Positions 1-64,000 of a stretch of 64,000 nucleotides of DNA are shown piece after piece. Source of the stretch: Methylotenera oryzisoli (GTDB taxonomy: Bacteria > Pseudomonadota > Gammaproteobacteria > Burkholderiales > Methylophilaceae). The stretch spans positions 1 through 64,000 of the forward strand of contig CAMCVF010000007.1 of NCBI GenBank assembly GCA_945881735.1, read 5' to 3'. The notes below the pieces were generated by a model. That model did not search any database, was not told where the DNA came from, and saw nothing but the letters and a program-made list of their open reading frames with translations. A program made the position numbers and the translations under genes. Positions within the stretch are counted from its first letter, which is position 1, and each line of letters starts with the position of its first letter.

Positions 1-1083
1 CGGGCTATGTTTGCCCGAATCCGCTTGAGTACTTATTTCAAATTCACGCAATAAATCTTTTTGCTTTTCAGTTAATTTAACTGGCGTTTCAACCACCAAA
101 TGCACCATTAAATCGCCATTTTCAGATTGGCGTAGTGGTTTAATACCTTTGCCTTTTAATCTAAATACACCGCCTGTTTGCGTTTCGGCAGGTATCTTCA
201 TTTTGGCAGAACCGCCTAAAGTAGGCACCTCAATTTCGCCACCCAATGCCGCCGTGCTAAAGCTAATTGGCATTTCGCAATGTAAATTGCCGCCATCACG
301 CTGGAATATCTCATGCTGTTTTAAATGCACCACTACATATAAGTCGCCTGTTGGGCCACCGTTTACGCCTGCCTCACCTTCACCACTTAAACGAATACGG
401 TCGCCTTCATCTACACCTGCCGGAATCTTAACCGATAAGGTTTTATTGATTTTTTCACGTCCGGCACCATGACAAGTAACGCATTTGTCATCTTCTTTAA
501 TAACTTTGCCGCTACCATGACATTTTGGACAGGTTTGCTGAACAGAGAAAAAGCCTTGTTGCATGCGTACTTGGCCATGACCAGCGCAAGTAGCACATGT
601 AATCGGTGATTTTCCTGTTTTAGCGCCAGTGCCTTTACAGGTTTCGCATGCCGCTTGCACAGGAATACGTATCTTGGTTTCAGTGCCCTTTGCAGCGTCT
701 TCCAAGCTGATTTCCATGTTGTAACGTAAATCGGCGCCGCGATAAACATTGTTCCGCTGACCACCTTGTCGACCACCACCAAAAATATCACCAAAGATAT
801 CACCAAACGCATCACCAAAACCAGCGCCACCAAAGCCGCCAGCACCTGCTCCTTGTTCTACGCCTGCATGGCCGTATTGATCATAGGCCGCACGTTTTTG
901 GTCATCCGACAACATCTCGTAGGCTTCTTTTGCCTCTTTAAATTGTTCTTCTGCTTTCGGGTTATCTGGATTGCGGTCAGGGTGGTACTTCATCGCTAGT
1001 TTGCGATAAGACTTCTTGATTTCGTCTTCAGAAGCATCTTTGTTTACGCCCAATACTTCGTAATAATCTTTTTTGGTTGCCAT
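1..1083 (-). CDS. dnaJ: Chaperone protein DnaJ (3' end cut by window edge)
   Basis: Hsp40 co-chaperone that delivers unfolded clients to DnaK and stimulates its ATPase in the cytoplasm. The reading frame is open from the ATG at 1083 to the window edge, 361 codons, so only about ten C-terminal residues are missing compared with the usual length of about 370. Visible in order: J domain with the HPD motif (YHPDRNP), a Gly/Phe-rich linker, four zinc-binding CxxCxGxG repeats ([32 protein letters not shown]), and the C-terminal substrate-binding region. It follows dnaK on the same strand, 105 bp downstream, separated by a hairpin that may lower dnaJ expression relative to dnaK. Confidence 0.98.
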
Positions 1084-1132
1084 GTCTGATATCTAATCTA
1101 TTTGAACAGTGATTAATGATTAATTAATAATG

Positions 1133-1167
1133 AAAAATCGTTAGCATCATTTCAGGACGCTAACGAT
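1133..1167 (-). terminator. Hairpin terminator/attenuator between dnaK and dnaJ
   Basis: On the minus strand a 9-bp perfect stem (ATCGTTAGC pairing with GCTAACGAT, 13-nt loop) is followed directly by TTTTT. This is the form of an intrinsic terminator. Since dnaJ follows with no other clear promoter, it probably acts as a partial terminator that sets the DnaK:DnaJ ratio (inference). Confidence 0.7.
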
Positions 1168-1188
1168 TATCGAAAACAAAATTAAAAC

Positions 1189-3114
1189 TTAGTCTTTCTT
1201 CACATCTTCAAACTCAGCGTCTACCACTTCGGCATCTACCGTTTTTTCACCTTCTGGGCTAGGTTGCGCGTTGGACGCATTGGCTTTTGCTTGCTCTTCT
1301 GCATACACTTTTTCACCCAATTTTTGTGATGCTTCCATCAAGGAATTGGTTTTTGCTTCAATGGTGTCTTTATCGTCTGATTGCAGCACATCTTCTACAT
1401 CTTTCAATGCGGTTTCAATGGCAGTTTTTTCAGCTTCATCTAACTTATCACCATGCTCAGTCAATGATTTTTTCACGGAGTGAACCATACCATCGGCTGC
1501 ATTGCGTGCATCAACCAATTCGCGGTATTTCTTATCTTCATCCGCATATTTAATCGCATCATCTTCCATTTGCTGAATTTCAGCTTCAGACAAACCAGAG
1601 TTTGCTTTAATGGTAATTTTATTTTCTTTACCAGTGGTTTTATCTTTAGCAGAAACGTGCAATATGCCGTTGGCGTCAATATCAAAAGTCACTTCAATTT
1701 GCGGCATGCCACGTGGTGCTGGTGGAATGTCTGACAAGTTAAATTGGCCTAGCGATTTATTAGCAGAAGCCATTTCACGCTCACCTTGCAACACTTGAAT
1801 CGTTACAGCATTTTGGTTGTCATCAGCGGTTGAAAACGTTTGGGATGCCTTAGTTGGAATTGTCGTATTTTTCTTGATAACCTTAGTCATCACGCCGCCC
1901 AATGTTTCAATGCCTAAACTTAATGGAGTTACGTCTAATAACAATACGTCTTTAACATCACCTTTCAATACGCCGCCTTGGATAGCAGCCCCTACGGCTA
2001 CAGCTTCATCAGGGTTGACGTCTTTACGTGGCTCTTTGCCAAAGATCTCTTTCACTTTTTCTTGCACTTTAGGCATACGGCTTTGCCCACCAACTAAAAT
2101 CACGTCGGTAATATCGTCAATTGAAACGCCAGCGTCTTTAATCGCAGTGCGGCAAGGTGCCATTGTACGTTCAATTAAGTCCTCAACTAAAGACTCTAAT
2201 TTAGCGCGTGTAATTTTCACTACTAAGTGTTTCGGGCCTGTCGCATCGGCTGTAATGTACGGCAAATTCACTTCCGTTTGAGTAGCACCAGAAAGCTCGA
2301 TTTTTGCTTTTTCAGCCGCTTCTTTCAAACGTTGTTTGGCTAATAAATCATTACGTAAATCTAAGCCGTTATTATCTTTTTTGAACTCATCTGCCAAAAA
2401 GTCGATTAAACGGTTGTCAAAGTCCTCACCACCCAAGAACGTATCGCCGTTGGTTGAAAGCACTTCAAATTGATGTTCGCCATCAATGCTAGAGATTTCA
2501 ATAATTGAAACGTCAAACGTACCGCCGCCCAAGTCATAAACCGCAATCTTGCGGTCGCCTTCTTGCTTATCTAAACCAAACGCTAATGCAGCAGCTGTTG
2601 GCTCATTAATAATACGTTTAACATCTAAACCCGCAATACGGCCCGCATCTTTAGTGGCTTGGCGCTGAGAATCATTAAAGTAAGCAGGAACAGTAATTAC
2701 CGCCTCAGTCACTTCTTCGCCTAGATAGTCTTCCGCTGTTTTTTTCATTTTGCGTAACACTTCAGCCGAAATTTGTGGTGGCGCCATTTTTACGCCGCGC
2801 ACTTCTACCCATGCATCGCCATTTTCATTTTTAGCAATGGTGTATGGCATTAACTTAATGTCTTTTTGCACTTCTTTTTCGTCAAAACGGCGACCGATTA
2901 AACGTTTAACCGCATACAGCGTATTTTTGGGGTTGGTAACCGCTTGGCGTTTAGCTGGTGCGCCCGTTAAAATTTCACCATCTTCTTGGTAGGCGATGAT
3001 TGACGGTGTTGTGCGCGCTCCTTCAGCGTTTTCAATTACGCGTGGTTTGCCACCTTCCATCACAGCGACGCAAGAATTTGTTGTACCTAAATCAATACCA
3101 ATAATTTTGCCCAT
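1189..3114 (-). CDS. dnaK: Chaperone protein DnaK (Hsp70)
   Basis: ATP-dependent cytoplasmic Hsp70 that works with DnaJ and GrpE. 641 residues, normal for the family. The N-terminus [15 protein letters not shown] carries the nucleotide-binding phosphate-1 loop, followed by [13 protein letters not shown] (phosphate 2) and [13 protein letters not shown] (adenosine loop). The substrate-binding domain starts after the conserved linker [15 protein letters not shown], and the acidic tail ends in EFEDVKKD. An ATG eight codons upstream is also in frame, but AAGGA lies about nine bases before the ATG at 3114 and family members begin at this methionine. It lies between grpE and dnaJ in a heat-shock operon. 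Confidence 0.98.
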
Positions 3115-3269
3115 GTTACTTAATCCTTTTTCTTTCAATGTGTCTAATTTAATTTAACAACTAAATTTGCTTATTTTAAAACCTTCATGCATCTTATGTT
3201 GGGTGGTTTTTTCACTTTTCAATAGCCATAAAAACTTGTGGCTGTCGAATTAAATTTTTATCTAGATGC

Positions 3270-3815
3270 TTACTTAGCAACCATCACTAAAGCAGGGCGC
3301 AATACCCGTTCATTCAATATGTAGCCTTTTTGCAGAACGCTAGTCACTGTGTTGGGTTCGCCGCTGTTTTCTAGCATTGAAATCGCCTGATGTTTATTGG
3401 GGTCGAATTTCTCACCCAAAGGGTTAACTTCTACAATATTGAATTTTTCGAACACGGAAGCCAATTGTTTGATGGTGATTTGAATACCGTCTTTGTAGCT
3501 TTGCACATCAGTCGCTTCGATTAGTACCGCAGCGTCTAGGCTGTCTTTTACCGCCAGCAATTCACCACTGAATTTTTCTAACGCAAATTTACGCGCTTTA
3601 TCAATATCATCATTGGCTCGGCGACGGATATTTTCACCCTCAGCTTTTACATACAAAACACTAGCTTTGGCTTCTGCTAACTCAACTTCTAAGGCAGCAA
3701 TTATTGCCTCTGCGGTTAGCGCATCTGTCGCAGCTTGAGTTGTCGGTGTATATTCTGCAGTCTGGTTTTCAGTAAACTGGGTTTCTTCAGGTCTATTTTC
3801 TTCATTCTCGTGCAT
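3270..3815 (-). CDS. grpE: Nucleotide exchange factor GrpE
   Basis: Dimeric nucleotide-exchange factor that releases ADP from DnaK. 181 residues. The N-terminus is acidic and Glu/Thr-rich, as usual, then comes a long helical region (about residues 35-90) with the family signature around [21 protein letters not shown]. The C-terminal beta domain includes [13 protein letters not shown] and the typical ending [18 protein letters not shown] stands about nine bases before the ATG. First gene of the grpE-dnaK-dnaJ operon, preceded by a sigma-32 type promoter. Confidence 0.97.
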
Positions 3816-3866
3816 CTTTTTTTCCTATTTATCTTTGTTAAATCTTAATAACACGTTTTAAGAAAG

Positions 3867-3892
3867 GTGGGGATGCAGAAACGCTTTTCAAG
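3867..3892 (-). promoter_or_regulatory. Heat-shock (sigma-32/RpoH) promoter of grpE-dnaK-dnaJ
   Basis: The minus strand reads CTTGAAA, a 13-base spacer, then CCCCAC, about 50 bp before the grpE start. This matches the RpoH consensus (CTTGAAA, 11-15 bp spacer, CCCCAT-T) with one mismatch. No CIRCE inverted repeat (TTAGCACTC-N9-GAGTGCTAA) is visible nearby, although hrcA is encoded in this window. Induction of the operon by sigma-32 rather than HrcA is therefore the simplest reading. Confidence 0.85.
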
Positions 3893-4047
3893 AGTCAACT
3901 TTAACATTAATGTAAAAGCATTCTAAGCTACCAAGAAAAAAGATTCTCTGAAAAGCTCATGGATATTTGCTTGTAGGGGTGGGGCAGAAATGAAATGGAT
4001 TTTGAATTAAGAATAGCTTAAATATCATGCAAAATTTAAAGCGTTTT

Positions 4048-4923
4048 TTAAGTGCTTGGTGGTGCTTGATTGCGAACCTTGTAGCGATCGTAACTCCACA
4101 AATATTGGTTTGGGCACTGGGATATTGTGTGTGCGATTTCTGCATTTAGTAATGCAGGGCTATCGATACCACCTGCATCAATGGGGCGAATATGGATGTG
4201 ATAGCCGCGACCCCAGTTTAAGCGTTCGCCGAAAGCCATATACACTTGCGCACCAGATTTTTGAGCGAGTTTTGATGCAAGTGTCATAGTGTAAGCGAGG
4301 CGACCAAAAAACGGTGCCCATTCGCCTTCTCCAGTCAGTGGGGCTTGATCTGGCAAAATACCGATTGCTTCACCTCGTTTTAGCGCTTGCAACAATTTTT
4401 TTACGCCTTGCGCGTTGGCTGGCGCCAGAGTGATTTGTCCGCGCTCTCGGCCGCTGCAGATTAGAGGCAATAACCAAGCTTGACGCGGTGGGCGGTAAAG
4501 CACGGTCATTGGTTGTTTTGATCCATAAAAAAGTGAAGTGATTTCAAAACAGCCCAAATGCGGCGTTAAAAAAATAATGCCTTTTTTAGCCTGTAAGGCG
4601 ATTTCTACATGCTCCCAACCATCTACTTTTTTTACCATTTTCAGCACATCGGTTTGCGATTTAAACCAAATGGCGAAGGTTTCAAATACGCTTTTGCTGT
4701 TTTCTATCGCGCTTTTTAAAATAGTTTTGTTGAATGCAGTCTGGCTAATTAAGTGACTTTGCTTTAAGTTTCGGGTGGCGTGTTGGCGTAAATCGCTATT
4801 AAAAATATAGTTAAAAAAGCCAATAAAAACACCAATAACGTGAACGATAGGTAAGGGTAAGTGCCCTAGCAATTTTAAGCTGGAGACAAGGACTTTAGTT
4901 AAAAATGATTTTACTTTATACAT
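4048..4923 (-). CDS. Lipid A biosynthesis acyltransferase, LpxL/HtrB family
   Basis: Predicted inner-membrane acyltransferase that adds a secondary acyl chain to Kdo-lipid A. 291 residues from the ATG at 4923. There is a hydrophobic N-terminal anchor (about residues 5-35) and then the LPLAT core. The catalytic HX4(D/E) motif is seen as HLGCFE, followed by a YRPPRQ block and LPDQAPLTGEGEW, typical of the family. An in-frame ATG at 4944 is possible but lacks a ribosome-binding site. The chosen start overlaps the end of waaC by 8 bp, suggesting coupled translation. Whether it is LpxL or LpxM in specificity cannot be told from sequence. Confidence 0.88.
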   Translation of the reverse strand: MYKVKSFLTKVLVSSLKLLGHLPLPIVHVIGVFIGFFNYIFNSDLRQHATRNLKQSHLISQTAFNKTILKSAIENSKSVFETFAIWFKSQTDVLKMVKKVDGWEHVEIALQAKKGIIFLTPHLGCFEITSLFYGSKQPMTVLYRPPRQAWLLPLICSGRERGQITLAPANAQGVKKLLQALKRGEAIGILPDQAPLTGEGEWAPFFGRLAYTMTLASKLAQKSGAQVYMAFGERLNWGRGYHIHIRPIDAGGIDSPALLNAEIAHTISQCPNQYLWSYDRYKVRNQAPPST

Positions 4924-5893
4924 TGGTAAAAACACCAAAAGCATTGAGCTGCGCTAATACTTCAATTGGTGAAGGCTGCAAATTTTTACCACCTAAATTG
5001 ACGCAAGCCAGTTTGCCTGCCACAACGCCTGTAAGCGCTGGATCGGTGTCAGTATAAATAGCCACTACGTGTTTGTTAAGTGCTGCAGCTAAGTGTGATA
5101 ATCCAGTATCCACACCAACAGCAGCGACTGATTGGCTAATGATGTTGGCAAGTGCCCTAATACTTAGCTTAGGTAACACAACAGCGTTATCTGACTTACT
5201 AGCAATAAGTAGCGCGCGCTGATGTTCAGCCTCACTCGCCCAAGGTAATACTAGTTGAATGTTTTGAGCGGCTAATTGATTAACAAGGCTGAGCCAGTGC
5301 TCTGTTAGCCATAACTTACTATTGCGGCTAGTGCCGTGCAACGCAATGATAAATGGGTGTCTCAAGCTGATTGACGCCTCAAGTTTCGACGCTGCTTGAA
5401 TGCCGTAATCTGGCATGGAAATTGGTGGCGTAAAACCCAAACTAAGTGCGGCAAGAGTGCGGTTTCTAAGCACCGCATGTTGTTGGTAAGAAATGTTAAA
5501 TTTGTGCTGATAAAAACAACTTGCCAGACCCTCGCGTGCCGATTTTTTATCATAACCACATTTATTTTGGCTGTTGGACAAATAGCTCAAAAGAGCGCTC
5601 TTTAGCAAGCCTTGCGCGTCAATCACAATATCATATTGCTGGGATTGAAGTTGCTCCTTGAAAGCGTTGAACTCCTGCCATGTTTTCTGAGTAAACAATG
5701 ATTTACGCCAACGTCGAATGGCTACTTTAATGACTTGATTTATAGCAGCATGCATGGCTGGAATTTCAGCAAAGCTTTCTTCTACCACCCAATCAATTAG
5801 AGCGCTTGAGTATTGTTTTTTAATATCTGCAATGACAGGTAAACAGTGAATAACATCACCCAAAGATGAAGTTTTAATGATTAGGATGCGCAT
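4916..5893 (-). CDS. waaC: LPS heptosyltransferase I (GT9)
   Basis: Adds the first L-glycero-D-manno-heptose to Kdo2-lipid A at the cytoplasmic face. 325 residues. The N-terminus MRILIIKTSSLGDVIHCLPV is the WaaC signature, VVEESFAEIP follows, and the C-terminal nucleotide-sugar site contains GVDTGLSHLAAALN and AIYTDTDPALTG. The ATG at 5893 sits within TGATCATG just after the stop of the upstream heptosyltransferase; a TTG at 5899 is the alternative. Donor ADP-heptose would be supplied by hldD-gmhA-hldE about 13 kb away in this window. Confidence 0.93.
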   Translation of the reverse strand: MRILIIKTSSLGDVIHCLPVIADIKKQYSSALIDWVVEESFAEIPAMHAAINQVIKVAIRRWRKSLFTQKTWQEFNAFKEQLQSQQYDIVIDAQGLLKSALLSYLSNSQNKCGYDKKSAREGLASCFYQHKFNISYQQHAVLRNRTLAALSLGFTPPISMPDYGIQAASKLEASISLRHPFIIALHGTSRNSKLWLTEHWLSLVNQLAAQNIQLVLPWASEAEHQRALLIASKSDNAVVLPKLSIRALANIISQSVAAVGVDTGLSHLAAALNKHVVAIYTDTDPALTGVVAGKLACVNLGGKNLQPSPIEVLAQLNAFGVFTNV

Positions 5894-5895
5894 GA

Positions 5896-6987
5896 TCAAA
5901 CCAATGCCTTGATGACCTCAATGACGCGGCTTGCGGGTAGTTCATCCAAGCATTTGCTGTGGCTATTAATGTGGCGATCGCAACCCTCTAGGTGGCAAGG
6001 CACGCAGTCACCCAAGCCCTGCAGCAAGGCAACGTTCTTAACGTGTTGAGTCGCACCTATCATTTTCCATGGGCTTTCTATTTGCTTATAAGCTTTTGGC
6101 CAAGGCCCCCATTTAACAGGGTTGCTAGGGCCAAACAGCGCAACCGTTGGTGCGCCCATGGCAGCGGCCAAGTGTGTTGCAACAGTATCTGGTCCCACAT
6201 AAACATGCGTTTTATGGAGCAGATAAGACAACTGTGCAAAATTAAGTTGCCCTGCCAAGTTAAGTGTAGAGGCGGGTAATGTGACGAATAAATCTTGAAT
6301 ATAACTCATCTCGCCCGCGTCATTAGAGCCTGTGAGTATCACGCGGATATTGTGCGAATTGAGCCATGTCGCTAAATTTTGCCAAGCGGCTTTAGACCAC
6401 ATTTTATAAGCAAACTTAGGGTAAGTGTGCAGCACGGCATAAGCTTGATGAGCAGAACTTGTATGCGATTGCAAAAGTGCATCCACCTTGTGTTGATCCG
6501 CTTTTGTCCAATGCACATCCACATTGAATTGCGGCGCCAAACCTAGCAAACTTGATAGTTTAAGCCCCATACTGATGGTGTGAGTATTGGTGTTATCAAA
6601 CGCAACCCATTTGTTGAGTAAAAACTTCTTCCAACCCTGATTCTGCTTATCTTCTAGCAAGCCTATGCGCTGCTTGCCCGCCAGCCAAGCGTAAAGCGTG
6701 GCGCGGTCGCTAGGCAAGGCTGAAATCGCCAAATCATAACGGTTCCACAAGCCAAGTATCCATTTAAACGCTGCCCCTTTGGAGGCGTGATTCGGCAAGC
6801 TAATCACTTGATGAATATCTGCATGGTTAGACAAAATATCGCGCGTATTTTCAAATACCAACACATCAATATTTGCCTGCGGCCAAGCGGTTTTAAGGGT
6901 GTGAATAAGTGGCGTTGTCAGTAACACATCACCAATGCGGCGGGTAATGATGACCAAAATTTTGTGAGGCAGTTTTTGATTAAACAT
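5896..6987 (-). CDS. Glycosyltransferase family 9, LPS core heptosyltransferase (WaaQ-like)
   Basis: 363-residue GT9 protein. The N-terminal HKILVIITRRIGDVLLTTPL and the C-terminal YVGPDTVATHLAAAMGAPTV with ALFGPSNPVKWGPW are the donor-binding motifs of heptosyltransferases. It differs from WaaC and WaaF of this window and resembles the WaaQ/heptosyltransferase III branch; the acceptor cannot be assigned from sequence. A Cys/His-containing stretch near the end (CVPCHLEGCDRH) resembles the Cys cluster seen in many heptosyltransferases. It is first in the minus-strand unit with waaC and the acyltransferase, and starts about 110 bp from the divergent gene at 7101. Confidence 0.85.
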   Translation of the reverse strand: MFNQKLPHKILVIITRRIGDVLLTTPLIHTLKTAWPQANIDVLVFENTRDILSNHADIHQVISLPNHASKGAAFKWILGLWNRYDLAISALPSDRATLYAWLAGKQRIGLLEDKQNQGWKKFLLNKWVAFDNTNTHTISMGLKLSSLLGLAPQFNVDVHWTKADQHKVDALLQSHTSSAHQAYAVLHTYPKFAYKMWSKAAWQNLATWLNSHNIRVILTGSNDAGEMSYIQDLFVTLPASTLNLAGQLNFAQLSYLLHKTHVYVGPDTVATHLAAAMGAPTVALFGPSNPVKWGPWPKAYKQIESPWKMIGATQHVKNVALLQGLGDCVPCHLEGCDRHINSHSKCLDELPASRVIEVIKALV

Positions 6988-7100
6988 GGCGGCTTACGCT
7001 GCAATGGCTGAGTTGAGAGTGAGTCCCATATTGCGTATACTGGCTGATGAAAATTGAATTATAACTTGCTATTGAGTTGCGATACACATGAAAGCCGTAA

Positions 7101-8054
7101 ATGCCCAAACTTTACCCTAAGCTTTACATAGACGAATTTGTTGGAATTACGAATCGTTTTGAAACATTACCGCTTGCATTTGCACTTCAAAAAGCCCATG
7201 GACATTCAATTACCTTAAATTGGCATGAGTTAGATAGCTTTAGCGTAAATGGCACGCAAACTGGCAATATTGGCTTTTGGCAAAAGCTGGGCGCAGAGCG
7301 CGTGCGAGATTGCGATGCACAAAAGTTCAACGATTTAAAAGGCCGCAATTTAGTTTTGCGCTCGCTCGATGGCCCATCAGACTTGCTGGACTCAATTTAT
7401 TTGGAGGTTGCGCATAAAATTCGATTAAAACCGCATTTATCCGCCGCCATTCAAGCGAGTTTTACGCCGTATCTGAAGCGTCCGATGGTGGGCGTGCATG
7501 TGCGTCATGGCGATTATCACTTAGAAAATCCAGACCTTTATGTAGTTAAGGGTGTAGAGTGGCCTGCGATTCCCGTATGGTGGTATGAAAAAGTGATGGC
7601 TAACATAGTCGCCAAACAGCCTGACGTGTGCTTTTTGCTATCGAGCACTGGCGACCCGAATAGTTACCCCACTTTACGCAAAAATTTTGATGTGTTTACC
7701 GTGGATGCGCCATCGCCTTATGCCTACAAAGGTACTGACCATCAATCTGCAGTCAACCCTGTGGCAGACCTATTCGCACTGGCGTGTACGCCAGTGATGT
7801 TAGCGACGCCAATTTCTGGTTACTCACATTGGGCGGCCAATGTGTTGGGTGCGGCGACTACTTGTATTGTGCCGCTTGAAGGTGCAACCACTGATAATTT
7901 ACTGTGCGGGCGGGTAGATTTGTATGGCAAACGTTTGTCCGTATGGCGCAATGCGGGGCGCGAAGGCAGCGACACCCAAATGTTAGATGCGGATTTAAGT
8001 GCGATTGATTTTAACAAGCCTGCGCAATTAGACTGGCTGGATTTTAAAGCGTAA
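7101..8054 (+). CDS. Fucosyltransferase-like glycosyltransferase (GVHVRHGDY motif)
   Basis: 317 residues, no signal peptide or membrane segment visible. The central motif GVHVRHGDY (about residues 131-139) matches the H-x-R-x-G-D nucleotide-binding signature of alpha-1,2 and alpha-1,6 fucosyltransferases (GT11, GT23, NodZ) and protein O-fucosyltransferases. Downstream are FLLSSTGDPNSYPTLRK and an acidic/Ser stretch where GT11 proteins place their second motif. It is the only plus-strand gene among the minus-strand LPS core genes. GDP-sugar use and a role in LPS or surface glycan decoration are inferences; it could be a distant relative with another donor. No strong ribosome-binding site precedes the ATG. 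Confidence 0.6.
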   Translation: MPKLYPKLYIDEFVGITNRFETLPLAFALQKAHGHSITLNWHELDSFSVNGTQTGNIGFWQKLGAERVRDCDAQKFNDLKGRNLVLRSLDGPSDLLDSIYLEVAHKIRLKPHLSAAIQASFTPYLKRPMVGVHVRHGDYHLENPDLYVVKGVEWPAIPVWWYEKVMANIVAKQPDVCFLLSSTGDPNSYPTLRKNFDVFTVDAPSPYAYKGTDHQSAVNPVADLFALACTPVMLATPISGYSHWAANVLGAATTCIVPLEGATTDNLLCGRVDLYGKRLSVWRNAGREGSDTQMLDADLSAIDFNKPAQLDWLDFKA

Positions 8055-8154
8055 CCGCGCTATTTTTAGCTGAAATTATTGTTTTAGAGCCTGCCTGCAG
8101 ACCTCGTCCCTAATGGTTCGCAGAGCATCTGTTTTTAGGTTTGATAATTTGAAT

Positions 8155-8901
8155 TTATTGGCTATTTTGCCTTAAAAAAGCCAGTTTTAAATAGCGGTAA
8201 TAAGTGGTTTCTGCATTTGAAACTGCCAATACAAACCCCATTTTGCCATCTAAAAAACCAAGACGCAAAAAGTAAGTTCGTATAAACGCCCAAACGCCAT
8301 GAGCAACCGCACTGCCAAGCGAAGAAGATCTGCCGCGTGCAAGTGACATTAAAGCGCCATCCGTAGAATATCGATTCACTTTATCTAATACTTCTTCTAA
8401 ATTCACATAGCTGATGTGCAATATTGCATTTTTTAAAGTGGCACATACATGAGTTGTGACTAAGCGCTCGTGCACTAAATCGTCGCTAAATCGCGCATGG
8501 TCGCGTTTAAATAAGCGCGTGACGTAATCGGGCGACCAGCCAGAATGCTGCATAAACTGCCCGCAATAACTCGAGCTGCGCGGCATGCGATAGCTCATAT
8601 CGACATTTTCTGCTATCACACGCTTGATTTCCATCTGCAGCTCAGTGCTAATGCGCTCGTCGGCATCTAGAGAAAGCACCCAAGGCTGCGTAGCCAGCGC
8701 CAGCGCACGATTCTTTTGCGCACCAAAGCCGGGCCAGTCTTGAGTTGTCGTGACGTTAGCGCCAAACTGTTTGCAGATATTGACTGTATCGTCTGAGCTG
8801 CCAGAATCCACTACAATAATCTCATCCGCCCAAGCAGCCGAATGCAAGCAATCGGCAATCGCATGCGCTTCATTTTTAGTGATGATGATGACAGATAGCA
8901 T
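8155..8901 (-). CDS. Glycosyltransferase family 2, WaaE/KdtX-like
   Basis: 248-residue cytosolic GT2 enzyme. The N-terminal MLSVIIITKNEAHAIADCL, the VVDSGSSDDTV nucleotide-binding block and the LSLDADERIS metal-binding DxD are all present. The family often called WaaE/KdtX transfers a hexose to the first core heptose (GT2, beta-1,4-glucosyltransferase type). The stop of waaL lies 2 bp upstream of this start, so the two are cotranscribed. The exact sugar cannot be deduced. Confidence 0.85.
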   Translation of the reverse strand: MLSVIIITKNEAHAIADCLHSAAWADEIIVVDSGSSDDTVNICKQFGANVTTTQDWPGFGAQKNRALALATQPWVLSLDADERISTELQMEIKRVIAENVDMSYRMPRSSSYCGQFMQHSGWSPDYVTRLFKRDHARFSDDLVHERLVTTHVCATLKNAILHISYVNLEEVLDKVNRYSTDGALMSLARGRSSSLGSAVAHGVWAFIRTYFLRLGFLDGKMGFVLAVSNAETTYYRYLKLAFLRQNSQ

Positions 8902-8903
8902 GC

Positions 8904-10154
8904 TTACATTGATCGCTCACGAGACGGTAGCCCTGCAAAAAGTAAGCCCAAAAACCAGCCAAAAAATAGTCCTTCGGCATGGTCCAACAATAAAGAGTTA
9001 AACAAGCAACCCACAGCAATGGTAATGATAACGCCGTGTGCAAGGAGGGTGTCTGTATGATTGACTAGCCTTTTTGCCTGTTGCCGTGCAAGCGCTAATA
9101 ATGCGATAAATGCGGCAAGCCCCAAAGCGCCACCTTGCGCCCAAAATAGCAAGTATTGGTTATGAGGATTGCTGGATGGGGCAACCGCGGTACCTGCAAT
9201 TTCTTTTGCATAAGCGGCTTCAAAACCACCAGTGCCCACACCAAATAAGCAGTGTTTGTGAATAATTTTAATGGTATTGCTGTAGTAATCTAAGCGTGTA
9301 CCAATCGATGAAGACTGATTATTGCCTTGCATCGGCTGCCAAGATTTGGCTTCATGCAGAGATAAATTGACGCGAGATTGTATTTGAGGCGAGCTGACAT
9401 AAGTAGACACAGAGGCCAATAAAATAAGGCCTAAGCCCCACATAATAGATTGTTTAGGTAAGATGCTGAGTATCAAATAAATAGCCAAAGCAAATATCAC
9501 TAGATAACCAGTTCTGCCCTGCGTCATCAGTAACACATTGCAAGCCGCTAACACGCTGGCACTTACAAACAGCCAACGCGTTTTGCCAGCACTTTGCATC
9601 GCGTAAACAGCAAACATAAAAGCTGCAAAACTCATGAAAATAGAATGTGTAATATGCAGCTTAAATACCACAGGGTTATCTGGCATCCGAGTGGCGAATA
9701 GGCTAGTGCCTTGAAATACGCCTAGCCAAATGAGGTATGACAGCACTAAAGTGAATAGCATAGCCGCCATAAAGCTGTATTTAGCGTAAGTTTGAAGTAT
9801 TTGTTGTTTGAATATTGGGATTAACAACACAATCAAAATTAACTCATCATATTTTTTGAGCACTTTAAAGCTGTTTTTTAATGGAGCCTGACCAAAAAAA
9901 CAGGCAATGAATAAGATTAAGAATAGCGCGAGCGACGCCTTGGCAATAGGGTTATTGGTTATGTAGTCGATGTATTGCTTATTCCAGCCTATCAACGCAA
10001 AAAATAAGATGAATATCAGTAAAACACTATCTAAACCAGTCGATATTGGCATAGAAAATCCCAAAAGAATTCCACAAGCAACTGCTATTTTTTGTGAGTA
10101 AAATGATATGGTTTGAATGAGGGATTGGCTAATCATTATAATAAGTATCTTCAA
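8904..10154 (-). CDS. waaL: O-antigen ligase family protein (WaaL)
   Basis: 416-residue polytopic inner-membrane protein with roughly ten to twelve hydrophobic segments and the Wzy_C ligase domain. The large periplasmic loop contains the conserved GVGTGGFEAAYAKE and the catalytically important His in NPHNQYLLFWAQGG. It would join undecaprenyl-linked O-chains to the completed lipid A core in the periplasm. It heads a unit with the WaaE-like gene and lies directly downstream of a wrecked GT2 gene. No O-antigen polymerase or flippase is in this window, so the natural substrate is unknown. Confidence 0.85.
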   Translation of the reverse strand: MKILIIMISQSLIQTISFYSQKIAVACGILLGFSMPISTGLDSVLLIFILFFALIGWNKQYIDYITNNPIAKASLALFLILFIACFFGQAPLKNSFKVLKKYDELILIVLLIPIFKQQILQTYAKYSFMAAMLFTLVLSYLIWLGVFQGTSLFATRMPDNPVVFKLHITHSIFMSFAAFMFAVYAMQSAGKTRWLFVSASVLAACNVLLMTQGRTGYLVIFALAIYLILSILPKQSIMWGLGLILLASVSTYVSSPQIQSRVNLSLHEAKSWQPMQGNNQSSSIGTRLDYYSNTIKIIHKHCLFGVGTGGFEAAYAKEIAGTAVAPSSNPHNQYLLFWAQGGALGLAAFIALLALARQQAKRLVNHTDTLLAHGVIITIAVGCLFNSLLLDHAEGLFFGWFLGLLFAGLPSRERSM

Positions 10155-10157
10155 GCG

Positions 10158-11154
10158 TTACAATTTTAAATGTTGCTTGATTATCAAAGTCCTAAGATTT
10201 GTTTTAGTAAGTTTTTGCGGTTCTTTAAACCAAATTTTAACATGCCTTAGAGTTTGGAAATAAGATCTTTCGCTTGATTTCAGTTTACTTAATCTTTTGT
10301 AAAGCAATAGGTGCAGTATTATTGCTCGCCATAGCCCATGGTGATTGTTAGCACCTTTAAAAAACATTCACTTAGATAAATCTAAGTTTAAAAATTGCTT
10401 GGCTAAAGTTCGGCGCTGAGTATGGTTTATAATTTTTGCGCATTCAGCCTAAAAAGTGCCCACCTTCTATATTTGCTTGTTTTAAAAACACTTTCTTTAA
10501 TGTTGGGTTGTTGGCTTGATTTTGAGTGGTTTTGACGAGTTCTGAGATGGCCCTAATGTAGCTTGCCCGATGACAGACGACTTTCTCAGAAGGGTTGGCT
10601 GTGATAGATAAGGTGTTGCGCCGACAACCTTAAAGCGGAGTTTTGACAAAGCCAATTGGTTTTGCAGAAATTGCAACTTGCAGCGTCCAAATGATATCTT
10701 GATGTACGATATGTTCCGTAAATCTTGCTTTAATATACTCCAAGTAGTCTTTGCGGATGAGTTGTAACTAAAAAAAATGCTGCCACTCCTGCATTTTAAC
10801 ACTGCGCGTAATCCACTCTGAACTACTTTCAATTACTCCTAAAGCTTGTCGACTTAAAATAGAGCGAAAATACTAGCCTCATTTGGCTGATTGGACAAAT
10901 AAAATCCATTGCCAATAACCATGTCTAGTGAGGCATATTCAGCAAGTGAAAACCAAGTTTTAAGCGCATCTGGCGCAAGCCAATCGTCACTATCGGCAAA
11001 GGCAATATCGCCCATTAGCATATTTCAGCCCATCATTTATGGCTATAATTTCAATTGATGTAAGGGTTTGCTTAATTAAGGAGTCCAGCAAGGTTGGTAG
11101 ATAAGAAGCTACGTTAAATATGGGTGCGATGATGCTAATGTCTATTTTTCTCAT
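10158..11154 (-). pseudogene. Decayed GT2 glycosyltransferase
   Basis: From ATG 11154 the minus strand opens as a normal GT2 enzyme (MRKIDISIIAPIFNVASYL, then IEIIAINDG). About 35 residues appear deleted after IAINDG, the text resuming at GLKYANG. An extra G near 11011 then shifts the frame to read GDIAFADSDDWLAPDAL. Further on, SRQALGVIESSSEW, LQLIRKDYLEYIKARF, DIIWTLQVAISAKPIGFVKT and KQANIEGGHFLG are recognisable across several frames, interrupted by in-frame TAG, TAA and TGA codons. The tail (10367-10158, GANNHHGLWRAI...) is still open. No single frame could make the enzyme. It was probably an LPS core or O-chain transferase next to waaL. Confidence 0.85.
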
Positions 11155-11303
11155 GAAGACTAATTGTTAACTTTGTAATTTTATCAATAATCATATGCCA
11201 GAAATCTAATGCTAGCTATTTTGGAGTTGTATTGAGTATTTTCTGGCGGGTAAGCCATATTTATCGATACTAGTTATGTGTTAAGTTTGTTCTATTAACC
11301 GCG

Positions 11304-11377
11304 ATTTAGCGACACGACTTCTATCATTCGTTTGATGCTAATAACTGCTTTGATGGTAATTGAAAGTCCTGAGTTTG
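11304..11377 (+). repeat. Degenerate direct repeat, copy A (before msbA)
   Basis: About 74 bp that align with 13301-13375, roughly 70-75% identical by eye. Shared blocks are ATTTAGC, ATCATT-GTTTGA, CTGCTTTGA and TTTGCT in the same order. Copy A lies about 90 bp before msbA. The rest of the 11155-11468 gap holds no gene that I can see. Confidence 0.5.
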
Positions 11378-11468
11378 CTTTGAGCCAGAGTTTGTCTCCA
11401 AAATACTGAAGAAATGACACCTTATAAATTATGTTAAAATCTAAATTGATCTAAAAAAACCGCCATTA

Positions 11469-13196
11469 ATGCAAAAAAAAAATTTCAACACTAAAAAGCT
11501 ATACCTTCGCTTATTTGAATACGCTAAAACTCACTGGCTAATGTTTAGCATTAGTATTTTGGCGCTAGTGGTGTTATCTGCGACAAATACAGGCTTTTTA
11601 GCCACCATCAAAATGGTTACCGATGAAGGTTTTGTTGCGACGGATTCAGGTAAGCATAAACTTTTGCCACTCATGCTCATCTGTTTGTTATCCTTACGTG
11701 CAATTTCTGGATTTACTTCCAATTTTACTTTACGCTGGGTGGGTAGAAAAGTCGTAGAGAAATTGAGATTAGACGTATTTCAGCACGTTATGGCTTTGCC
11801 AGTGAACTTTTTTGATGCACATTCGGTTGGTATTATTAGCTCTCAGATCACTTTTGATACAGAACAAATTTATAACGCTGTTACTAAAGTAACCATTAGT
11901 TTAGTAAGAGATACTTTAACCATCATTGGCATGCTGGGCTATATGTTGTATCTAGATTGGCGTTTAACCTTGGTTTTTGCTGGCATGTTGCCTGTGATGA
12001 CCATTTATTTAAAAAAAATGACACCTAAATTAAGGGATTCTGGTAGATTAGTACAGCAAACCATGGGGCAGATGTCGCAAGTAATAGAAGAGGCGGTAAG
12101 TGGACAGCGCATCGTTAAGATATTTGGCGGCCAAGACTACGAATTTCAACGCTTCAAACAAGTTGCTGGTAAAAATCGTCATCTGATGATTCGATTAGGG
12201 CGTATTTCAGGCATGAATAGCATGGTAATCGAATTGCTAGCTGCTTTGGCTTTAGGCCTGGTAGTTTTTTATGCGATAGGTAAGTTTAGTGCAGGAGAGT
12301 TTGCTGCATTTATAGGTGCATTACTTATGTTAATCGCGCCCATAAAAAGTTTAACTTCATTAAATGAAGATTTGCAGATTGGACTTGCAGCAGCGCAAAG
12401 TATTTTTAACCTGATAGATACGCAATCTGAAATGGATGATGGACGAAAAGAGATTGGTCGATCCAAAGGTGAAATTGAATTGCGCGATGTTAATTTGCGT
12501 TATGAAAACTCGATACAGGCAGCACTAAAAAATCTGAATCTGAAGATTAAAGCAGGTGAAAAATTAGCGTTGGTAGGACTTTCAGGTGGTGGAAAAACGA
12601 CTCTAATCAATCTATTCCCTAGATTTTATGAATTGCAGAGCGGGCTGGTTAAAATTGATGGTATTGATACCCGCGACATGACATTACAAAGCCTTCGACA
12701 GCAATTTAGTATGGTCAGCCAAGATGTAACTCTATTTAATGACACCGTATTCAATAACATTGCCTATGGCAGCTTGAGAGGCGTGGATGAAGCGCGAGTC
12801 ATTGCAGCAGCGAAAGCGGCACATGCTTGGGAGTTTATACAGCAATTGCCTAATGGACTACAAAGTGAAATAGGCGATCGTGGTGTGCGTCTTTCTGGCG
12901 GGCAACGCCAAAGACTAGCCATAGCGCGCGCTATTTTAAAAGATGCGCCAATTCTTTTGTTAGATGAAGCGACTTCTGCGCTTGATACGGAATCTGAGAT
13001 GCATGTGCAAACGGCGCTTGATGAATTAATGCATAATCGCACCACTATTGTTATTGCCCATCGCTTATCTACTATTGAGAATGCAGATCGTATTTTAGTG
13101 ATGGACAAAGGCGAAATAATTGAAAGTGGAAGCCACGAGGCTTTATTAAAACGAAATGGAACTTACAGTAAGCTCTATCAAAAACAATTTAGTTAA
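11469..13196 (+). CDS. msbA: Lipid A export ABC transporter MsbA
   Basis: Half-type ABC exporter that flips core-lipid A across the inner membrane. 575 residues: an N-terminal ABC transmembrane domain (about 1-310, six helices) and a C-terminal nucleotide-binding domain. Walker A is GLSGGGKTT, the Q-loop region is SMVSQDVTLFNDT, the signature LSGGQRQRLAIARAI, Walker B ILLLDEATSALD, and the H-loop IVIAHRLST. The context of LPS core genes on both sides supports lipid A-core as substrate. It is transcribed away from the pseudogene; no clear Shine-Dalgarno precedes the ATG. Confidence 0.93.
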   Translation: MQKKNFNTKKLYLRLFEYAKTHWLMFSISILALVVLSATNTGFLATIKMVTDEGFVATDSGKHKLLPLMLICLLSLRAISGFTSNFTLRWVGRKVVEKLRLDVFQHVMALPVNFFDAHSVGIISSQITFDTEQIYNAVTKVTISLVRDTLTIIGMLGYMLYLDWRLTLVFAGMLPVMTIYLKKMTPKLRDSGRLVQQTMGQMSQVIEEAVSGQRIVKIFGGQDYEFQRFKQVAGKNRHLMIRLGRISGMNSMVIELLAALALGLVVFYAIGKFSAGEFAAFIGALLMLIAPIKSLTSLNEDLQIGLAAAQSIFNLIDTQSEMDDGRKEIGRSKGEIELRDVNLRYENSIQAALKNLNLKIKAGEKLALVGLSGGGKTTLINLFPRFYELQSGLVKIDGIDTRDMTLQSLRQQFSMVSQDVTLFNDTVFNNIAYGSLRGVDEARVIAAAKAAHAWEFIQQLPNGLQSEIGDRGVRLSGGQRQRLAIARAILKDAPILLLDEATSALDTESEMHVQTALDELMHNRTTIVIAHRLSTIENADRILVMDKGEIIESGSHEALLKRNGTYSKLYQKQFS

Positions 13197-13300
13197 ATAA
13201 TTTATTAGCAATTCCATGTTATTTCACGAAACTTAACTAACAAATTTTATCTGATATAGCTGCCTTAGTTGGGTTAATCAGCACTGACAAATATTTGGCT

Positions 13301-13375
13301 ATTTAGCTAATACGCATCATCATTTGTTTGACGTTAAGACCTGCTTTGAGGATAATTCAGTCACTGAACTTTTGC
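13301..13375 (+). repeat. Degenerate direct repeat, copy B (before edd)
   Basis: Second copy of the degenerate repeat at 11304-11377, ending 18 bp before the edd start codon. Because it lies in the edd leader, it may hold the promoter or an operator, or it may be a scar of an old duplication around msbA. Sequence alone does not decide. Confidence 0.5.
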
Positions 13376-13393
13376 TATTAAGGCCTGTAAGTA

Positions 13394-15208
13394 ATGAAAC
13401 AATCGCATGTAGAAGTAACCGAACGTATTATTGAGCGTAGCCGACCGACGCGCGCAGCCTATTTGAACCGCGTTGATGAAATGATTAAGCGCCCAAAAGG
13501 TCCGGATAGATTAGGTTGCGCCAATATTGCGCATGCGTTTGCGGCAGTTCCACAAAATGATAAATTGCGTATTTATGCCGAAAAACCACCGCATATTGGT
13601 ATTGTCACGGCTTATAACGAGATGTTGTCTGCGCATCAGCCTTATGTCGACTTTCCTGATGTGATTCGCGACGAAGCGCGTAAATTAGGTGCTACCACCC
13701 AAGTGGCGGGCGGAGTGCCAGCGATGTGTGATGGCATCACCCAAGGCGAGGCGGGCATGGAACTTTCGCTGTTTTCGCGAGACAACATTGCCATGGGTAC
13801 TGCGATTGCGCTGTCGCACGATGTGTTCGACGCCGCATTATTGCTAGGTGTGTGCGATAAAATCGTGCCAGGCTTGCTCATAGGCGCGCTACATTTTGGC
13901 CATTTACCTTGTGTGTTTGTGCCAGCTGGACCGATGAGCACGGGCATTGATAACACCACAAAATCTAAAGTACGCGAGAAATATGCACAAGGTTTAGTCG
14001 GCCGCGAAGAGTTATTGGCCAGTGAATCTGCAGCGTATCACGGCGCAGGTACTTGCACCTTTTACGGCACCGCTAATAGCAACCAAATGTTGTTAGAGGC
14101 AATGGGCTTGCATGTGCCAGGCGCTGCGTTTATTCATCCACACGATGGCATGCGCGAGGCGCTTACGCGGGAAGCAGTACGCGTGGTGTTAGAGAACACT
14201 AAGCAAGATAGCTTTGTGCCAATCGGCAAACTGGTTGACGAACATGTTATTGTCAACGCCATGGTGGCTTTGTTGGCCACTGGCGGTTCAACCAATCATT
14301 TAATTCATTGGGTAGCAGTGGCGCGCGCGGCTGGTATTGTAATCGATTGGACAGACTTTCATTATCTAGCCAAAGCCACGCCATTATTAGCGAGCGTTTA
14401 CCCCAATGGCAAAGCCGATGTGAACGAATTCCAAACGGCTGGCGGCCCAGGTTTTGTCATCCGCGAGCTAATTGATGGCGGTTATATGTACCCCGATGTT
14501 TACGCGGTGGCCAAAGGTGGATTGCACGAATATGGCAGACAGCCGTTCATGCAAGCCGATAAACTCATTTGGAAAGATTATCCAAAAGAAAGCGGCGACG
14601 AAACGATAGTTCGCACGCATACACATCCGTTTAATGAGAGCGGTGGCTTGCGTTTGTTAAAAGGCAATTTAGGCCGCAGCGTGATTAAAATTTCTGCTGT
14701 GCCAGAAGATCGACATATTATTGAAGCGCCTGCGATTATATTCGACAGCCAAGAGGAGTTGTTGCAAGCATTTGACCGTGGCGAATTAGAACGCGATTTT
14801 GTCGCCGTGGTACGCTTTCAAGGTCCTAAAGCGAATGGTATGCCAGAACTGCATAAACTGACGCCACCATTGGCGGTGCTGCAAAACAAAGGCTTTACTG
14901 TAGCCATTGTCACCGATGGTCGCATGAGTGGAGCATCTGGCAAAATTCCTGCGGCGATTCATTTAAGCCCGGAAGCAAGTGCAGGCGGTGCCATTGCCAA
15001 AATTCGCGATGGCGATATTATTCGCTTAAATGCCACAGTAGGCACCTTAAACGCGCTGGTAGATGAAGATACTTGGTCTGAGCGCCAAGCGGTCGAGTTA
15101 AGTGATAGCAAACGTCATCATAATTCGCACGGCATCGGGCGTGAGTTGTTTGGTGGGATGCGGCGGAACGTGCTTTCAGCCGAAGAAGGCGCAATCACTT
15201 GGTTGTAA
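13394..15208 (+). CDS. edd: Phosphogluconate dehydratase (Entner-Doudoroff)
   Basis: Dehydrates 6-phosphogluconate to 2-keto-3-deoxy-6-phosphogluconate (KDPG). 604 residues, full length for the IlvD/Edd family of [4Fe-4S] dehydratases. Cluster cysteines are visible in [18 protein letters not shown] and [11 protein letters not shown], and GATGKI-type sequence near the C-terminus appears as [18 protein letters not shown]. It is followed after 215 bp by eda. In RuMP-cycle methylotrophs this pair cleaves hexose phosphate made from formaldehyde (family knowledge); the gap between the two genes contains a small palindrome. Confidence 0.96.
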
Positions 15209-15347
15209 ACTTTGCAAATCGACTGATAGCTTCGTTACTTTCGCTTGCCCTACAAAAACATACTGTCTGCTTTTAAGTGCCATGTTTTCAGCCGAATGTC
15301 AAAGCTTGTATTATTGCTTGGTTTAGCTAAAAACTACCCAATCCGTC

Positions 15348-15367
15348 ATTCCCGCGCAACCGGGAAT
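15348..15367. repeat. Short palindromic REP-like element between edd and eda
   Basis: ATTCCCG, a 6-base loop, CGGGAAT: a 7-bp perfect stem embedded in CCGTCATTCCCGCG...CGGGAATCCA, the form of the widespread 'GTCATTCCCGCG-CGGGAATCC' REP-like elements of proteobacteria. It has no T-tract, so it is not a typical terminator. Confidence 0.6.
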
Positions 15368-15423
15368 CCATTTTGAATTTCAATATATAATCAATTAAAA
15401 AGTTAAATAGGTAAAACAGAAAC

Positions 15424-16050
15424 ATGAACACATTAGATTTAGCCAACTACGGCCCCGTTATTCCCGTTATCGTTATCAATAAAGTTGAAGATGCTGTGCC
15501 AATGGCAGAAGCATTACTAGCTGGCGGCATTAGAGTGCTAGAAGTGACTTTGCGCTCAAGCTGCGCGCTTCAGGCCATGGAGCAAATTGCCAAACAAGTG
15601 CCTGATGCAATCATGGGCAGCGGCACTGTGAGAAACTTAAAAGATGCGCAAGCTTCGCTAGATGCAGGTTGTAAATTTGCGGTTAGCCCAGGATATACAA
15701 CAGATCTTGGCCAATTCTCACGCAAAATTGGTTTGTCATTGTTACCAGGTGTTTCAACGGGTTCAGAGATTATGACGGCTAATGCCGATGATTACTTTTT
15801 TTTAAAACTGTTCCCAGCCGTGGCAGTAGGCGGTATTAACTTGTTAAAAGGTTTTGCAGGGCCATTTGGTGATGTGAAATTTTGTCCTACTGGTGGTGTA
15901 ACCGTTGATTCTGCATCACAATTTTTAAGTCTTCCAAACGTAGTAGTTTGCGGCGGTACATGGTTAACGCCAGCCGATGCCGTAGCGCGCAAAGATTGGG
16001 CGTACATCACTAAATTAGCTAAAGAAGCCAGCGCCATTAAACCAGCATAA
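15424..16050 (+). CDS. eda: KDPG/KHG aldolase (Entner-Doudoroff)
   Basis: Class I aldolase splitting KDPG to pyruvate and glyceraldehyde 3-phosphate. 208 residues, the normal trimeric TIM-barrel size. The catalytic base Glu is in LEVTLRSSCAL, GSGTVRN and VSPGYT form phosphate contacts, and the Schiff-base Lys is in FFLKLFPA. The conserved FCPTGGV block follows. It is downstream of edd on the same strand and is followed by a strong intrinsic terminator, so the edd-eda unit ends here. Confidence 0.96.
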   Translation: MNTLDLANYGPVIPVIVINKVEDAVPMAEALLAGGIRVLEVTLRSSCALQAMEQIAKQVPDAIMGSGTVRNLKDAQASLDAGCKFAVSPGYTTDLGQFSRKIGLSLLPGVSTGSEIMTANADDYFFLKLFPAVAVGGINLLKGFAGPFGDVKFCPTGGVTVDSASQFLSLPNVVVCGGTWLTPADAVARKDWAYITKLAKEASAIKPA

Positions 16051-16072
16051 TTATTGCAGCTTTTTAAAAATT

Positions 16073-16103
16073 AGGGTTTGTGGTTATCACAAACCCTTTT
16101 TTT
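16073..16103 (+). terminator. Intrinsic terminator of edd-eda
   Basis: Perfect 9-bp stem GGGTTTGTG / CACAAACCC with the loop GTTAT, extended by an A-T pair and followed by seven T residues. Confidence 0.9.
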
Positions 16104-16159
16104 ATATGGTGTTATATTAATTCAATAATGATAACAAAAGTAGAAATGAGGAAACTTGT

Positions 16160-16819
16160 TTGAAAGTTGATTTAAAAAAATATAAAACCATCGTATTCGA
16201 TTGCGATGGTGTGATTTTGGATTCAAATGTTGTTAAAACGGAAGCCTATTTCCGTACCGCTAAAAACTTAGGTGCCACGGATACCCAAGCTCAGAAGTTG
16301 GTAGATTACCATGTTAAATTAGGCGGAATTTCACGCTATCATAAGTTTGATTGGTATGTGCGTGATGTGTTAAAGAAACCAGTCAATGATAAAGCAATTC
16401 AAGTATTGTTAGATGAATTTGGCCGTGAGTTGGAAGTGGGTTTAATGAATTGCAGCATTGCTGATGGTTTACAGGAATTGCGTAATCTCACCGCAGACGC
16501 CAAGTGGATGATTCTTTCTGGAGGTGATCAACAAGAAATTCGTGATCTATTTGCTAGACGTGATTTAGCCAAGTATTTTGACGGTGGCTTGTTTGGCAGC
16601 CCAGATGATAAAGACAAGGTTCTAGCGCGCGAAAAAGCCAATGGCCATTTGCAAATGCCTGCTTTGTTTATTGGTGACAGTAAATACGACCATGAAGCGT
16701 CCACTAATGCGAGTTTGGATTTTATTTTTGTTAGCGATTGGACAGAAGTGCTAGATTGGCAGGCTTACTGCGCCGAAAATAAAATTAAAGTATTAACAAG
16801 CTTGAGCCAATTACTTTAA
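16160..16819 (+). CDS. HAD-superfamily phosphatase
   Basis: 219-residue HAD hydrolase. Motif I is FDCDGVILDSN (nucleophile and acid Asp), motif II the Ser in ILSGGDQ, a Lys follows in the DDKDKV region, and motif IV is FIGDSKYDHEA. A small cap domain lies between motifs I and II, as in phosphoglycolate-phosphatase-like enzymes. The TTG start at 16160 is supported by GAGG eight bases upstream; an ATG at 16146 runs at once into a stop. Located between edd-eda and the ADP-heptose genes, it could act on a sugar phosphate. Substrate unknown; GmhB, which the heptose pathway needs, is conceivable but the sequence does not show GmhB's zinc-binding Cys motif. Confidence 0.75.
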   Translation: MKVDLKKYKTIVFDCDGVILDSNVVKTEAYFRTAKNLGATDTQAQKLVDYHVKLGGISRYHKFDWYVRDVLKKPVNDKAIQVLLDEFGRELEVGLMNCSIADGLQELRNLTADAKWMILSGGDQQEIRDLFARRDLAKYFDGGLFGSPDDKDKVLAREKANGHLQMPALFIGDSKYDHEASTNASLDFIFVSDWTEVLDWQAYCAENKIKVLTSLSQLL

Positions 16820-16825
16820 AAAAAC

Positions 16826-16990
16826 ATGCAACTAAGCAAGTTAAAATTTCGGGATATTGACAGCTATACGCATACTAAGGAAATGTTTGAAGTGCACCTA
16901 AATTTACCTGAAGTTTTGGAGCAAGATGCTTATGGCGTGTATGTTTTTAGGTTAGCCGATTGCAATATACTAAAAAATATTGCGGATTAA
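16826..16990 (+). CDS. Small ORF of unknown function (54 codons), possibly a gene remnant
   Basis: An ATG six bases after the HAD gene opens a 54-residue frame (MQLSKLKFRDIDSYTHTKEM ... ending NILKNIAD). It is mildly hydrophilic with no signal peptide or motif I recognise. The following 220 bp up to waaF contain only fragments (for example an 17-codon frame at 17161). It may be a genuine small protein coupled to the HAD gene or the stump of a decayed longer gene. Confidence 0.3.
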   Translation: MQLSKLKFRDIDSYTHTKEMFEVHLNLPEVLEQDAYGVYVFRLADCNILKNIAD

Positions 16991-17210
16991 AAGTATTTTA
17001 AGTTTTGCCCGTATTATTCTTATTTGCGATAGTTCTGTAATAATGCCATAAGGTTAAAAGGGCTTATTATCCCCACTGTTAATGTCCTTAAGTTATTTCA
17101 TCCAGTGGCTAAAATATCTGCAGTAATAGTCGCGAGAAAAGTAATTAGCTAAACTAAAAAATGACTCAAACAGAAGTGCTGGATAGAATTAACCGGTGGT
17201 CTGCCAAGCT

Positions 17211-18248
17211 TTAGGATAGGTTTGAAATAACGTGTTGCGGCTGAATTTGTTTTAAGCAATTCAAGTGCTTTAAAGGGCACTCCCGCTTAAAGCAAGGGCT
17301 GCAATACAGGCCTAAATATTCAATCACCGCTTTGTTGCTCATGGGCGGGGTGTGGTAGGGGTCGGATGAGCCGAAAATAGCGATTAGTTTTTTATGCTTT
17401 TCATTCTCTGTAATAAGGGCGGCGGCCACATGCATCAAGCCAGAATCATTGCTAATCACCGTATCGCATAAAGACATTAAATCAATCGCTTCGCCCAGTT
17501 TTGTTTTTCCGCCAAAATCATGACATCGATTTTGTGTGAGTTGGTTGATTTGGCTGGTTATGGCTATGTCTTTGTCTGAGCCAAATAGCCACACTTGCCA
17601 ACCTTTAGTTAACGCGTCATTGGCAACATCAGCATAGTATTTCGCTGGCCAGCGCTTGGCTTCACCATATTCGGCACCTGGGCATAGACCAATTACTTTA
17701 TATTGTGGTGCTTCAATACCCAATTTAGCCAATGTTGCCAATACTGTCTGTGGGTTAGTAGCTAATTGGGGATTTGGAATTTCTATTGGCAGCGATTCAT
17801 TGATTTTTAATCCCAAAAACACAAACCGCTCAACGGTTTTTTTAAGTATATTTTTATCTAATGGACGTATGTCATTTATCAAGCCATAACGCATTTCACC
17901 TAAAAAACTGGTGCGTTTTTTTATGCCAGCAGCCCAAGGCAACAAAGCGGATTTAAGCGAATTGGTGAGAATAATGCTTTGCGTGTAGCCGGCTTTTTTT
18001 AAGTTTTTGCCAAAGGCAATGCGTTGCCAAAATGCTAATTCACCATGCTTAAATGGCAATGCGATTTTGCCAGACACTTCTGGCATGCGCTCTAATAAAG
18101 GCAATGTCCAAGCAGGGGCGGCAACATCAATAACGCAATTCGGGCTGTTGGCTTTTAGCGTTTTAAATAGGCTTTGCGCCAATACCATATCGCCCACCCA
18201 GGCTGGACCAAGTACTAATATCTTCTCTGCGATTTGTTCTGATGGCAT
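17211..18248 (-). CDS. waaF: ADP-heptose:LPS heptosyltransferase II (GT9)
   Basis: Adds the second inner-core heptose. 345 residues. The N-terminal ILVLGPAWVGDMVLAQSLF is the WaaF signature (GP-W-GD-V-AQ), and LCPGAEYGEAKRWPAKYYA plus VISNDSGLMHVAAAL form the donor site. The C-terminal Cys-rich YCSPCFKRECPLKHLNCL is typical of WaaF. It is the last gene of the minus-strand unit hldD-gmhA-hldE-waaF, 28 bp after hldE. Confidence 0.95.
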   Translation of the reverse strand: MPSEQIAEKILVLGPAWVGDMVLAQSLFKTLKANSPNCVIDVAAPAWTLPLLERMPEVSGKIALPFKHGELAFWQRIAFGKNLKKAGYTQSIILTNSLKSALLPWAAGIKKRTSFLGEMRYGLINDIRPLDKNILKKTVERFVFLGLKINESLPIEIPNPQLATNPQTVLATLAKLGIEAPQYKVIGLCPGAEYGEAKRWPAKYYADVANDALTKGWQVWLFGSDKDIAITSQINQLTQNRCHDFGGKTKLGEAIDLMSLCDTVISNDSGLMHVAAALITENEKHKKLIAIFGSSDPYHTPPMSNKAVIEYLGLYCSPCFKRECPLKHLNCLKQIQPQHVISNLS

Positions 18249-18276
18249 TTTCGATTAAGGGCAGGCTTAATTTTTT

Positions 18277-19734
18277 CTAGCTATTTATTTTTTTGATAAT
18301 GGTGCTGGTACTACGACCTTCAACCAAGTCAATCAGCGCAATTTCACCGCCCCAGCTTTGCACCTCTTTGCCGCCAACCACTTGTTCTGCGGAGTAGTCA
18401 CTGCCTTTGGCAATTACATTTGGTTTAATGGCATTAATCAGACTCAGCGGTGTGTCTTCATCAAATAAAATAACCGCATCCACACTCTCCAGCGCTGCTA
18501 GCACACGTGCTCTGTCATTTTCATTCACCACTGGGCGGGCAGGGCCTTTAATTGCACTGACTGAGCGATCGGTATTTAAGCCTAAAATTAATTTATCGCC
18601 ACGTTTTTTGGCGGCTTCTAAATAAGTCACATGCCCTGCATGCAGCAAATCAAAGCAGCCATTGGTGAAAACAATTTTTTGATTGGCTTTTTTCCAAGCG
18701 TTTACCTTTAGATTGATTGCGTCTAAATCGCACACTTTATAGGCTTGCTCGCTAACCTGATGGCTGGCTAAAGCTTCTAGCAAATCGCTCTGTGAAATTG
18801 GTACTGTGCCCACTTTGCCAACCACCACAGCAGCTGCAATATTGGCTAACTGCAAGCTTTGCAGTACAGATAAGTTGTGCATTAAACCTGCCGCTAATGT
18901 AGCAATCACGGTATCGCCTGCACCAGAAACGTCAAATACTTTTTTCGCAATTGCGGGTAGGTGATGTGTTTTATCATCAATCAGTGAAATGCCTTCCTCA
19001 CCGCGTGTCACAGCTAAAAATTCAAGCTGTAATTTTTGCTTAAGCGCACTAGCTTTGATAATTAAATCATCGTCATCAATGTTTGTTTCGCAAGCTTCGG
19101 CGGTTTCTTTTTTATTGGGGGTCAGTGCAGTAGCGCCTCTATATTTGCTGTAATCGCGACCTTTTGGGTCAACCAAAACTGTAATATTAGATGCTTTGCA
19201 TTTTGCAATAATGGCTTGGGATGTGGCCTCGCTTAGTAAGCCTTTGGCATAATCAGACAAAATTACTACGCTTGGTTTTAAGGCTAATTGCAGTTGAATC
19301 GCTGCTTTTAAGCCAGAATTTTCGGCTGCATTAAAAGCCGCATTACTTTCTTGATCTAAACGCAGCATTTGCTGATGACCACTTAACACGCGGGTTTTAG
19401 CAATTGTAGGCCGGTTTTTTGAGGTGTAAACGCCACTGGTATCAATACCCATTTGTTGCAATAGCTTAAATAAATTAACGCCTTCGCTGTCATCGCCCAC
19501 GCAGCCTATTATATGCGTTTTAATGCCCAGTAAAGCCAAATTGGCTGCCACATTTGCCGCACCGCCAGCGCGCTCGTTTTGCTGATTTAGCAACACAATC
19601 GGCACAGGCGCCTCCGGTGAAATGCGGCCCGCATAGCCAATTAAATAGCGGTCTAGCATCATATCGCCAATCACTAGTGCATGCTGATTATTCTTGCCAA
19701 ATTGCTTTACGGCCTCTAAAAAAAGATCAGACAT
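18277..19734 (-). CDS. hldE: Bifunctional heptose-7-phosphate kinase / heptose-1-phosphate adenylyltransferase
   Basis: Makes D-glycero-beta-D-manno-heptose 1,7-bisphosphate and, after dephosphorylation, ADP-heptose. 485 residues with two domains. The PfkB/ribokinase domain (about 1-325) has GGAANVAANLALLG and the catalytic DVSGAGDTVIATLAAG. The cytidylyltransferase-like domain (about 345-485) has FTNGCFDLLHAGHVTYL with the HxGH motif and a terminal EGRSTSTIIKKI. Some betaproteobacteria have separate hldA and hldC, so fusion is noteworthy only as the E. coli-like arrangement. It is 6 bp from gmhA. Confidence 0.97.
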   Translation of the reverse strand: MSDLFLEAVKQFGKNNQHALVIGDMMLDRYLIGYAGRISPEAPVPIVLLNQQNERAGGAANVAANLALLGIKTHIIGCVGDDSEGVNLFKLLQQMGIDTSGVYTSKNRPTIAKTRVLSGHQQMLRLDQESNAAFNAAENSGLKAAIQLQLALKPSVVILSDYAKGLLSEATSQAIIAKCKASNITVLVDPKGRDYSKYRGATALTPNKKETAEACETNIDDDDLIIKASALKQKLQLEFLAVTRGEEGISLIDDKTHHLPAIAKKVFDVSGAGDTVIATLAAGLMHNLSVLQSLQLANIAAAVVVGKVGTVPISQSDLLEALASHQVSEQAYKVCDLDAINLKVNAWKKANQKIVFTNGCFDLLHAGHVTYLEAAKKRGDKLILGLNTDRSVSAIKGPARPVVNENDRARVLAALESVDAVILFDEDTPLSLINAIKPNVIAKGSDYSAEQVVGGKEVQSWGGEIALIDLVEGRSTSTIIKKINS

Positions 19735-19740
19735 ACCAAT

Positions 19741-20301
19741 TTAAGACTCTAAAATTTCACACAAAGAATGCCCAACAAAAATATGCGCTTCTTGAATACG
19801 TGCCGTAACGGATGACGGCATGACTAAATTAAAATCGCAAATAGCATTTAGTTTGCCACCGCTACCGCCTGTTAAACCAACCGTAACTGCTTCAATTTCT
19901 TTAGCCGCTTGCATGGCACTTACTACGTTAGCGCTATTGCCTGAGGTAGTAATGCCAATTACCAAGTCTTCTGGGCGGCATAAAGCCTCAATTTGGCGAG
20001 CAAAAATATAATCATAGCCATAATCGTTGCCTACAGAGGTAATGATTGAGGTGTCGGTAGTGAGTGCAATAGCTGGCATACCTTTGCGTTCTTTTTTAAA
20101 GCGACCCACAATTTCGGCTGCAATATGCTGGCTATCAGCCGCGCTACCGCCATTGCCCATAATCAGAATTTTTCCGCCATTTTTGATGCACTCTTGCATC
20201 TTTAGGCCCACAGCACTAATCATTGGGAATAGTGGCTCAAGCGCCATAAACATGGCCATATGCGCGGTATGTTCACCTTTTAAAAAATCAATGTAATCCA
20301 T
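19741..20301 (-). CDS. gmhA: Sedoheptulose-7-phosphate isomerase
   Basis: First committed step to ADP-heptose: sedoheptulose 7-phosphate to D-glycero-D-manno-heptose 7-phosphate. 186 residues with one SIS domain. [19 protein letters not shown] and the [11 protein letters not shown] phosphate-binding loop are diagnostic; Glu and His of the active site are in AAEIVGRF and [12 protein letters not shown]. Its ATG overlaps the hldD stop by one base (TAATG), so translation is probably coupled. Confidence 0.96.
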
Positions 20302-21302
20302 TAGCAGTATTTATCCTGACTTAAAAGATAGTTCTGAACATAATCTTTAACTCCATCTTCTAAGCTGGTAAACGCTTTAGTGTAACCAGCTGCGCGTAAT
20401 TTTGCTACGTTGGCTTCTGTAAAATATTGGTATTTGCCTTGTAAATCTTCTGGCATATCAATGAAATCAATTTGTGGTGTTTTATTCATGCTGTGCATCA
20501 CGGCGCTGGCTAAGTCTTTAAAGCTACGCGCTTTGCCTGTGCCAATATTGTAGATACCATTTTTACAAGGTGTTTTAGAACCAGTAGCTTTATCAAAAAA
20601 ATGAACAATAATATCCGCGCAATCTTTAACATATACAAAATCGCGCATTTGCATGCCATCAGCGAAATCGGATTTATTGCTTTTAAATAGCTTCATGCCG
20701 CCAGTGGCTTTTACCTGATTAAAGGTATGAAAAGCCACGCTGGCCATGCGTTCTTTGTGGTATTCGTTTGGGCCATACACATTAAAAAACTTAAAGCCCG
20801 CCCATGCTGGTGGCTGTGGTTCATTTTCGGCTACTTGGCGTAATGCCCATTGGTCGAAAAAGTGTTTCGAATAGCCGTAGCCATTAAGTGGGCGTAACTT
20901 TTCAATACTGAAATCATCATAACCATTTTGCCCGTCACCATATGTGGCGGCAGAGCTGGCATAGAAAAACGGTACTTCATGTTCTGCGCACCAGCCCCAT
21001 AAGTCTTGGCTGTAATGAATATTGGCTTCAACTAATTTATTGTAATCCCGCTCCGTAGTGGCGCTTATGGCGCCCATATGAATGATAGCGTCAATCTCAA
21101 CGCAAGCTTCATTACCGTCTAAAAAGTCAAATAATTGGTCTTTATCCAAGTATTCAACATAATGTCGATGCACAAGGTTTTGCCATTGCTCTTCATGGGT
21201 GATGTGGTCAACAATCACTAAATCCTCGCGACCTAATTTTTGGTTGAGGTGCCAGGAGATTAGACTGCCAATCATACCTGCCCCGCCTGTAATTACAATC
21301 AT
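20301..21302 (-). CDS. hldD: ADP-L-glycero-D-manno-heptose-6-epimerase
   Basis: Last step of ADP-heptose synthesis. 333 residues, extended short-chain dehydrogenase fold. The N-terminal [13 protein letters not shown] binds [16 protein letters not shown] and the catalytic [11 protein letters not shown] (Tyr-x3-Lys) follow, as in HldD. A TTG two codons upstream (21308) is an alternative start, but the ATG at 21302 fits the family. First gene of the heptose unit, 74 bp after hemH. Confidence 0.96.
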
Positions 21303-21376
21303 ATTCAAGCCACTATCAACTGTAAGATGAAATTATAGCGCTTATTGTTTTGCACGCCTATTGATTGACTGACCTG

Positions 21377-22480
21377 TTAGTTAGCACCCATGACTTGCGC
21401 GCGCAATTTGGTCATTTCATTGTCTTTTTTCGCCTGCATGCCATCCCACTCAGTCGTTACCCAGCCTTGCAGATTTTCTAGCGCGATTTCTGTCATGGCA
21501 TGAATCCATGCCTCATTTTCGTTTAAGGCAGGTATATAGTGATACTCACCACCGCCAGCATGGGTGAAAATCTCTTTGCCTTCCATGGCGATTTCTTCTA
21601 ACGTTTCTAAGCAATCGGCACTAAATCCTGGGCAAATCACATCAATGCGCTTGGTTTTGGTTTTACCTAAATCTTCTAAAACGCCTGCCAAATAAGGTTT
21701 TAGCCACTCTTGTTTACCAAAGCGCGATTGAAAAGCCACCATATATTCGTCTTTGCCTAAACCCAATGCCTCGCCCAATAAGCGCCCAGTTTTGTGGCAA
21801 GCGCAATGGTATGGGTCACCTTTGGTTAAATGCACCTTTGGCACGCCATGAAAGCTCATCACCAATTTACTTGGCTTGCCGTTGATTTGCCAATAAGCAT
21901 GTACGCTTTTTGCCAATGCAGCGATGTAAGCAGGGTTGTCGTGATAGCTGCGAACAGTGCGCACTGCGGGCACGTTACGCATTTTAAGCAGCACTTTCCA
22001 TGTCGCATCAAATACAGCAGCTGTACTGCTGGCCGCGTATTGTGGAAATAATGGGAACACCAAAATACGATCGCAATGCTGTGCTTTTAATTTTTCAATG
22101 GCAGCTTTCATGCTGGGGTTGCCATAGCTCATTCCTAGCTCTATCGCAAAAGGTGATTTTATTTTTTGTACCAAAAAGCCACTGAGTAATTGGGTTTGTT
22201 TTTGGGCATGTGCCAGCAAAGGCGAGCCTTCTGGCGTCCACACTTGCGCATATTTGGCGGCGGATTTTTTTGGCCGTATCACCAAAATAATGCAATGCAA
22301 AATCCAGCACCAAATGAAGCGTGGAATTTCAACCACACGTCTATCCATTAAAAATTGGCCTAAGTAGCGCCGCAATGCGCTAGATGTTGCAGCGTCTGGG
22401 GTGCCAAGGTTTGCGATTAAGATGCCGACTCTGAGTTGGTCGCCATGAGAAAAAGGGGGTTCGGGATTGTAATAAGCCAT
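21377..22480 (-). CDS. hemH: Ferrochelatase
   Basis: Inserts Fe(II) into protoporphyrin IX, the last step of haem synthesis, on the cytoplasmic side of the membrane. 367 residues. The start region has ILIANLGTPDAAT, the proposed metal-binding His lies in VMSFHGVPKVHL, and DPYHCACHKTGRLL and FQSRFGKQEWLKPY are typical. A Glu-rich active-site segment CLETLEEIAMEGKE follows. The C-terminus is longer than in minimal family members (about 20 residues after ALENLQGWV). It is on the same strand as hldD; the upstream neighbour ends in a terminator. Confidence 0.96.
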   Translation of the reverse strand: MAYYNPEPPFSHGDQLRVGILIANLGTPDAATSSALRRYLGQFLMDRRVVEIPRFIWCWILHCIILVIRPKKSAAKYAQVWTPEGSPLLAHAQKQTQLLSGFLVQKIKSPFAIELGMSYGNPSMKAAIEKLKAQHCDRILVFPLFPQYAASSTAAVFDATWKVLLKMRNVPAVRTVRSYHDNPAYIAALAKSVHAYWQINGKPSKLVMSFHGVPKVHLTKGDPYHCACHKTGRLLGEALGLGKDEYMVAFQSRFGKQEWLKPYLAGVLEDLGKTKTKRIDVICPGFSADCLETLEEIAMEGKEIFTHAGGGEYHYIPALNENEAWIHAMTEIALENLQGWVTTEWDGMQAKKDNEMTKLRAQVMGAN

Positions 22481-22548
22481 ATATCGATTTTAGAGTAAAC
22501 AATCGCCAATAGCTATGAGAAAATCATGGCTAACCTGTGTTGTGGCAT

Positions 22549-22572
22549 AAAAAAAGCGCAAATTGCGCCTTT
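22549..22572 (-). terminator. Probable terminator after the DUF3185-like gene
   Basis: On the minus strand a GC-rich stem (GCGCA / TGCGC, 3-nt loop) is flanked by A-rich sequence before and a run of seven T after it. It ends the small envelope-gene unit before hemH. Confidence 0.6.
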
Positions 22573-22594
22573 AAAAAATGTCCGCTCGCATTTT

Positions 22595-22813
22595 TTATCT
22601 GCGGTGGTCAGAAAACACTAAAACACCTCTAACAGCCAAGGCTGCAATGCTGCCCCACAACGGAATGTTCACTTGCTCTTTTTGTTGCACTTTTAATTCA
22701 ATAGGGCCGATTTTAGCTTTGGTGCTATCTTGAGTGTAACTAAAGCCGCCATACATCAAACCTAAAGCACCCATCACCAGTAAAATGACGCCAATCATTT
22801 TTTTTGTGTCCAT
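22595..22813 (-). CDS. Small inner-membrane protein, DUF3185-like
   Basis: 72 residues with two hydrophobic segments (about 5-24 and 50-66) separated by a short polar stretch, IGPIELKVQQKEQVNIPLWG, typical of small DUF3185-type proteins. Function of the family is unknown. The second helix reads AALAVRGVLVF; an Arg stands where relatives usually have Gly, and the protein ends in SDHRR. Unusual but still possible as a membrane anchor. It lies 30 bp after the OsmB-like gene, so both may form an envelope-stress unit. Confidence 0.6.
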   Translation of the reverse strand: MDTKKMIGVILLVMGALGLMYGGFSYTQDSTKAKIGPIELKVQQKEQVNIPLWGSIAALAVRGVLVFSDHRR

Positions 22814-22842
22814 TTTAATACTCTTTTTGTTGACGGTTAAGT

Positions 22843-23061
22843 TTATTTACCTACTTGGTTGCCAATGACACCACCAACTGCCGCGCCACCAACAGTACCG
22901 ATTGCACTGCCACCTGTTAGCACAGCACCTGTTACCGCGCCGATGCCAGCGCCTGCTGCAGTTGCTTTATCACGTGTAGACATGCCGCTACATGCTGTCA
23001 TACTGATGGCGCAAGCTAGCACTGCTAATGATGTTAATTTTTTCGTCTTCAATGTGTTCAT
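22843..23061 (-). CDS. OsmB-like glycine-zipper lipoprotein
   Basis: 72 residues. A lipoprotein signal peptide ends in the lipobox SMTAC (Cys about residue 24). The mature part is a glycine zipper (AGAGIGAVTGAVLTGGSAIG and GGAAVGGVIGNQVG), as in OsmB and related outer-membrane small lipoproteins. AAGAG precedes the ATG. Role inferred as envelope stress or osmotic response. Confidence 0.7.
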   Translation of the reverse strand: MNTLKTKKLTSLAVLACAISMTACSGMSTRDKATAAGAGIGAVTGAVLTGGSAIGTVGGAAVGGVIGNQVGK

Positions 23062-23215
23062 TTTAATTCTCTTGGTCGATTGTGCGTGAGCTTTAAGTCA
23101 TGCAGCAGTTTGTGTTGCTTAACTTGTATTCTGCATCCACAGAAAGTTTAAAATAATCAGGATAAGTCTGTATTTGTTGTCAGCGCTCTCTGACAAGAAT
23201 GCTGGTTTGATGTTT

Positions 23216-24229
23216 TTATTGCTTGCCGGATAATGCGTTGGAAAGCAATTTTGCGGTGACATCCACAATTGGTATCACGCGCTCATAAGCCATTCTGGTT
23301 GGGCCAATCACACCCAAGGTGCCCACCACTTGGCCGTCTGCTTCATAGGGCGCGGTAACCATTGAGCATTCATCTAGCGGCAAATAGCCGCTTTCGTTAC
23401 CAATAAAAATTTGAATGCCCTCTGCACGCTGGCTATTATCTAACAGTTGCATCAAATTGGTGCGGCGCTCAAAAACTTCAAACAATTTGCGCAGGCTGTT
23501 TACATTAGTTGATAGCTCATCCACATGCAACAAATTGCGCTCCCCGGAAATTACCACGCCATCATTGTTGGCAGCTTTATTGCTTGCATCCAATGCCGCC
23601 GTCATCAGATTATTCATATCCGATTGCATTTGTTGCAATTCGGCATGTAACTTAAGGCGCACTTCATCAAAGGTTTGACCAGAAAAGTGCGCATTAAAAT
23701 AATTGCTGGCTTGGGTTAATTCGCTCGCGGAGTAAGGTTTTTCAGATACGATGATGCGATTTTGTACATTTCCATCGCTGGTGACAATAATCACCAACAC
23801 ACGTTTTTCAGTAAGCGGCAAAAATTCTAAATGCTTAAATGCTACGCGTTGACGTTTGGGAACCATCACCACGCCTGCAAATTGTGTTAGTTGCGACAAC
23901 ATATCGGCGGCGCTACTAATCAACTCACTTTGGTTTAGCGAATTTAAACCACTTTTTAACTGTGCAATGGCCTGATTTTCAAGTGGCTTTACTGTTAATA
24001 ATAAATCAACAAATAAACGGTAGCCTTTTTGGGTAGGAATGCGCCCAGCCGACGTGTGCGGGCTGGCCACAAAACCCAGTTGCTCAAGGTCGCTCATCAC
24101 ATTACGAATAGTGGCAGTGCTAACATCCAAGCCGCTATGCTGCAATAAAGTGCGCGAGCCAATTGGTTGCCCATCACTAATGTAGTGCTCAACCAAGGTT
24201 TTTAATAATATTTGCGCGCGTTTATCCAA
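23216..24229 (-). CDS. hrcA: Heat-inducible transcription repressor HrcA
   Basis: Repressor of class I heat-shock genes through CIRCE elements, with activity tuned by GroEL. 337 residues. The N-terminal winged helix has [27 protein letters not shown] and [16 protein letters not shown], all diagnostic; the C-terminal GAF-like part includes [18 protein letters not shown]. The start is unusual: an in-frame TAA lies two codons upstream, so initiation must be at TTG (24229) or at the ATT just before it. Relatives begin MLDKRAQ-like, which would fit ATT. Its CIRCE target is not in this window. Confidence 0.93.
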
Positions 24230-24364
24230 AATTTAAGCAATAAGCCTTTAAAAAATACACCGTTATTTTGCCTTAATTGTGACCACATTAGTGAGATTAT
24301 ACGTTTGAAACTAGGTTTCATTTTGATGACAAAAGCAAAATTCCATTTTTGAGCATGTTTGAAT

Positions 24365-24427
24365 AGCCGGCTCGGGCTTATACGCTTAATTTTCTCTCTA
24401 TTATTAAGCGCTGTTTTCAAGCCGGCT
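24365..24427. repeat. Nested inverted repeat between hrcA and nadK
   Basis: The outer arms AGCCGGCT (24365-24372 and 24420-24427) and inner arms GCTTAAT / ATTAAGC (24384-24390 and 24403-24409) are arranged almost symmetrically, with 11 and 10 bases between outer and inner arms and a 12-base loop. It lies in the 289-bp divergent gap, so it could be a cruciform, a two-site operator or a leader structure. Confidence 0.5.
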
Positions 24428-24512
24428 CTCTAAGGATTTAAATAGGCATAAAGCTTTTTTTTGTTAATATTTTATAGGCTTACTTTTTCAAAGCGACTAT
24501 CTATGATTTAAT

Positions 24513-24528
24513 GCTGAGATGACTCAGC
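24513..24528 (+). promoter_or_regulatory. Hairpin presenting the nadK start codon
   Basis: GCTGAG-ATGA-CTCAGC: a 6-bp perfect stem whose 4-base loop begins with the nadK ATG. No Shine-Dalgarno sequence is seen upstream. The structure could affect initiation; it may also be chance. Confidence 0.35.
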
Positions 24529-25388
24529 CGTTCAAATCTATAGCCGTTATTGGCAAATACATGAATCAGCTCGCTTTGCAGCAAATGCAAACCGATTTGG
24601 CTGATTTAGCGCGCCATTTAAAAGCCAAAAAAATTGAAGTATGGATAGAAGAAAACACAGCAAAATATGCTGAATTAACGGGTTTTAATAAAGCCTCTTT
24701 GGCAACTATTGGTAGCAAAGTAGATCTGGCCATTGTGATGGGCGGCGACGGCACTATGTTAAGTGTGGCCAGAAGCTTAATTGATAATGATATCCCACTA
24801 GTAGGCATTAACCGCGGTCGCTTTGGCTTTTTAACCGATTTACGCGCAGAAGATATGTTGGGCGCTGTAGATAGAGTCTTATCCAACCGCTACCAAATTG
24901 AATCGCGCATGTTAATCAATGCAAGTGTTATACGTGGCGGAAAAACTATCCAGCAGGGTTTAGCATTTAACGACGTAGTGATTAAAGGCGGCTTGCGATT
25001 AATTGAGATTGCCGTTGAAATTAACGGCTTTTTTGTGCACAAACAGCGCGCAGATGGCATAATCTTAAGTACTCCAACCGGAACCACCGCTTATGCTTTA
25101 AGCGCAGGAGGACCAATTTTACACCCCAGTTTAGAGGCGATTGCCATTGTGCCAGTTTGCCCGCATACATTAAGCAATCGCCCCATCGCGGTTAACAGCT
25201 CTAGCTTAATTCAAATTACTATGATACAAACCGACGACGGACAGTTAAGCTACGATGGCCAGTTTCAAATGTTGCTTGAAAGCGGCGACAGAGTTTTGGT
25301 ACAGCGCGCTGAAAAGCAAGTCAGGTTGCTTCATCCAAGTGAGTATTGTTATTTTGATATGTTGCGCAATAAGCTTAACTGGGGCTAA
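24519..25388 (+). CDS. nadK: NAD kinase
   Basis: Phosphorylates NAD to NADP in the cytoplasm. 289 residues. Motifs in order: VIMGGDGTMLSVAR (GGDG, about residues 70-83), GINRGRFGFLTDL, then the NE/D and the substrate loop STPTGTTAYALSAGGPILHP. It is divergent from hrcA and upstream of recN on the same strand, an arrangement shared by many proteobacteria. Its start codon lies in the loop of a small hairpin. Confidence 0.96.
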   Translation: MTQPFKSIAVIGKYMNQLALQQMQTDLADLARHLKAKKIEVWIEENTAKYAELTGFNKASLATIGSKVDLAIVMGGDGTMLSVARSLIDNDIPLVGINRGRFGFLTDLRAEDMLGAVDRVLSNRYQIESRMLINASVIRGGKTIQQGLAFNDVVIKGGLRLIEIAVEINGFFVHKQRADGIILSTPTGTTAYALSAGGPILHPSLEAIAIVPVCPHTLSNRPIAVNSSSLIQITMIQTDDGQLSYDGQFQMLLESGDRVLVQRAEKQVRLLHPSEYCYFDMLRNKLNWG

Positions 25389-25506
25389 TTTTTTGCCAAA
25401 AATCAAAACTGACTGCGTTATCTTCGTCCGCCGAACGCAAATACCACTATGTGCTAGAAAGAACCAATTTGCGCGAAAAATACTAAGAAAAAAATCTTAA
25501 CTCATT

Positions 25507-27156
25507 ATGTTGCAAGCACTTTCTATTAGCGATTTTATTATTGTAGACAAGCTCGATTTAGAGTTTGATAGCGGCTTTACCACACTCACCGGCGAAACCG
25601 GCGCCGGTAAATCGATTCTAATCGATGCCTTATCACTTACTTTAGGTGCTCGTAATGATGGCTTGGTAGCCCGCGTAGGCTGTGATAAAGCAGATATTAG
25701 CGCGACATTTTCGATTGATGATAATAGCGATGCTAAAAACTGGTTAACTAAAAACGAAATAGAAGTGGATGACCAGTTAATGTTGCGGCGCGTGATTTAT
25801 GCCGATGGCCGTAGCCGTGGTTTTATCAATGGCGCATCTGCAACCGTTAATCAAATGAAAGAGTTGGGTGAATTTTTGGTGGATATTTACAGCCAAAATG
25901 CCCATCATTCCTTGCTTAAAGCTAGCACGCAACGCCAAATTTTAGATGAATTTGCGCACAATGCTGAATTAGCAAGCCAAGTTGCGCAGCATTATAAAAC
26001 TTGGCATACCTTGCATACGCAACGCTTAGCTTTCGAAAAAAATGCCGCCGCCTATGCAGATGAGCTAGTCGAATTGCGCGATAAAACGCGTGAATTACAA
26101 CAATTAAATTTCAACCTAGACGATTGGCAAGACATCCAGCAAGAGCATCATCGCTTAGCTAACGGCACATCTCTACTTTCAGGGCTAGAAGCCTGTATTG
26201 CTCTGCTAAACGATAACGACGTGAATATCAGCGCGATGTTGGCGCAAGTGCAGCAAAAGTTAATGGGCTTGGTGGATTTTGATGCACAAATCAAAGACGC
26301 AGCCGATAATGTGGACTCTGCCTTGATACAGCTAGAAGAAGCAAATCGCACACTTAATCGCTATTTGCAAAAAGCAGAGCTAGACCCTGCAAGGCTTATA
26401 GAGGTAGATAGTCGCATCCAAAGCATACATAACATATCGCGCAAATATCGCAGCAAACCAGAAGAGCTTCCCGATTTATTAGTGGTATGCCAATCGCGTA
26501 TGGCAGAACTAGAAACTTTTGCCATTGATGGTTTGCTGACAAAACAAGAGCAAGAAGCCTTAAACGCTTACCAAACAGCGGCCAACACCTTAAGCCATAA
26601 ACGTATGCAGGCGACAAAAATACTTAGCAAAAGAATCAGCCTTGAGATGCAACGTTTATCTTTAAGCGGTGGCCAGTTTAGTGTGGCTTTAAATGCCTGC
26701 GAAGCATCAGCCCATGGACTAGAAACGGTAGAGTTTTTAGTAGCAGGCCATGCAGGGGTAGGCCCGCTACCGCTTAACAAAGTGGCATCAGGCGGCGAGT
26801 TATCTAGGATTAGCTTGGCGCTACATGTCACAACCACCTCACAAGGCAGTGTGCCGTGCATGATTTTCGATGAAGTAGATGTAGGTATCGGCGGAGGCGT
26901 GGCAGAAGTTGTGGGGCAGTTGCTTAAACAATTAGGTGCTGAGCGCCAAGTGCTGGTGATTACGCATCTGCCACAAGTCGCGTCACAAGCCGCACAACAT
27001 TTACAAGTGAGCAAAAAGCAACAAAATGGCGCCACTTTAAGCCATATTCAAGCCTTAAGACAGGCAGAGCGCATAGAAGAGATCGCACGTATGTTGGGTG
27101 GTATTCAAATTACCGAAACCACCCGGAGTCATGCTAAAGAAATGCTGGGTTTGTAG
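25507..27156 (+). CDS. recN: DNA repair protein RecN
   Basis: SMC-like ATPase acting in recombinational repair of double-strand breaks. 549 residues, normal length. The N-terminal Walker A is GETGAGKSILIDALSLTLG. A long helical coiled-coil region occupies about 150-370 with a hinge, and the C-terminal half has the signature VASGGELSRISLAL and Walker B MIFDEVDVGIGG, followed by the H-motif VLVITHLPQVAS. 118 bp after nadK; no LexA box was identified by eye. Confidence 0.96.
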   Translation: MLQALSISDFIIVDKLDLEFDSGFTTLTGETGAGKSILIDALSLTLGARNDGLVARVGCDKADISATFSIDDNSDAKNWLTKNEIEVDDQLMLRRVIYADGRSRGFINGASATVNQMKELGEFLVDIYSQNAHHSLLKASTQRQILDEFAHNAELASQVAQHYKTWHTLHTQRLAFEKNAAAYADELVELRDKTRELQQLNFNLDDWQDIQQEHHRLANGTSLLSGLEACIALLNDNDVNISAMLAQVQQKLMGLVDFDAQIKDAADNVDSALIQLEEANRTLNRYLQKAELDPARLIEVDSRIQSIHNISRKYRSKPEELPDLLVVCQSRMAELETFAIDGLLTKQEQEALNAYQTAANTLSHKRMQATKILSKRISLEMQRLSLSGGQFSVALNACEASAHGLETVEFLVAGHAGVGPLPLNKVASGGELSRISLALHVTTTSQGSVPCMIFDEVDVGIGGGVAEVVGQLLKQLGAERQVLVITHLPQVASQAAQHLQVSKKQQNGATLSHIQALRQAERIEEIARMLGGIQITETTRSHAKEMLGL

Positions 27157-27241
27157 GTTGTGTGTGAGCTTAGGTATTAGAAGCAAACAGATGCTATTAA
27201 GAGTGACTTTCTTATACTTTTCTTTCTAATTAAGTTTCGGT

Positions 27242-28801
27242 TTAATTCGCTAACTCCGCACCCTCAACCACTACCTGATACAACCCTGCTTCTTGCGCAG
27301 TTTTAACGCGCTCGCCCACGGCAATTTTATTTTGCTTCCCAGCAGCAACACCGTCAATCAACATAGAATTGCTTTGAGCAACGGCTCGGCCTGTTTGCGC
27401 ATCGTATTTCACTACGCGCACTTGCACACGGCCAATGGATAGGCTGGTAGTGTTTTGTACTACGGCATATAAATTGCCAGCATTATCGGCTTGTACGCCT
27501 GATTTTATATATTTGGCAGGGTTGCGCGGAAAATCAATGCGCGTAACGCGTTCGTTCGCATCTTTGCCAATATCCGAGTTAGAGCTTGCGGCCACTTGAT
27601 AATGTTGCAAGGCCGCATTGATATCACCGCGACCTTCCGCGATTTGGCCTAAAAGTAAATGGCTTGGCGCGGTGGGTAACAACTCATTAGCGCGTTTTAA
27701 AAAGGGTTCAGCCTCACTTTTTTTGCCCATATTAAAAAGCGCAATACCGCTTTGTACGTGAGGTTTAAAGTAGTCGGGATGCATTTTAATGGCTTTGGCG
27801 TAGTAGTTTAGGGCATCTTGCGATTTATTATCAGTTAAAGCAATATCGCCTAATAACTCTTGAAATCTTGCCTCACGCGGTTCCCCTGCAATCGCCTGTT
27901 GCGCAAGCTTGGTAGCGGTGGCGGTATCTTTTTTAGCTAACGCCTTCACACCGTCGTCATACGCTTTATAAGCGGCTTGCGTAGCTTTTACTTTGCCCAC
28001 TTTTTGCGCATACAATTCTTTGCCCATATTGCCGCCCGCACCAATTTTGGCCAACGTCACTTTGTTGGCAGACACACGCTCAGCTGATGGCGGGTGGCTA
28101 GCAAATAAGCCGCTAATAAAATCACTTTTACGGTCCTTACTTAAGCGCACAAAGGTTTCTTGCAAAGTCACGGCTGCGGCTGGGTCGTAGCCCGCTTTTT
28201 TCATATAAAGCATGCCGTAGTAATCCGATTCCGATTCAGCATCGCGACCGTATTTGCTAGTTGTTAATTGTGCGCCAAGTTGTGATGCGCCTACAATTAA
28301 ATTACCGTAATTACTGTTTTGCGCGCCAATACCTACTGCAATCATTGCGCCTTGCAAAAGAATGCCACGCTCCATGCCTTTAGCGCCGTGGCGAGCTGCT
28401 GCATGTACAATCTCATGGCTCATCACAGCGGCTAATTCTGCCTCAGAGTTTAATTCGCACAAAAGCCCACGGTTAAAGGCTATTTTGCCGCCTGGCATAG
28501 CCCATGCGTTGGGAACAGAATCGTTTAACACAACAAACTCATAAGGCAACTCAGGCCTATCTGAAACCGCGCCTAGGCTTTTTCCAACATCTTGCACATA
28601 GGCAGTTAATTCGGGGTCAATTACATAATCGCCGCCTTGAGATTGGCGGGCAGGGGCGTAGTTTTGTTTGCCAATGGCAATTTCTTTATCTTGCGATACA
28701 AATTGAAACTCTTTTTTCTTGGTAACAGGATTGGTCCCGCATGCGGTAACGCTGAATCCAATGACTATAGAAATTAGTAGCGAGGAATAGCGTTTGAACA
28801 T
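27242..28801 (-). CDS. Periplasmic M48 metalloprotease lipoprotein with TPR repeats (BepA-like)
   Basis: 519 residues from the ATG at 28801 (GGAG eight bases upstream; a TTG at 28813 is less likely). A signal peptide ends in a lipobox (FSVTACG, Cys about residue 20). The M48 peptidase domain has the zinc motif HEIVHAAARH and a third ligand in the AESESDYYGMLY block. About residues 280-420 form TPR units (for example QDALNYYAKAIKMHPDYFKP). BepA/YfgC in E. coli assists assembly or removal of LptD and other outer-membrane proteins; the same role is inferred. The last 90 residues are a domain I cannot name. Confidence 0.87.
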   Translation of the reverse strand: MFKRYSSLLISIVIGFSVTACGTNPVTKKKEFQFVSQDKEIAIGKQNYAPARQSQGGDYVIDPELTAYVQDVGKSLGAVSDRPELPYEFVVLNDSVPNAWAMPGGKIAFNRGLLCELNSEAELAAVMSHEIVHAAARHGAKGMERGILLQGAMIAVGIGAQNSNYGNLIVGASQLGAQLTTSKYGRDAESESDYYGMLYMKKAGYDPAAAVTLQETFVRLSKDRKSDFISGLFASHPPSAERVSANKVTLAKIGAGGNMGKELYAQKVGKVKATQAAYKAYDDGVKALAKKDTATATKLAQQAIAGEPREARFQELLGDIALTDNKSQDALNYYAKAIKMHPDYFKPHVQSGIALFNMGKKSEAEPFLKRANELLPTAPSHLLLGQIAEGRGDINAALQHYQVAASSNSDIGKDANERVTRIDFPRNPAKYIKSGVQADNAGNLYAVVQNTTSLSIGRVQVRVVKYDAQTGRAVAQSNSMLIDGVAAGKQNKIAVGERVKTAQEAGLYQVVVEGAELAN

Positions 28802-28925
28802 GATTAACTCCAAAACGTTAGATTCAATTATTAACGTTTAGATAGCTAAATCGATTGACAGAATAATTGAAAACAATTTACCTAAAGCAGATATAAAAAA
28901 TATTTAGGACAACTAAATGAAATAT

Positions 28926-29351
28926 TTATTTTTTCTTGCCGCAAGGTTGTACCGCGCAAATACCGTAAATCATGAGTGAATGCTCTTGCATTTTAAAGCC
29001 ACGTGATTCAGCCGCATCTTGCTGGCGTTTTTCAATTTCGGCGTCATAAAATTCCTCTACTCGACCACATTTAACGCAAACAATATGATCGTGATGCGTG
29101 CCTTCGTTTAATTCAAATACGGCTTTACCACTTTCAAAGTGGTGGCGCGATAACAAACCTGCTTCTTCAAATTGCGTTAATACGCGGTAAACTGTGGCAA
29201 GACCAACATCCTCGCCAGTAGTGATTAAAATTTTGTAAACATCTTCCGCTGATAAATGACGTTCCTTGCTGTTTTCAAACAGCTCTAAAATTTTTAAACG
29301 TGGCAAGGTGGCTTTTAATCCAGCGTTTTTTAAATCTTTTTGCTCATGCAT
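28926..29351 (-). CDS. fur: Ferric uptake regulator Fur
   Basis: Fe(II)-dependent repressor of iron uptake. 141 residues. The N-terminal winged helix contains [15 protein letters not shown] and [19 protein letters not shown] (recognition helix). The metal sites are in [29 protein letters not shown] and the C-terminal [10 protein letters not shown]. It is divergent from bamE with a 96-bp gap, as in many beta- and gammaproteobacteria. Confidence 0.96.
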
Positions 29352-29447
29352 AGTTTGCGCTCAATAATAGTAGAATAATAATTTGATGTTTTAGGCTGTC
29401 AGCCGTCATGATATATTAACGCCAATTTAGTAATAAGTCTTTAACCA

Positions 29448-30716
29448 ATGCATAAAACGATGCGCAGTACTCTTATCCTTTTTATTATCCTTCTAAGCAC
29501 ATTAACGGTGGGTTGTGGATCAAGTGTGCCTGTTGTTAGGCCGTTTAAAATGGATATTCAACAGGGTAATGTCGTGACATCTAAAATGTTGCTACAGCTT
29601 CGCCCAGGCATGACTAAGTCTCAAGTAAAATTCATTATGGGTACGCCGTTAATTAACGATAGTTTTCATACCAATCGTTGGGATTATTTTTATCAAATGC
29701 GCCGCGCAGGAAAGGTAATTGAACAGCGCCGCGTGATTTTAGACTTTGAAAAAGAGTTGTTGGTGCGTGTGCGTGGCGATGTAGTGCCACAAGGAACACC
29801 TGGAGCCGATACTGGTGTGAGTTTATCAAACGAGCCATCATCAAAGGCAAAACCAGTCGCAAAAGAAGGGTTGCTAGAAAACTTAAAATTTTGGAAAAGT
29901 AATCAAGACCCAGAAGTTGAGCCAGCCAATAAGTCACCAGTTACAGAGCCAAAAGATATTAAGCCAGCAGAGACCAAGTCTGAGGCAACAGAACAAGCTG
30001 CACCCACTGCAGAAACGAAGTCTGTAGGTGTTGAGCCTGAGGCAAGTAATGCATCGTCAGTCGTAGAGTCAGAAGCGCCTTCAATGTTGACAGTGCCAAC
30101 TGAAATAGTACCATCAGACGAGTCACCATCAACGGCAAAACCAGTCGCAAAAGAAGGGTTGCTAGAAAACTTAAAATTTTGGAAAAGTAATCAAGACCCA
30201 GAAGTTGAGCCAGCCAATAAGCCACCAGTTGCAGAGCTAAAAGATATTAAGCCAGCAGAGACAAAGTCTGAGGCAACAGAGCAAGTTGTACCCACTGCAG
30301 AAACGAAGTCTGTAGGTGTTGAGCCTGAGGCAAGTAAGGCATCGTCAGTCAGAGAGTCAGACCCGCCTTCAATGTTGGCATTGCCAATTGAAATAGCACC
30401 ATCAGAACCGCCACTAGCACCAGTTATTTCGCCAACCCCTACAACCGTTGAGCCTATAAATACACCTGCCGTTGTTACACCTTCTCAAGTTCCTACTAAA
30501 GCAGCTCCAATAGAGCCAGCACCTGAGCCTGCCTCTGTTAAAGCTTATGACCAGTTTATTTTTAGGCTGGATAAAGATTTGGATACGAAAAGTTTAGAAA
30601 ATTCTCAAAAAGTGCCCGCACAGCCAAGCACCCAGTCAAAAGCGACAGACGAAAAAACGGTACCTGCAGAAGATCTAGGTTATTTTGAGCGTATGTTAGA
30701 AAAGATAGGTTTTTAG
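29448..30716 (+). CDS. bamE: BamE-like lipoprotein with long duplicated C-terminal extension
   Basis: BamE (SmpA/OmlA) is an outer-membrane lipoprotein of the Bam complex, normally about 110-160 residues. Here the signal peptide and lipobox (LTVGC, Cys about residue 24) and a normal BamE domain (about 30-110, with RPGMTKSQVKFIMGTPLI and NRWDYFYQMRRAGK) are followed by about 300 extra residues, making 422. The extension is Pro/Glu/Ser/Thr-rich and low complexity. It holds two tandem 96-residue copies, each starting KPVAKEGLLENLKFWKSNQD, and then a Pro-rich tail ending YFERMLEKIGF. It could span or extend into the periplasm. Neighbours: fur (divergent) and dapB. Confidence 0.88.
   Translation: MHKTMRSTLILFIILLSTLTVGCGSSVPVVRPFKMDIQQGNVVTSKMLLQLRPGMTKSQVKFIMGTPLINDSFHTNRWDYFYQMRRAGKVIEQRRVILDFEKELLVRVRGDVVPQGTPGADTGVSLSNEPSSKAKPVAKEGLLENLKFWKSNQDPEVEPANKSPVTEPKDIKPAETKSEATEQAAPTAETKSVGVEPEASNASSVVESEAPSMLTVPTEIVPSDESPSTAKPVAKEGLLENLKFWKSNQDPEVEPANKPPVAELKDIKPAETKSEATEQVVPTAETKSVGVEPEASKASSVRESDPPSMLALPIEIAPSEPPLAPVISPTPTTVEPINTPAVVTPSQVPTKAAPIEPAPEPASVKAYDQFIFRLDKDLDTKSLENSQKVPAQPSTQSKATDEKTVPAEDLGYFERMLEKIGF
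29846..30421 (+). repeat. Tandem duplication of 288 bp inside bamE
   Basis: 29846-30133 and 30134-30421 are two in-frame copies (96 codons each). The first 90 bp are almost identical; later parts carry scattered substitutions (for example KSPVTEPKD versus KPPVAELKD), so the duplication is not brand new. Unit size was measured from the repeated GGCAAAACCAGTCGC block. Confidence 0.93.
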
Positions 30717-30748
30717 CTTAACAATTGGGCTTAAAAAAGCGACTAAAT

Positions 30749-31555
30749 ATGATAAAAACTAAAGTAGTAATTGCAGGCGTAACTGGCCGTATGGGGCATG
30801 CTCTGTTAGAGGGTATTTTTGCAGATAACGAATTGCAACTGCATGGCGCGCTTGACCGTGCTGACAGCCCGAAAATTGGGCGTGATGCTGGAGAGCAGTT
30901 TGGTAAGCACACAGGCAATCTAATTACTGGCGATTTGCAAGCGGCGTTAAATGGTGCCGATGTGCTAATTGATTTTACCCGCCCCGAAGCCAGCATGCTG
31001 TATCTGCAAGCCTGTCAACAAGCCAATGTAAAACATATTATTGGTACAACAGGTTTTAGCGCAGAGCAAAAAGCCTTGATTGAGAAGGCTGCAAAAAAAA
31101 TTGCGATTGTGTTTGCACCCAATATGAGTGTTGGCGTAACTTTGCTCATTAACTTGGTTGAACAAGCGGCTAAAGTGTTGAATGATGGCTACGATATTGA
31201 AGTGGTTGAAATGCATCATAGGCACAAAGTAGATGCGCCATCAGGTACTGCGTTAAGATTAGGTGAGGCGGCAGCGCAGGGCTTAGGTGTTGCGTTAAAA
31301 GATTGTGCCATTTATGCACGCGAAGGCGTTACTGGCGAGCGCGAAGCAGGCACGATTGGCTTTGCAACCATGCGTGGTGGTGACGTGGTTGGTGATCACA
31401 CCGTAGTTTTCGCTGGCATTGGTGAGCGCATAGAGTTGTCCCACAAAGCCAGTAGTCGTGCGACTTTTGCTTTGGGCGCATTGCGCGCTGCCAAATATTT
31501 AAGTGCCCACAACACGGGTTTATTTGATATGCGCGATGTACTTAATTTGCGTTAA
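30749..31555 (+). CDS. dapB: 4-hydroxy-tetrahydrodipicolinate reductase
   Basis: NAD(P)H-dependent step of lysine and diaminopimelate synthesis. 268 residues. The N-terminal [16 protein letters not shown] binds the dinucleotide. [36 protein letters not shown] (catalytic His and Lys) and [13 protein letters not shown] are present. An upstream in-frame TTG at 30725 is less likely than the ATG at 30749. It follows bamE closely and ends in a bidirectional terminator. Confidence 0.97.
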
Positions 31556-31576
31556 TTAACATTTGTTTAAACTAAA

Positions 31577-31606
31577 AATAAAGCCGCATTGATGCGGCTT
31601 TATTTT
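31577..31606. terminator. Bidirectional terminator between dapB and the PEP-CTERM-like gene
   Basis: 13-bp perfect stem AATAAAGCCGCAT / ATGCGGCTTTATT with a two-base centre, T-rich on both strands. It serves convergent dapB and the gene at 31632-32153. Confidence 0.9.
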
Positions 31607-31631
31607 CATTTAACAACCCAATAAAGCGTTA

Positions 31632-32153
31632 TTAAACTGATTTGCGTCTAAAACCTGCAAAGCCCAATAATGCTGAACCAAATAACCATGCGGCTGCTGG
31701 TACTGGTACGGCTGAAAATTCTGCTTTACCATTTAAAGATTTAATGGTTACGTCAATAGTACCAAACACTCTATTGGTGACATCGGAATTAAGTCCAGCA
31801 ATCGCTTCTTGTACAGTAAGAACGCTGGAAGAAACAGCCAAAACATAACTACCGATACCTAAATATTCAAAAATAAATGAGTCATCAGTAAGCCCAAAAT
31901 TGTTGTTACCAGCGATGAAATTGGGTGCACTCAATGGGTTTGAGAATAATAGTGCATGAGGATTTAGTTTGCGATTATCAATAATGAATCCATCGTCGGC
32001 CACAATGCCAAAATTACCAGCATTGGTTACATCAAAATCAACATATTTTACAGTTTGATTTTCATTGATTAATACATCTTTGCTAATCAAAGTGACAGCT
32101 TGTGCGCTACTTGCAAATAAAGCCAGTAATAATAACAAGTGTTTAAATTTCAT
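31632..32153 (-). CDS. Exported protein with a PEP-CTERM-type sorting signal
   Basis: 173 residues. A signal peptide (LLLLLALFASSAQA, cleavage about residue 19) starts the protein. The C-terminal VPVPAAAWLFGSALLGFAGF followed by RRKSV is the PEP-CTERM variant 'VPxPAAxWLF-TM-RRK' that exosortase cleaves in polysaccharide-producing bacteria. The middle has no recognised domain; it is Asn/Asp/Phe-rich and probably beta. The protein is expected to be anchored and then released by exosortase (not in this window), likely into extracellular matrix (inference). Confidence 0.85.
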   Translation of the reverse strand: MKFKHLLLLLALFASSAQAVTLISKDVLINENQTVKYVDFDVTNAGNFGIVADDGFIIDNRKLNPHALLFSNPLSAPNFIAGNNNFGLTDDSFIFEYLGIGSYVLAVSSSVLTVQEAIAGLNSDVTNRVFGTIDVTIKSLNGKAEFSAVPVPAAAWLFGSALLGFAGFRRKSV

Positions 32154-32546
32154 TACACATTCTCCTTAAAAATTAAAAAATACGTTTCTTTAGAATAAAT
32201 TTTCACACAAATAATATTCTAAGTAATGTTCGCTGTATGACAATAGCCCGATTGGGCTATAGCTTAAGGGTTAAATTTAAGCCGAAAAATACTATGGATG
32301 TTTCGGTAAATCGCAAACAAAATCCACATTTGCACCTGATTTACAATTGTTTTAATTTTAAATCATTTCGCCAACAGCGCCAATGAATATTTCTTAAGTG
32401 ATTTAAATGACTCGTTGTTATTCAGAGATCAATCCATCTATAAGTTCGTCAGAGTTGGGCTTAACTTTATATCAGAATCGGCTGATAAACATATTTTAAG
32501 GTACTAAATTTTATAGCGAAATTAGAAAAAAACGTGCAGATTGAAC
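32154..32546. other. Gene-free stretch before the carA promoter
   Basis: About 390 bp of AT-rich sequence. Apart from a short inverted repeat (ATAGCCC-GATT-GGGCTAT at 32243-32260) I see no gene, terminator or RNA. Confidence 0.5.
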
Positions 32547-32575
32547 TTGAGGCTTGAACTAAATTCAGCTATAAT
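32547..32575 (+). promoter_or_regulatory. Sigma-70 promoter of carAB
   Basis: TTGAGG, a 17-base spacer, then the perfect -10 hexamer TATAAT, about 120 bp before carA. Transcription would start near 32582. Confidence 0.75.
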
Positions 32576-32587
32576 TCATTAATTCTG

Positions 32588-32620
32588 AAACGGGAAGAGT
32601 TTATAAAGCTTTTCCCGTTT
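32588..32620 (+). promoter_or_regulatory. Hairpin at the 5' end of the carAB leader (attenuator or stabiliser)
   Basis: 12-bp stem AAACGGGAAGAG / CTTTTCCCGTTT with one G-U pair and a 9-base loop. It begins about six bases after the predicted transcription start and is followed by a short T/GC tail. Possible roles: 5' stabilising stem-loop, or pyrimidine-linked attenuation. No long U-run follows, so simple termination is uncertain. Confidence 0.5.
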
Positions 32621-32694
32621 TGCACATCTAACAAAGGCGTGTTCAAAAATAGTTGCAGTTAAGCTTTACGGCAAGAAAATAAAGGAGCTTCAAG

Positions 32695-33834
32695 TTGTCG
32701 AAAACAATTCCAGCGTTTTTAGTGTTAGCAGATGGGACTGTTTTTAGAGGCATTTCAATTGGTGCTTTGGGGCATACAGTCGGCGAAGTGGTGTTTAATA
32801 CCGCCATGAGTGGCTACCAAGAAATTCTAACGGACCCTTCATATACCGAACAAATTGTCACTCTCACTTATCCGCACATTGGCAACACGGGCATCAATCC
32901 AGAAGATGTTGAATCGAACAAGGTGTATGCCGCTGGTTTAATTATTCGCGATTTACCGCTTCTTGAATCCAACTTCCGCAGCACGCAAAGCCTTTCCGAA
33001 TATCTAGTCGCTAATAATGTAGTGGCGATTGCTGATATTGATACGCGAAAATTAACACGCCTGTTGCGTGAAAAAGGTGCGCAAACGGGTTGCATTATTG
33101 CGGCTGACAATGTTGATAGCGCAAAAGCATTAGAGCTAGCCAAAAGCTTCCCGGGTTTAACGGGTATGGATTTAGCTAAAGTGGTGAGTTGCAAAACGGC
33201 ATATGAGTTTACGGATGGCGAGTGGGCTTTAGGTAAAGGCTTTGTCAAGCCTACAAAAGCGCCGTTTCATGTTGTTGCATTTGATTATGGCGTCAAACAA
33301 AATATTTTGCGCATGTTGGTTTCGCGTGGTTGTAAAGTGACTGTTTTGCCAGCGCAAGCCACGGCAGAAGAAGCCTTAAGTTACAAACCAGATGGTATCT
33401 TTTTATCTAACGGCCCTGGTGACCCTGAGCCATGCGATTATGCAATTAAAGCCATTAAAGCGTTGGTAGATTCAGGCATTCCCACATTTGGTATTTGTTT
33501 AGGTCATCAATTATTGGCTTTAGCCAGCGGTGCTAAAACTATGAAGATGAAATTTGGACATCATGGCGCAAACCACCCTGTGCAAGATGTTGAAACCAAG
33601 CGTGTTTACATTACCAGTCAAAACCATGGCTTTGCGGCAGATCCCGCATCTTTGCCAGCTAATATTAAAATCACGCATGTTTCATTGTTTGATGGCAGTT
33701 TGCAAGGAATTGCGCGCACAGATAAACCTGCGTTTAGCTTTCAAGGACACCCAGAAGCTAGCCCAGGACCAACCGAAATGAGTTATTTGTTTGATCAATT
33801 TATATCGCTTATGCAGAAAAAGGAAGTAGCATAA
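32695..33834 (+). CDS. carA: Carbamoyl-phosphate synthase small (glutaminase) chain
   Basis: Class I glutamine amidotransferase that feeds NH3 to CarB. 379 residues. The N-terminal [12 protein letters not shown] and [15 protein letters not shown] are typical. The amidotransferase domain has the catalytic Cys in [14 protein letters not shown] (C-G-H-Q context) and the His/Glu in [12 protein letters not shown]. The start is TTG with AAGGAG seven bases upstream; the next in-frame Met is inside the conserved GYQEI region. E. coli carA also uses TTG. Ends in TAATG with carB. Confidence 0.97.
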
Positions 33835-36800
33835 TGGCTAAGCGAACCGATATTAAATCTATTCTTATCATTGGCGCAGGGCCGATTGTGATTGGTCAAG
33901 CATGCGAGTTTGACTACTCTGGTGCTCAAGCCTGTAAATCGTTGCGTGAAGAGGGTTACCGCGTTATTTTGGTGAACTCAAATCCCGCTACGATTATGAC
34001 CGACCCTGAAATGGCCGATGCCACTTATATTGAGCCCATTACTTGGAAAGTGGTTGAAAAAATTATCGCCAAAGAGCGTCCAGATGCGTTATTGCCCACC
34101 ATGGGCGGGCAAACGGCGCTTAACTGCGCGCTGGATTTAGACAAGCACGGCGTTTTAGCTAAATACAATGTTGAGCTAATTGGTGCTTCGAAAGAAGCGA
34201 TTGATAAAGCCGAAGATCGCCAAAAATTTAAAGAAGCCATGACCAAAATTGGCTTAGGTTCTGCGCGTTCTAGCATTGCCCATTCCATGGAAGAGGCCTT
34301 GCAAGTGCAAGCTAGCATTGGCTATCCAGCGATTATCCGTCCATCATTTACAATGGGCGGCAGTGGCGGCGGTATTGCTTATAATCGCGAAGAATTTATC
34401 ACCATTTGTGAACGTGGCTTAGATGCGTCGCCAACCAAAGAGCTATTGATTGAAGAATCAATGCTGGGTTGGAAAGAATATGAGATGGAAGTGGTTCGTG
34501 ACAAAGCGGACAACTGCATAATTGTTTGCTCAATTGAAAACCTAGACCCAATGGGGGTTCACACCGGCGACAGTATTACCGTCGCGCCATCGCAAACATT
34601 GACGGATAAAGAGTATCAAATTATGCGTAATGCCAGTTTGGCAGTCTTGCGCGAAATTGGTGTGGATACTGGGGGCTCGAATGTGCAGTTTGCCATTAAT
34701 CCTGATGATGGCCGCATGATTGTGATTGAGATGAACCCACGCGTTTCACGTTCATCCGCACTGGCCTCTAAAGCCACTGGTTTTCCGATTGCAAAAGTGG
34801 CTGCTAAATTAGCGGTTGGTTTTACCTTAGATGAATTAAAAAACGATATTACAGGCGGACAAACACCTGCTGCGTTTGAACCTAGTATCGATTACGTAGT
34901 AACCAAAATACCACGATTTGCTTTTGAAAAATTTCCGCAAGCTGATTCGCGTTTAACTACGCAAATGAAATCGGTTGGCGAAGTGATGGCCATTGGCCGT
35001 TGCTTCCAAGAATCATTCCAAAAAGCTTTGCGCGGTTTAGAAGTGGGTGTGGACGGTTTAGATTCTATTTCAACTGACATGGATCGTATCACCAAAGAAA
35101 TGGGTGAACCAGGCCCTGAGCGTATTTGGTACGTAGCAGATGCCATGCGTCTTGGAGTCAGCAATGAAGATATTTTTAATATCTCAAAAATTGATCCTTG
35201 GTTTTTAGCTCAAATTAAAGACATTGTTAATCGTGAAGCGGCTTTATCTGGCAAGCATATTGCCGATTTAGATAAAGAGGCACTATTTCAATTAAAACGT
35301 CGCGGCTTTAGTGACCGCCGTTTAGCTAAATTGTTAGATACCGACCAACATGCTGTGCGCGCCTATCGCCAAGCCTTGCAAGTGCGCCCAGTTTATAAGC
35401 GCGTGGATACTTGTGCGGCTGAGTTTGCCACTAATACGGCGTATATGTATTCCAGTTATGAAGAGGAATGTGAAGCCAAGCCTTCAGATAAAAAGAAAAT
35501 CATGGTGTTAGGTGGCGGGCCAAACCGTATTGGTCAGGGTATTGAGTTTGATTATTGCTGTGTGCATGCCGCTTTTGCGATGCGTGAAGATGGCTACGAA
35601 ACCATTATGGTTAACTGTAATCCTGAAACGGTTTCAACCGATTACGATACCTCTGATCGCTTGTATTTTGAGCCAGTGACCCTAGAAGATGTGCTTGAAA
35701 TTGTGCATATTGAAAAGCCAGTTGGTGTGATTGTGCAATATGGCGGTCAAACACCTTTGAAACTTGCGCGCGCTTTAGAAAAAGCCGGCGTGCCAATTAT
35801 CGGCACTACGCCAGATGCGATTGATAGAGCCGAAGACCGTGAGCGTTTTCAAGCAATGTTGCATGAGCTTGGCTTAAAACAACCGCCAAATCGCACCGCA
35901 CGTACGCCAGAAGCGGCGCTAATTGCGGCCAATGAAATTGGTTACCCCTTAGTTGTGCGCCCAAGCTATGTTTTAGGTGGTCGTGCCATGGAAATCGTGC
36001 ATGAACAAAGCCATTTAGAGCGCTATATGCGTGAAGCGGTAAAGGTTTCTAACGATTCACCTGTGTTGCTTGATCGCTTTTTAAACGATGCCTTAGAGAT
36101 TGACGTAGATGCGATTTGTGACGGCGAAGACGTATTAATTGGCGGCATTATGCAGCACGTTGAACAGGCTGGCGTGCACTCAGGTGACTCTGCCTGCTCA
36201 TTGCCGCCTTATAGCTTAAGCGAAGAGTTGCAAGATGTATTGCGCGTACAAACCGTACAAATGGCCAAAGCGCTAGGCGTTAAAGGTTTAATGAACGTAC
36301 AATTTGCGATTCAGGGTACTACCGTTTATGTGCTGGAAGTCAATCCGCGCGCATCACGTACTGTACCGTTCGTATCAAAAGCCTGTGGTTTGCAATTAGC
36401 TAAAATCGCGGCACGTTGCATGACCGGTCAAAGCTTAAAATCGCAAGGTGTGTCCAAAGAAGTAATTCCACCATATTTCTCAGTGAAAGAAGCGGTATTC
36501 CCGTTTATTAAATTCCCAGGTGTGGATACGATTTTAGGCCCAGAAATGAAGTCAACCGGCGAAGTGATGGGTGTTGGGGCTACTTTTGCAGAAGCGTTTG
36601 TGAAATCGCAATTAGGCGCATCAGCTAAGCTACCAAAAGGTGGGCGCGCCTTTATCAGCGTGCGTAATGAAGATCACCAAAAAGTGGTGGATATTGCGCA
36701 AGACCTTGTTAAATTAGGCTTTACCTTGGTAGCTACTAAAGGCACAGCAAAAGCCCTAATAGCGCATGGCCTAACGGTTAATCCAGTCAATAAAGTGGCT

Positions 36801-37037
36801 GAAGGTCGTCCACATATCGTTGATATGATTAAAAACAATGAAATTAATTTTATTGTGAATGTGACAGAGGACAAAAAGGCGGTAGCTGACTCTTACGAGA
36901 TTCGCCGCAGTGCATTGCAAAATAAAGTGACCTATTACACAACTTTGGCCGGTGCTAAAGCGGCTTGTATTGGTATGGCGCATATGCAAGAGCTGGATGT
37001 TGAGTCACTGCAAGATTTACATAAAAGACTGGTATAA
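33834..37037 (+). CDS. carB: Carbamoyl-phosphate synthase large chain
   Basis: Makes carbamoyl phosphate from HCO3-, NH3 and two ATP. 1067 residues with the expected duplication. The first ATP-grasp half begins [20 protein letters not shown], the second at [19 protein letters not shown], and the allosteric MGS domain is at the C-terminus (from about 930: [20 protein letters not shown]). Its ATG overlaps the carA stop by one base. A terminator lies at 37136. Confidence 0.98.
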
Positions 37038-37135
37038 AACTCGCACAAAGTCTAGTTTTAAACAAAGCCATTTAACCAGTCTTTAAGACTTGCATTAAAA
37101 GCTTATCTAAAATACACTTTTAAAACTACTATATA

Positions 37136-37170
37136 AAACCACGCTCGTTACGGGTGTGGTTTATTTTTTT
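37136..37170 (+). terminator. Intrinsic terminator after carAB
   Basis: 9-bp stem AAACCACGC / GTGTGGTTT (one G-U pair) with a 9-base loop, followed by A and seven T. It lies 26 bp before the greA ATG at 37196, so it could also act in the greA leader. Confidence 0.75.
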
Positions 37171-37195
37171 CAATAATTTTGAACGGTATTACAGT

Positions 37196-37678
37196 ATGGC
37201 ATTAAATCAAATCCCAGTGACAATTAAAGGCGCAGAAATGCTAAAGCTGGAGCTGCAGCGTTTGCGCAGTGAAGATAGACCAAGTGTGATTTTGGCAATT
37301 GCAGAGGCGCGCGCGCAAGGTGATTTATCTGAAAATGCCGAATATGAAGCAGCCAAAGAAAAGCAAAGTTTTATCGAAGGCCGAATTGCTGAGTTGGAAT
37401 CAAAATTATCTAATTTGCAGATTATTGACCCTGCTACATTAAATGCTGAAGGTCGAGTGGTGTTTGGTGCAACCGTAAACATTGAAGATTTAGATTCAGG
37501 CGACAATAAAACCTATCAAATCGTGGGTGAAGATGAAGCGAATATCAAAGGCGGAAAAATTTCCATTGGCTCACCAATCGCGCGCGCATTAATAGGGAAA
37601 TCGGCAGGTGATGTGGCTGAAGTGTCTGCACCTGGGGGCATTAAAGAATACGAAGTTTTAGATGTGCTTTATATTTAA
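37196..37678 (+). CDS. greA: Transcription elongation factor GreA
   Basis: Rescues backtracked RNA polymerase by stimulating transcript cleavage. 160 residues. The N-terminal coiled coil contains SEDRPSVILAIAEARAQGDLSENAEYEAAK with the acidic DLSENAEY tip, and the C-terminal FKBP-like domain ends EVSAPGGIKEYEVLDV. The ATG at 37196 is preferred over an in-frame start at 37154, which would add a non-conserved hydrophobic leader. Confidence 0.97.
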   Translation: MALNQIPVTIKGAEMLKLELQRLRSEDRPSVILAIAEARAQGDLSENAEYEAAKEKQSFIEGRIAELESKLSNLQIIDPATLNAEGRVVFGATVNIEDLDSGDNKTYQIVGEDEANIKGGKISIGSPIARALIGKSAGDVAEVSAPGGIKEYEVLDVLYI

Positions 37679-37724
37679 GGCAATCAGCACGTTTTTAATT
37701 AAAGCAGAATAAATACAAACAGCT

Positions 37725-38162
37725 ATGTATCGTTTATCTTTGATTGTGATTACGTTGTGGGTAGGCGCTCTGTGGGCTACAGGCTTTAGCGCATACGTGC
37801 TATTTGATAACTTACAAGATAAGCAATTGGCGGGTCTCTTAGCAGGGAAGCTATTCACTGTGGTGAGCTATATTGGCATGGGCAGCGCGTTTTACTTGCT
37901 GGTTCAGCGCCCAATGGATTACGGTACTGCCGCCTTAAAACAAAGTTTCTTTTGGACCGTTTTGTTGATGCTGTTATTAGTTCTGGCAGGCCACTTCGGT
38001 ATTCAACCATTATTGGCACAATTAAAAGCTGATGCAATGCCTGCCGACGTGATGAATAGCGTATTTGCTAGCCGTTTTAAAAACTGGCATGGTGTTGCTA
38101 GTGTGGCTTATTTGGCAGAATGCTTGCTGGGTTTTGTATTGGTTTTAAAAGCAAGGTCTTAA
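37725..38162 (+). CDS. DUF4149 inner-membrane protein
   Basis: 145 residues with four hydrophobic segments (about 3-25, 40-60, 73-93, 120-140) typical of the DUF4149 family. WVGALWATGFSAYVLFDNL and the RFKNWHGVASVAYL segment (Arg, Trp-His) match the family. Function unknown; it is regularly found between greA and yhbY/rlmE/ftsH in betaproteobacteria, as here. Confidence 0.8.
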   Translation: MYRLSLIVITLWVGALWATGFSAYVLFDNLQDKQLAGLLAGKLFTVVSYIGMGSAFYLLVQRPMDYGTAALKQSFFWTVLLMLLLVLAGHFGIQPLLAQLKADAMPADVMNSVFASRFKNWHGVASVAYLAECLLGFVLVLKARS

Positions 38163-38194
38163 AAATAATACTTTAAGTTTTGTATATAAATTAA

Positions 38195-38503
38195 CTAAGG
38201 ATTTGGGATTGCCACTTTAGCAGACTCTTTAATCGTATCGCTTTTTCGATAAACCACCAATTGTTTACCAATATGATGCACAGCAATCGCATTTGATTTG
38301 GCGCAAATTTCAGCGTAAATGGCTTTGCGCGCCTCGCGGTCATCACCAGCAACTTGAATTTTAATTAATTCATGTGCGTTTAAATTAAGCTCAACCTCTT
38401 TAATTACACTGTCGGTTAATCCAATATTGCCAATCATTACAACTGGACTTAAGCTGTGAGCTAAGCTGCGTAAATGCGCGATTTGTTTAGTGCTAAGTTT
38501 CAT
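38195..38503 (-). CDS. yhbY: CRM-domain RNA-binding protein YhbY
   Basis: Small RNA-binding protein associated with pre-50S ribosomes. 102 residues from ATG 38503, with AAGG about nine bases upstream; a longer in-frame start at 38599 lacks support. The YhbY/CRM fold is seen as KLSTKQIAHLRSLAH, VVMIGNIGLTDSVIKE (GxxG motif) and AVHHIGKQLVVYRKS. It is divergent from rlmE, sharing an 85-bp gap. Confidence 0.93.
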   Translation of the reverse strand: MKLSTKQIAHLRSLAHSLSPVVMIGNIGLTDSVIKEVELNLNAHELIKIQVAGDDREARKAIYAEICAKSNAIAVHHIGKQLVVYRKSDTIKESAKVAIPNP

Positions 38504-38588
38504 TGTGTTACCTTTTAAATAAGCTGATATTTTATCATGAACAACCTTTTTAAATTTGAAAGACCTGATTAATTGAAAGTATATAGAC

Positions 38589-39212
38589 TTGAAACCCACA
38601 CGTACCAGTAAGGCTTGGATGCAAGAGCATCTGAATGACGAGTATGTAAAACGGGCCCAAAAAGAAGGCTATCGCGCGCGCGCGGCTTATAAATTAACAG
38701 AGATTGATGATAAAGATAAATTAATCAAACCGGGTATGACTGTGGTGGATTTAGGCTCAACGCCTGGCAGTTGGTCGCAAGTAGTGGTTCAGCGCCTAAA
38801 AGGGCATGGCAATGTGATTGCTTTGGATATATTAGATATGCAGCCAATTGCAGGTGTCACCTTTATACATGGTGATTTTCGTGAAGATGCTGTTTTAAAA
38901 GAACTAGAAAACACGATAAATGGTAAAAAAGTAGACCTTGTAATTGCGGATATGGCACCCAATATAAGTGGTATTAAAGATGTTGATTTAGCTGGATCGG
39001 CATATTTAACCGAATTAGCCTTAGCATTTAGTTCGGTATGGCTGAAACCAGATGGACATTTTCTAGTCAAAGTTTTTATTGGATCTGGCTTTGACGAAAT
39101 AGTGAAATTGATGCGCCAACAATTTACTAAAGTGGTGACGCGTAAACCAAAAGCTTCTCGTGACCGAAGCAGCGAAGTGTATTTGTTGGGTTTAAATAAA
39201 AAAGCTCGATAA
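38589..39212 (+). CDS. rlmE: 23S rRNA 2'-O-ribose U2552 methyltransferase RlmE
   Basis: FtsJ/RrmJ-type SAM methyltransferase of the ribosome peptidyl-transferase centre. 207 residues. SAM site TVVDLGSTPGSWSQVV, catalytic-region motifs MAPNISGIKDVD, LKPDGHFLVKVFIGSGF and KPKASRDRSSEVYLLG. The start must be the TTG at 38589: an in-frame TGA lies four codons upstream and the first ATG would remove conserved RTSKAW. Followed by ftsH as in most proteobacteria. Confidence 0.96.
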   Translation: MKPTRTSKAWMQEHLNDEYVKRAQKEGYRARAAYKLTEIDDKDKLIKPGMTVVDLGSTPGSWSQVVVQRLKGHGNVIALDILDMQPIAGVTFIHGDFREDAVLKELENTINGKKVDLVIADMAPNISGIKDVDLAGSAYLTELALAFSSVWLKPDGHFLVKVFIGSGFDEIVKLMRQQFTKVVTRKPKASRDRSSEVYLLGLNKKAR

Positions 39213-39312
39213 TGTTTTTAATCGTTGCACGCAGCTATTAAAATTAACAGCATGTGAATTATAAATGGTTTAAAATAATGTATTAACTCCCCAATTTTAT
39301 AGGAATGGGTAC

Positions 39313-41205
39313 GTGAATAATATTGCAAAAAGTATCGCAATTTGGTTAGCAGTCGCACTTGTATTGATGATGGTATTCAACCAATTTGGTAATCAAAGTA
39401 AAACAGACAGCCAAATGGTTTACTCACAATTTATGCAAGAAGTAAAAGATGGCCGTATTGCCAAAGTGCAAATCGATGGCCGCGTTGTGCATGGTAAAAC
39501 ACAAGAAGGTAAAGAATTCAGTACCTATGCGCCCAATGACTTGTGGATGGTGAATGACTTGCTTAAATACAACGTCATCGTAGAAGCCAAACCAGAGCAA
39601 CAACGTTCTGTGTTGCTTGAAATTTTCATGTCATGGTTCCCAATGATTTTATTAATTGGTGTGTGGATTTTCTTTATGCGCCAAATGCAAGGTGGAGGTA
39701 AAGGCGGAGGTCCATTCTCGTTTGGCAAAAGCAAAGCTCGTCAATTAGATGAAAGCTCTAATCAAACTACCTTTGCCGACGTGGCAGGTTGCGATGAAGC
39801 TAAAGAAGAAGTGACAGAGTTAGTCGACTTCTTAAAAGAGCCAACAAAATTCCAAAAATTGGGTGGCCGTATTCCACGTGGCGTATTGCTTGTGGGTCCT
39901 CCAGGTACTGGTAAAACTTTATTGGCACGAGCTATTGCCGGCGAAGCCAAAGTACCCTTCTTCTCAATTTCAGGTTCTGATTTCGTTGAGATGTTTGTTG
40001 GTGTAGGTGCAGCACGTGTACGTGACATGTTTGAAACCGCCAAGAAAAACTCACCTTGCATTATCTTTATTGACGAGATTGATGCGGTAGGCCGCAGCCG
40101 TGGCGCGGGTACTGGTGGCGGTAACGATGAGCGTGAGCAAACATTAAACCAATTGTTAGTGGAAATGGATGGTTTTGAAGCCAGTTCAGGTGTAATTATC
40201 ATTGCCGCAACAAACCGTGCCGATGTTTTGGACAAAGCATTGCTTCGTCCTGGTCGTTTTGACCGTCAAGTAATGGTTGGGTTACCTGACATAAAAGGAC
40301 GTGAACAAATCTTATTAGTACATATGCGTAAAGTTCCAATTGACCCAGATGTAAAAGCGGACATTATCGCGCGAGGCACGCCTGGCTTTAGTGGTGCCGA
40401 TTTAGCCAACTTGGTGAATGAAGCGGCTTTATTCGCGGCGCGTCGTAGCAAACGTACAGTGGATATGGAAGATTTTGAAGATGCAAAAGACAAAATCTAC
40501 ATGGGCCCAGAGCGTAAGTCCATGGTAATGCGTGAAGAAGAGCGTCGCAATACGGCGTACCATGAAAGTGGTCATGCGGTAGTGGCTAAATTATTACCAA
40601 AAGCAGACCCTGTGCATAAAGTAACCATTATGCCGCGTGGTTGGGCGCTTGGTTTAACATGGCAGTTGCCTGAGTTTGATCGCATCAGTAATTACAAAGA
40701 CAAAATGCTCGAAGAAATCTCGATTTTATTTGGTGGCCGCATTGCCGAAGAAATATTTATGCATCAAATGAGTACAGGCGCTAGCAATGACTTTGAACGC
40801 GCCACTAAGTTAGCGCGGGATATGGTGACTAAGTATGGCATGAGTTCGATGGGCATTATGGTTTACTCTGGTAGCGAACAAGATTCATTTTTTGGTAGCA
40901 TGAGTTCTAAAACGGTATCTGAAGCAACACAACAAAAAGTGGACAATGAAATTAAACGTATTTTGGATGAGCAATATGCTGTTGCACGTCATTTGTTAGA
41001 AACTAACAAAGACAAAGTAGAAGCAATGTCTGCTGCATTGATGGAGTATGAGACCATCGATGCGGATCAAATAAACGATATCATGGCAAGTATTCCAGTA
41101 CGTGCGCCTAAACCGCGTCAGCCAAAAGTAAAGCCAAGCGATAGTGGCAGCTCATCTGGTACGACGGCTACGCCTGCACCGCAGCCGGTCGCAAAAAGTG
41201 AGTAA
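39313..41205 (+). CDS. ftsH: ATP-dependent zinc metalloprotease FtsH
   Basis: Membrane-anchored AAA+ protease degrading sigma-32, LpxC and membrane proteins. 630 residues. Two N-terminal TM segments (about 6-25 and 95-115) flank a periplasmic part. Walker A is [14 protein letters not shown], Walker [13 protein letters not shown], the SRH is [20 protein letters not shown] and the zinc motif HESGH. Start is GTG with AGGA upstream. Because it helps set sigma-32 and LpxC levels in relatives, it connects to the heat-shock and LPS genes of this window (family knowledge). Confidence 0.97.
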
Positions 41206-41255
41206 AATTTAGGTTCAAGTATGCCTTAATTTGAAAACTTAAGTAGTGTTAAAAT

Positions 41256-41283
41256 AAGGGTTAGTTCGTTCTAACCCTTTTTT
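41256..41283 (+). terminator. Intrinsic terminator between ftsH and folP
   Basis: Perfect 9-bp stem AAGGGTTAG / CTAACCCTT, 6-base loop, followed by T residues. 50 bp after the ftsH stop. folP-glmM would then need its own promoter or rely on read-through. Confidence 0.85.
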
Positions 41284-41308
41284 ATTATCAGTATCTAATT
41301 AAAGCCTA

Positions 41309-42133
41309 ATGCTATTTAACTGCGGAAAATTTCAGCTAAACCTTCATCGCCCTCATGTGATGGGTATTGTGAATGTGACGCCTGATTCTTTTTCAGACGG
41401 TGGAAGATTTTCGAAAGCCAATTTAGCGCTTCAGCATGCATTAAGCCTAATAGAACAAGGTGCTGATATTTTGGATATTGGTGGCGAATCTACGCGACCT
41501 AATGCTGTGCCAGTAAGTTTGCAAGAAGAGTTAGACCGCGTGATTCCTGTGATTGAAGGTTTGGTTAATCAAATCAACATTCCAATTTCGATTGACACCT
41601 ATAAACCACAAGTCATGCAGGCTGCTATTGATGCTGGCGCTAGTATCGTCAACGATGTGCGTGCGTTACAAGAAAGTGGTGCAATAGACATGATTGCAGC
41701 GTCAAATGTGGGGGTGTGCTTAATGCATATGCAAGGCACACCGCAAACCATGCAAATCAATCCACAATATAATGATGTGGTGGCAGAAGTGAAAGCCTTT
41801 TTGCAACAAAGATTAGTTGCGTGTGAAGAAGCTGGTATTGTAAAAAATCGTATATTACTTGACCCTGGATTTGGATTTGGTAAAACGCGTGTGCACAATA
41901 TTACTTTGATTCAACATCTTGCTAGATTTGCATCACTTGGTCAGCCTTTGCTAGTAGGGTTATCGCGTAAGTCGGTATTAGGTCAAGTTACCGGCAATGA
42001 TGTGGATTCGCGACTATATTCAAGCATTGCAGCATCGGTGATATCCGCCATGGTTGGTGCTAGAATATTGCGCGTGCATGATGTAAAAGCAACTGTAGAA
42101 GCGTTAAAAGTAGTGATTGCAATTCAACAATAA
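41309..42133 (+). CDS. folP: Dihydropteroate synthase
   Basis: Joins p-aminobenzoate to dihydropterin pyrophosphate in folate synthesis. 274 residues, TIM barrel. VMGIVNVTPDSFSDGGRF, DIGGESTRPNAVPV, LDPGFGFGKTRVHN and VGLSRKSVLGQVTG are the four family signatures. Upstream of glmM, the usual proteobacterial order. Confidence 0.97.
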   Translation: MLFNCGKFQLNLHRPHVMGIVNVTPDSFSDGGRFSKANLALQHALSLIEQGADILDIGGESTRPNAVPVSLQEELDRVIPVIEGLVNQINIPISIDTYKPQVMQAAIDAGASIVNDVRALQESGAIDMIAASNVGVCLMHMQGTPQTMQINPQYNDVVAEVKAFLQQRLVACEEAGIVKNRILLDPGFGFGKTRVHNITLIQHLARFASLGQPLLVGLSRKSVLGQVTGNDVDSRLYSSIAASVISAMVGARILRVHDVKATVEALKVVIAIQQ

Positions 42134-42170
42134 ATATAAACAATAAATGACTACAGTAGTAAGGTGGAAA

Positions 42171-43529
42171 ATGGCAAAACAATATTTCGGCACAGATGGT
42201 ATTCGTGGAAAAGTTGGCGAAAGCCCGATAACGCCAGATTTTGTCATGCGTTTAGGCTATGCAGCAGGTCGCGTATTGGCAAGTCGCGCTGGTAATTTGG
42301 CAAAAGGCGCGCATCCAGCCGTATTAATTGGTAAAGATACGCGTATTTCTGGCTATATGTTAGAAGCCGCTTTAGAGGCGGGTTTATCGGCTGCTGGTGT
42401 GGATGTGCTGCTGACAGGGCCAATGCCAACGCCTGCTGTGGCCTATTTAACACGTGCGCTACGCGCGCAGGCTGGCATTGTTATTTCGGCTTCGCATAAT
42501 CCATATTACGATAACGGCATTAAGTTTTTCTCTAGTTTAGGCGCTAAGCTGGATGACGAAATTGAACATGCCATTGAATCCGAATTAGATAAACCCATGC
42601 AGGTAATGGAATCGTCCAAGTTAGGCAAAGCGCGCCGTATTGATGATGCGGCTGGGCGTTATGTAGAGTTTTGTAAGAGTACTTTTCCTAATCATTTAGA
42701 TTTGCGCGGCATAAAAATCGTATTGGATTGTGCACATGGTGCTACTTACCATGTGGCGCCTCCCGTTTTTCATGAACTGGGTGCAGAAGTCATTGCCATT
42801 GGTAATAAGCCAAATGGCTTAAATATCAATGAGCAAGTAGGCTCAACGCATCCACAAACCTTGCAAAAAGCGGTGCTAGAACATCATGCCGATTTAGGCA
42901 TTGCTTTTGACGGCGATGGCGACCGCGTAATGATGGTGGATAGCCTTGGTCATTTGTTAGATGGCGACCAGCTTTTGTATATTATAGCGCTGGGTTTATA
43001 CGCCAAAGGTAAGCTAAAAGGGGGAGTGGCAGGTACATTAATGACCAACCTAGCGCTAGAGCATGCCTTACAAAAACACCAAATACCGTTTGCGCGTGCC
43101 AATGTGGGTGACCGCTATGTGCTGGAATTATTAAATGAAAAAAATTGGAAATTGGGTGGTGAAAATTCTGGCCATATTTTAACGCTGGATAAACACAGCA
43201 GTGGTGATGCTATTATTGCTGCCTTGCAAGTGTTGCATGCGTTGGCCGATAGTGGCAAAAGCTTGACTGAAATGGGTGAGAGTTTACGACTTTATCCACA
43301 AGTTTTAATCAACGTAACAACCAAACAGAAGTTAGATTTAAAACATGCTGATATTCAAGCGGCGGTTATTAAAGCTGAAAAAACATTAAATGGGGCTGGG
43401 CGCGTATTGTTGCGCGCATCTGGTACAGAGCCAAAAATCCGTGTGATGGTAGAAGGCCAAGATGGCGCGCTGGTGCAAAAGCTGGCTGAAGATATCTCCG
43501 ATGTTGTTAAAATGGCTGCTGACTTGTAA
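42171..43529 (+). CDS. glmM: Phosphoglucosamine mutase
   Basis: Converts glucosamine 6-phosphate to glucosamine 1-phosphate for UDP-GlcNAc, feeding peptidoglycan and lipid A. 452 residues. [15 protein letters not shown] starts the protein, the phosphoserine site is [15 protein letters not shown], metal-binding [12 protein letters not shown] and the substrate loop [10 protein letters not shown] follow, and [16 protein letters not shown] ends domain 4. The ATG at 42171 with AAGG six bases upstream is preferred over 42147. Confidence 0.97.
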
Positions 43530-43590
43530 CCGCTAGGTGATAATATAAAAAATAATATTATTATTTATCAATAAGTTAATTCAAAAAAAC

Positions 43591-43617
43591 TTCATTTAAC
43601 TGACACTTTAAATTCAT
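43591..43617 (+). promoter_or_regulatory. Weak Pho-box-like repeats upstream of the PAP2 gene
   Basis: TTCAT, GACAC and TTCAT start at 43591, 43602 and 43613, at 11-bp steps as in PhoB sites, but the middle unit is poor. Two CTGACAC copies (43600 and 43624) are also present, 24 bp apart. Much weaker than the sites at 45193, 45244 and 50567. Confidence 0.25.
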
Positions 43618-43664
43618 ATTCTCCTGACACACTGCCACTGTATACAAGTGTAAAGAGAATAATA

Positions 43665-44204
43665 ATGACGAAACAGTTGCAAAATTATTTAAGTCGCATG
43701 CATGCGCTAGATAGCGCCGTATGTGTGACAGTAAGCCATAGCAATCAATACCGTTTGATTCGCGATTGGTTTAGATTAATTAGCCGCTTGGGTGATGGTG
43801 TGTTTTGGTATGGTTTGATGTTGGCGATTGTGGTGACACAGCAATCTGAAGGCATTATGCCAGTGTTACATATGATAGCCGCTGGCTTGACGGGCACATT
43901 TGTTTACAAATGGTTAAAACAAAAAACGCATAGACCACGACCTTTTCAGGTGCGCCAAGATGTATGGGTGGTGGGTAAGCCGCTGGATCACTTTAGTTTT
44001 CCATCTGGTCACACTTTGCATGCGGTTGCCTTTAGTGTGGTTGCGATACATTATTATCCAGAATTATCTATTGTGCTAATACCATTCACTATAATGGTTG
44101 CCATGTCGCGCGTCATTTTAGGCTTACATTACCCTAGCGATGTATTGGCAGGACTAACTATTGGTTATGGTATTGCGCAAAGCTATTTAATGGCTTTTGC
44201 ATAA
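43665..44204 (+). CDS. PAP2-family membrane phosphatase
   Basis: 179 residues with about four to five hydrophobic segments and the three phosphatase motifs: KQKTHRPRP (K-x6-RP), FSFPSGHTLHA (PSGH) and SRVILGLHYPSDVLAG (SR-x5-H-x3-D). Such enzymes dephosphorylate phosphatidic acid, lipid A or undecaprenyl pyrophosphate. Convergent with the phospholipase gene and close to pst genes, so phosphatidate to diacylglycerol is a reasonable guess (inference). Confidence 0.82.
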   Translation: MTKQLQNYLSRMHALDSAVCVTVSHSNQYRLIRDWFRLISRLGDGVFWYGLMLAIVVTQQSEGIMPVLHMIAAGLTGTFVYKWLKQKTHRPRPFQVRQDVWVVGKPLDHFSFPSGHTLHAVAFSVVAIHYYPELSIVLIPFTIMVAMSRVILGLHYPSDVLAGLTIGYGIAQSYLMAFA

Positions 44205-44285
44205 TTGCAGATAATATTTATTTGATTAAGTTTTCTAAATTTAATCAATAATTTCTTATTTATTTGATTATCACTTTAGGTATAA

Positions 44286-45158
44286 CTATTTGGTCACCTG
44301 ATTGTAAAAGTGAATCGGCGTTGCTAGGCGCTTAGTTAACTCCTTCAAACATTTTTCACGCCAAAGCACCATCTCCGTTGTACTTAAGTGCCTTAATTCT
44401 GGGTCCCATTGAGGCCTATTGCCTTTAATCGATTGATCAAAATGCGTTAATGCATGCTTGGTTTTAGTCAAATAGTATTCTAGGTTAATCATTAAGCGTT
44501 TATCTTTAAATCTTGCAACTAAAAGAACGCTTTGCGATAGAAAGCTTTTTCTAAGTGCATAATCAGCCCATGCAAGCCGCCTTAAATGCGTGATAGCTTG
44601 TACTGGAGATAAACTGGCGTTAGGCTTTGAAAAGTAGGGCGCCACAAAAGCACTTAATTGGTGTATGTGCATTCGAATCAACTGATTTGGCGTGTAATCA
44701 ATTTGTTTTGCTATATGCGCGTCCATCGCCCATTCTGAAGCAATATGCGTAATTACCGATTTATTCAACCAAGGAATGCGCTTCCATTTGGCTTCAAATG
44801 CAGGCACAAAATGATTGTGCGCCACCACATCCACAAATAAGTGGCTGGTAAAGCCAATGGCAATAGCTAATTCTTCATCGGTACTAGCATTATTCATCAT
44901 CAATTCTGCTTTTTGCCATTGATGCGTTGTGTTGAACGATTTTGAAACAATCGCTAAATCGGGCAAACAGGCGCCTGCCAGTACTAGAGTAGGAAATTTT
45001 TTGATAACGCCATGAAGTTTTGGATCTAACAAAGGCGTTGCCATTAATAGCCATTGGGTAAAATAAATATGCGTATACAACCCCCACGCATTAGCATCGA
45101 AGGCAAATAAACTTAGCGGCATACACCATAAAATAGGCGTTACATAAGGCTTTATCAT
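44286..45158 (-). CDS. Secreted zinc-dependent phospholipase C-like protein
   Basis: 290 residues. The N-terminal signal peptide ends FDANA, so the mature protein would start with Trp (WGLYTHIYFTQ). Zinc-dependent phospholipases C of the Bacillus/clostridial type use the mature N-terminal Trp and following His as zinc ligands. Further ligand-like residues are in AGACLPDLAI and HLFVDVVAHNHFVPAFE. No C-terminal C2-like domain is seen. It would split phospholipids to diacylglycerol and phospho-headgroup in the periplasm or outside. A three-unit Pho-box-like repeat lies just upstream, and a GT4 gene is divergent. Phospholipase activity is inferred from the family. Confidence 0.75.
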   Translation of the reverse strand: MIKPYVTPILWCMPLSLFAFDANAWGLYTHIYFTQWLLMATPLLDPKLHGVIKKFPTLVLAGACLPDLAIVSKSFNTTHQWQKAELMMNNASTDEELAIAIGFTSHLFVDVVAHNHFVPAFEAKWKRIPWLNKSVITHIASEWAMDAHIAKQIDYTPNQLIRMHIHQLSAFVAPYFSKPNASLSPVQAITHLRRLAWADYALRKSFLSQSVLLVARFKDKRLMINLEYYLTKTKHALTHFDQSIKGNRPQWDPELRHLSTTEMVLWREKCLKELTKRLATPIHFYNQVTK

Positions 45159-45192
45159 GCAAAATACTTTTACACTGCGGCATTAAATATAA

Positions 45193-45220
45193 ATGACAAA
45201 TAGGTGATAATTTTGTGACA
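45193..45220 (-). promoter_or_regulatory. PhoB-box-like triple repeat upstream of the phospholipase gene
   Basis: On the minus strand: TGTCAC-AAAAT-TATCAC-CTATT-TGTCAT, three TGTCA-like units spaced exactly 11 bp, ending 35 bp before the ATG. This is the layout of PhoB binding sites (CTGTCAT-type repeats every 11 bp). Confidence 0.7.
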
Positions 45221-45243
45221 TGTCATCTAAATTTAGCTAACTC

Positions 45244-45260
45244 ATTCATTAAAGCGTCAT
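45244..45260 (+). promoter_or_regulatory. PhoB-box-like pair upstream of the GT4 gene
   Basis: ATTCAT-TAAAG-CGTCAT: two units 11 bp apart. TAAAAT, a possible -10, begins 10 bp after it (45271), the spacing usual for PhoB-activated promoters. Two units only, so less secure than the pstS and phospholipase sites. Confidence 0.5.
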
Positions 45261-45291
45261 AATGAATCGCTAAAATTTAAATTAAATAATT

Positions 45292-46506
45292 ATGGTTAAG
45301 CCAATGAATATATTACTTATTTCAGATGTTTACTTTCCGCGTGTGAATGGTGTTTCTACTTCCATTAGAACATTTACGAATCAATTGCAAAAAATGGGTC
45401 ATAGCGTACACTTAATTGCACCCGATTATGGCGTGATGACAGAGGATGAAGCATGGATTACCCGCGTACCTGCGCGTGCGATTTATTTTGACCCAGAAGA
45501 TAAGCTAATGAAGTATGGTGAAGTTTTGAAGCTGAACGCCAAATTAAAGGTCATGCGGTTCGATATGTTGCACATCCACACGCCTTTTATTGCGCATTAT
45601 GCTGGCTTAAAGCTAGCTAAAACCTTAAAAATTCCAGCAGTAGAAACCTATCACACCTTTTTTGAAGATTATCTGCATCATTATTTGCCATGGATTCCGC
45701 AATTTGCCGCCCGCGGTTTGGCGAGGCTAATTTCTAAAAAACAGTGCAATCAAGTCGATGCCATCGTTGCGCCTTCTCAGCCGATGTTGGATGTGCTGCG
45801 TGGTTACGGTGTTAATAGTCTAGCGGAAGTGATTGCCACGGGATTGCAAGCACATAGCTTTAGCCCTGCCGATGGCAATGCTTTTAGAGTAAAGCATGGC
45901 ATAGCGTTAGACCGACCTATGATATTGTACGTGGGCCGCGTTGCGCACGAAAAAAACATTGGTTTTTTGTTGATAGTAGCTAAGTTATTAAGCGATGTGA
46001 TGCCAGATGTATTGTTAGTTATTGCGGGGGAGGGTCCTGCATTGTCTAGCCTGCGCAACTCCGTTAAAGAGCACAGTATTGAAAATAACGTTCAATTTAT
46101 AGGTTATTTAGATCGTAATACACAGCTAAACAGTTGTTATAAAGCAGCCGATGTTTTTGTGTTTTCATCAAAAAGTGAAACACAAGGCTTGGTAATTTTA
46201 GAGGCGATGGCTCAAGGCACTCCAGTAGTGGCGATTGCCGAATTAGGTACCGCTTCTATTTTAATAGAGGGGAAAGGTGCGCTGATTTCAACAGAAAATG
46301 AATCAGAGTTTGTGCAAAAAGTGCATAGTGTATTGATTAACCCGCAGCGCCGTCAGCAACTTAGTGAAACGGCACTTGATTATGCGCAAAATAAATGGTC
46401 TGCCGAAATACAAGCAGAACGCATGCTTAGATACTATATGGTGGTTGCTAGCATGCATCAAAGTCAATCTAAAAAGCCTGAAGTATTGAGTATTCAGCAG
46501 AATTAA
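45292..46506 (+). CDS. Glycosyltransferase family 4, possibly diacylglycerol glycosyltransferase
   Basis: 404 residues, GT-B fold. The N-terminal NILLISDVYFPRVNGVSTSI is typical of GT4 lipid glycosyltransferases; the C-terminal donor site has ILYVGRVAHEKNIGFLL, VFVFSSKSETQGLVILEAMA (E-x7-E) and a G-T-P-V-V segment. No TM segments, but basic patches could bind membrane. A downstream ATG at 45304 is an equally good start. Position opposite a phospholipase C under Pho-like control suggests glycosylation of diacylglycerol to replace phospholipids (inference); mannosyl transfer to another acceptor is possible. Confidence 0.7.
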   Translation: MVKPMNILLISDVYFPRVNGVSTSIRTFTNQLQKMGHSVHLIAPDYGVMTEDEAWITRVPARAIYFDPEDKLMKYGEVLKLNAKLKVMRFDMLHIHTPFIAHYAGLKLAKTLKIPAVETYHTFFEDYLHHYLPWIPQFAARGLARLISKKQCNQVDAIVAPSQPMLDVLRGYGVNSLAEVIATGLQAHSFSPADGNAFRVKHGIALDRPMILYVGRVAHEKNIGFLLIVAKLLSDVMPDVLLVIAGEGPALSSLRNSVKEHSIENNVQFIGYLDRNTQLNSCYKAADVFVFSSKSETQGLVILEAMAQGTPVVAIAELGTASILIEGKGALISTENESEFVQKVHSVLINPQRRQQLSETALDYAQNKWSAEIQAERMLRYYMVVASMHQSQSKKPEVLSIQQN

Positions 46507-46533
46507 AAAGCCGGCATTGCTGGCTTTTTAATT
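46501..46533. terminator. Bidirectional terminator between the GT4 gene and pstB
   Basis: 12-bp perfect stem AATTAAAAAGCC / GGCTTTTTAATT with a GC-containing loop, T-rich on both strands. It includes the stop codon of the GT4 gene and lies 24 bp after pstB's stop. Confidence 0.85.
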
Positions 46534-46556
46534 AACTGAAATAATCTGAAAGAATA

Positions 46557-47336
46557 CTAGCCAAATTTACCAGTAATATAATCTTCTGTTTCTTTTTTGG
46601 TTGGGCGAGTAAAAATCATATCGGTATCGCCGTATTCAATCAACTCACCTAAATACATATAGGCCGTGTAATCCGATACGCGAGCAGCTTGCTGCATATT
46701 ATGCGTCACTACCAGAATAGTCAGCTTGTTACGCAATTCGCTCATTAGCTCTTCAATATTAGCTGTAGCGATTGGGTCTAATGCAGACGTTGGTTCATCA
46801 AACAACATGATTTCGGGGTCAGTTGCCAATGCACGGGCAATACACAAACGTTGTTGTTGGCCGCCAGATAAGTTAAACGCTAAATCGTGCAAACGGTCTT
46901 TTACTTCATCCCATAAGGCGCCGCCTTTTAAGGCTTCTTCAACTTTGTCATCTATCATGCGCTTGTTTTTCTCGCCGCGCACGCGCAAGCCATAGGCCAC
47001 GTTTTCATAAATCGATTTAGGAAAAGGGTTAGGTTTTTGAAACACCATGCTGATGCGCATACGCACTTCAATCGGGTCTACACCTGGCTCTAAAATATTG
47101 GTATTATCAGGATGCATGATAACTTTGCCCTGATACTTATTGCCTGGATATAAATCGTGCATGCGATTAAAGCAGCGCAAAAATGTCGATTTGCCGCAGC
47201 CTGAGGGGCCAATTAATGCCGTGATTTTATTTTCGTACAAAAGCATGTTCACGCTTTTTAAAGCTTGCATACCATTACTATAGAAAAAGTTTAAATCACG
47301 CGACTCTGCTTTAATTGCTGTTGTTACATTGGCCAT
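46557..47336 (-). CDS. pstB: Phosphate ABC transporter ATP-binding protein PstB
   Basis: 259 residues. Walker [10 protein letters not shown], signature [15 protein letters not shown], Walker [13 protein letters not shown] and the H-loop [15 protein letters not shown], as in PstB. An upstream in-frame TTG at 47348 is less likely; GGGAAA precedes the ATG at 47336. Last of the minus-strand pstS-pstC-pstA-pstB operon; phoU is not next to it. Confidence 0.96.
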
Positions 47337-47401
47337 AAATTTTCCCAAAAAATCTTTTAATTATTTAACTCTAGACAATATTTAAATCGAAATTTTATTG
47401 A

Positions 47402-48355
47402 TTACCACTTAATATTCTTACGAATTTTGTAACGTAGATAAATGGCCGTGCCATTCATTAATAGCGTTACGATAATAATAATAGCGCCTGTTGCAGCGGC
47501 ATTGATGTGAAATGCATGGTCTGGGCGTGATAGCCAGTTAAACATTTGAATCGGCAATACGGTAAAGCCAGAAGTGAGCCATTCAAAATTGATAAACGGT
47601 GGTTCAGTTGAAATTGGAGATGGTGGTAAAAAGGCAATAAACGTGAGTGCACCAATGGTAATAACTGGAGCAGTTTCGCCCAAGGCGCGTGCCATGCCGA
47701 TAATTACACCAGTTAAAATACCACCTTGTGAATATTTTAAAACATGATCTTTAACCACTTGCCATTTGGTGGCACCCACTGCGTAAGCGGCTTCGCGAAT
47801 GGCTACTGGAATGGCGCGAATCGATTCGCGAGTAGATACAATCACGATTGGTAAAATCAATAAGCCAAGTGTTAAGCCTGCCGTTAGCACGCTTTGGCCT
47901 AATCCTAAGCCATACACAAACAAGCCAAGTGCTAACAGGCCATAAACAATCGATGGTACACCAGCCAAGTTAGAAACATTTATTTCAATAAAATCTGAAA
48001 ACCAACCTTTTTTTGCATATTCTTCCAAGTACAAACCTGCTGCCACGCCCATTGGTATAGCCGTGATAAATGTGACTGACATCACTAATAGTGAGCCAAC
48101 CCAAGCCGATAATAAACCTGCTTTTGCAGCACGGCGTGAAGGGAAGTTGCTAAAAAAATCCAGATTAAAGCGACTGTAACCATCCATGACCAAGTCAATA
48201 AATAAGGTACATAAAGTCAGCAAGCCAATCATCAGTGCGATTAAGCCAACAATTGAAAACAAAACGTCATTGCGTTTATGGCGCTTAATCATGGCGCGAA
48301 CGCTATCAATATTATCTAGCACGTTTGCTTGCATTTTTTTGGCTATTTCAGTCAT
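47402..48355 (-). CDS. pstA: Phosphate ABC transporter permease PstA
   Basis: 317 residues with about six TM segments. The coupling-helix region has AIPVAIREAAYAVGATKWQV and GGILTGVIIGMARALGETAP, the EAA-like motif of PstA. Forms the channel with PstC. 47 bp after pstC. Confidence 0.96.
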   Translation of the reverse strand: MTEIAKKMQANVLDNIDSVRAMIKRHKRNDVLFSIVGLIALMIGLLTLCTLFIDLVMDGYSRFNLDFFSNFPSRRAAKAGLLSAWVGSLLVMSVTFITAIPMGVAAGLYLEEYAKKGWFSDFIEINVSNLAGVPSIVYGLLALGLFVYGLGLGQSVLTAGLTLGLLILPIVIVSTRESIRAIPVAIREAAYAVGATKWQVVKDHVLKYSQGGILTGVIIGMARALGETAPVITIGALTFIAFLPPSPISTEPPFINFEWLTSGFTVLPIQMFNWLSRPDHAFHINAAATGAIIIIVTLLMNGTAIYLRYKIRKNIKW

Positions 48356-48402
48356 GTTTATTGAGTGCCTAGGTGTTTATTAAGATAATTGTTTTATTTA
48401 AA

Positions 48403-49332
48403 TTAATAGTTTTCGCGAAATCTTTTGCGTGCAAGGTAGCCAAAAATATTAAATGTTAAAGTCATCAACATCAACACCAAGCCTGCCGCGAATATGCTTT
48501 GATAACCAATGCTGCCATGCGGTAAATCACCCAGTGCCACTTGTACAATGTAAGCAGTAATGGTTGCCGCACTTTCCATTGGGTTAAAGGTTAGGTTGGG
48601 TTGCTGACCTGCGGCAACAGCGACCACCATGGTCTCACCCACGGCGCGCGAAATGGCCAAAATGTAGGCAGCGATAATGCCAGAAATGGCAGCAGGAGTC
48701 ACCACTTTAACAGCCGTTTGAAAGCGCGTTGCACCCATCGCATAGCTACCCTCGCGCATACTCATTGGCACGGCACGCATTGCATCTTCTGCTACTGAGC
48801 TGATGTAAGGAATAATCATAATGCCCATTACGATACCTGGTCCCAACATGTTAAAGCCTGGTAAATCGGGGAATATTTTTTGCAACAATGGGGTGACAAA
48901 CAAAAGTGCAAAGTAGCCAAACACCACAGTGGGCACACCCACCAATAACTCTAAAATCGGCTTAACTGTTTCGCGGACTTTGTGGCTGGCAAATTCAGAT
49001 AAATAGATTGCACCAATAGTACCGAGTGGAATGGCCACAGATAGCGCAATTGCTGATGTCGTTAGCGTGCCTGCAACCAAAGGCATAATGCCGAAGTGAG
49101 CATCTTCAAAAAGCGGAGTCCATTGTGTGTCGGTTAAAAAATCCACAATTGAAACAGCTTTAAAGAAAGACAGCGATTCGAAAATTAACACACCGACGAT
49201 GGAAAATGTCGTTAATACAGCCGAAAGAGCCGCCAGCATCAATATGAATTCAATCACGCGCTCGCGTACATTGCGTTTAATATTTTTGGCCAAACGTGGA
49301 CTAATAGTAGTAATTTGATTTGCAGTGACCAT
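48403..49332 (-). CDS. pstC: Phosphate ABC transporter permease PstC
   Basis: 309 residues with six TM segments. The EAA loop is MRAVPMSMREGSYAMGATRF, followed by AISGIIAAYILAISRAVGET. Separated from pstS by about 180 bp containing a very strong hairpin, so it is probably expressed at a lower level than pstS. Confidence 0.96.
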   Translation of the reverse strand: MVTANQITTISPRLAKNIKRNVRERVIEFILMLAALSAVLTTFSIVGVLIFESLSFFKAVSIVDFLTDTQWTPLFEDAHFGIMPLVAGTLTTSAIALSVAIPLGTIGAIYLSEFASHKVRETVKPILELLVGVPTVVFGYFALLFVTPLLQKIFPDLPGFNMLGPGIVMGIMIIPYISSVAEDAMRAVPMSMREGSYAMGATRFQTAVKVVTPAAISGIIAAYILAISRAVGETMVVAVAAGQQPNLTFNPMESAATITAYIVQVALGDLPHGSIGYQSIFAAGLVLMLMTLTFNIFGYLARKRFRENY

Positions 49333-49457
49333 TGTCTAGGCGCTTTAAAAAGTGACTTATTATTTACTTGCATATTGTAATGAATTTATGTGGCAAATAT
49401 AAGACATTTTATTTTGCTGCATGATTTATAAGGCGATACGAGTGCTAGCATGTATTG

Positions 49458-49508
49458 TTTACGGCAATAAAAAAGACGGCATTGAGCCGTCTTTTTTATT
49501 GCCGTAAA
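49458..49508 (-). terminator. 23-bp perfect hairpin between pstS and pstC
   Basis: Arms 49458-49480 and 49486-49508 (TTTACGGCAATAAAAAAGAC... on the plus strand) pair perfectly over 23 bp with a 5-base loop and contain A6/T6 tracts. Placed right after pstS, it looks like a leaky terminator or an RNA-processing/stability element that keeps PstS above the permease genes. Confidence 0.85.
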
Positions 49509-49511
49509 ATA

Positions 49512-50510
49512 TTATTTAATACGCGCTAGTAACTCTTCAATTTTTACGCCAACTTCCGGTGTACCATCAAAGCCTGTACCTGGTTTTAGAGCTTTCCAGT
49601 GTTTGTTTACAGCAGCATATTCATTGGCTGGCAATGGAATATACTTTACTTCCTTAACCAAGGCTGGTGCGTTGTCTAAATAGAAGTTAATAAATGCTTT
49701 TAATTCGGGTTTAAGCGCCGCTGAAGTTGCATTCACATAGATAAACAATGGGCGAGCAAGCGGTTGGTAAGTGCCATTTTTAACGCTTTCGTAAGTAGGC
49801 ATAACAGCAGCTGCACCTTTTTTAGCAACAATTGGCACTGCTCTTAGCTTGTCTTCGTTCTCTTCAAAGTATGCAAAACCAAAATAACCCAAGCCGCCTT
49901 TGTCTGATTGCACGCCTTGCACTAATACATTGTCATCTTCAGATGCTGTGTAATCGCCTCGGCTAGATTTTGCTTTGCCTACAATAGCCTCAGTAAAATA
50001 ATCAAACGTTCCAGAATCTGAACCCGCGCCAAACAATTTAAGTGGTGTTTCAGGGAATGCTGGATTTACTTGTTTCCAAGACTTCACTTTACCTTGGGCT
50101 GATGGCTCCCACATTATTTTTAGCTCTTCAGCCGTTAAGCTTTTAACAAAATCATTTTTTTTGTTCACTACAACTGTTAAAGCATCGTAAGCTACCGGCA
50201 ACTCAATGTATTGAATACCAGCTTCTTTACAAGCTTCCATTTCTTTTTTTAAGATTGGGCGTGATGCATTTTGAACATCTGTTTCACCGCGACAGAATTT
50301 TTTAAAGCCACCGCCAGTACCCGAAATACCAACAGTCACTTTTACTTTAGTGGCAATTTGGTATTCTTCCGCAACCGCCTCGGTAATTGGATAAACCGTG
50401 CTTGAGCCATCAATTTTAATGACTTTTTCGGCGGCGAATGCGGTGGATATTGATAGAGTTGCAGCTACAAGTGCAGCAATTTGTAATGACTTGCTAATTA
50501 CAGTGTTCAT
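49512..50510 (-). CDS. pstS: Periplasmic phosphate-binding protein PstS
   Basis: High-affinity phosphate receptor. 332 residues with a signal peptide ([13 protein letters not shown], cleavage about residue 26). [20 protein letters not shown] and [19 protein letters not shown] form the phosphate site, and [17 protein letters not shown] supplies the second Ser/Asp set. C-terminal domain typical of the PstS (PhoX-like) family. A three-unit Pho box precedes it. Confidence 0.96.
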
Positions 50511-50566
50511 AAATTCTCCGGTAATTGAACTACTAATTTTTTATAAGACTATGCTAGATTTAAAGT

Positions 50567-50594
50567 ATGACAAATTGATGATAAAAATATGAAC
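50567..50594 (-). promoter_or_regulatory. PhoB-box-like triple repeat of the pst operon
   Basis: On the minus strand: GTTCAT-ATTTT-TATCAT-CAATT-TGTCAT, three units exactly 11 bp apart, ending 57 bp before pstS. The -10 is likely TAGCAT or TATAAA downstream. pst operons are classical PhoB targets. Confidence 0.75.
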
Positions 50595-50649
50595 AAGGAC
50601 CATAAGGCAAAAGTACAAAGTGCATTTTTGCCTTATAAATTTGCTTAAC

Positions 50650-51156
50650 CCTTCATTTTAATTAATAGGTCAAGTTGGTAAAATATGGCAACGATCAAAT
50701 CGGCACAAGGAATAGTTAATACTCTTGTCAAAAAAATGCTTAAGCTAAGCCCCAGCCCACAGTAGAAACGCGACGTGATAAACCCACAACGATAATCGCG
50801 CCAGTAATAGTGTTTGGTGTTACTGGAATACCTAATGAAAAAGCACACACAAATTGCAGCTAATTAATTCGGCATTCAGGTGGGTAGAGCGATGATTTCT
50901 GAAACAACCACAACAAAATAATCATCAAGATTGATATCAGCAACATGTTATATAAAGACGATAAAATAACCGCCACAAAATAAGAATATGGTTGAATTAA
51001 AAAACCGCCCAAATAACGGCCGTTTTAAGGTGTTAATAATCGCGTTAAAACCATTGGTGAGATAGAGTTAGTTACCTCATCAAAGCTTTTCATAAAGTAA
51101 AATATAAGTGCTATAAAAACCAGTATCGCCATGACAATCATAGCGTGTTCAGTCAT
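50650..51156 (-). pseudogene. Decayed Pit-type low-affinity phosphate transporter
   Basis: From ATG 51156 the frame reads MTEHAMIVMAILVFIALIF and then SFDEVTNSISPMVLTRLLTP, the Pit N-terminal signature (normally G-F-H-D-A-A-N-S-I-A-T). After a frameshift TAVIWAVF follows, then stops. Later blocks FSLGIPVTPNTITGAIIVVG and SRRVSTVGWGLA match the C-terminal half but fuse F-S-L-G directly to I-P-V, implying a large deletion. Stops occur in every frame. Its ATG overlaps the decayed DUF47 gene, as in intact duf47-pit operons. Confidence 0.85.
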
Positions 51157-51528
51157 ATGCGTTCCAGCATCAAATCATGAACTTCATCCGCTATGTCTTG
51201 GCAGCTATCAAACACATCTTCAAACATATGGTAGAGTTTTATTGAGCGAATCAGTATGCGCGCATCGGTATCTTTTGCAAACAAGGGGTGCAAGCCTGCA
51301 CTAATTCCGTGGTCGGACTCACTTAATAATTCGAAAAATTTCTTTAAAATGCACATCAAATTTGCTAGCATCACTCACCGCTTTCATTACTGCTAGCAAC
51401 TTAAGGCCTTCTGCCGCACAATCGGCTAGGCAATTAATTGCCTAAAATAGTTTTCGCTGCTCGGTGAAATGGATGCCATTACTCTGCTGAATATTCCATT
51501 AGCCATGTCTTAAATTTCCCTAAAACAT
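51153..51528 (-). pseudogene. Decayed DUF47 (PhoU-like) Pit accessory protein
   Basis: The start ATG (51528) hits a TAG at codon 3, with more in-frame stops downstream. Then CAAEGLKLLAVMKAVSDASK and FDVHFKEIFRIIK are readable, followed by a frameshift into ELLSESDHGISAG ... RILIRSIKLYHMFEDVFDSC and ADEVHDLML, the C-terminal helix of DUF47 proteins. Broken in at least four places. The remaining ~100 bp up to the aquaporin gene show no gene. Confidence 0.75.
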
Positions 51529-51639
51529 CGTTTTAATTATGGCAGTAATGTTAAATTGGGCAGGGCTAAACCATATCAACTAAAGGCAATAAAATTGCAT
51601 GTTAATATCTACATACATCATCATTAGACATTTAAAGTA

Positions 51640-52293
51640 ATGGTAAAAAATAGAAATTTGAGCGAATATGCATCCGAATATATAGGCACTACTTTACTGC
51701 TTATGGTTGTGACAGGATCGGGAATAATGGGACAGCAGCTCAGCCCAGATAACCTAGCGGTCGCATTATTGGCAAATAGTATTGCTACAGGGTGCGGCCT
51801 GTATGTGCTGATAACATTATTAGCGTCAATTTCAGGTGCGCATTTCAACCCACTGGTCAGTTTATACGCTTGGCATGCAGGCCTGATTCAAACTAAAACT
51901 TTAGGCGCCTTCTGCATTGCCCAGTTTGCAGGCGCGATCAGTGGTGTATGTTTAACACACCTATTATTTGCTTTGCCCATCGTTCAGCATTCAAGCAAGG
52001 CTAGACATGGTTTAAGTATTTGGTTGAGTGAGCTACTGTCAACCTGTATTTTGCTTGCGGTCATTCATATTGGAGCAAGCACCAATAAGGAAAAATTACC
52101 AATGTTGGTAGCATTAACAGTGACGGCAGGCTATTGGTTTACCTCTTCTACCTTCTTTGCAAACCCTGCAGTAACAGTTGCTAGAAGCTTATCTAACACA
52201 TTTGTAGGAATCGCGCCTGCCGATACTATTGGCTTTATAAGCGCGCAATTGATTGCGCTATCATTAATGCTGATTTTTTTGAGAAAAGTATGA
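51640..52293 (+). CDS. Aquaporin-family channel, possibly arsenite/aquaglyceroporin (AqpS-like)
   Basis: 217 residues with six hydrophobic segments, MIP family. The first NPA box is altered to NPL (SGAHFNPLVSLYAW); the second is FFANPAVTVARSLSNT with the conserved Arg. The stop overlaps the arsC start by 4 bp (ATGA), so translation is coupled. In Sinorhizobium an aquaglyceroporin AqpS next to arsC lets arsenite leave the cell after arsenate reduction; the same role is inferred here. No ArsB, Acr3 or ArsR is present in the window. Confidence 0.8.
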   Translation: MVKNRNLSEYASEYIGTTLLLMVVTGSGIMGQQLSPDNLAVALLANSIATGCGLYVLITLLASISGAHFNPLVSLYAWHAGLIQTKTLGAFCIAQFAGAISGVCLTHLLFALPIVQHSSKARHGLSIWLSELLSTCILLAVIHIGASTNKEKLPMLVALTVTAGYWFTSSTFFANPAVTVARSLSNTFVGIAPADTIGFISAQLIALSLMLIFLRKV

Positions 52294-52700
52294 ACAATGT
52301 GACTATCTACCACAATCCCTTGTGCGGGACATCACGTAATACATTGGCCATGATTCGCGCCAGTGGTGTAGAGCCTGAAGTGATTGAATATTTAAAAACA
52401 CCACCAAGCCGTGAAAAATTAGTTGAGCTAATCAACAAAATGCACATTGCCCCGCGCGATTTGTTGCGCGAAAAAGGCACACTTTATGCCGATTTAGGTT
52501 TGGCCGATTTAAGCTTAAGTGAGAGTGTTTTGATTGATGCCATGTTAGCGCACCCCATTTTGATTAATCGCCCCATTGTGGCAACGGTTAAAGGGGTCAA
52601 ATTGTGTCGCCCATCAGAGTTAGTGTTAGACCTTTTAGAAAATCCAGACTTGACTGAATTTACTAAAGAAGATGGCGAAAAGGTAATAGCTAATTCTTAA
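52290..52700 (+). CDS. arsC: Arsenate reductase ArsC (glutaredoxin-dependent type)
   Basis: Reduces arsenate to arsenite using glutathione/glutaredoxin. 136 residues, thioredoxin-like fold. The catalytic Cys is at position 12 in IYHNPLCGTSRNTL, and the arsenate-binding Arg region is in ILINRPIVATVKGVKLCRP. Part of a two-gene unit with the aquaporin and beside the phosphate uptake genes, through which arsenate would enter. Confidence 0.93.
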   Translation: MNNVTIYHNPLCGTSRNTLAMIRASGVEPEVIEYLKTPPSREKLVELINKMHIAPRDLLREKGTLYADLGLADLSLSESVLIDAMLAHPILINRPIVATVKGVKLCRPSELVLDLLENPDLTEFTKEDGEKVIANS

Positions 52701-52780
52701 GCATGTTACCTAAATAAGTTGGCTTAATATGGACTATACCTTTGCTGTATAATTCTGTTTTTAGTTATTAGCAAGCCAAT

Positions 52781-53885
52781 ATGGAAGCCGAACAACTCAA
52801 TATTATTGCCAATCGTTTAAGCGATTTAAGCGCGCGCCACCTTGCCCTTCGGGGGTATCTTTGACTTTGAAAATAAGTCGCAAAAGTTAGAAGAGGTAAA
52901 CGGCTTATTACAAGACCCAAAAGTGTGGGATAACGCCAAAAAAGCGCAAGAATTAGGAAAAGAAAAACGCATGCTTGAGCTGGTGGTGCATAACTTGCAA
53001 AACCTAGAAAATGGCTTAAAAGATAGCCAAGAGCTATTTGAAATGGCTCGTGAAGAAAACGATGACGACACGCTTTTGAGTGTGGATTCAGACACGCAAG
53101 GCATCGAAACGCAAATTACTGCCATGGAGTTTAGGCGCATGTTTTCGGGTGAACTAGACGCCAATAATTGCTTTATCGAATTTCAATCGGGCAGTGGCGG
53201 CACCGAGGCGCAAGACTGGTGCAATATGTTGCTGCGCATGTATTTGCGTTATGCCGAGCGCAAAGGTTTTAAAGTAGAAGTGCTGGAATTATCCGATGGT
53301 GATGTTGCTGGTATTAAAGGCGCGTCTATTAAAATTACAGGTGATTATGCTTACGGTACTTTAAGAACTGAAAATGGTGTGCATCGTTTGGTGCGTAAAT
53401 CGCCGTTTGATTCAAACGCCAAGCGCCACACCAGTTTCGCCAGCGTACAGATTTTCCCTGAAGTAGACGATTCAATCGAAATCGATATTAACCCTGCGGA
53501 TTTGCGCATTGATACCTATCGGGCAAGTGGTGCGGGCGGACAACATATTAACAAAACTGATTCAGCCGTGCGTATTACCCATTTACCCACCAACGTAGTA
53601 GTTCAATGCCAGAACGACAGAAGCCAGCATCGCAACCGCGAAGAAGCCATGAATATGCTAAAAGGCGCGCTTTATAATTTAGAACTAAATAAGCGCAATG
53701 CCGACAAACAAGCCTTAGAAGATGCCAAAACCGATATCGGTTGGGGACATCAAATTAGGTCTTATGTTTTAGACCAAGGCCGCATTAAAGATTTACGAAC
53801 CAATGTTGAGATTGGCAATACACAAGGCGTGCTAGATGGCGACCTTGACCCATTTATACAAGTGAGTTTGAAGCAGGGAGTGTAG
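52781..53885 (+). CDS. prfB: Peptide chain release factor 2 (programmed +1 frameshift)
   Basis: Recognises UGA and UAA stop codons. The frame from ATG 52781 runs 27 codons to TGA at 52862, inside CGGGGGTATCTTTGAC, the standard RF2 slippery site. A +1 shift after CTT continues [12 protein letters not shown] to 53885, giving 367 residues. The SPF stop-recognition tripeptide (SPFDSNAK) and the catalytic GGQ ([15 protein letters not shown]) are present. RF2 thus controls its own level. The TGA is not a mutation or selenocysteine. GTG of lysS follows immediately. Confidence 0.97.
52851..52864 (+). promoter_or_regulatory. Programmed frameshift site of prfB
   Basis: Internal Shine-Dalgarno-like GGGGG (52851-52855), three bases, then CTT TGA C, exactly the layout of the E. 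coli RF2 frameshift signal. Confidence 0.95.
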
Positions 53886-53886
53886 C

Positions 53887-55422
53887 GTGAGTAATATTGA
53901 GCAAAATAATGAAGTACTGGCAGTTGATGAAAACCATGTTATCGCAGAGCGTCGTGAGAAATTGAAAGCCTTGCGTAAGGTAACTAATGGCGTGGCTTTT
54001 CCAAATGATTTTAAGCCTTTACATAAAGCTGATGCGCTGCAACAGCAATATGGCGAATTAGATAAAGAAACGCTAGACCCACAAGCCATTTCAGCCACTG
54101 TAGCTGGCCGCATGATGTTAAAACGTGTGATGGGTAAAGCCAGCTTTGCCACGATTCAAGATGCCAGCGGCGCAAGCGCAGGTGGACGAATCCAATTGTA
54201 TATTGCGCGCGATGAGGTGGGCGAAGATGTTTACGAAAGCTTTAAACATTGGGATATGGGCGATTTTTTAGGCGCCACTGGTCGATTGTTTAAAACGCGC
54301 ACAGGCGAATTATCCATTCACGTTACTAAGTTGCGCTTACTGACAAAATCATTGCGCCCCTTGCCAGAAAAATTTCACGGCTTGCAAGATCAAGAAGTGA
54401 AATATCGCCAGCGTTATGTGGATTTGATTACCAGTGAAGAAACGCGCGCGACTTTTATTGCACGCAGCAAAGTGGTTTCGGCGATTCGCAACTTTATGAC
54501 TCAAAATGAATTTTTAGAAGTTGAAACGCCAATGCTGCACCCAATTCCTGGCGGTGCTTCAGCTAAGCCATTTATTACGCACCATAATGCGCTGGATATG
54601 CAGATGTTTATGCGTATCGCGCCTGAGCTTTATTTAAAGCGTTTGGTGGTAGGCGGTTTTGAGCGTGTGTTTGAGATTAACCGCAACTTTAGAAACGAAG
54701 GTTTAAGCGTTCGCCATAATCCAGAATTTACCATGATGGAGTTTTATGCGGCTTATACCGATTATCAATGGTTGATGGATTTTACTGAAGCCACTATTCG
54801 TACGGCTGCCATTGCCGCACGCGGCACAGCGGTGCTAAGTTACGACGGCAAGGAAGTTGATTTAAGTAAACCGTTTGAGCGCTTAACGATTGTGGGTGCG
54901 ATACAAAAATATGCGCCGCAGTATACCCTTGAGCAATTAAATGACGAGGCATTTTTGCGTGTAGAGATATTAAAACATGGCACAAAACCTTTTGACCATG
55001 CGGGATTAGGCGCACTGCAATTGGCGCTGTTTGAAGAAACTGCCGAAAGCCAATTGTGGCAGCCCACTTATATTATTGATTACCCCGTTGAAGTGTCACC
55101 TTTAGCACGCGCATCGGATAAAAACCCAGAAATCACCGAACGCTTTGAGTTGTTTATTACGGGGCGCGAAATGGCTAACGGCTTTAGTGAATTAAACGAT
55201 GCAGAAGACCAAGCTGCACGTTTTCAAGCACAAATGAAAGCCAAAGAAGCAGGTGATGCAGAGGCCATGTATTATGACGCAGATTTTATTCGCGCGCTTG
55301 AATATGGCATGCCGCCAGCTGGTGGTTGTGGTATTGGCATTGACCGTTTAGTGATGCTAATAACGGATAACCCAAGTATTCGAGATGTGATTTTGTTTCC
55401 ACATATGCGTGTAGAGGCATAA
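53887..55422 (+). CDS. lysS: Lysyl-tRNA synthetase (class II)
   Basis: Charges tRNA-Lys. 511 residues. The N-terminal OB-fold anticodon domain (about 70-180) precedes the class II catalytic core, with motif 2 in [20 protein letters not shown] and motif 3 in [12 protein letters not shown]. Start is GTG one base after the prfB stop, with GGGAG seven bases upstream. prfB-lysS is the usual operon in proteobacteria. Confidence 0.97.
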
Positions 55423-55779
55423 TCAATGTCATCTGTAACGACTTTTTATTTTAAAATTTAAAGCCTGCTTTTGAAAAAAGTAGCCGTTTTTTTTATTATT
55501 TTGCATTAGCAACAGAATTTTGTAAAAGCTCTCAATGTCGTGATATGACATGTTTTTGACACTAAAATGACTTATGGGCGTTTCCTGAATTTTGTGTAAA
55601 CGTCGGTTAATCACTGTTGCGGCATCCGCTCTTAAAACTTAAAACATAACCCAACCCGCCTTACTCAAAGCCTGCTGAGAAGTTTTAAGATGTATAATAG
55701 CTTTTGCTTGTTTTTTCTATCTCGTTCAGCTTTTAAAAAATCCGCAGCACTATCTTTAGACTGTTTTAAAGCATTTATT

Positions 55780-55793
55780 CCTGCCTTCGCAGG
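55780..55793. repeat. REP-like short palindrome
   Basis: CCTGC-CTTC-GCAGG, in the TTCCTGCCTTCGCAGG context common in REP-like elements. It sits within the gene-poor kilobase. Confidence 0.4.
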
Positions 55794-55854
55794 TGTTAGT
55801 AGCTGTATTGGGGTAATTGTTGTTATTTGTTGTAAACGTATATTGATATAACTT

Positions 55855-55879
55855 AAAAGTCGTTTTAACACGACTTTTT
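55855..55879 (+). terminator. Terminator-like hairpin in the gene-poor region
   Basis: 9-bp stem AAAAGTCGT / ACGACTTTT with a 6-base loop, ending in T5. 430 bp after lysS, so it may end the prfB-lysS transcript or an unseen RNA. Confidence 0.6.
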
Positions 55880-56144
55880 GTAGTGAGTGTTTAGCAGGAG
55901 TGCAAATAAGAACCTATGATTTTATTGAGGTGTGCCGATTAGGTTGCTGATAGGTCAAATAGCAGGTGCCATTTGCGTGTTAAATCTAAAGCCAAACTAT
56001 TTAAATGAATGCCAGCAGAAAATAATGGAAGGCTTAGCCAAACTCGTTTCGCAATTATTGGTGTTGCGAGAAATTAATCTTAAAGTAAATCAACCTAATT
56101 AATCCGCTATTTATTTAATTGCAATAAATTAAAAAATCTCTTAG

Positions 56145-56171
56145 AAGCCGCTATTTATAGTGGCTTTTTTT
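56145..56171 (+). terminator. Second terminator-like hairpin in the gene-poor region
   Basis: AAGCCGCTA / TAGTGGCTT stem with one G-U pair and a 4-base loop, then T6-7. A separate transcript ending here would start after 55880; no gene is seen for it. Confidence 0.6.
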
Positions 56172-56436
56172 ACGCGTAATCTACCCATCCATCGTGCACC
56201 AACAGAGTAGTTTTAGTGCACTAAAGTCGTGCGTAAATGATAAGAATGATGATTAAAGTGCGGCAATTATCAAGCTATATTGCAAGGCAGTTTTGGCTCT
56301 GCAGGCGGTCTGCAGGGCACCTGAGGTAGCAATTTTATAAGTTGGAACGCTAATTGCTAATTTAACCCTAGAAGCAGAATTTTTTGTACTAACTCTCTGA
56401 ACTTAATCAGTATTTAGTAGCGAATAGGGAAACGTG

Positions 56437-57405
56437 ATGACAAAACATTTTTTGGTTTCATTTTATACAATCCTTTCAATGTTGTGCGTTGCAAATAGTG
56501 CGGTGGCAAACCCAGCGAACAAAACGGTAAGTGATCTTAGCGCTAGTGTGTTGCGTGTGAAAGTGCAATTAGCCAATGGTAGCCTTGGTTTGGGTTCTGC
56601 CGTTGTGATTGCCAAAAATGAAGTCATTACCAACTGCCATGTGGTTAACGATTCCACCAATATTGCTGTAATTGTCAATGGCGAGCCACACAAAGCGACG
56701 TCGATAAAAGCCGATTGGCATCATGATTTATGCATGCTAACAGTTGAAAATTTAGAGGTACCCAGTGTAAAAATGGGCGCTAGCAAAGCGCTTCAATACG
56801 AAACACCCATCTTTACCATTGGCTACCCAGATGAAACTAAAGCGCCTGTCAGCACATTTGGTGCAGTAAAAGGGCTATTTCCGATGGATGATAGTGTGAT
56901 TATTCGTGCTAGCAGTTCATTCAGATTAGGCGCTAGTGGCGGCGGAGCATTTGATGATGCAGGTAACTTGGTGGGTATTATTACCTTAAAAAGCAAAGGT
57001 AATGCAGCGCAATATTTCTTTATGCCAGTTGAGTGGGTGCAAGCATTAATGAGCAAGCCAGCACAAACGTTAGGATTAAAAAGTGAAAAACCATTTTGGG
57101 CCAAGCATGCTTCGCAACGTCCTTACTTTATGCAAGTTGTGCAACCTTATGTGAGTCAAGAGTGGTCTACTTTATTGAAAGTGGCGACACAGTGGGTGAA
57201 AAATGAGCCAAACACAGTCGAGTCATGGTTTTATTTGGCGACTGCTGAATACGCAACCAAAGACTATAGTAACGCTGAAGAACACTTTAAAAAGGTATTA
57301 GCTCTAAACAATAAACACAGTCAAGCGAGTGAATACTTAGCTATAATCGCACAAAAAACGGCTATTGTCGATGTTGCTTTAAGCCAATTAGCACAATTAA
57401 ATTAG
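56437..57405 (+). CDS. Exported trypsin-like serine protease with TPR-like C-terminus
   Basis: 322 residues from ATG 56437 (AGGGA six bases upstream; GTG 56434 is alternative). A signal peptide ends AVANPA. The chymotrypsin-fold domain has the triad His (VITNCHVV), Asp (HHDLCMLTV) and Ser (RLGASGGGAFDDAG), typical of HtrA-like S1C proteases, but no PDZ domain follows. Instead about residues 235-322 look like TPR helices (WFYLATAEYATKDYSNAEEH). Likely periplasmic; substrate unknown. Convergent with the receiver gene. Confidence 0.8.
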   Translation: MTKHFLVSFYTILSMLCVANSAVANPANKTVSDLSASVLRVKVQLANGSLGLGSAVVIAKNEVITNCHVVNDSTNIAVIVNGEPHKATSIKADWHHDLCMLTVENLEVPSVKMGASKALQYETPIFTIGYPDETKAPVSTFGAVKGLFPMDDSVIIRASSSFRLGASGGGAFDDAGNLVGIITLKSKGNAAQYFFMPVEWVQALMSKPAQTLGLKSEKPFWAKHASQRPYFMQVVQPYVSQEWSTLLKVATQWVKNEPNTVESWFYLATAEYATKDYSNAEEHFKKVLALNNKHSQASEYLAIIAQKTAIVDVALSQLAQLN

Positions 57406-57416
57406 GCTTAACATAT

Positions 57417-57884
57417 TTATTCTGAGGGTAGGTATGGGTGTTGAACAGGTTTAAGCACGTTGTTTAGCGATTTTAAATGGCGATACAAAATACGCGTTTC
57501 TAGCAAATTCCAAACCCGTAACATCGCTTCAATCGTATCATATGGCTTGGTTAAAAAGTCCTTGGCACCTAATGCCAAGGCTTTTCTTTTGGCGGCAATG
57601 GTTGCATCGGCTGTTAGCACTAACACAGGCAAGTATTCATCCTCAGGAATATGGCGCGATAGCATTTCTAGTACTGCGAAACCATCCAGTTCTGGCATCA
57701 TTAAATCCAACAAAATCAAATCAGGCTCAAATGCCTTAAATAAATCCAGCGCACGAGTGGAGTCAGCGGTGCTAATGACTTGATGAAAACCTTCTCTGGC
57801 GAGTAAATCTTCTAACAGCCTTAAGTTGGCTTCCGCATCGTCAATCACTAAAATTTTGGCATTTAATATATCGGCTTCATTCAT
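57417..57884 (-). CDS. Single-domain response regulator
   Basis: 155 residues, a receiver domain only. Acidic pocket VIDDAEANLRLL, phospho-Asp in LILLDLMMPELDGF, Thr in VLTADAT and Lys in DFLTKPYD. A helical tail has no DNA-binding motif. It is 3 bp after the hybrid kinase and likely receives its phosphate. Confidence 0.85.
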   Translation of the reverse strand: MNEADILNAKILVIDDAEANLRLLEDLLAREGFHQVISTADSTRALDLFKAFEPDLILLDLMMPELDGFAVLEMLSRHIPEDEYLPVLVLTADATIAAKRKALALGAKDFLTKPYDTIEAMLRVWNLLETRILYRHLKSLNNVLKPVQHPYLPSE

Positions 57885-57887
57885 GTT

Positions 57888-59852
57888 TTATGCCTCGATC
57901 AGTTCTCTAATTTTTTTGCTAAATGCCGCCACGTCTAACGGTTTGGTCATGTATTCGGCTGCACCAGCCCCTTGCAGGCGTGATATCGTTTCGGGCAAAG
58001 CATCGGCGCTTAAAATCATAATGGGTATATGTTGATACTTGGCGGCTGTTTTGACGTAGCTGACCAAGCTTTCACCAGAACCATCTGGTAAATTCAAATC
58101 AATCAATAATAATGATGGCGTGACTTCGGTAAGATATTGCTTGGCGTCTTTAATAGTGGTCACACAATGAATGCGTAAATCATGCTGGCGATGAATAATG
58201 GCCTCTACCAAAGCTCGATTGCTAATATTATCTTCTACATACAAAACGGAATGTTTGTTATTTAAAGAGGTAAATTTTTTGTTGGACGTTGCTTGTGTTA
58301 AATGGGCTAATTCAGCATCAGGCTCACCCGCATTCAGCTCTATCCAAAATAAGCTTTTATCATTTGCCACATGAATACTGCCATTCATGGCCAGCATGAT
58401 TTGTTTTGACACTGCCAAGCCAAGGCCGGTCCCTTCTACTTTTGTTTGCTCTGCGCCAAGTCGATCAAACGGGGTAAATAAGCGCTCTTTTAATTTGTCA
58501 GGAATACCGTTACCTTCATCTTGCACTTCAATAATAACCTTGCCATTATGGCTGTAGGCATTAAGCTGTATTACCGCATTGGCAGGCCCATATTTAAGGG
58601 CATTTGAAAGTAAATTAAGCACCACCTGTAACAACTTTTGTCGATTAGCACTGACCCATAAATGTGGCGCAGTATTGATTTTAATTTCAATGTCGCTAAT
58701 TTTGCCAATGGGTGCAATGTATTGTTTGGCTTCTTCAAGCAAAGTGTTTACTGCAACAGAAGTTAATTCTAGTGATATTTCACCCGATTCGATTCTGGCA
58801 ATTTCTAATACTTCGTTAATTAATTTAAGCAAATGCTGGCCTGCACCCAAAATTAATGAAACGCTATCGCGTTGTTTGCCTTGTGATAAATCTTGCTCCA
58901 ATAATTGTGCAAATCCTAAAATGGCGTTTAATGGCGTTCTAAGTTCATGGCTGGTGCGCGATAAAAACATGCTTTTTGAGGCGCTGGCTTCTTCTGCCTC
59001 TTTTTTGGCCTGAATAGAATCACTGATATTTTTAGCCAGTAATTGCGAGGCATGATCTAGCTCATCCGATAATTGCCCTAGTTCATCTTGACTGCTTGAA
59101 GGCAAGTCTAGTTTCTCTGCCCTGGCTAAATGGGCAGCGGAATCTCTTAATAAGCGCACCCGTTTTACAATGGTACGAGAGAAAATCCAAACTGCTACCA
59201 AGGAGCCAATAATGCCAGATACCGCTGCAATTAGTGTGATGATAATATGGCGTTGGCGCTCCTCCACAACGTCTTGCTGGTCTTTTGCCACTAATATCGC
59301 CTCATCTGCATTGAGGCGCTCGATTTCATTTCTAAGCTTGTCTAGTGTATTTACTTGTGATTTGAATTTTGTGATTAAATCATCGGAAGCAATATTGGAT
59401 TCATACTCGGATAAAATTCTTAAGTCGTGTAGATTTTGTTCAACAAGTGGATTAATGACAGCAAGGCGCTTTTTTTGCCCTTCGTTATCTAACTGAACTT
59501 CTAAAGCATTTAGTACGGAAGGTAATTTACTTTCGACTTGAAAAAATATATCCAGAAAATGCTTATCGCCAGTGAGTAAATAATCTCTAACACCTGTTGA
59601 AGCTTCAATCAGCATGGTATGTACTTCTTGAATATCACGCTGGTTTTGCAAGGCAAGCCTTAATTTATTTTCTAGATGAGTCGATTCTTGCTCTCTAATA
59701 TATATAGATCCAAGCGATGCCAATAACACCAGTAAAGGTAGGGTGATGACACATACGCCTTTTAATCCCAATGGCAAGTCTTGCCAAGCTTGGGCAATAC
59801 ATGCTAGCGGCTGAAAGGGTATTTTAGCGAATGGTGCTGGTGTGTTTTTCAT
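57888..59852 (-). CDS. Hybrid sensor histidine kinase (CHASE3-like, HAMP, HisKA, HATPase, REC)
   Basis: 654 residues. TM1 about 31-50, a CHASE3-like periplasmic helical region (STGVRDYLLTGDKHFLD) to about 205, TM2 about 207-230, HAMP, then the H-box SRTSHELRTPLNAILGFAQ, N-box LQVVLNLLSNALKYGP, G-boxes DEGNGIPD and GTGLGLAVSKQIM, and a C-terminal receiver with LLLIDLNLPDGSG. Signal unknown. It stands in an operon between the LuxR-type gene and the single-domain regulator. Confidence 0.9.
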   Translation of the reverse strand: MKNTPAPFAKIPFQPLACIAQAWQDLPLGLKGVCVITLPLLVLLASLGSIYIREQESTHLENKLRLALQNQRDIQEVHTMLIEASTGVRDYLLTGDKHFLDIFFQVESKLPSVLNALEVQLDNEGQKKRLAVINPLVEQNLHDLRILSEYESNIASDDLITKFKSQVNTLDKLRNEIERLNADEAILVAKDQQDVVEERQRHIIITLIAAVSGIIGSLVAVWIFSRTIVKRVRLLRDSAAHLARAEKLDLPSSSQDELGQLSDELDHASQLLAKNISDSIQAKKEAEEASASKSMFLSRTSHELRTPLNAILGFAQLLEQDLSQGKQRDSVSLILGAGQHLLKLINEVLEIARIESGEISLELTSVAVNTLLEEAKQYIAPIGKISDIEIKINTAPHLWVSANRQKLLQVVLNLLSNALKYGPANAVIQLNAYSHNGKVIIEVQDEGNGIPDKLKERLFTPFDRLGAEQTKVEGTGLGLAVSKQIMLAMNGSIHVANDKSLFWIELNAGEPDAELAHLTQATSNKKFTSLNNKHSVLYVEDNISNRALVEAIIHRQHDLRIHCVTTIKDAKQYLTEVTPSLLLIDLNLPDGSGESLVSYVKTAAKYQHIPIMILSADALPETISRLQGAGAAEYMTKPLDVAAFSKKIRELIEA

Positions 59853-59861
59853 TAATACAAA

Positions 59862-60635
59862 TTACGACTTATAACCAAGCTCAACCGCTTTAACAGCGGC
59901 TTGCGTTCTATCTTTTACTCCAAGTTTATTTAAAACGCGCTCAACATGAATTTTAGCCGTACCAGGTGCAATGCCTAATTTGGAGCCGAGTTCATTATTA
60001 CTTAAGCCAGAAGGTAAAAGTGCAAATATTTCACGTTCTCTAGGGGTTAGCGCCTCTAAAATTGTTTGGTCTACTTCGCTACGTAGAGGCCCCTGATGTT
60101 GCGTTATGGCTAATCCTATAAGGCCTGCAAGCGCTTGTAAAGTCTCAATTTCTGCTGGTGTTAGTGTCAGTGTTTTGCCAGAAAGCGCTAATACTCCCTT
60201 GCCATGCTGCCCCAAGGCAATCGGAATCAGGCAATCGTGGTGACTTCTATCGCCATGCGTCCATAGCTGAGCATTTTTATTTTCATATAGGGCAAAACGC
60301 ACTGGATTTTTAAGCATCAACGCCAATATGCCCATCATGGGGATTCGGGTTCCAATAGGCAGTGTTTGACCTACTTGATTATAGACAACTAATTTTCCAG
60401 AGTTTTCGATTGCCAGCAAAGCATGCTGGGCTGATAGCAGTGTGCAAAGCGATTGCAATAAGGTGGTAGAAGCCGCAATACCCCATCCATGCTCAAAAAA
60501 CTGCTGACCAAGGTTTAGGTAAAGCCGCAAGTGCGAATCGTTGGCTTGCGTATGTTTTAGGCTCTCTCTTAACGCACGCGCACTAATAGGCTGCGTTATT
60601 TGATTGTCTGCTTGATGATCAATCTCGTTTGGCAT
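59862..60635 (-). CDS. LuxR-family transcription regulator with GAF-like sensor domain
   Basis: 257 residues. The N-terminal half (about 45-180) resembles a GAF domain (ALLAIENSGKLVVYNQ, IPIALGQHGKGVLALSG). The C-terminal HTH has LTPREREIFALLPSGLSNNE and KIHVERVLNKLGVKDRTQAA, the LuxR/NarL signature. No receiver domain, so it may sense a ligand directly. It is the first gene of the operon with the kinase and receiver, divergent from two small secreted proteins. Confidence 0.85.
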   Translation of the reverse strand: MPNEIDHQADNQITQPISARALRESLKHTQANDSHLRLYLNLGQQFFEHGWGIAASTTLLQSLCTLLSAQHALLAIENSGKLVVYNQVGQTLPIGTRIPMMGILALMLKNPVRFALYENKNAQLWTHGDRSHHDCLIPIALGQHGKGVLALSGKTLTLTPAEIETLQALAGLIGLAITQHQGPLRSEVDQTILEALTPREREIFALLPSGLSNNELGSKLGIAPGTAKIHVERVLNKLGVKDRTQAAVKAVELGYKS

Positions 60636-60655
60636 ATGCTGAATAGTATATACCG

Positions 60656-60675
60656 ATCTACCTATAATGGTAGAT
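60656..60675. promoter_or_regulatory. Palindrome between the LuxR gene and the small secreted proteins
   Basis: ATCTACC-TATAAT-GGTAGAT, a 7+7 bp perfect dyad around a -10-like centre, 20 bp from the LuxR ATG. TACC..GGTA dyads are of the type bound by NarL/LuxR-family proteins. Candidate operator for the neighbouring regulator; not proven. Confidence 0.45.
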
Positions 60676-60766
60676 TTTTACTTGTCGGGTCACGTGCATA
60701 ATGCAACACATCTGGAAAGCAATAAAACAACCCGAAATACAACTAACATCTTTGGAGAATGAAAAA

Positions 60767-61042
60767 ATGAAAAGTTTAAATTTAGTAGTGATTGTTTCTA
60801 CAGCCGCATTATTGGTTTCTGGTGCTGCATTTGCAGAAGATACTTATAAAAAAAATGCACAGAACCAAAATTTTATGTCTAAACGCCCCTATGCGCAACC
60901 ACTTGCAGACGGCGCTTATGAAAAAAACAATGAGTTTGAAGGTGCAACATTGATTCGTGGTGAAATTGAAGAAAACGAAAGTGCTTTGAATAAAAATGTT
61001 CAAGTACAACGTATGAACCAATTATCGAAACGCCCGTATTAA
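60767..61042 (+). CDS. Small secreted protein with two SKRPY motifs, family unknown
   Basis: 91 residues. The ATG at 60767 has GGAG nine bases upstream; a 60701 ATG in frame lacks this. Signal peptide MKSLNLVVIVSTAALLVSG..., cleavage about AAFA/EDTYK. The mature part is charged and about 68 residues, with SKRPY after NQNF and again SKRPY at the very C-terminus. It is related to the next gene: NQN-SKRPY near the start, F-E-[GA]-A-[TS]-L-[IV] in the middle, and a final [KQ]RPY. I recognise no domain. 46 bp before its paralogue. Confidence 0.7.
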   Translation: MKSLNLVVIVSTAALLVSGAAFAEDTYKKNAQNQNFMSKRPYAQPLADGAYEKNNEFEGATLIRGEIEENESALNKNVQVQRMNQLSKRPY

Positions 61043-61088
61043 TTTAGTAGGAATTAGATTTAATAAAAGTTAAATTGAGGAAATGATG

Positions 61089-61385
61089 ATGAATAGCAAA
61101 AGTCTTATGGGATTAGCAGCGGCACTGTTGATGACAGCGGTGATGACAACAGGTGTTGTTCAGGCTGGAGATGATAAAACCAATAATGCCATTAACCAAA
61201 ATTTATCAAAACGGCCGTATCAAGAAGCACCAGCCGAATCTACTCCTAATAAAGCCGAAAATTTTGAAGCGGCAAGTTTGGTTAAAGAAGAGGCGGCTGA
61301 ACAAAAAACTGGCCCAAGCAAATATCAACAATTGCGCATTCGAATGTTGGGACAACGCCCGTACATGGAAAAAAGTAGCGATTAA
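61089..61385 (+). CDS. Small secreted protein, paralogue of the preceding SKRPY protein
   Basis: 98 residues from the third of three adjacent ATG codons (61083, 61086, 61089; GAGG fits the last best). Signal peptide ending VVQA, mature protein with INQNLSKRPYQEAP, NFEAASLVKEE and RMLGQRPYMEKSSD. Two [KQ]RPY motifs again frame the protein. Not a known family to me. Probably cotranscribed with the first. Confidence 0.7.
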   Translation: MNSKSLMGLAAALLMTAVMTTGVVQAGDDKTNNAINQNLSKRPYQEAPAESTPNKAENFEAASLVKEEAAEQKTGPSKYQQLRIRMLGQRPYMEKSSD

Positions 61386-61488
61386 TTATATTTTAAATAG
61401 TCATATATAAAAGCGCCATTGTCATGATAATGGTACTTTTCTTTTGTTACACTTTAGTGTAAATAATTATTAATTTAGAGGTAGTAGA

Positions 61489-63042
61489 TTGATTATTCAA
61501 AAATGGTTTAAAGAAATTAAAAGTGATTTACCAGCAAGTATCGTTGTATTCTTTGTTGCGCTTCCTCTCTGCTTAGGTATTGCCCTAGCTTCGGGCGCTC
61601 CCCTGTTTTCGGGGATTATTGCTGGTATTGTAGGCGGCATTATTGTTGGTATGGCAAGTGGCTCGCCTTTGGGTGTTAGCGGCCCTGCAGCAGGGTTAGC
61701 TGTTATAGTGTTTGGTGCAATTAGCACGCTAGGCTCTTGGGAGGCATTTTTAACCGCGGTAGTCATTGCGGGCCTCATCCAATTAGCTTTAGGTTTTTTT
61801 AAAGCGGGCTTTATTGCCTATTTCTTTCCTACTTCAGTCATTAAAGGCATGCTAACTGGTATTGGCCTGCTGATTATTTTGAAACAAATTCCACACGCGC
61901 TTGGCTACGACTTTGAGTTTGAAGGTAGTGAATCATTTTTTACAGATGATGGTGAGAATACATTTTCTATCATCATGAAAGCATGGGATTTATTAACTCC
62001 CGGTGCTTTATTAATATCTGCTATATCGCTAGCTTTGTTGGTTTTGTGGGACAAAGTGCTATCAAAAAAACACCGTATTTTTCAGTTGTTGCAAGGTCCA
62101 ATTGTGGTGGTTTTGTTGGGTATTGTGTTTACCTATCTGTTCCAAAACCGCATCCTTGATTTCACGCTTAGCCCAGATCAAATTGTCACGCTGCCAGTGG
62201 CCACAAGCGTTTCGGCGTTTTTTAGCCAGTTTACTTTTCCCGATTTTTCGCAATTAAGCAATATTGAAGTGTACAAAGTGGCAGTTGTGATGGCAGTTGT
62301 TGCCAGCCTTGAGACATTACTGTGTGTAGAAGCAACCGATAAGTTGGATCCCTACAAGCGCGTAACGCCAACCAATCGCGAATTAAAAGCACAAGGTTTG
62401 GGCAATTTAGTTTCGGGTCTAATTGGTGGTTTGCCAGTCACGCAAGTGGTGGTACGTAGCTCTGCCAATATTTCATTTGGTGGAAAAACCAAACTTTCGG
62501 CCATCTTGCATGGTTTTTTCTTGCTAATTAGTGTGGTTACCATTTCGAGTTTACTCAATATGATTCCATTAGCAAGCTTAGCAGCTGTACTCATTATGGT
62601 GGGGTATAAACTGGCTTCGCCTTCACTATTTAAAAAAATGTATGCATTGGGTTGGGAACAATTTGTTCCCTTTATTACCACAATAGTTGTGATGCTATTT
62701 ACCGATTTGCTTACAGGTATTGCAGTTGGTATGGTGATGGGTGTGTTCTTTACGCTGCATCACAGTTATCGCAATTCTCACTACATGAAAGATACCCACA
62801 CCATGACCGATGGGGTATCGCTACATCATCTAGTGTTGGCAGAAGAGGTATCGTTTTTTAATAAAGCCAGCATCATTTCGGTATTAGAGGCGATTCCAAG
62901 CAATTCTAAAGTTGTTATTGATTGCAGCCAATCAAAATCCATTGCTTACGATGTAGCGGAATTTATTCGTGACTATCAATTGCATGCAAAATTAAGGAAT
63001 ATTGAAGTAGAAACCATTGGGTTTGTGCCACCAGCATCCTAG
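61489..63042 (+). CDS. SulP-family anion transporter, probably bicarbonate
   Basis: 517 residues, about ten to twelve TM segments plus a C-terminal STAS-like part (about 440-517, SKVVIDCSQSKSIAYDVAEF). SLC26/SulP markers LPASIVVFFVALPLCLGIAL, GVSGPAAGLAVIV and GLIGGLPVTQVVVRSSANI. The TTG start has GAGG seven bases upstream and an in-frame stop six codons before it. Adjacent beta-carbonic anhydrase suggests bicarbonate transport (BicA-like); sulfate cannot be excluded. Confidence 0.88.
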   Translation: MIIQKWFKEIKSDLPASIVVFFVALPLCLGIALASGAPLFSGIIAGIVGGIIVGMASGSPLGVSGPAAGLAVIVFGAISTLGSWEAFLTAVVIAGLIQLALGFFKAGFIAYFFPTSVIKGMLTGIGLLIILKQIPHALGYDFEFEGSESFFTDDGENTFSIIMKAWDLLTPGALLISAISLALLVLWDKVLSKKHRIFQLLQGPIVVVLLGIVFTYLFQNRILDFTLSPDQIVTLPVATSVSAFFSQFTFPDFSQLSNIEVYKVAVVMAVVASLETLLCVEATDKLDPYKRVTPTNRELKAQGLGNLVSGLIGGLPVTQVVVRSSANISFGGKTKLSAILHGFFLLISVVTISSLLNMIPLASLAAVLIMVGYKLASPSLFKKMYALGWEQFVPFITTIVVMLFTDLLTGIAVGMVMGVFFTLHHSYRNSHYMKDTHTMTDGVSLHHLVLAEEVSFFNKASIISVLEAIPSNSKVVIDCSQSKSIAYDVAEFIRDYQLHAKLRNIEVETIGFVPPAS

Positions 63043-63114
63043 TGAGTTTTAAGATCAAAGTATTATTAAGTAATTAAATTGAATGTTTTTTGAATTTTTG
63101 TAGAGGTTATTTTT

Positions 63115-63759
63115 ATGTATACACACCCGTTATTAAATCGCGACAAAATCACACCTAAAGAGGCGCTGGATATTTTAGTTGAGGGTAATATTCGCTTTGT
63201 TAATAACTATCAAAGTGATAAAGACTTTCAAAGTCTAGTCAAAATTACCAAAGATAAACAACATCCTTTTGCGGCGGTGTTAAGTTGCAGCGATTCTCGC
63301 GCGCCAACCGAAATGTTGTTTGACCAGGCTTTAGGGGATGTGTTTAGTGTGCGCTTAGCAGGCAATATTGCCTCTGATAAAGCTATTGGTTCGTTAGAGT
63401 TCAGCTCGAAATATTTAGGTAGCAAGTTGATTGTGGTAATGGGACACACTGGTTGTGGCGCGGTAAAGGCTGCTTGTGATGACTTTAAAGATGGGCATAT
63501 TGGCGAAATTATTAACTTGATAAAACCATCAATCCGTCATGAAAAATCCGTTTCCAATCCTGAAGAGCGTTGCTCTAAAAATCCTGATTTTGTTGAAAAA
63601 ATTAATGAGCTAAATGTGCGCTATCAAATTGATACCATTGTGCGCTTAAGCGACATTGTGGATGGGATGCTAGAAAAGCATGAATTGGGCATTATTGGTG
63701 GTATTTACGATTTATCTACTGGCAGAGTAAAGTTTTTAGAAGATACTTTTATTAGCTAA
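63115..63759 (+). CDS. Beta-class carbonic anhydrase
   Basis: Interconverts CO2 and bicarbonate. 214 residues. Zinc and catalytic residues: VLSCSDSRAPTEMLFD (C-x-D-S-R) and VVMGHTGCGAVKAAC (H-x2-C). RLAGNIASDKAIGSLEFS is typical. No signal peptide visible, so cytoplasmic. 72 bp after the SulP gene, probably one unit supplying HCO3- (carAB and other carboxylations use it). Confidence 0.95.
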   Translation: MYTHPLLNRDKITPKEALDILVEGNIRFVNNYQSDKDFQSLVKITKDKQHPFAAVLSCSDSRAPTEMLFDQALGDVFSVRLAGNIASDKAIGSLEFSSKYLGSKLIVVMGHTGCGAVKAACDDFKDGHIGEIINLIKPSIRHEKSVSNPEERCSKNPDFVEKINELNVRYQIDTIVRLSDIVDGMLEKHELGIIGGIYDLSTGRVKFLEDTFIS

Positions 63760-63770
63760 GTTAATAGCAT

Positions 63771-63800
63771 TAAAAAAGCCGCTTAATAGCGGCTTTTTTA
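63771..63800. terminator. Bidirectional terminator between the carbonic anhydrase and fdx
   Basis: 12-13 bp stem AAAAAAGCCGCT / AGCGGCTTTTTT with loop TAAT, T-rich on both strands; the genes are convergent. Confidence 0.9.
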
Positions 63801-63814
63801 TTAACACTAAAGAA

Positions 63815-64000
63815 TTAGCGATGACCTTCTTTTGCCATATTAATGGAATATTTAGGGATTTCCACAACCAAATCGGTACTACCTACAATGGCTTGGCAAG
63901 ATAAGCGAGAAAGGGGCTCTAAACCCCAAGCCTTATCTAATAAATCATCCTCTTTATCATCGGCTGGATTCAAGCTTTTATAGCCTTCACGCACAATTAC
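63815..64000 (-). CDS. fdx: ISC-type [2Fe-2S] ferredoxin (5' end outside window)
   Basis: The last 62 codons are visible: VIVREGYKSLNPADDKEDDL, AWGLEPLSRLSCQAIV (last cluster Cys) and LVVEIPKYSINMAKEGHR. This matches the C-terminus of Fdx from isc operons, which donates electrons for Fe-S cluster assembly. The first cluster cysteines lie beyond the edge, as do the other isc genes. Confidence 0.93.
   Translation of the reverse strand, partial: VIVREGYKSLNPADDKEDDLLDKAWGLEPLSRLSCQAIVGSTDLVVEIPKYSINMAKEGHR

Follow-up and report, generated by a model that had tools for sequence, protein, structure and literature searches.

A candidate PhoB-controlled lipid-remodelling module with an exported zinc phospholipase C in Methylophilaceae

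Membrane-lipid remodelling by the PlcP-Agt pair is described for Sinorhizobium, Agrobacterium, SAR11, Methylosinus and Pseudomonas (PMC4796936, PMC9239053, PMC8231724, PMC8528852). Lipid remodelling is traced through PlcP as its marker, for instance in a methanotroph survey that maps the gene by profile (PMC9239053, section 8). The Agt-like GTcp is reported to carry an aspartate in place of the EX7E glutamate (PMC8231724). A second relevant system is Streptomyces SCO0921, a hemolysin-like phospholipase C proposed for phosphate salvage which, like the lipase considered here, is a non-PlcP enzyme suggested to liberate phosphate from endogenous lipid when phosphate is scarce; it differs in being called hemolysin-like and in belonging to an ornithine-lipid operon, and the text covered makes no link to a glycosyltransferase (PMC7937720). 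Among the literature matches listed from openly available journal articles, no description of a zinc phospholipase C in lipid remodelling was found.

The locus analysed here lies in a window of 64,000 nucleotides from a Methylotenera-like MAG (G000) that is 92.7% complete. Like PlcP-Agt, it combines control by a Pho box with a predicted phospholipase C step yielding diacylglycerol (DAG), next to a GT4 glycosyltransferase and in a phosphate-starvation setting; in sister Methylophilaceae lineages the same GT4 is accompanied by a PlcP-type gene. In contrast, the lipase of the window is a predicted exported PF00882 zinc enzyme instead of the metallophosphoesterase PlcP, its GT4 presents EX7E where the Agt-like GTcp is reported to have aspartate, and PAP2 and often DgkA share the Methylophilaceae locus. 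Taken on its sequence, the module is likely to be a PhoB-controlled system for remodelling phospholipid into glycolipid, in which an exported zinc phospholipase C (PLC) takes, in some lineages, the place that PlcP has in others.

Gene layout and PhoB boxes

The features of the locus are as follows.

43589-43606, plus strand: weak PhoB-box-like site 5' of PAP2 (score 3.2, p 0.19, not significant)
43665-44204, plus strand: PAP2-family membrane phosphatase, candidate phosphatidate phosphatase (PF01569, 8e-22)
44286-45158, minus strand: predicted exported zinc-dependent phospholipase C family protein, PLC (PF00882, 5.5e-17)
45193-45220, minus strand: PhoB box preceding PLC, made up of three TGTCA-like units (score 16.7, p 0.005)
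45243-45260, plus strand: PhoB box of GT4, two units (score 7.5, p 0.05, marginal alone)
45271-45276, plus strand: TAAAAT, the -10 element of the GT4 promoter, ten bases past the box
45292-46506, plus strand: retaining GT4 glycosyltransferase, candidate diacylglycerol glycosyltransferase (PF00534/PF13439)
46557-50510, minus strand: pstS-C-A-B phosphate transporter genes, pstB-A-C-S by coordinate (ORF and Pfam)
50567-50584, minus strand: PhoB box of pstS, TTATCATCAATTTGTCAT (19.7 on the pstS-trained matrix; also in the genome-wide pattern scan)

The ORF and Pfam profile search of the window revealed that PAP2, the PF00882 zinc PLC and GT4 adjoin pstSCAB, as stated in the initial annotation. The gene order recurs in relatives, which rules out an oddity local to this MAG, and pstB is present on the retrieved stretch in 40 of the 80 named PLC loci. 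The three TGTCA-like units previously proposed 5' of PLC were likewise observed, on the PLC strand, as TGTCAC (45215-45220), TATCAC (45204-45209) and TGTCAT (45193-45198), with a spacing of exactly 11 bp; their p value of 0.005 is the floor of 200 dinucleotide shuffles. The two units and the -10 element attributed to GT4 are also in place (TTCAT at 45245-45249 and GTCAT at 45256-45260), with a score that is marginal in the window and columns that are conserved in relatives. No sigma-70 -35/-10 pair was found between PLC and GT4, whose promoters are separate and divergent.

A genome-wide pattern scan of the MAG returned phoB as the only exact site, and allowing one mismatch gave 16 matches against 8 for the reversed control, several of them within ORFs; because this one-mismatch scan is noisy, the comparison across relatives was relied on instead. 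A PhoB-box matrix was trained on phoB and pstS promoters only and used with a threshold score of at least 8; boxes were found on 29/29 phoB and 33/33 pstS promoters taken. Promoters reaching the threshold comprised 38 of 42 for PLC, 25 of 39 for GT4 (below 8 in 14/39) and 19 of 35 for PAP2 (below 8 in 16/35), against 3 of 95 for the control promoters of six genes. Boxes are thus recurrent at PLC and GT4 and, in roughly half of the loci, at PAP2, where support is weakest. In the window itself, PLC clearly has a box like those of the native phoB and pstS; the GT4 site is marginal, and the PAP2 site does not reach significance. At the same threshold, a box also precedes PLC in 70 of 80 named loci, and olsB in 30/30 best-matching loci. 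None of 13 dgkA promoters scored at least 8; dgkA was therefore dropped as a PhoB target and retained solely as a neighbouring gene.

When the regions between PLC and GT4 of 17 loci, the window and 16 relatives, were aligned, the conserved columns lay at the expected spacing and correspond to the TCA cores of the three PLC units and the two GT4 units and to a TAnnAT -10. Absence of the 11-bp repeats from relatives had been set beforehand as an observation against the module; the unit cores are conserved, and the proposal therefore withstands that comparison. The box claim rests on conservation, the GT4 site of the window being marginal alone and the PAP2 site not significant. Occurrence of the repeats by chance is ruled out by the control promoters and the intergenic alignment.

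Proposed exchange of the zinc phospholipase C with PlcP

Raw counts over 187 genomes, uncorrected for relatedness, gave PLC in 117, PlcP in 24, both in a single genome (G142) and neither in 47, the last including 24/31 genomes of genus g2 and 7/16 of g16. By the same raw counting, 136 of 144 genomes with GT4 carry PLC or PlcP. As PF00149 is insensitive for PlcP/LpxH, the PlcP counts rest on a direct search with a PlcP-type protein (E <=1e-20). In other Methylophilaceae genera GT4 lies beside a PlcP-type gene, and in genus g5 the same slot is filled by PLC in one genome (G038) and by PlcP in two (G036 and G037). The PlcP-type proteins of relatives are, as judged by eye, without a signal peptide. 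The PlcP-type protein of genus g8 shares 47.5% identity, over 95%, with a protein of Sinorhizobium meliloti encoded close to AHL-synthase and LuxR genes, a neighbourhood which we take to be the setting of the characterised S. meliloti PlcP, SMc00171. Three MAGs labelled Ca. Methylopumilus (L205, L212 and L214) carry the zinc PLC.

In the window's MAG, neither PF00149 nor the PlcP-type protein search (E <=1e-20) found a PlcP-type gene, the sole PF00149 match being ApaH compared with one to five matches in each of 12 relatives; the idea of a hidden PlcP in this 92.7% complete genome was accordingly rejected, and PlcP is absent in 15/15 genomes of the genus. The earlier suggestion of an enzyme set different from PlcP-Agt agrees with this absence and with the EX7E glutamate, in place of Asp, in GT4.

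We regard it as somewhat probable that a second, unrelated phospholipase operates in bacterial remodelling: an exported, PhoB-controlled zinc PLC would attack phospholipid from the periplasm and its DAG, with that from PAP2, would pass to a non-Agt GT4. This enzyme would swap with PlcP beside the same GT4, several times within the family and once in the same slot within a genus. PlcP would be the lipase of those small-genome lineages in which the module persists, and of a few other genera; most of the family, like Gallionellaceae, would have the zinc PLC. If zinc PLC does the job of PlcP, a PlcP survey would miss 116 of the 187 Methylophilaceae genomes, which have PLC without PlcP, and some Gallionellaceae too. 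Because PLC and PlcP are naturally swapped next to a single orthologous GT4, the function lends itself to a straightforward complementation test.

PlcP, known to act on the cell's own lipids, is found next to the same GT4 in the position otherwise taken by PLC, and the occurrence of both lipases in 1/187 genomes is as expected for one job. In addition, dgkA (diacylglycerol kinase) adjoins PLC in 9 of 14 genera read (family checked on one copy), which points to intracellular DAG. These observations make it unlikely that the exported PLC scavenges phospholipids from outside or from debris, with GT4 and PAP2 forming a separate envelope pathway and the genes being neighbours only via Pho regulation. 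PhoB-regulated secreted phospholipases do occur in other bacteria, and such scavenging would fit the signal peptide of PLC (judged by eye), the divergent, separate promoters of PLC and GT4, and the five genomes (G004, G025, G117, G136 and G147) in which PAP2 and GT4 adjoin with no lipase on the stretch. The lipase is, from these five genomes, not essential to the unit.

GT4 and PAP2

The structure model of GT4 displays a GT-B fold (pLDDT 89) with matches to MshA, BshA and PimB'. Residues E296 and E304 are invariant and form the EX7E motif, found in 42/42 sequences (some genomes counted twice), and the donor motif GRVAxEKN is present in 41/42 (likewise with some genomes twice). Fold, EX7E and donor motif are all those of a retaining glycosyltransferase. 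Motif comparison alone indicates that the Agt-clade Asp is missing and the EX7E glutamate stands in its place. The best NCBIfam model is alpha-monoglucosyldiacylglycerol synthase (NF049988), which matches near the full length and, with 144.2 bits, falls short of its 400-bit cut-off; DAG is a candidate substrate. Among the 25 listed of the 46 matching NCBIfam families, GT4 is above no cut-off, and its acceptor could therefore be something besides DAG.

The three PAP2 motifs were identified in 26/26 homologues checked. PAP2-GT4 was dropped as an invariable core, no PAP2 being seen near GT4 in loci L137-L140. The best NCBIfam relative of PAP2 is an undecaprenyl-diphosphatase; the others are phosphatidylglycerophosphatase B, a second undecaprenyl phosphatase and LpxE, and all four fall far short of their cut-offs. 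These relatives, together with the breadth of the GT4 superfamily (46 NCBIfam families match), lend some weight to the view that PAP2 and GT4 act, when phosphate is short, on a target such as lipid A or an undecaprenyl-linked sugar rather than on DAG, and so save phosphate in LPS or polysaccharide. This we consider distinctly unlikely, since the best NCBIfam model of GT4 is a DAG glucosyltransferase, its structure model fits the lipid-acting PimB' (TM 0.78), and its partners are a lipase and a DAG kinase, joined in some lineages by olsB/olsA.

Zinc phospholipase C family and proposed pathway

The PLC of the window matches PF00882 (Zn_dep_PLPC) with 62.6 bits over a cut-off of 26.8. Its signal peptide, judged by eye, ends DANA|WGLYTH, leaving Trp25 as the predicted mature N-terminus, and nine residues are invariant in 29 sequences (W25, H30, D67, H79, H106, D110, H116, H138 and E142). 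These nine match the zinc ligands of Bacillus cereus PLC, including the HxxxDxxxxxH and HxxxE spacing. Assignment to the N-terminal-Trp zinc PLC family, as originally put forward, is supported by the residues and the profile. The structure model is all-helical (pLDDT 78.8) with no Foldseek match at E <=0.001; phmmer and profile searches of solved structures gave no match at this threshold either, nor did NCBIfam match the protein. Accordingly, the window PLC shares with the B. cereus PLC-type PF00882 family the Pfam model above cut-off, the Trp after the signal peptide and the invariant zinc-ligand pattern, and differs in being distant in sequence, with no solved structure matched, and in a gene context that links it to remodelling of the bacterium's own membrane. 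That it is a zinc hydrolase of another substrate, as the want of a close solved relative, Foldseek match or NCBIfam match might suggest, is highly unlikely given PF00882 in 29/29 homologues (E <=0.001) with the window copy well above cut-off, nine invariant residues that fit the B. cereus pattern, and a Trp right after a cleavage-site-like motif in 51/51 sequences (some genomes counted twice).

The remodelling interpretation is supported by the PhoB boxes, dgkA, the PlcP swap and olsB, PAP2 being its weakest part. Gene order, boxes, conserved residues and the pattern of lipase replacement are seen in the sequences; for the activities, leaflet sides, sugar and low-phosphate induction we infer the following. 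At low phosphate, PhoB would bind the 11-bp repeats and switch on pstSCAB, PLC, GT4 and often PAP2, and would also activate olsB-olsA elsewhere. The exported PLC, with its mature N-terminal Trp, would cut phospholipid at the periplasmic face into DAG and a phospho-headgroup, whose phosphate would be regained via Pst, probably after a phosphatase step. PAP2 may produce additional DAG from phosphatidate. DAG would move to the cytoplasmic leaflet, where GT4 would attach a sugar to yield a phosphorus-free glycolipid, and DgkA, where present, may return excess DAG to phosphatidate. In sister lineages the PlcP-type enzyme would perform the PLC step. If true, the first remodelling step would take place outside the cytoplasm, which would explain a lipase beside periplasmic phosphate capture.

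Relatives of olsB and olsA are present in the window's genome behind a PhoB box, and both genes adjoin the module in small-genome genera. OlsBA ornithine-lipid synthesis thus shares the genome and the PhoB box with the module and, in some lineages, its position, but leads to a separate phosphorus-free lipid that is not a product of PLC or GT4. Outside Methylophilaceae, loci L215-L221 comprise PLC, PAP2 and another GT4, with weaker PhoB boxes (PLC 4/7 at a score of at least 8; 0/10 promoters in L215 and L220). In these loci dgkA is present in 5/7, and olsB adjoins the module in L215 and L220 (family checked for L215).

Gene neighbourhood of the phospholipase

The Methylotenera oryzisoli MAG comprises 2.02 Mb in 34 contigs and is 92.7% complete, the window being the first 64 kb of contig CAMCVF010000007.1. 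Gene and family matches confirm the initial annotation in placing a membrane phosphatase (PAP2), a zinc-dependent phospholipase C (PLC) and a GT4 glycosyltransferase beside pstSCAB, where they lie between glmM and pstBACS:

43665-44204, plus strand, PAP2
44286-45158, minus strand, PF00882 zinc-dependent PLC
45292-46506, plus strand, GT4 glycosyltransferase

PLC and GT4 form a divergent pair 133 bp apart. Next to pst, overlapping genes for a MIP-family channel and an ArsC-like protein lie at 51640-52700, and arsC occupies the same place in several relatives; the pair may tie arsenate handling to phosphate uptake. The region from pstS to the MIP gene (50640-51540) has no listed ORF of at least 80 aa, and its minus strand resembles, by eye, a decayed DUF47/Pit-type phosphate transport pair.

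Homologues of PLC (E ≤0.001) and GT4 (E ≤1e-100) are present in 117 and 144, respectively, of 187 Methylophilaceae genomes. In 70 of 80 named PLC loci the fetched stretch carries an orthologous GT4 (≥50% identity), always on the strand opposite to PLC and separated by less than 300 bp in 48. PAP2, pstB, the diacylglycerol kinase gene dgkA and an olsB-like ornithine-lipid gene occur in 71, 40, 28 and 5 of these 80 loci, many of whose fetched stretches end early. Among 20 longer loci, representing 14 genera, dgkA (one copy matched against PF01219) adjoins PLC on the GT4 side in nine genera (g5, g12, g13, g14, g17, g18, g20, g21, g22), with the g13 GT4 located some 10 kb further away. Seven loci outside the family (L215-L221), labelled Nitrosomonadales, Gallionellaceae, Gallionella, Sideroxydans and Sideroxyarcus, two only to class or phylum, combine PLC and PAP2 with a different GT4 (25-30% identity), and five include dgkA. 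An OlsB-like gene follows dgkA in L215 and L220 (family confirmed for L215), while a family-confirmed pstS stands beside PLC in L217.

Two further arrangements were observed. In L292, L293 and L294, from three genomes, PAP2 adjoins GT4 next to glmM with no PLC gene between them, pst also being there in two. A conserved, exported-looking protein of 231-233 aa, with ARPMxTDDAR after the leader, lies between or beside dgkA and GT4; its L040 copy had no match in Pfam or NCBIfam. Copies are:

L040:9575-10273
L048:9679-10380
L130:13166-13858

PhoB boxes at module promoters

The phoB gene lies on another contig of the MAG, its product scores above the curated cut-off, and the only exact site in a genome-wide pattern scan is just upstream of phoB. 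The scan also recorded PhoB-like pairs at window 55545-55561 and 197 bp before a pilin-like gene (L062). In the PLC-GT4 spacer, the three TGTCA-like units on the PLC strand, in steps of exactly 11 bp, and the two on the GT4 strand, followed ten bases on by TAAAAT, are present as initially described, and a 17-locus alignment displays conservation of the TCA cores of both sets and of a TAnnAT -10 at the expected spacing. The window spacer yielded no sigma-70 -35/-10 pair, which fits activator-type promoters.

A PhoB matrix was trained on phoB and pstS promoters only, of which all those taken (29/29 and 33/33) contain a TTGTCAYnnAnnTGTCAY-like box, and is independent of the PLC, GT4 and PAP2 promoters. 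It was run over 250 bp upstream of each gene, a box being called at a score ≥8. In sets related to one another, drawn from chosen and best-matching loci and stripped of identical upstream sequences, this score was reached by 38/42 PLC, 25/39 GT4 and 19/35 PAP2 promoters, and by 3/95 promoters of six control genes together (greA 0/13, ftsJ 0/16, ftsH 1/16, folP 2/17, glmM 0/17, prfB 0/16). A stricter cut of p ≤0.01 per promoter retained 18/42, 17/39 and 12/35, respectively, against 1/95 controls. Boxes precede PLC in 70 of the 80 named loci and none of 13 dgkA genes; the remaining genes gave 6/31 (pstC), 1/32 (pstA), 0/14 (pstB) and 1/9 (arsC). By this independent matrix the PLC and GT4 repeats are predicted PhoB boxes. 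The proposed PhoB-type promoters are thus recovered across relatives; within the window, of the three module genes, only PLC has a clearly significant site (score 16.7, p 0.005), the GT4 site reaching only p 0.05 and the PAP2 site a non-significant p of 0.19.

Genes of the type of PlcP, the metallophosphoesterase-type phospholipase of known lipid remodelling (PlcP-Agt), are preceded by a PhoB box in all five loci scored (L130, L133, L135, L138, L139). Counting every promoter in this scoring, 17/34 reach ≥8, with 0/10 from L215 and L220. One genome-wide PhoB-like site in the MAG precedes an OlsB-like and then an OlsA-like gene, these families being the best matches with both scores under NCBIfam cut-offs. 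The olsB gene was found in 145/187 genomes, and its box scores ≥8 in 30/30 best-matching loci fetched, with p ≤0.01 in 27 (p values from single-base shuffles, gene starts picked by rule). The predicted PhoB regulon includes a second phosphorus-free lipid.

Exchange of zinc PLC and PlcP

PLC was found in none of the genomes of the small-genome genera (0.7-1.4 Mb) g2 (0/31) and g16 (0/16), where PlcP-type genes occur in 7/31 and 9/16 and GT4 in 9/31 and 10/16, respectively; neither lipase was found in 24 g2 and seven g16 genomes. PAP2 and GT4 are neighbours at the g2 and g16 loci read, a PlcP-type gene and olsB lying within a few genes of them and, in L130, olsA beside them. MAGs labelled Ca. 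Methylopumilus (L205, L212, L214) carry zinc PLC with dgkA and GT4, whereas g2 and g16 are without PLC, and these labels or lineages may need checking. A second, distinct GT4 with strong PhoB boxes (GT4B) accompanies the module in small-genome genera, and a distant relative (28-31%) lies ahead of PAP2 in genomes G036 and G037:

L130:11674-12648, GT4B
L133:9373-10353, GT4B

As in known plcP-agt operons, GT4 comes immediately downstream of a PlcP-type gene in g8 and g11, and in one g4 genome dgkA separates the two; PAP2 was not seen near GT4 at these loci. A further g4 genome, G034, carries PlcP and GT4 on separate contigs.

Over all 187 genomes, 117 have PLC (E ≤0.001), 24 a PlcP-type gene (E ≤1e-20), one both (G142) and 47 neither (Fisher p 1.8e-10, taking genomes as independent despite relatedness). 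G142 (loci L288 and L289) has zinc PLC in the usual locus and the PlcP-type gene on another contig, where no module genes were found in the fetched stretch. A lipase of either type accompanies GT4 in 136 of 144 genomes. The exceptions are G004, G025, G089, G103, G117, G119, G136 and G147; in the six inspected (all but G089 and G119), PAP2-GT4 lacks a lipase in five and the G103 contig terminates within dgkA. Conversely, four genomes (G033, G052, G124, G131) have a lipase without GT4 at the E ≤1e-100 cut.

The clearest apparent lipase swap is within genus g5, where G038 displays the order second GT4-PAP2-PLC-DgkA-GT4-(pst), and G036 and G037 second GT4-PAP2-PlcP-DgkA-GT4-(pst). On a GT4 tree of 43 chosen rows, a gene tree from a quick search rather than a species tree, lipase types on 38 rows require at least four changes, with G034 scored as PlcP. 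PlcP-type proteins score under LpxH cut-offs, and that of g8 shares 47.5% identity over 95% with a Sinorhizobium meliloti protein encoded near AHL synthase and LuxR regulator genes, which is also where the gene of the characterised PlcP, SMc00171, lies. Judged by gene content, GT4 is the constant part of the putative module and PAP2 its usual companion, while the lipase is exchangeable and sometimes missing.

Enzymes and proposed working of the module

The assignment of PLC to the N-terminal-Trp zinc family is supported at the sequence level. All 29 homologues match PF00882, and W25, H30, D67, H79, H106, D110, H116, H138 and E142 are invariant, in the pattern of the nine zinc ligands of Bacillus cereus PLC. 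Trp directly follows a cleavage-site-like motif, identified by eye, in 51/51 sequences (some genomes counted twice). PLC matched no chain in a sequence search of solved structures, and its model (pLDDT 78.8) gave no Foldseek match at E ≤0.001. Modelled at pLDDT 89, GT4 has the GT-B fold of a retaining enzyme and most resembles MshA, BshA and PimB', with EX7E in 42/42 sequences and GRVAxEKN in 41/42. In excerpts of PMC8231724, the studied Agt-like enzyme GTcp has Asp at the EX7E position, in contrast to the module GT4, which thus looks to lie outside the Agt-like clade. The three PAP2 motifs are present in 26/26 sequences.

Boxes, gene order, residue conservation and lipase replacement are established by sequence. 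In the proposed working, PLC would free diacylglycerol on the periplasmic side and PAP2 would make more from phosphatidate; diacylglycerol would flip inward for glycosylation by GT4, any surplus being recycled by DgkA, and phosphate would be recovered through Pst.

No zinc PLC in a lipid-remodelling role was described among the literature matches listed. The available text of three Methylotenera/Methylophilaceae papers gave 0 matches for 'PlcP' and 'phospholipase' (PMC6794327), 'phospholipase' (PMC11978286) and 'PlcP' (PMC11844350). In extracts, PlcP is mentioned in PMC8528852 and PMC8115612 and is present in proteobacterial methanotrophs, for which unidentified or other putative diacylglycerol glycosyltransferases are noted (PMC9239053). 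Excerpts further report that another non-PlcP phospholipase C was proposed in Streptomyces (PMC7937720), and that plcP was assigned by the same logic of Pho boxes and adjoining non-phosphorus lipid genes (PMC4796936).
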